Made by a program: the position numbers and the translations under genes
Source: Spirogloea muscicola
Taxonomy: Eukaryota; Streptophyta; Zygnematophyceae; Spirogloeales; Spirogloeaceae
Reading direction: 5' to 3'
Assembly (NCBI GenBank): GCA_009602725.1
Contig: WELB01000049.1
Span: 167,561-188,793, forward strand
DNA: 21,233 nt
Notes under the pieces: generated by a model
The model's database searches: none
Told to the model about the DNA's origin: nothing
What the model saw: the letters and a program-made list of their open reading frames with translations, nothing else
Part shown: one piece after another, positions 1 to 21,233 of the stretch
Position numbering within the stretch: position 1 is the stretch's first letter
Layout: each line of letters starts with the position of its first letter

Positions 1-150
1 TCCCTCCCCCCCTCCCTGCCTCCCTCCCTCCTTTGCGCATACGCACGCACGTCGCTCGCTCGCCAACTCCTCGGCCAGTTACTCATCAGATATCCAATGA
101 CTCCTTCACTCCTGCCCGCCTGGCTCGGCTGCGGGGCGCGGTGCAAGCAG
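1..150. other. CT-rich leader, intron-like sequence upstream of ALG3
   Basis: Positions 1-32 are a (CCCTCC)-like pyrimidine tract, followed by about 110 bases that match no ALG3 sequence. The frame is open, but it has no ATG and does not encode the first membrane segment expected before the TKIDW motif. The AG at 149-150 fits a splice acceptor. I read this as the end of an intron, with the start codon and first exon outside the window. Confidence 0.5.
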
Positions 151-3100
151 ACACCAAGATCGACTGGGACGCGTACATGGCCCAGGTGGACGGCTTCCTG
201 GCTGGCGAGCGCGACTACAGCCGCCTGCGCGGCGACACCGGCCCGCTCGTGTACCCCGCCGGCTTCCTCTACGCGTTCGCCGGCCTCCGGCGCCTCACCG
301 CCGGTGCCGTCGCCCCCGCGCAGGTGCCCCACTTGCTCCCAGGGAGCTCCTCCTGCCGCAGAGCGCTGGCAGCAGTCGTGCACGACAAGCTGAGGCGCGG
401 CTGGGGGCAGGGCGGTGCGTGCGTGGCCAGGTCCTGTTCGCGGCGCTCTACCTCGCCACCGAGGCGCTCGTGCTCCTGATATACGCCCGCGCACGCGTGG
501 TGCACCCCGCTTGCCCACTCCCTGCACCCATCTTGGCTGATGGCTTCTGGTTAAACATCAGAATCTAAATACATGTAATATAAAATTCCTGTAACAGGAC
601 TGCACCAGCAAATGCTCATGTAATACCTCCAAGTACAGAATTCAGCTCCGCCTAGGCTTGGCATAGTAGCTGTCGGTAGGGACTTGCGCCCCTGTGGTTG
701 CCGCACTCTAACACTGCCGTTCCCACGCTCAGATAGTCTACAAGGGGACAGCTGCAAGGCCGGCTCACGGGCCGAAGCTGCTGCTTCTGGGTGTCAGAGA
801 AGCTGACTCCGTCCTTGCGCTGCTCCAGGTCCCGCCCTGGGCGCTGGTGCTGCTCAGCCTGTCCAAGAGGATGCACTCCATCTACATCCTGCGCCTCTTC
901 AACGACTGCGTGGCCATGGCCCTCTTGTACACGGCCGTTGCCGTCCTCCAGCAGCGGAGCTGGAACCTTGGCCTCACCATCTTCAGGCACCGACTCACGG
1001 CTGTTTAGTGTTGTCACTTTTAGAAATATTGGTTCTACTGTCCGGCTAATTGTAGACTCGATTGCTGAACAGGCTGCTGACTGGTCTGCTCTGTGCTGGT
1101 TGGCATAGCTCCAAGTGAACGCTTCGAGCCTTGCTCACCAGGCTGGTTTAGGACTCAGAATCTGAGTAATCGACTGGGGTCGAGCACGTTGCCCCGCGGG
1201 CAATGCACCGCTCCTGTCGACAAGCTTCTGAACCTCTCGTCGGTCTTCAGCGCAGGCGTGTCCGTCAAGATGAACGTCCTCCTCTTTGCACCCCCCCTGC
1301 AACTTCTGCTCCTCAAGGTGGGCACCGTTTGGCAGGCAACTTTGTGCTTTGTAGTGCTCGACCTCTACCTGCTCGACTGTGGCCATTGGTCACCAGAGGA
1401 GCATTGTTGCAGGGCAGGCAGCACAGGGTTTGCCCAAGTCTGGCTTCCTAAACTTGCACCCTGGGGACATCTGCAGGGTCTGCCGTGGCTGAAGACCATC
1501 ACTGCAATCAGCTGTGCAGCAGTTGTTCAGGTAAGAAGTCCTCCATAACGCAATGTGTTGCCTGCACTGCGAGCTTGGCTTCAGCTTCAGCTGAAATACT
1601 GGCGACTCGTCCTACTTGCTTCCTTTTGTGCGTACTTAGAGAGAGCCTGCTGGTGTTGTACGTGCAGATATTGTGAAAATGCTCGCCTCATCTTGCAGGT
1701 GTGCACCTCGTGGTAGTAACCTCAGGATGCGGCTGCGACCCTACTCACTAGTGCTTTGACACGTGCTTCATGGCTGGCAGCTATTGCTGGGGCTTCCCTT
1801 TCTGTGGCATGATGCTAAGCAGTATCTGACCAAAGCTTTTGATTTGGGGCGCATCTTCATACACCACTGGTGACCCATGCAGAAACCTCAACCTGTGCCT
1901 TCTCCACAGCTGCATGTCATGCACCTCTCCTAGGAAATGCACCTGTTGTGCAAGCTGATCTTCACAACCTGCTTACTGCATTGCTTAGTACGTTTGCGCA
2001 AGCCTGCTCAGCTTGACACTGGTTGCATTCCTCGTGTGAGCTCCCAGTGATGCTTGTACAGTATGTCGTGTTTGACTGACAGCCTTTTGTGTTGCAGGTC
2101 TGTAAATTTCAAATTCGTGCCCGAAGATGTCTTTGTCTCGAAGGCTTTTGCCATGGTCCTGCTTGGGCTACATCTCTCCTTGCTCTTCGTCTTTGCAAAG
2201 TACCGCTGGTGCCTGTAAGAGCCTGAAAAACTTAGACTTCCTCCAACGGCAGTGGCTATGGCATTTGCAGCTGGCTATATTCGGTTATGGAAGTCTGATG
2301 CCCACTTCACATGCATGCATGTCTTCGCAAATAGGCATGAAGGAGGCATACTTCCAGCTATTGGAGCTGTAGGAGCGGCAGGAAGCTCAGTATGGAAGGC
2401 AGGCCGCAAGTCACACATGTTTAAAGAGCACAAGGCTGCGCCTGCAGCCTCGCGTCTGCCAAAAAGGGCACCGCTGACCGCAGAGCGTGCGTGCACATCT
2501 CCAGCATGGTGGCCTCTTCTTCTTGCTGAATTTCCTTGTGTCAAGTGTAGGACATTGTGCAGCACGTATTGTCAGTTGCAGGCAGTTTGCAAATTTGCAG
2601 ATTACTGCTATCACCACCCTCTTTGAGCAGGCTGCATGTTCAGCTCTGCAGCTACTTGAGAGGGGGGCCTGCGGCCGGACATATGATATACGCCCTGAAC
2701 ACCTTGGCAAACCCCACCTGCCGCTGCTTGACAGATATCACAACTGTGCTGTTCTGTGGCAACTTCATTGGGATAATCTGCGCCCGCAGTTTGCACTACC
2801 AATTTTATTCCTGGTAAGTGTCAATGCAGAGCCCCTGCTTTCGTTGTCAAGATTGATGTGCCCTAGATTTGAGCAGTCCTGAGAGCTTGATCAGCTTTCT
2901 ACACACAGCGTCTGAGCACCGGGCCGTCAGGCAATAGCTACTGTTAGTACATATGACAACGCCAGTCCTGTAATACAGGCTACATGCTGATCAATTCATT
3001 TTGATTGCCGATTCATCGCTGTTGTCCTGCTGCATGTTGCCTCGCTTCGTCTTCCTAGCACTTTGATAGGATGAGTGTCTGAGTCTCTTTTTTTGGAGTG

Positions 3101-3719
3101 AAAGGGTACATCATGGCACGTACCATGTCAATTTCCTGATGGGCCACATCTTCATTGGATGGAGTGTGCTTGGTACTGTGGATAGTGCCTGTCATTGCTT
3201 AAGGTGATGGAAGTCAAAGCAGTTGTGCAAATTGGCTCTTCTCAATACTTTCTGAATATGTGGTGTAGGTACTTCCATACTATCCCGTATCTACTGTGGA
3301 GAACAGATTACAGGACTCCATTGAGGTCCAATACCTCCACTTTACTGTCTGTCAGAATCTGTGGTAGCTGTTGCACAGATATTCTGGAGAGATGGCAGAA
3401 AGCCTATGCAGCTCTGTGCACCTTCAGCTCTCCGCACTCTGCACAGTGGGGGTGCAAACGATGATGTCTTTGGCCATGTCTTAGTGCATGAGAGATAGTC
3501 CTGTGCGTCCTGCTTTCAAGCATGTGCCTAATTAGCACCATCTCATCTTTGTGCAGACTTGCTCTATGGTTGGTGATTGAGATATGCTGGAATATTTACC
3601 CCTCGACTCCATATTCGTCAATGGCGTTACTTGTTTGCCATCTTGTCATCCTTTGTGGTTTGTGGTGGAAGGACATGGATTACCCTTATCAAATACACAC
3701 CGAGGACTCTGAAAGGTGA
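151..3719 (+). CDS. ALG3: ALG3, Dol-P-Man:Man5GlcNAc2-PP-Dol alpha-1,3-mannosyltransferase (5' partial, multi-exon)
   Basis: ALG3 (family GT58, the Not56 protein) adds the first dolichyl-phosphate-mannose-derived mannose to the lipid-linked N-glycan precursor on the ER lumenal side. It is a multi-pass membrane protein. Exons read from the sequence with matching phases are 151-323, 431-499, 829-986, 1251-1317, 1477-1530, 1781-1869, 2098-2214, 2335 to about 2368, an exon ending at 2813, 3269-3325 and 3557-3719 (stop TGA). Family blocks in order are [37 protein letters not shown] and [77 protein letters not shown] and [10 protein letters not shown]. Two tryptophan codons and one arginine codon are split by introns and restore exactly. 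The stretch between HEGG and GNFIG (2369 to about 2735) is not resolved; one small exon probably lies there. The first exon with the start codon is outside the window. The intron at 987-1250 is GC-AG. The gene is convergent with PLATZ. All key blocks are present and I see no sign of decay. Confidence 0.94.
987..1250 (+). other. GC-AG intron in ALG3
   Basis: The exon ends TTCAG at 986 and the intron opens with GCACCG. The acceptor TCTTCAG ends at 1250. Joining the two gives [12 protein letters not shown], which matches the plant ALG3 segment without a gap; no GT donor nearby does this. The intron is inferred from protein similarity only. Confidence 0.75.
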
Positions 3720-4403
3720 CTGGAGCATGTCCTTGTACAATGGCGTACAGCATGGCCATGAGCTTTGTGCAATGCAAGGCTGCCACCAATTTTGAGATCC
3801 AGCCCTCTGCACGTATGCATGTATCAGTGTGCCTATGGTGTTGGTCACACATACAGTCTGGGCTGCATGAGACTCTACAAAGCATTGTGCAATGATACGG
3901 TGCTCAGGAGACGAGATCACCAACACGTGGTCATCAGTGTTACTTTGGTAACACCTTCTGATCCGTGTGCATCATCACTAGATTGCTTGGCTGCCAAAAC
4001 ACATGGAGTGCTCCATGCTCCTCTTCAGCAGAGCCATAAAATCTAACCACCACTAGGACTGCGGTGACTGAGGAAAGCAAAGCTGAATGGTACGCCCATC
4101 CTCCTTACGGAAGACTGGACTAGCAACCTACGTTCCTACCTGAACTGTGGGATGTATGAGCTCTGTAGCTCATGGTAAAGAATTGATTAATCTACCCTTT
4201 GATGCCCTAGCATCATTGCTAGCATCTCTAGGTGAAAAGAAAAGATGACAAGTATTAGACTAAAGGGATGGGCAACACGCAACTCGAAGTAACCCAGTAG
4301 CGCAGCTGTGGTCAGCACTGCACACTAGTGGTGTGATGTGGCCAAACCTAACATAGTAGTGACAATCTTGTAGACTTGGCCACTAGGGAGAGTATGGTGA
4401 TCA
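3720..4403. other. Spacer between convergent ALG3 and PLATZ genes
   Basis: These 684 bases separate the ALG3 stop from the PLATZ stop and must hold both 3' UTRs. Open frames here are short and resemble nothing I know. I found no repeat unit of the kind seen further right, and no clear TGTAA polyadenylation signal. Confidence 0.6.
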
Positions 4404-6264
4404 TCAATGCACAGGGGCCCGTTGTGGGATACCTTTCCTTCGACTTAATGAAACTTGGCTCATGCTTAATGGGCTCAACAAAACCGTCTTGGCACCAAAG
4501 CTCCCCATGAAGTTCCCACATGAGCGACTACTGCGAATCTTCTTGGGAGCTGGCGAGCTCTTGTGCCCTCGTCTACAGTCTGCCACAACAGGACAGCGAG
4601 GATTCAGTCCTGCCGAAAATGTATGCTGCCAAATTCAGCAGGCTCACCACGATAGCTTGCTGACTGGCATGTATCCAAGCTATTTGGCAAAATAGATAGT
4701 GGGTTCACTGGTAGAAGGTTGCGAGGATCGTGGCATTCTCAGACCTGCGAAAGTGTCGATGTGGAGCAGGGATGATGAGCACGAAGATTGCTGTGCACGC
4801 ATTTCATCCATCTCTGAGGTTTCAACCTCAGTTAGTCCTTCTCCTGAGCTGTCGTCAAAATTATGTTTGATTTGCTTGAGGATGGACGGAGACAAGGATC
4901 GGATGTCACAACTGATGTTCGGCATCGAGTTGCATCGAGCCAACAATTGTGCAAGATCAGCGCCAGTACTTCCAAGCGCATCCACCTGATGAAAGGACAA
5001 GGAACCCATCTGTATTGAGTTTTTGCAGGATAGAGCACACCACATCTCCACGCTAATGCCAACCACAATGTGTATCAGCGATCCATGCAGCTACATCCTA
5101 TAGCTGCTAGTGACTTTCCAGTATAGGAGAGCAGAATCGAGGCGGTTAGTCTCCACACCTTACAGCAGACGGAGCAGTATCTGTAGGCCTCCTGCAGTGA
5201 CCGATCACAAGTACCACACGCATTGCCCATTCCCTTTGAGGGCCGTGGTTGAGGCCTCTGATTCAAGAAGACCACCCTTGCGCTGTTGATTATGTATGTC
5301 TGCATGAGGGATTGTTGCCAAGGTGAAGACAGTCAAGCAAGGCCTCAAGCGCAGACGATGGAGCTGCCTGACAGAGACGAAGGCAGACTTCAGGCAATGA
5401 CCCTCATCAAGAGCAGGACTTTGACGAATTGACTGAGCACCAATTTCAGTTGCTGGGATATGCAGTCCAGATACGACAATTACGTCAAGTTTTGTCTCTC
5501 ATAAATGCAGCTCCGGCTGTCTGAGCCATGCCTTACCTGCACACCCGAGCAGTCGACAAGCTTCTGTATATCTTGCAGTCGCACGACATCGTGATATACA
5601 TATCTTCGTACCTGCATTTGCAGGGCATCGGTCAGTGATTACCAGGCAGGCAAGCGGTCAGCTAGAATTGTCTCTACTACCAAGTGACAGCTGGAGGGCA
5701 GAGTATGCAGGGACAAATCTGAGCGGCAGCCAGAGGAGGACCCAAATTTGGCAGCTTGGAGGGCTACTTGCAGCTCAGGACGTCAATTCGTCAGCAGATC
5801 GCCATTTTGCAGCTGCAAGCATGACCAAGAGGCTACCAGCTCCACCAGCTTGAGCTGTGAGAGGTCAATCAGAGCAGCGCGGCGAAGAAGGAAGGGTGTG
5901 ACACCTGCATGAGGTGGTGGCAGCGGTGCAGGTGCACGCAGTGCTGGCACAGGCCTAGGCAGCAGTCGACGCAGTAGATGTTGCGCTCATTCTTCTTCGC
6001 ATTGGCGTGCTTGTGGCAGGCGGAGAAGAACTTGGCGGTGAGCAGGCCGTCCAGCCAGTCCGGCCTGACCAGGAGCGGCTGGAGGGTGTATCCGACCTGC
6101 GAGACGAGCGACAGCGCGCAGCGGGGAGGCGGAAATCCGTCAATTCGAGCTGCGATCTGCCACTGAAGGGGCCTCGACGCATCGCTGCTGGCCAAGGCAG
6201 TGACTTGGCGACGAGGAGCGGCTGATTGCAGAGGCAGCACAGGAGCGCAGCGGGAGGCGATCAT
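4404..6264 (-). CDS. PLATZ zinc-binding transcription factor (5 exons, 5' limit uncertain)
   Basis: PLATZ proteins are nuclear zinc-dependent DNA-binding proteins of plants and green algae that bind A/T-rich DNA, often as repressors. Exons on the minus strand are (6264)-5905, 5611-5537, 5299-5159, 4985-4745 and 4579-4404. Their phases agree (0, 0, 0 and 1) and they give about 331 residues if ATG 6264 is used. Exon 1 ends with the first zinc motif: WLDGLLTAKFF, then C-x2-H-x11-C-x2-C-x4-C-x2-C and a His cluster. Exon 2 gives VRRYVYHDVVRLQDIQKLVD. Exon 3 gives YIINSARVVFLNQRPQPRP and the second motif C-x2-C-x10-C-x3-C. Exon 5 ends SRRKGIPQRAPVH, the conserved PLATZ tail. Exon 4 is low complexity (Ser, Glu, Asp). 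The start is uncertain: the frame stays open upstream to 6627 into repeat DNA, and an acceptor-like TCTCGCAG also lies near 6096. Residues before about 6100 are Pro/Ser/Arg-rich and match nothing. Confidence 0.9.
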
Positions 6265-6570
6265 ACCATGACCGCGGAGGAGGCGACGGGGCGCTGGCCG
6301 GGGAATCAGTGGGGGATGAGCGCTAGCAGGGCGAGGGCGGCTCCATGGCCAGGCCAGGCGGCCGGATCGGGGGCTGCTGGAGGGCGGGAGCAGCAGCCAG
6401 CAGCCAGAGGGTGAGAAAACGAAGCGACCATATTCGCGGGCGGTTATGTAAGCCAGCTGTGCGCAGGGGGGGAATAATTGAGCAGAGCGGGGGCCCAGTG
6501 GCTGCGGCGGCGGCGGTGGGTGGTGGTGAGAGCGGAACGGCGGGAAGCGTACTGGGAGGGATGTGGAAGT

Positions 6571-6636
6571 GACTCTCGCAATGGGGGCCAAAGGGCTGTG
6601 ATGAGCCAGCCCGAAAAGCATTGACAATGTTCAAAG
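6571..6636 (-). repeat. Hairpin unit, subfamily A (copy A1)
   Basis: A degenerate copy of the A unit. Stem GGGCTG (6593-6598) pairs with CAGCCC (6607-6612), followed by the usual AAAAG and TTGACAATGTTC segment. It lies in the same open minus-strand frame that continues into PLATZ exon 1, so it may sit in the PLATZ promoter or 5' leader. Strand here and for the other units means the orientation in which the unit follows a LINE ORF end. Confidence 0.75.
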
Positions 6637-6690
6637 ATGTGGGGGCCCAAGGAGAAGATGCAGCAGCATCTCTGCCCACAAAACAGCGGA

Positions 6691-6723
6691 GGGCTCGCCC
6701 ATAGAAAAGAATGGACATTGTCC
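6691..6723 (-). repeat. Hairpin unit, subfamily B, lacking its hairpin (copy B1)
   Basis: The outer parts of a B unit are present (GCTCGCCCATAG and AAAAGAATGGACATTGTCC), but the approximately 27 bases between them that hold the hairpin in B2 and B3 are missing. The loss matches the structured part almost exactly. Confidence 0.65.
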
Positions 6724-6802
6724 GCAGGCCTTAAAAGGCCACAAAACAGTGCCAGGAACAGGGGCTTCCAAGAGGCGGGCGACGGCTGCGAAAGAAGAGA
6801 AG

Positions 6803-6866
6803 GGGCTCTCCCAGTGGCTCTGCTGCGAGGCCAAAAGAGAGTGCACAAGGTTCGAACGGGGCAGTG
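6803..6866 (-). repeat. Hairpin unit, subfamily A, degenerate (copy A2)
   Basis: It keeps GGGGCTCTCCCAGTGG at one end and CACAAGGTTCGAACGGGG at the other. The stem between them no longer pairs well. Confidence 0.55.
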
Positions 6867-6888
6867 ATGCGAAAGAAGGAAGAATGAA

Positions 6889-6960
6889 GTGCGCGCCCAT
6901 AGAGAAGAGGGGCTGGCAAAGCCAGCCTAAAAAGAGAATGGACAATGTCCAAAGCCAAAG
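6889..6960 (-). repeat. Hairpin unit, subfamily B (copy B2)
   Basis: Contains CGCCCATAGAGAAGAG, then a perfect 7-bp stem GGCTGGC (6911-6917), loop AAA and GCCAGCC (6921-6927), then AGAATGGACAATGTCC. It is followed within 10 bases by unit A3 in the same orientation. Confidence 0.85.
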
Positions 6961-6967
6961 AAAGAAG

Positions 6968-7087
6968 AAGTGGCTCTCCCAATTGGGGCAAGGGCTGTGA
7001 GAAGCCAGCCCGAAAAGAATTGACAAGGTTCGAAGGGGCCAACTACGAGCTAAGCAGCGACTGCGGGGCCTGAAGAGGCTATGGCAG
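6968..7087 (-). repeat. Full-length hairpin unit, subfamily A (copy A3)
   Basis: A complete A unit of about 120 bases. It runs from GTGGCTCTCCCAATTGGGG through the stem GGGCTG (6992-6997)/CAGCCC (7006-7011), TTGACAAGGTTCGAAGGGG and the CGAGCTAAGCAGCGACTGCG segment to ATGGCAG. It matches copy A10 (12901-13024, opposite strand) with only a handful of differences, so these two copies are recent. Confidence 0.9.
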
Positions 7088-7098
7088 AACATAAAGAG

Positions 7099-7155
7099 AA
7101 GAAGTGGCTCTCCCAATGGGGGCAAGGACATAAAGAGGAGCCGGAAAGAAGCAGC
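7099..7155 (-). repeat. Hairpin unit, subfamily A, partial (copy A4)
   Basis: Begins with GTGGCTCTCCCAATGGGGGC like A3, then departs from the consensus where the hairpin should be (GACATAAAGAGGAGCCGG). Confidence 0.65.
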
Positions 7156-7161
7156 AGGCTC

Positions 7162-7225
7162 TGGCCCCTTCGTACTTTGGCAGTTCTTTTTCTGGGCTGG
7201 CCACTCACAGCCATCGCCCTCTACT
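7162..7225 (+). repeat. Hairpin unit, subfamily A, opposite orientation (copy A5)
   Basis: Reads GGCCCCTTCGTACTTTGGC, then TTCTTTTTCTGGGCTGG and CAGCC. It is the first unit from the left that is inverted relative to A1-A4. Confidence 0.6.
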
Positions 7226-7265
7226 GCGGAGCAGCGTTTCTTTCTAGTGCTTGTTGTTCTTCGTA

Positions 7266-7350
7266 CTTCCCCTGGCCCCTTCTCGTCCTTTGTTCATTCT
7301 TTTTTGGGCTGGCTTTTTCCAGCCCCTATCCTCAATGGGCGAGCCCTTCT
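7266..7350 (+). repeat. Hairpin unit, subfamily C (copy C1)
   Basis: Layout: GGCCCCTTCTCGTCC, TTGTTCATTC, a stem GGGCTGG (7306-7312) with a 6-base loop and CCAGCCC (7319-7325), then CCTCAATGGGCGAGCCCTTC. It has the same order of parts as A and B, with a different stem and loop. Nearly the same unit recurs at 11801-11881. Confidence 0.85.
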
Positions 7351-7415
7351 CTCTACTGGAGCCGTCTTTCTCTCTCTTTCAAAAGTGGTCGACGGCTGTT
7401 AAAAGAGAGAAAAAA

Positions 7416-7470
7416 GAAGTGGCTCTCCCAATGGGGACAAGGGAGAAAAAGGTCAGCCCGAAAAAGAAAT
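7416..7470 (-). repeat. Hairpin unit, subfamily A, partial (copy A6)
   Basis: GTGGCTCTCCCAATGGGG is intact, followed by a weakened stem and TCAGCCCGAAAAAGAA. Confidence 0.6.
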
Positions 7471-7559
7471 TATTGTTGGAAGTAGCATCTCACTGAAAAG
7501 GGCCGAGGGCGAGGGGCTGCAAAATCGTTTCTTTCAGGGGAATGGAGTGTGTTTTGGCT

Positions 7560-8000
7560 AATGGAGGGGGTGGGGGCGAGAGCTGCTCAGGGCCGGCCCG
7601 CAAAAGAATGACAAGTTTCAGAAGCAAATAGCTCTTACAAATCAATCAAAATTTTCAATCACAGCCATCGCCCTTTACTCTTGAAGAAGAAAACTGGAAG
7701 GGTCTTGTTTCTTTTACTTGCAAAGCAAGGCGATGGTTGTGACAGGCCAGCCCAACGCCAATCTCAATGAACGAGAAGCAAGCTCTTTCGAACGGGGCGA
7801 GGGCAGGGCTAAGCCCAGTTCGAAAACAGCTGACGAGGTCCGAAGGGCCGAAAAGCGCTAAAACACGTATTCAAGCAAATACCTTGAAGGAGAATCACAA
7901 GGGCCGGAAAGAAGCAAGCGCGGCCAGATTAACTGGTTGCTGGGAGAGGCCAGCCCAAAGGAATGGACAAGGTCTGAAGGAGCCGGAGTGCTAAGGACAG
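7560..8000 (-). repeat. Run of decayed hairpin units
   Basis: At least three decayed units can be picked out. About 7560-7620 has GGCCGGCCCGCAAAAGAATGAC. About 7728-7850 has GGCCAGCCC and later CAGTTCGAAAACAGCTGACG followed by GGTCCGAAGGGCC. About 7930-7985 has GGCCAGCCC, AAAGGAATGGACAAGGTC and GAAGGAGCC. Their divergence suggests they are older than A3 or A7. No coding sequence was seen here. Confidence 0.5.
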
Positions 8001-8129
8001 AAAGGAGTTAGAAGACAAAGTTGGAAGGCGATACGAGGCTATGAGTGGATGAGCAAGCGCGCGGGATGGCAGCGGAGTGGTGGTAGGATCAGCAGCTCGA
8101 GTGGTAGGAGTGAGGCAGATGGCGCGGGA

Positions 8130-8520
8130 CCCGGGGCGTCGTGCGGGGATCGGGGCGCGCTGTGACTTAAGGGGGGGCGGGGCGCCGCGCTTGGCCCGCC
8201 GGCTTGGCGTCGGCGGGGGGCCGGGGGGCCCCAAGGCCTAGTGGGGCCGGCNTCCCCCCCGCCCCGCGCGCCGAGCCCCCTTTCCGAATGTTCGCCCGCC
8301 CGGTGTCGGCGCCGCGCCGCCTCCTCCGCTTCTCGCCACTCTCGGCATCGGCCCCCCATCAAGGTGGCCGGCGCACGCAGCTGCGCTTGGCCGCCGCGTG
8401 CCCGCCGCTAAGTGGTCTGCTCGCTTCGCGACAGCTTTCACTCAGCTGTCCATGGTACTTGCTTGCCTACGTGAAGTTTGGCCTGTCACAGGCACCGCTT
8501 CCTCGTTGAAAGAGCAGTCT
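8130..8520. other. GC-rich patch with one undetermined base
   Basis: Sequence from about 8150 to 8410 is far richer in G and C than its surroundings, with long G and C runs. The only undetermined base of the window (n) is at 8252. Open frames cross it on both strands but none resembles a known protein. It could be a CpG-rich promoter-like patch or a poorly assembled segment. Confidence 0.5.
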
Positions 8521-8574
8521 GTCTTCCTTGTATGAGCGTCCTTTCTTTCCTTTCCTCAGTGGCAATCCCTTGTC

Positions 8575-8625
8575 GTTCTTTGGGCTTGCTTTTCACAACC
8601 CTCGGCCACTTTGATAGAGCTCCCT
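8575..8625 (+). repeat. Decayed hairpin unit, A-like
   Basis: Reads TTTGGGCTTGCTTTTCACAA and then CGGCCACTTTGATAGAGCTC, an A-unit order with many changes. It is inverted relative to the next unit, A7. Confidence 0.4.
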
Positions 8626-8686
8626 TCATTCAGCCCCCCTCGACCTTCACCCTATCACCCTATGGCTCTCCCAACAGCCAAGAAAG

Positions 8687-8763
8687 AAAGTGGCTCTCCC
8701 AAAGGGGGCAAGGGCTGTGAACAGCCAGCCCGAAAAGAAGGACAAGGTCCAAAGGGACCAAAA
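8687..8763 (-). repeat. Hairpin unit, subfamily A (copy A7)
   Basis: GTGGCTCTCCCAAAGGGGGC is followed by GGGCTGTGAACAGCCAGCCC (8712-8731), which can fold as GGGCTG/CAGCCC or as the tighter GGCTGT/ACAGCC, then AAAAG and GGACAAGGTCC. In LINE sense it comes directly after the ORF tail at 8995-8795. Confidence 0.85.
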
Positions 8764-8794
8764 ACCGCTCTCAGAACTTGCACGGTAGGATGAT

Positions 8795-8995
8795 TCATTT
8801 TCGTAACCTCGAGTGAGGAGCCGCAGATCAGACAGACTAGCAGCCGAAAAGCAATCTCCCTGATGAAAGCCAGAGGCTGCAGCTAGAGCACGGCCAGCGA
8901 GGTGCAAGGCTTGGGCCATGGACTGCTGGAGTGAGATGTAGAGGCGCATACGGAAGACCTGAGCTAGTAAGCCAAAGGCGTTGAAGTTGGCCTGC
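8795..8995 (-). mobile_element. LINE fragment: 3' end of ORF only (tail 2)
   Basis: A minus-strand frame reads AQVFRMRLYISLQQSMAQAL, then GRALAAASG, FSAASLSDLRLLTRGY. This is a diverged copy of the last about 60 residues of the larger LINE at 9183-9899. It is 5'-truncated and has lost the stop codon after RGY. A hairpin unit (A7) follows in the same sense about 30 bases on. Confidence 0.8.
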
Positions 8996-9038
8996 TCACC
9001 TCGCCTGCGGGGAAGTCTTAAAGGGGTAAGTGCTGTGA

Positions 9039-9113
9039 GAAGAAAGTGCTCGCCCATAGAGAAGAGGGCTGGCAAAGCCAGCCCTAAAAGAACGGACAAT
9101 GTCCAAAGCCAAA
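9039..9113 (-). repeat. Hairpin unit, subfamily B (copy B3)
   Basis: The best hairpin in the window: AGGGCTGGC (9065-9073), loop AAA, GCCAGCCCT (9077-9085), a perfect 9-bp stem. It is flanked by GTGCTCGCCCATAGAGAAG and by AACGGACAATGTCC. In LINE sense it follows the main ORF end (stop at 9183) by about 70 bases, so it belongs to the 3' UTR of that copy. Confidence 0.9.
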
Positions 9114-9182
9114 GAAAGAGAAGCCGGAAAAAGGACTACACTACAAAACACTGCAAAACACATAGACGATGCAGAGGGTAGC

Positions 9183-9899
9183 TCAGTACCCACGAGTGAG
9201 CACCATCAGGTCTGAGTAGCTCGCTGCAGGGAAAGAGGCACTCCGCCGAGACCCAGAGGCGGCAGCCATAGCACGGCCTGCTCGCATGTGGACGGCGTGG
9301 GCAAGGGAGCGTTGAAGCGATACCGCCAGGCGCATGCGGAAGACTTGGGCGGGCGAACCGGCGGCGTCGAAGCCGGGAATCGCCCCTGGCAGACCCGGCC
9401 GCCGGTCAATGGCCTGGCGGGCAAGCCGCTGAAGGAGATCCAGCCAGCAGCGGCTGCCGAAAGCCCCGTGTACATCCATCGCCAGGGCCGCGAATTCATC
9501 ACCAACCGGGTGATCAGCATATTTTCGCTCCTTGCCCCGGGCCGCCAGGCCGACCGCGTGCCCTGCACACGACGCTGATCTGGTGGAAGTGGCGGAGTCG
9601 ATGCAGTCAGTTGTCACCACATCGGCGATGATGCAGGGACCGCCGCCGGGCGGAATGGCGACCAGGTCGGCGCGTCGTGTATGGGGCTGGCCGTTCGCGC
9701 CCGGCTGGATGGGCATCATGGTGGAGTTCTCCACAGCCACCTTAAAGCCAGCCTCCGTAAACACCCCCTGCATACCAGGAGATCGCAGGAGATCGTGGGA
9801 AGCGGTCCGCTCGCCCCCGTGTGCGCAACGGAGCATATGCGCAGCCAGCTTCGCAGGGTCAGCGTGACGGGCACCGCACACGCACTGCGTGACGCCCAC
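9183..9899 (-). CDS. LINE ORF C-terminal part: CCHC and PD-(D/E)XK-like domain
   Basis: An intact 238-residue frame ending VLTRGY-stop. It opens with C-V-C-G and continues to H and C, a C-x2-C-x(n)-H-x(n)-C zinc knuckle (CVCGARH, then HMLRCAHGG). Next come SHDLLR and RRADLVAIPPG, with IIADVVTTDCIDSA carrying the acidic residues. After these comes ARGKERKY with its basic residues and the FAALAMDVHGAFGS block. This order (knuckle, RxDLV, DVVTTD, K-rich turn, aromatic/Gly block) is that of the restriction-like endonuclease region of R2-type elements and the matching C-terminal region of algal and plant RT proteins. Catalytic assignment is inference. The last about 60 residues (from AQVFRMRL) are the part repeated in the truncated tails. 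It is preceded by the frame-broken RT and is not likely to be expressed alone. Confidence 0.75.
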   Translation of the reverse strand: MGVTQCVCGARHADPAKLAAHMLRCAHGGERTASHDLLRSPGMQGVFTEAGFKVAVENSTMMPIQPGANGQPHTRRADLVAIPPGGGPCIIADVVTTDCIDSATSTRSASCAGHAVGLAARGKERKYADHPVGDEFAALAMDVHGAFGSRCWLDLLQRLARQAIDRRPGLPGAIPGFDAAGSPAQVFRMRLAVSLQRSLAHAVHMRAGRAMAAASGSRRSASFPAASYSDLMVLTRGY

Positions 9900-11365
9900 G
9901 AGGCAGGGAGGGAGGAGGCCAAGAGCCGGTGGACCGCCGTCCTGAAGACCTCATCGGGCATCGTGAGCGCCGCGTGGAGTGGGAGCGTTGATAACCACGC
10001 CGCCGCCCCAGGGGAGGAGGCTGAGAGAAGCCGGGCGCGCCCTCGAAGGTCAGACGGAGGGAGAAGCTCCACCACCTGGTCAGAGGCCGCTTTTTCAACC
10101 AGCGCCGAGAAGCTTGCCTGGGCACGCAGGTCAGGGGTGTGGGCGAGGTGGATGAAAGGGACGGCCTGCTCCGACATGTTGGGGTGGACCGCCAGGAGCC
10201 CGTCGCGGGCAGAGCGGAGGGCAATCTGAACGGGCAGCTGGTCGATCTCCACTTCGGCTGCCGCCAGCTCCAGGGCGCGCTGGCCGTGGACGAGGAACCT
10301 CTGGCACACGGGGGCTGCCACTTGAGCCCAGCTACCCATGTAGGCTGCTCGCAGGCCCGGGCAACTGAGCGGCATCCCAAGCCGCCGCGGCTGGTCGGCA
10401 GGCTAGCCTGCAGCAGCGCAGCTGGTGAGGTGAGGAACGCAGGGTGCTGCGCGAGGGTGGCCGCGGACGCCAGGATGCCGGAGTCAAAAGCCGCATACGC
10501 TGCCTTCGCCGCCGATGAGGGAGGGATGGTGCGGGCCAGATAGTGTGGCCGCTGCGCGATGCAGCGTGTCAGCATCGCGGTCGCCAGCTGCATGTCCTGC
10601 AGCGTGTGAAGACGGTCCGCCGGCCGGAGGTGTTCCTGCAGCCGCGCCTGCAGCTGCTCCGTCACAAAGGCAGGTGCGCCTAGGGGGACGCCGAGGAGGG
10701 TGAGGCCCCCGGCTGGTGTCTGGCAACCCTCGGGCAGGCGCAGGCGGGCTGGCAAGCCCTGAGGGGACCAGGCCCTGCATTTGTCCGCCCAAATGTCCAG
10801 GCCGATCGCGTATAGCTGCACTTGGAGGGTGGCAAAGGCAGCTGCGACATCCTCTGGCTTCCCCACCAGCGTGGTGTCATCAGCGTATGTCGGCACGAGG
10901 ACGCCGGGGTGTACTGCGACCTTTGCCTGGAGCGCACGACGATGTGCCAGCGCAGAGTGGAACCCCGCCAGTGGAACCCCTTGGCGCGCGCCCCTGGTGG
11001 AGTTGTGGGTCTCCACCTCACCACCCCCCGCCCGCCACTGCAGCTCGCATGGCTGACCGCACCCCAGCCTGAAGAAGGGTAGAAGGCTGGGGAGGGCCCT
11101 CTCAGCTCCTCCGCGATGACATCACGATCAAGGCTGTTGAAGGCCTTGCGGACGTCGACCGCCATGGCCACCCATTCGGAATGCAGGTCCAGGGCGCGGC
11201 CCGTACGCCGTGCACGACCGTCTCACCGCCGCTCCGCAGCCCCGCACCAAATTGTTGGGGCGCCAGGTGTGCCTGGGCCTGCCCTGCGTGCTGTTGCCAG
11301 GCGGTAGAGCACCTCACCTATGGCGATGGGCCTGACCCCCCCACCGGCCTTGCTGAGCGCCAGCA
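9858..11365 (-). pseudogene. LINE reverse transcriptase and thumb region, broken
   Basis: RT blocks appear in order but in different frames: GGGVRPIAIGEVLYRLA (motif 1/2), QFGAGLRSGGETVVHGVRAA, AMAVDVRKAFNSLDRD (motif A), TRGARQGVPLAG (motif B), VLVPTYADDTTLVG (motif C, YADD), then LLGVPLG and a long alpha-helical region with RGGLGCRS. Frame breaks fall between the first and second blocks, before motif A, between motifs A and B, after GGLGCRS, and just before the C-terminal knuckle. All RT core motifs needed for the family call are legible, and the sequence is GC-rich like coding DNA. It reads as a relatively recent but dead copy. Confidence 0.85.
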
Positions 11366-11435
11366 GTGTGAGAAGCCAGCCCGAAAAGAGCTGACAAGGT
11401 TCGAAGGGGCCAAACTACGAAGGGGCCAAAAAGAA
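11366..11435 (-). repeat. Half hairpin unit, subfamily A, abutting the LINE 5' edge (copy A8)
   Basis: The unit begins within the hairpin (TGTGAGAAGCCAGCCCGAAA) and continues with CTGACAAGGTTCGAAGGGGC. The GTGGCTCTCCC half expected before it is replaced by LINE coding sequence. The LINE edge therefore lies in the loop side of an A unit, which suggests insertion into, or template jump onto, an older unit. Confidence 0.75.
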
Positions 11436-11486
11436 GGGCTACTTCTGAACTGGTGCGAGACACAGCTAGGACTCTCCGACGACCTT

Positions 11487-11535
11487 GTTCATCCATTTTG
11501 GGCTGGCCTTTCATGAAAGCACATTGCCCCCTCTT
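11487..11535 (+). repeat. Partial hairpin unit
   Basis: Reads TTGTTCATCCATTTTGGGCT followed by GGCCTTTCATGAAAG and TTGCCCCCTC, a shortened A/C-like unit directly ahead of the full unit A9. Confidence 0.5.
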
Positions 11536-11653
11536 ACACCTCTTCAGGCCCCGCAGTCGCTGCTTAACTCGTAATTTGGCCCCTTCGGACGTTGTCAATT
11601 CTTTTCGGGCTGGCTTCTGACAGCCCTTGCCCCCATTGGGAGAGCCACTTCTA
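11536..11653 (+). repeat. Full-length hairpin unit, subfamily A (copy A9)
   Basis: A complete A unit: CCTCTTCAGGCCCCGCAGTC, the GCTTAACTCG segment, GGCCCCTTCGGACGTTGTC, stem GGGCTG (11607-11612)/CAGCCC (11621-11626), then CCCCCATTGGGAGAGCCAC. Close to A3 and A10 in sequence. Confidence 0.88.
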
Positions 11654-11666
11654 CTTCTTCTTACAC

Positions 11667-11701
11667 CGAGTACCTCTGCTGGTACTCGTACTCGGTACTC
11701 G
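11667..11701. repeat. GTACTCG tandem and inverted repeat
   Basis: CGAGTACC (11667-11674), a 6-base loop and GGTACTCG (11681-11688) form a perfect 8-bp stem. The right arm is continued by two further, slightly irregular GTACTCG copies to 11701. It lies just downstream of A9 and is not part of the usual unit. Confidence 0.6.
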
Positions 11702-11800
11702 TTGCCCCCGTTACCAGGACTCGTGTAAGGCTCGACCTGCCCTCCCTTTCAATAAGATTCGTAGCTGCTTAAATTTCTGCTTGTGCTTGTTTTCCTCAGT

Positions 11801-11881
11801 GCTTCCCCTGGCCCCTTCTCGCTCTGTTCATTCTTTTTCGGCTGGCCTTTTCCAGCCCCTATCCTCTATAGGCGAGCCCTT
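11801..11881 (+). repeat. Hairpin unit, subfamily C (copy C2)
   Basis: GCTTCCCCTGGCCCCTTCTC, TGTTCATTC, GGCTGG/CCAGCC stem, then CCTATCCTCTATAGGCGAGC. It matches C1 at 7266-7350 closely and lies in the same orientation. Confidence 0.82.
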
Positions 11882-12247
11882 TCAATTCCATACGCACACC
11901 GCGCCTTCTTCTTGCCAGGAACCCTCCTGTCAACCCCTTCGCATCGTGGTGACGTGGCCCGTCTTCTTGACTCCACTTGTTACTGTGTGCTGGCCTACTT
12001 GCCCGCCACCTGCCTAATTTAGACGACCACCGACGAGAGAACACGCCCCTTCTCCCTGAAATAGCTCATTCCTTGTTCCTTCCCCTAAAAAGCATAATGG
12101 AGGCAATGTGTTGCTTATCCAAATCTGTGACGGGCCAGCGATTAAAGTGGACGAGAGGTTCACGCGTAATCTGAACAGTGACGCCCTCTTGCCCCCAGTA
12201 ATAGTAAACACCACATACTTAGCATGTTTCAACTCTAATTAGGTGAC

Positions 12248-12296
12248 GGGCAAAAGCTGCCCAATCCCGTTAACTGGGCAAAAGCTGCCCAATCCC
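12248..12296. repeat. Tandem pair of a 21-base hairpin-forming repeat
   Basis: Two identical 21-base copies start at 12248 and 12276, separated by 7 bases (period 28). Each contains GGGCA, AAAGC, TGCCC, a short inverted repeat, followed by AATCCC. They lie just upstream of the LINE fragment (tail 3). Confidence 0.8.
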
Positions 12297-12399
12297 TTCC
12301 CACGGCACCTGATTCGCTTGCCTATGGACTTTCATCGTCGGGCTCGATTCCGCCCCCCGTGCCAAGACCACGCTGACCGCCCTGCCAATCGCTGACCAT

Positions 12400-12815
12400 C
12401 CGCCGCACGCCCCACCTGCTTCAAGGTACCTACCTACCTTTACGTCCGCCAACCCGGCCGAGTCAGCGACGCTCGCCGGGCACGCGGTCGTTTTGGCGGC
12501 TCGGAGTAAGGAGCGCAAAGTACGCTGACCACCCTCTTCACTGCCCTGGCCATTGACGGTCAGAGGGCCTTCAGCAGTGGCTGGTTGGATCTCCTCCACG
12601 GCTTGCCCGGCAGGCCATCGAGCGGCGGCCGGGTTTGCCAGGCTTCAATGCTGTCGGCTCCCTCGCCCAGGTGCTGGCGGTCTCGTTTCTTTGGCTCACG
12701 CCGGTCCACGCGCGCTGGCCGCGCTATGGCTGCTGCCTCAGGGTCTCGGCAGAGTTCCACATTTCCTGCTTCGAGTTATTCTAATTTGTTGTTGCTCACT
12801 CGTGGTTGTTACTGA
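12400..12815 (+). mobile_element. LINE fragment, inverted copy of the ORF 3' end (tail 3)
   Basis: In changing plus-strand frames it reads ATLAGHAVVLAARSKERK, then AVAGW, AAASGSRQSSTFPASSYS and LLLLTRGCY-stop (12813-12815). These match AGHAVGLAARGKERKY through VLTRGY of the minus-strand LINE. It covers roughly the last 130 residues, is frame-broken, and lies in the opposite orientation to the main copy. Confidence 0.82.
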
Positions 12816-12830
12816 GCATTCCTCTGCATT

Positions 12831-12892
12831 TACCGGCAGCTAGTCTGTCGGATGTGAGGCTCCTCACTCGTGACTACTAAATGGTTCATCCT
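12831..12892 (+). mobile_element. LINE fragment, last 15 codons and start of 3' UTR (tail 4)
   Basis: Reads PAASLSDVRLLTRDY-stop (TAA 12878-12880), then ATGGTTCATCC. Both the coding end and the following bases match tail 2 (RLLTRGY, then AAATGAATCATCC) better than they match tail 3, so it is a separate insertion lying directly after tail 3. Unit A10 follows at once. Confidence 0.75.
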
Positions 12893-12900
12893 CCCCCGTT

Positions 12901-13024
12901 CTGCCATAGTCTCTTCAGGCCCCGCAGTCGCTGCTTAGCTCGTAGTTTGGCCCCTTCGAACCTTGTCAAGTCTTTTCGGGCTGGCTTCTCACAGCCCTTG
13001 CCCCCATTGGGAGAGCCACTTCTT
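12901..13024 (+). repeat. Full-length hairpin unit, subfamily A (copy A10)
   Basis: Runs from CTGCCATAGTCTCTTCAGGC through GGCCCCTTCGAACCTTGTC and the GGGCTG/CAGCCC stem to GGGAGAGCCACTTC. Nearly identical to A3 in reverse complement. It follows tail 4 by a few bases, which ties the unit to the LINE 3' end. Confidence 0.9.
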
Positions 13025-13070
13025 CTGCATCGTTATTCGTGTGTATAGTTTTGTCTTTGACCTTGGATTT

Positions 13071-13168
13071 GGACATTGTCCATTCGTTTTTGGGCTCGCT
13101 TTGCTAGCCCCCCCTTCTCTCAGGAAGAAAGTGCTCGCCCATAGAGAAGAGGGGCGAGCGCTTTCTTC
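13071..13168 (+). repeat. Subfamily B unit ending in a fold-back palindrome (copy B4)
   Basis: GGACATTGTCC, a GGGCT/AGCCC stem near 13092-13110, then the unit is joined to an inverted B end. Arms 13124-13140 and 13152-13168 are 17 bases each with a single mismatch (GTGC against GCGC) around an 11-base loop. Two unit ends meet head to head here. Confidence 0.8.
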
Positions 13169-13294
13169 CTTTGCCGTCGCTTTGTTTTGCCCTATCCTTT
13201 GCACTAGCTTTTGACAACAATGTTTTGGCTTTGACTGGCCTCCCTACCAATTCATGCGCACCGCGCGCGCCTTCTTCTCTCTGCGTTGGGGCTG

Positions 13295-13425
13295 GCAGCT
13301 CCTGGGTAAGCGCATGCACACCACCATCTTGCTCCAGCATTCCCAGGCGCGTTCGTATGCAATTTGCCAGGCAGGCCGCATCTTGGCGGCCGCCTCTGGG
13401 TCTCGGCGGGCGACTATTATCCTTT
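13295..13425 (+). mobile_element. LINE fragment, ORF 3' end (tail 5)
   Basis: One plus-strand frame reads LGKRMHTTILLQHSQARSYA, ICQAGRILAAASGSRRA. It lines up with VFRMRLAVSLQRSLAHAV and RAGRAMAAASGSRRSA of the main LINE. The match ends before the PAASYSD block, and hairpin unit B5 follows about 25 bases later in the same sense. Confidence 0.72.
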
Positions 13426-13448
13426 TCGGCACCGTTTTTTTTGAGGAT

Positions 13449-13518
13449 TGGGACTCTGTCCATTCCTTTTGGGCTGGCTTTGCCAGTCTCTCTTCTATGG
13501 GCGAGCACTTTCTTCTCT
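13449..13518 (+). repeat. Hairpin unit, subfamily B (copy B5)
   Basis: GGGACTCTGTCCATTCC, stem GGCTGGC (13472-13478), loop TTT, GCCAG, then CTTCTATGGGCGAGCACTTT. The right arm has lost its last pairs. Confidence 0.8.
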
Positions 13519-13647
13519 CAGGGCGAGCATTTTCCTTTTTCCTTTCCCGGCTGCTAGAAACTCCGACTCCGAAGGGGGGGAAGAAAAAAGGGGTGATCGA
13601 TGTGTGATATTCACTTGCGAAGCTGCGTGCTTTGCGTATTCTGAAAT

Positions 13648-13735
13648 GGCCCCTTCAGACCTTGGTCCTTTGGGCCGGCCTTTCAAAGCCATGCCTTATA
13701 TTGGAAGAGCTGTTTCACAGCCATCCCCCTCTGTG
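13648..13735 (+). repeat. Decayed hairpin unit
   Basis: GGCCCCTTCAGACCTTGGTCC, then TTTGGGCCGGCCTTTCAAAG, GGAAGAGCTGTTTCACAGCC. The order of parts is that of unit A with heavy divergence. An independent stem GGGCCGGCC is present. Confidence 0.5.
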
Positions 13736-13814
13736 GAACAGCTATTCTGTCTCTCTTGCGCATACTCATACTTCCTCTCTAGTGTGGCCGCTCCTGCTCG
13801 CAGCGATCGCCCCC

Positions 13815-13896
13815 GAGAAAGAAGTAGCTCTTTCAAAGGGGGCAAGGACTTCGAAATGTCAGCCCACTGAAGAATGAATAAGATCCAAGAGAGCCA
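13815..13896 (-). repeat. Hairpin unit, subfamily A, decayed (copy A11)
   Basis: GTAGCTCTTTCAAAGGGGGC, then GTCAGCCCACTGAAGAATGA and AAGATCCAAGAGAGCC. It follows tail 6 in LINE sense. Confidence 0.6.
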
Positions 13897-13939
13897 AATA
13901 TAGCGTGGAGACAATTAATGTGCCTGCTCAAAGATCCCC

Positions 13940-14000
13940 AGTCAGCAGCTAGCAGCAGGAAAGATGGCGCCCTGCCTAGAGCGGGAGGCAAAATTGGAGG
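13940..14000 (-). mobile_element. LINE fragment, ORF 3' end (tail 6)
   Basis: The minus strand reads FASRSRQGAIFPAAS, which lines up with AASGSRRSASFPAAS of the main LINE. It is only about 15 residues long, so the call rests largely on position: it is followed in the same sense by hairpin unit A11. Confidence 0.5.
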
Positions 14001-14043
14001 AGCGGGATGGGATGCAGCTCTTCCGTCGTAAGGCAGTGGGTGT

Positions 14044-14092
14044 GAAGAAGGGCTCGCCCATTGAGGATAGGGGCTGGAAAAAGCCAGCCCAA
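14044..14092 (-). repeat. Hairpin unit, subfamily C (copy C3)
   Basis: GGGCTCGCCCATTGAGGATA, then a perfect 7-bp stem GGGCTGG (14071-14077), 6-base loop, CCAGCCC (14084-14090). This is the right-most unit found and marks the edge of the repeat block. Confidence 0.82.
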
Positions 14093-14218
14093 AAAGGCCA
14101 GCTCAATGGAAGTAAACAAGGTCTGAGAAGCCACTTCCACTGCAGCATTGAGGGCAATATCTGTCCCCCGCCCCCCCTTGCCCCGTCTATCACCCTTCCT
14201 TGTTCCCTCTTCCCGCAG

Positions 14219-14347
14219 AAACCCCAGACCTTGCTTATGTGGAGATGCTGCGCTTCATCTCAATTCTCAATCCTCCGGTGCTCTCCCTCTCACACATTGA
14301 TGACCGTCCCACGATCCACAGCTGCTCTTTGCCACACTGCAGACCTC
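14219..14347 (+). CDS. Orphan exon candidate, product unknown
   Basis: A long pyrimidine tract ends in CCGCAG at 14218 and a consensus donor GTAAGTAC opens at 14348, the best donor in the window. The 129 bases between are open in two frames. One of these reads TPDLAYVEMLRFISILNPPV, then SLSHIDDRPTIHSC. I do not recognise it. A possible next exon after the TTGCAG ending near 14409 stops within 15 codons. No upstream exon was found, since repeat DNA lies directly to the left. It may be a surviving exon of a gene disrupted by the repeat block, or chance. Confidence 0.3.
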
Positions 14348-15338
14348 GTAAGTACAAGGTACTAGTGGGTAATCAGCTTGATTGCAGCTCATTACCAGCT
14401 TCAATTGCAGAGCACCAAGACATGACGAGTACTTTTCAACTGTCATTGTCATGACAAGAGACAGATGCATCATTTTCAACAGCTCTTAGCTTTGATGAAA
14501 GGCTCTTTGATTTGTCAGCGAACAAATTACAAAGATGGCTTCATCCCGAGCCTGGCCTGTTCCAAGTCCGCCAGCATGATAAGCACTGCGGCAATTTTTC
14601 CTGTCTCACAATATCCTTAGGATACAAATTGCTAGTTCAACTGCTTACTGCCTGTGTTAGACCCCCACACGAACAGAGAAAGCAGACAATGGTGTGTGAG
14701 CATGTATGATATGATCTCCATCACTGCCGCGATTGAGGCTAAGGCACAGCTGTACCACAGTGGTGAATGCTTTTATCCCGCACTACTATATTGAGGAGAC
14801 TTTAACATCAACAAGCATTTGTAGTTGCAAGAGATCTGCCTTCATGACTGATCACTGACTGCAACCACGCTGGCCATACTTTGATCTTGATGTGATTGGC
14901 AAGGACACTCCCATGACTATCTCTGCAATGACTTTCTGGCCATCACAATCGTATGTGCCCAACTTGTCATTGAGCTGTCAGCTAGGTGGCTCGACTTCCC
15001 AGGACTCTTCTTTGAGGCAAAAGTGTCAAGCTTATTAAGGACTCGAGCAATGTGTCAGCAGCCAGAGTATGCCTCCCAAAGAGGAGGAATACTATTCTAC
15101 TTTCACTTTCACATTCAATTCTGCACCTGCAGAACCTTGCAAGATTCCCCTTAAGTCAAGGAGAGTCCAACGATCCTCATGAGAGTTACACATATCATAC
15201 ATATCCTTTTCACGGATGCAGATTGCAGGCCTCTTGACACAAGACCATGCTTTGCCGATCAGCTTGACAGTATAAATCTGTCCAAAAGAGAATGCGAAGC
15301 ATTTGCGTGACGGCCCTCTGTTTCAACAGGCTCCAGAC
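14348..15338. other. Region without a recognised gene, downstream of VPS41
   Basis: The right part must contain the VPS41 3' UTR (minus strand). Open frames are short on both strands. A short plus-strand string GDFNINKH near 14795 recalls the GDFN motif of endonuclease/exonuclease/phosphatase domains, but stops surround it. No hairpin unit was found here. Confidence 0.5.
15186..15190 (-). terminator. Possible TGTAA polyadenylation signal of VPS41
   Basis: TGTAA on the minus strand, about 150 bases after the VPS41 stop. TGTAA is the usual polyadenylation signal of chlorophyte algae. A five-base match is weak evidence on its own. Confidence 0.25.
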
Positions 15339-18300
15339 TTACTGAATGCTGCCAACAATTTTTGTACAAAGGACACAATCTACAGACGTGCCGCCTGAAT
15401 CTCTGCTTTGGTTGCCCGGACTTGCACCTACTGGGCCGCAATCTTCCCTGAGGAGTCGGAAGTCAAGAGATCTGTCAGCATCTAAATAGATGGTTCCATC
15501 ATGGATGAAGCCATCCTTATTTGAGATTTAAGTACTCAAGGCCTTGGTTTGAATTGTTACCTTGAAGTCTGCGGGGCGAGGCACGTGAGGTGATATGAAT
15601 GCGAGCAGTAGAAAGCCATGACAGGAACATTGTGCAATCTTAGAGGATCCAAGCATATGGAACACCGGGCGCTCTTTTCATCAGCTGAGAGAGACGAGCA
15701 CAGCCACACTAGCACTCCATCATTCAACTTGACAAGGCATCCTTCAATGACTACCACAACTCTACTGCTGCCTTGCATGAACACCACAATGTCAATAGCA
15801 AGCAATTCATTCAACTCTCTATAGGTGGGAGCACATGACGTGCCTGTGGATGCCAACATGTTCGATTTGCACAACACAAATACGTTGTCACCCACGCGCA
15901 CTCCATGCCGTGCCTCTTTAGAGAACTTTGCAAGCAGAGCTACGCAGTCGGCCTGCTCATTGTGCAGATGAACGTATATGTGAGGTGCTGTCGGTAGCTA
16001 CTATGAGAAGCGACTCAAGAAGAAGTTGCTTGTCCTTGGTATAGAAGCTGGCCGACCTTGAGAATGTCATTACAGCCACGTCGTAGTGACATCTCGGTGC
16101 CATAGTCTTGTATGATGTGAAGAAGCCTAGTCTTCAAGCTGCAAGAGAATGCGGCTGCTGGTTTATAGTGAGCGGCTGTAGAAGCCAATTGGGAGTATAC
16201 AGAGCGTGTTCATAACTTGCGAAGCCACAGGCGAGGCAAAGAGGGCTGCAAGAGAGAGTCTGATTTGAGTAGAAGTGCTATGGACTACCTCAGGTCCCTA
16301 CCATCATCGGGTGAGCCTTTGGGGTGTGGGGTAGAGAAGAGGCCGTGACCGAAGCTCTCACCTTGAAACGTGGAGACCACATGGGACTCTGACAACAATT
16401 TCAAGTGGGTCAATGTGGCCCACAGCATGCTCCAGCAATTGTCCAACCTAGCAGCAGGTTACACAGTGAGCAAGTCTGACGAATTCAAGTCTCCTTCAAG
16501 GTATGCAAGACCCTCTGTAGTTGGATCAGTGGAATGTGTTTGCACCATGTTTGAGTCCAGCACTGCATGATTGACAAGCTCATCCCATAATTCCTCGTCA
16601 TTCTGCGTTGTCACAAACTCGATGGCCTGTGCCCCACTGCCATAGGATGGTCAGCATAAGTGAAGAGAGAAGCGACCTTGATACAGCAGCAGGATGAGGT
16701 GACTGGCAGATCAGGTTTGTCAGCTAACAGACGTCAGCACACCCTATACACAAGCATCTACAAGAGTGTCCTATGGTGCATGCTTTTCCAAAGTGGCCTG
16801 CAATAATCTGAAGCAGGTGGGAGGGATGCCCTACCTGCTCCATGTCATGCAGCTGTTCAATGATGAGCCCCAAAGCTTCATGACTGTTGCCCATTCTTCC
16901 CAAAATATAGACTTGTTCCTTCACCAAGCCCCTTTCTACACAAATGCTATGTGCCTGACACACTCACAAGGCTTAGTAAGAAATCAATTTACAAATATAG
17001 AGAGAGGCTAGGTGGTGTTAATGGCAGATCTCTGCTCTCAGGGCAGTAATGACCACCTTGTCAAGCGGATAGTGGTGGCTGCTTCGTAGGAAAGGGAGTA
17101 GCAGTTGCTTGTCGAATTCGGCATAAAGCTCCACCTGAAAGCAACGACAATGAGTGCCTGCAGATTGGAGTGCAAGGACTAAGCAGATGCCTGCAGGCAT
17201 GTGAGGTGCATGCAAAGCTTTGTTGCTGGACAGCTTGGCATTTGCCTGTAAGCCGTGAAAGGCCACTGAACCCATGGGCTCCCTCTCGTACATGGTGTGA
17301 AGGTACTGGTATGTCAGTTGCCTCCCTGCCCTGTCTCCTGATCCAAGCAGTTGCGGAACTACAGCAGCAGGAGGAAAAACCTCCACATTGTGTGCCAAGA
17401 TGGCCATTGCCCTTGCCTCGTCGATCTCAACCAACTCATGGACCTGCAACATTGAACACGCCCCAGCATGCACAAAAGTCACGGTATGAAGTGCCTAGAT
17501 GTGTATATAGCCCAGTACAATTGTGGCCTAGAAATGGATGCCGCAATAGCTGGAGACAAAGAGAATATGTCTAACGCCGCAACGCAACAGTGACTTCACA
17601 GACTGGGTCACAGGATGATGGTTGCGTGTGCGCTTGCCCTGCTTTGCACCCGATGGTAGAGACGATGACTGTCGACAAGGTCGAGTGCTCGTGACAGATG
17701 AAGCTGCAAGTGTACCACAATGCACAGACAGCAGCAAGTTCTAAGGGAGAAGCAGCTGACGAGAAGATCAAGAATGTTAAGATCACTGCACATGGGCTTA
17801 GGTATTTCTGATGCATGCTCAGTTATGTGCTCCAACTGTATACACTTTGTAAGCTGTTGCCAACCTCAAGAAATACGTCCAGGGCCTGATCATAGCTTTT
17901 CATCTGCAGGTACATCTCGCCCAAGGCCTGCACACCAAGACCCTTGCCAAACTAAGGCCACCATCCTTCTCACAACGCTCCTTGCATGCTATGCTGCGGC
18001 CCCTGGCCGCAGAGGTGAGTACGCCACATCCTTGCACACCAACCTCTTTCAGGGAGGTCGACCTGGGGTTAAGAGAGAGCCTCTGCTGAGCGGCAAACAC
18101 GATGGCCTCAACATCGTAACAGTCCAATGGCCAGCTCTTCACGGCTGCCAGAAAGGCCTCGTGATCTGCTTGTGTTGCCAGGAATGCCTTGAGGACAACC
18201 TGGAACAATCCAGCATAGACGAACAAATGAGTAACCCTAGAATTGCCTGGATGAATGTGGAGCAGGCAGCCAGAAAAAGCTTGCCACGTCAGTTGCCTGA

Positions 18301-21233
18301 TATGCGGTGGGGCTGAGCCGGGGGCTTGAAGTAGGTATGTATGGTGCCAATGCACGCAGCTTCTGAAGGCTCGCAAAGTGGAACACCCACCTGCAGGATG
18401 GCAGCACAGACAGCAGAGGGTCACCTGCTGCAGCAAGAGCTGCAATATAACCCTCTGTCGCTAGCCATCCCTCTGCATGTCCTTGTCAGTATCAAGCGTG
18501 TGCAGTCATGGCAGAGGGGCACCTTTCCCAAGCCGGCGCCGACCCCTGGAGCAGCTTAGGACATAGTTCTGCAGCTTCCACGTATTTGCCTTCGTGCAGC
18601 AGTTGATCTAGATACTTGGTCCTAACCTGCTCCATGGGCAGGGACCTCCAAGATGGTAAGTAGTATGCAAGGGGCATGTGAGCAAGCCATGGCAGTGCCG
18701 CAGACTTGATAGGCCAGGCAAGCTGAGGCCAAACTTGGGAGCTCTAGCAGGTGACAGTTGCAAGGCGCGACCAATGAGAGAACACAGACTTCATTAAACA
18801 GTCGATTTGCCGCCCTTGCACCAGAGAGCCAAAGCCCCAAGGGCCCTGCCCTTCTTGGCTGTTGCGTGCCTAGAGCACAGTATCAATAAGCGGGCATCGC
18901 ACCGCAGCCTAGCGTGCGTGGAACAACCTCATCAAGAAGCTGTGGTGAGAGGTTGGCAGACTCAGCAGCCTCCAGCGCACGTGCATGATGCTCGTGCTGC
19001 AGCAACCACAGCACATGGTCCTCTGCATCTCGAGGCCTCGCCAGCACAACATCCTGGGGAGCTGCCATGTAGTACAGGGGCTCGTCCCCAGCGGTCCTCC
19101 CCCCCCCCCTGCCGCTGCTGTCTATCAGCAACATGAAGTGCAGCAGGTACTGTGCAACTTGCTCAGAATGCATAAAATCTCCGCTGGCCACAAGCAGGAT
19201 AACACACTGTCCATTTGCTCAGGTCTTCCCTTGAAGGCGTCAAAGCAGCAGGCTATGACTACAAGGTAAGAGTCTGTGCTGCACTGCTCCTGCAGGTGTG
19301 GCTTGCTCGCAAGCCAGCAATAGATGGTTGCAATCAAAGTAGAGTGCGGCTGCTGATGTGAAAAGAGCGGCTGTAAAAGGCCAGCCAGATGCATACAGGT
19401 GTTCATGACAGAGCTACCAGGCTAGGCAGACAGGGCGCTCTTAGTACCCCCGTGTCAGCAGTAGGAAGTCAGATGAGTCTGATTAAAAGGGTGGTCTGAC
19501 CAGAAAGAGGGGTGTGTGCCATGAGGTAGTCGCCCGGCCCGCAGCTCTGGTAGCCCTGCAGTGGAAGCTCCTCCAGAGCCAGTTCCTCGCCAGCCCAAGT
19601 GATAACACGCGCCTCAGGAGGCCTGCTGCCCTGAGCAGGCTGATGACGGAGCACAGAAGCCAATAAGGCAACCTGCCCCGGGTGCCCACTCAGCAAGCAG
19701 TCTCACAGGGAGCCCCTATGTCTATGTCTCGATCCACTTGTGCAAGAGAAATATCCACCGAGATACCTTCGCGTCCTGGAAGCTGGCAGCTGTGCCGAAG
19801 ATGACAAGTGCGTCCCCGCTATAAGGGGCAAGGCCTGAGACCCAGCAATCGAGCTGGATGAGCTGGGAGGGGCTTGTAGCAGCCGCTTCCAGTGGCGCCA
19901 CTGACACCTTGAGTGCACCGGCACCAGATTGATGCGTGCCTTCCTCGGCATTGCTCTTGGGCTTGCTTTGCTGCAAACTGGTGGGCGGCAGGCCCAGCGG
20001 CCCCAGCAGGCCTTGCAGAAGGCCATCCTCGGGCGCGAGGCTGCGGAGGACGGTAGCTCTCTGCACAATGGGCCCCCAGCCCACCACCAGCACGAGGGCG
20101 CCCTGCGGCCATATCGAACTGCAGCAGCATCAGCACCTCGGCAGCTTTGCCACATCCTCAAGAGGCTTCCTCTTCCTCTCGACCGCGAGAACTGTGACCC
20201 TTGTTTCCTGGACCCTAGACCTTAACATCAAGTGTGGAGCGCGAGTCGAGCTTGTGAGAGCGTGGAGGGGGAGAGAGGGAGGGAGAGTGGGGTGGTGTAG
20301 GTTGGTGGGATACGGCCAGGCCAAGCTACCTGCCAGAGCAGGCAGGGGCGCAGCAATGTGGTGGGCGTCGCGAGCTCGGGTCGTGGCAGGAAGGCCGTTT
20401 GCTGCTGCAGAGCCAGGTCGAGCACGTGGACACCGGCGTCGGTGGCCCACGCCACCGCCCGACCGTGCCAGGCGGCAGCGCGGATGGGGCCCTCGCGGCC
20501 GGCGGCGAGGACCGTGTCCCGGGGCCCCAGGCCCAGCCAGCGGCCGCGCGTGGACGTGGAGAGGAGGAGGCGGCCTGCGTCGCCGCCGGACACGAAGCGG
20601 CGCGCCGAGGGCGGCGCAACCGCGTACGCGGGGTCCAGCGCCACCGCGTGCACCGCGACGCCGAACTCGAAGCGCTCCTGCTGGGCACACAAGCGGCCGC
20701 CGGAGGACTCTGTTTTAGTCACAGCTTTCTGGCTTTTACTATCTCTACCGGTAATAGCAGGTGCTACGACTATGGTACTAACTATGGATGCTACTTTCTT
20801 TGGCGGCTGCGGCTCCTCGTTGAGACTGACTGGAAAGCGACGGAGCTGGAGCAGGGGGCCCAGCGGCAGCAGCAAGCGGCCCCAGCTGCGTGAGCAAGCA
20901 GCAGCGCCCAGCACTATGGCTGCCGGCAGGTTGAGCTCAGCCTAGCCTCTCGGAATCCTGAAAACTCTGGCACCTTAAACCCCGACCACTTGAACAGGAA
21001 ACCCCTAGATTGTGAACCCTAGCTTCCAAATGGGGCCCAGCCCTCCCGCAGTCCCGGGCGCCCTGCGGCGGTGCTGTGGCGCTGCCCTCCCATCCCCCGG
21101 CATCACCTGGCCGTCGTCGGCGCCGTCGGCGAAGAGCGGCGTGACGAGCACGGAGCCGTCGGCGCCGGCGGAGGCCACGAACTCGCCGGCGGCGTCGAAG
21201 CAGGCGTCGGCGACGCGCGCGCCGCGGTGCGCG
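15339..21233 (-). CDS. VPS41: VPS41, HOPS complex subunit (19 exons, 5' partial)
   Basis: VPS41 is a subunit of the HOPS tethering complex, acting with Rab7-type GTPases in fusion of late endosomes and AP-3 vesicles with the vacuole. Exons are 21233-21107 (partial), 20677-20330, 20102-19767, 19672-19501, 19121-18928, 18626-18523, 18390-18297, 18199-18044, 17927-17865, 17703-17650, 17443-17246, 17134-17057, 16954-16835, 16626-16546, 16447-16362, 16138-16057, 15952-15892, 15684-15561 and 15402-15339. All phases agree and give about 846 residues; plant VPS41 is near 950-1000, so roughly 100 N-terminal residues lie outside. The N-terminal part is a WD40-type propeller (FDAAGEFVASAGADGSV, RRFVSGG, GREGPIRAAAW). 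The middle is a clathrin-heavy-chain repeat (GDEPLYYMAAPQDVVLARPR, AAELCPKLLQGSAPAWER, VELYAEFDKQLLLPFLRSS, VYILGRMGN, FVTTQNDEELWDEL, LLEHAVGHIDPL). The C-terminus is a RING-H2: CSIC, YCSHSYHLTC and, in the last exon, CVLC. Two introns are GC-AG. It looks intact. Confidence 0.97.
17135..17245 (-). other. GC-AG intron in VPS41 (before VELYAEFD)
   Basis: The exon ends CTTACAG at 17246 and the intron opens GCAAAT. The acceptor TTTCAG precedes GTGGAGC at 17134. Joined product FHGLQ-VELYAEFD matches plant VPS41 FHDMQVELYAEYD without gap. Confidence 0.85.
18200..18296 (-). other. GC-AG intron in VPS41 (after SPTAYQ)
   Basis: The exon ends TATCAG at 18297 and the intron opens GCAACT. The acceptor GTTCCAG ends at 18200. 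Joined product TAYQ-VVLKAFLAT matches plant VPS41 TVYEVALVALAT. A GT donor nine bases further would add three residues (ATD) not present in relatives. Confidence 0.7.

Follow-up and report, generated by a model that had tools for sequence, protein, structure and literature searches.

Short hairpin units recur in part of the window examined here, by which we mean the whole 21,233-nt stretch of Spirogloea muscicola DNA (contig WELB01000049.1, positions 167,561 to 188,793), in some cases just past the end of a LINE ORF and in others with no coding remnant, raising the question of whether they constitute an element of their own or a part of the LINEs. Based on a survey of the 153 Mb genome around the window, we propose that the units very probably form the terminal segment of the 3' UTR in a large group of related families of LINE (non-LTR) retrotransposons, and that the coding-free units are truncated copies of these and not a separate element.

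Units and ORF tails in the window

At E <= 1e-3, nhmmer recovered 20 units from the window, none of them outside positions 6566 to 14114. The features pertinent to the argument are as follows:

6566..6639 (-): A-like unit, free of coding remnants and with a 5' extension of 0
6886..6958 (-): B unit with a 132-nt 5' extension, lacking a long coding remnant
6966..7042 (-): A unit with an 85-nt 5' extension
7162..7237 (+): E-type unit
7283..7349 (+): C unit, 5' extension 121 nt (fold z -3.59)
7938..7984 (-): G-type unit
8687..8760 (-): A unit after the tail of the second copy (homology)
8803..9042 (-): A-type ORF tail belonging to a second copy, also truncated (homology)
9042..9112 (-): B unit 74 nt past the ORF end of the main copy, whose 3'-UTR hairpin module it is (RNA fold z -3.35)
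9186..11369 (-): main copy, the longest LINE copy of the window, truncated at its 5' end and with a broken frame, matching approximately residues 3-735 of the L056 protein, from RT to C-terminus (tblastn)
11367..11413 (-): A unit, truncated, located at the main copy's 5' end
11576..11652 (+): A unit with a 95-nt 5' extension
11809..11883 (+): C unit with a 264-nt 5' extension (fold z -2.58)
12436..12809 (+): decayed B-like ORF tail (homology)
12834..12877 (+): A-type ORF end (homology)
12947..13023 (+): A unit, 70 nt past the ORF end at 12877 (homology)
13063..13128 (+): decayed B unit
13227..13275 (+): D-family 3' module
13311..13412 (+): short fragment of an ORF tail (best E 6e-4)
13442..13513 (+): B unit after the tail fragment 13311..13412
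13647..13716 (+): diverged H-type unit
13821..13888 (-): weak unit after the sixth tail
13948..13989 (-): sixth tail, not significant (E 0.28)
14047..14114 (-): C unit, 5' end within the unit
19346..19629 (-): K-family LINE tail (19629-19444; best E 0.003) with its own distinct 3' module (19440-19346)

The preliminary description of this DNA had recognized six ORF tails, each then followed by a unit in the same sense. This stands for the main copy, the second tail, the third/fourth and the fifth, whereas the sixth tail is not significant and the unit beyond it is weak. The K-family tail ending at 19444 (-), which that description had missed, precedes a 3' module of another kind rather than an A/B/C unit.

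ORF ends, units and truncation across the genome

We then examined loci picked by the unit (L001-L030 and L061-L090) or by the ORF (L031-L060), leaving out L002, L031 and L061, which overlap with the window; the searches scored the best candidates (best 40 of 191, best 150 of 21201 and best 40 of 2313), and 7659 of the 309295 bases in the sequence analysed are N. All 29 ORF-selected loci, which include several near-identical young copies and thus do not represent 29 independent families, display a same-sense unit downstream, 64-77 nt away in 26 of them, with an opposite-sense unit within 100 nt in 2. Genome-wide, the exact ORF end and the B hairpin occur together 603 times in the same sense as against 6 in the opposite sense, and there are 157 exact A-type ORF-end/hairpin junctions. 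Furthermore, the stop-to-unit distance is fixed within each family, at about 69 nt in A, 84 in A2, 64 or 74 in B, 68 in C, 47 in E, 40 in G and 54 in H. On the strength of this family-specific spacing, the 603 to 6 ratio and the A-type junctions we conclude that the hairpin forms the LINE's 3' end, as had been surmised from the window. Among the 165 ORF tails with 400 nt of downstream sequence, 24 have no unit or only one more than 400 nt off; several of the unit-less ORF ends in this set belong to families with other modules.

Clustering of the units, with 16 of the 46 gaps between neighbouring exact A hairpins on contig C5 being shorter than 2 kb (simulated mean 2.65, maximum 9), might instead be taken to suggest a hairpin element in its own right (MITE-like or otherwise) with a preference for inserting at LINE ends. 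However, the fixed spacing and sense past the stop codon, the presence in each family of the same UTR from stop to unit, and the lack of a common 5' boundary argue against this, and a ratio of 603 to 6 is not expected of an inserter; we accordingly reject this reading as having a negligible probability.

Returning to the units as LINE 3' ends, those with and without coding sequence were found to differ in their 5' end only. After removal of the 42 of 425 units shorter than 45 model positions, which preceded the extension, partner and target-site analyses, the 5' extension upstream of the unit has a median of 121 nt and lies below 471 nt in 95% of cases, with no single 5' boundary (n=247; the measured extensions are shortened by nested insertions). 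The 5' ends range from within the unit to about 1 kb upstream. For the 304 non-query units that have a partner, we asked how often an ORF end is situated at most 160 nt upstream: this holds for 99 of the 147 units whose collinear upstream sequence exceeds 150 nt, for 21 of the 78 with 60-150 nt and for 3 of the 79 with 60 nt or less. Target-site duplications of at least 6 nt accompany 43 of 237 units, against a permutation mean of 17.15 and maximum of 22 (20 permutations), which is a statistical excess only. The spread of 5' ends bears out the earlier suggestion that the coding-free units are truncated LINE copies; the pattern that had been named as evidence against it, units with two sharp ends and no ORF upstream, is not what the surveyed units show. 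Many copies are truncated so far that little beyond the hairpin was copied.

An alternative for the coding-free units is a SINE family with a borrowed LINE 3' end that moves in trans, for which there is precedent in the LINE-tailed SINEs described from Chlamydomonas (PMC3747384). The many units without a coding remnant, the 81 of 277 units whose 5' end falls downstream of the LINE stop codon, and a broad bump in the distribution of 5' ends, 20-80 nt ahead of that codon, would fit such a family. Against it, a single 5' boundary and a common head are absent, the upstream sequence in each family being LINE UTR or ORF up to a variable point, and ARAGORN predicted just 2 tRNA-like genes, not recurrent, in the 59 sources scanned. 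In the window no Rfam model matched at its gathering score, and two miRNA models matched below threshold. Given the variable 5' ends and the failure to find a recurrent tRNA head, the SINE reading was rejected; we consider it very unlikely.

The 3' module and the protein of the element

The nine unit types have in common one terminal module, conserved between families and made up of a conserved box, then a hairpin (GGGCUGG ... CAGCC), then a tail with about UUCUUCU at its end. Families differ in the loops, with the stem constant. Minimum-energy folding of 10 family sequences yields this stem in 8 and a shifted variant in the other 2; the fold is no better than that of shuffled sequences in 3 of 7 units tested, A and E units among these. 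An A/B/C-like module is not universal, as the related LINEs D, F and K of the same genome terminate in other modules. An outer helix closing the hairpin, seen in folds of B, C and I, was discarded as a candidate after a swap of boxes between families, own boxes giving -7.5 and swapped boxes -7.6 kcal/mol (p 0.56). All 9 C copies compared combine an ORF tail closer to E with a hairpin part closer to B, only 4 E tails being available for this comparison; this mosaic pattern is equally expected from fast divergence of the E module.

By analogy with the stringent LINEs (PMC4176376, PMC3747384), we posit that the hairpin is probably recognized by the reverse transcriptase. The LINE transcript would end in the module at a short, fixed distance past the stop codon, and the element's protein would bind the hairpin, as precedent in those LINEs and the conservation suggest; target-primed reverse transcription might then begin at the UUCUUCU end and usually halt a few hundred nucleotides further on, which would leave many insertions with only the 3' UTR, or the UTR and the last codons. 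The hairpin might alternatively lie in the 3' UTR as a transcription or processing signal. Conservation alone is silent on which protein reads it, and covariation was not seen: an RNAalifold consensus of 14 units omits the hairpin and draws 6 pairs of another structure, a result that is weak either way as the 3' arms are out of register in the MAFFT alignment. Yet the conserved module reaches the extreme end of the inserted copy, and a constant stem with family-specific loops is what is predicted by recognition of the type described for stringent LINEs, in which the 3' stem-loop is recognized with stem and loop read separately (PMC4176376). We therefore regard the signal reading as unlikely.

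The ORF of the relative L056 contains a reverse transcriptase (RVT_1, PF00078; E 7.6e-14, above the Pfam cut-off), which is weakly detectable in the window ORF (E 2.7e-4, below that cut-off). It is followed by a knuckle reading C-X1-C-X12-H-X3-C and a C-terminal R-x-D...D stretch, spotted by eye. The C-terminus thus resembles that of restriction-like-endonuclease (RLE) LINEs, with the endonuclease itself only a candidate: Pfam gave no match to such an endonuclease, nor did profile and single-sequence searches of PDB, and a single-sequence structure model (pLDDT 37.9) is too low for use. With masked stretches read as N, PF14529 has zero matches in the genome and PF03372 has 12, the latter being absent from contigs C63, C111, C251, C176, C48 and C77, which carry six copies whose reading frames stay open for 1386-1433 aa. 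One PF03372 match, C20:466271-466636 (+), is located 4.4 kb upstream of the listed copy C20:471063 (+).

These results settle the identity of the hairpins and hold a warning for annotators, namely that short coding-free repeats of this kind are not necessarily SINEs or MITEs. One genome here offers thousands of dated natural trials of 3'-end use, with nine types sharing one stem with different loops, and sister families with other modules; based on these types and sister modules, the discrimination by LINE proteins between their own and other RNAs becomes testable by comparison of protein and module. More speculatively, and with rather more doubt than belief, we suggest a lock-and-key radiation in one genome, in which related LINE proteins came to use at least 4 module kinds (A/B/C-like, D, F and K), the A/B/C-like stem being kept as its loop and flanks diversified into nine types, terminal modules perhaps being exchanged, and in which the RT, by halting after about 200 nt in most insertions, might have turned LINEs into SINE-like hairpin dust without any SINE.

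Comparison with known LINEs

UnaL2 and the zebrafish ZfL2-1 and ZfL2-2 belong to the L2 clade and possess an apurinic-like endonuclease. The Spirogloea elements are like these stringent LINEs in their conserved stem-loop near the RNA 3' end, constant stem, family-specific loop and heavy 5' truncation; they differ in that an apurinic-like endonuclease was not detected at the long copies, and in being known from sequence alone. With the RLE LINEs (R2, R4, NeSL/Utopia, HERO, CRE) they share an RT followed by a Cys/His knuckle and the C-terminal R-x-D...D stretch. However, the knuckle spacing departs from the form given for such LINEs in PMC5678591 (CX2-3CX7-8HX4C), and the insertion sites look dispersed. 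Dualen/RandI are chlorophyte LINEs with a C-terminal RLE, and there are SINEs that carry tails of these LINEs (PMC3747384, PMC4640811); Dualen further encodes an apurinic-like endonuclease, whereas PF03372 was not found on the contigs of the six long-ORF copies. Zepp and Zepp-like L1 elements, like those described here, form nested arrays mostly of 3' ends arising through 5' truncation (PMC8226300, PMC3446292), but the Zepp 3' end is poly(A) (PMC3747384), and Zepp is centromeric with one cluster per chromosome; in Spirogloea exact hairpins occur in local clusters on many contigs, and Zepp-like centromeric clusters were rejected on account of this spread. The principle seen in the hairpin family is a known one; of interest here are how extreme the truncation is and how diverse the modules are within a single genome.

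Association of the hairpin unit with the LINE ORF

In this eukaryotic genome of 153 Mb and 471 contigs, the repeat cluster of the window (C49:167561-188793) is flanked by ALG3 on one side and a Vps41-like gene on the other, both recognized with Pfam:

3-479, + strand: ORF of the ALG3 host gene (match at aa 51-104, PF05208, E 3e-21)
17018-18445, - strand: Vps41 TPR-like region of a host gene (PF23556)

All 20 units detected in the window by nhmmer fall within 6566-14114. The ORF tails and units of the preliminary description were recovered in the order and sense that it claimed, and its six tails are present, the sixth not being significant by itself (E 0.28). Its main claim, that the hairpin constitutes the LINE 3' end, proved right: a same-sense unit lies downstream in 29/29 loci chosen solely for their resemblance to the protein's last 238 residues (30 loci, with the window's own copy left out), and an exact-pattern search of the whole genome, meant as an unbiased count, found a B hairpin 78-104 nt from the ORF end 603 times in the same sense versus 6 in the opposite. 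The ORF end is separated from the unit by 64-77 nt in 26 of these 29 loci, including one (L038) where an inserted A unit is nearest and the locus's own B unit comes after; the remaining distances are 159, 169 and 386 nt, and in two of these three loci an opposite-sense unit has been inserted between ORF end and unit. Among all 165 tails in the loci, which were partly chosen by unit, a same-sense unit occurs within 100 nt in 126 and an opposite-sense one in 10.

The same genome-wide search yielded 1383 exact ORF ends alone, 1526 B and 1615 A hairpins (backwards controls, 0) and 157 A junctions, counts that are lower bounds because most copies carry point changes. Extrapolating from the exact share in the loci (125/425 units) and the window (2/20), the units probably total about ten thousand or more. 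The exact A hairpins listed on one contig, C5, are clustered (16 of 46 gaps below 2 kb; simulated mean 2.65), which may reflect either nesting into the element's own copies or the tolerance of some regions.

Families, 3' modules and truncated copies

Nine unit types (A, A2, B, C, E1, E2, G, H and I) cover 377 of 383 units, with 6 outside, and the stop-to-unit distance is particular to each type. The aligned ORF tails of eight types are all related, the out-of-frame E2 consensus excepted; E1, E2 and H are based on 3, 4 and 3 sequences, respectively. Across 28 pairs between families, the ORF tail is alike at 0.61 and the module at 0.66, the latter favored by selection as units were picked by module, while the UTR from stop to module averages 0.49, near chance (shuffled, mostly 0.35-0.5). 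As a check on this selection, further ORF tails from this protein family run into D, F and K modules instead, which BLAST matched 46, 19 and 18 times across the loci. The element's terminal sequence is approximately CACTTCTTCT in A and ACTTTCTTCT in B. C copies in the loci have an ORF tail closer to E and a hairpin part closer to B (9/9), a mixed affinity attributable to module exchange or to rapid change of E. A seventh LINE tail of the window (19629-19444, - strand) belongs to a different family and is followed by a different 3' module. K- and D-type modules of the window:

19629-19346, - strand: K-type (fourth) LINE 3' module, with ORF tail ending ...LLLTRGY
16246-16151, - strand: second copy of the K-type LINE 3' module
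13227-13275, 11877-11909 and 11724-11753, + strand: D-type 3' modules

The K module reads GGCTGGC...ACAGCCG...CAGCAGCCGC and the D module TTGAATTGGCCTCCC...CATGCGCACCGCGCGCCTTCT. Both K copies lie near or inside the Vps41-like gene, and the D modules represent a related LINE family nested amid the hairpin units.

We defined the 5' extension of a unit as the upstream collinear similarity common to any other unit. Of 272 units not picked by ORF or UTR, 19 had no partner, 6 were cut by the locus end and 247 were measured, with a median extension of 121 nt (90%, 377; 95%, 471; maximum, 977), values that are lower bounds because of nested insertions. No single 5' boundary was found among the 5' ends of the measured units. 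A related set comprises 277 units from the window and loci: 81 begin past the stop codon, 83 within the final 100 nt of the ORF and 113 further upstream. In several families of this set, 5' ends are also broadly enriched at 20-80 nt before the stop codon. Direct repeats of at least 6 nt flank 43 of 237 units (permuted mean 17.15, maximum 22 in 20 runs) and those of at least 8 nt flank 13 (permuted mean 3.9, maximum 7); a looser test for the latter gave 15/298 versus 5.5. Clear duplications are absent at most single units.

The hairpin, the encoded protein and known LINEs

A hairpin structure in the units is plausible rather than proven. The GGCUG/CAGCC stem is identical across the ten family sequences written out, with variable loops, and being invariant offers no covariation; it appears in the minimum-energy fold of 8/10, whereas in E2 and H the same 5' arm preferentially pairs at a shifted position. 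Of seven units folded singly, four outperformed shuffled sequences (z -2.6 to -3.6) and three did not, and an outer helix, when tested, was unsupported.

RVT_1 is clear in one ORF-chosen locus (L056), and the C-terminus displays C-X1-C-X12-H-X3-C followed by R-x-D...D; beyond the knuckle it recalls R2. Family and structure searches of the protein confirmed no endonuclease. PF14529 gave 0 matches; PF03372 gave twelve, of which one precedes a listed copy by 4.4 kb and none is on the contigs of six copies whose frames stay open for 1386-1433 aa. The knuckle and R-x-D...D resemble those of LINEs with a restriction-like endonuclease (RLE), although the knuckle departs from their published spacing (CX2-3CX7-8HX4C); on this basis we class the element as a LINE, probably of the RLE type.

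We infer that the hairpin is a putative recognition site of the LINE protein, which would nick the target, whereupon the 3' end of the RNA would be primed and then copied by an enzyme that would seldom travel far. Stringent LINE proteins bind a 3' stem-loop, recognizing the loop specifically and the stem in general (PMC4176376), and a hairpin of this sort also persists in plant L1 lineages (PMC3747384). A literature search, with subscription papers mostly outside its coverage, found no report of this element. Nested arrays made of 3' ends are described for Zepp (PMC8226300, PMC3446292).
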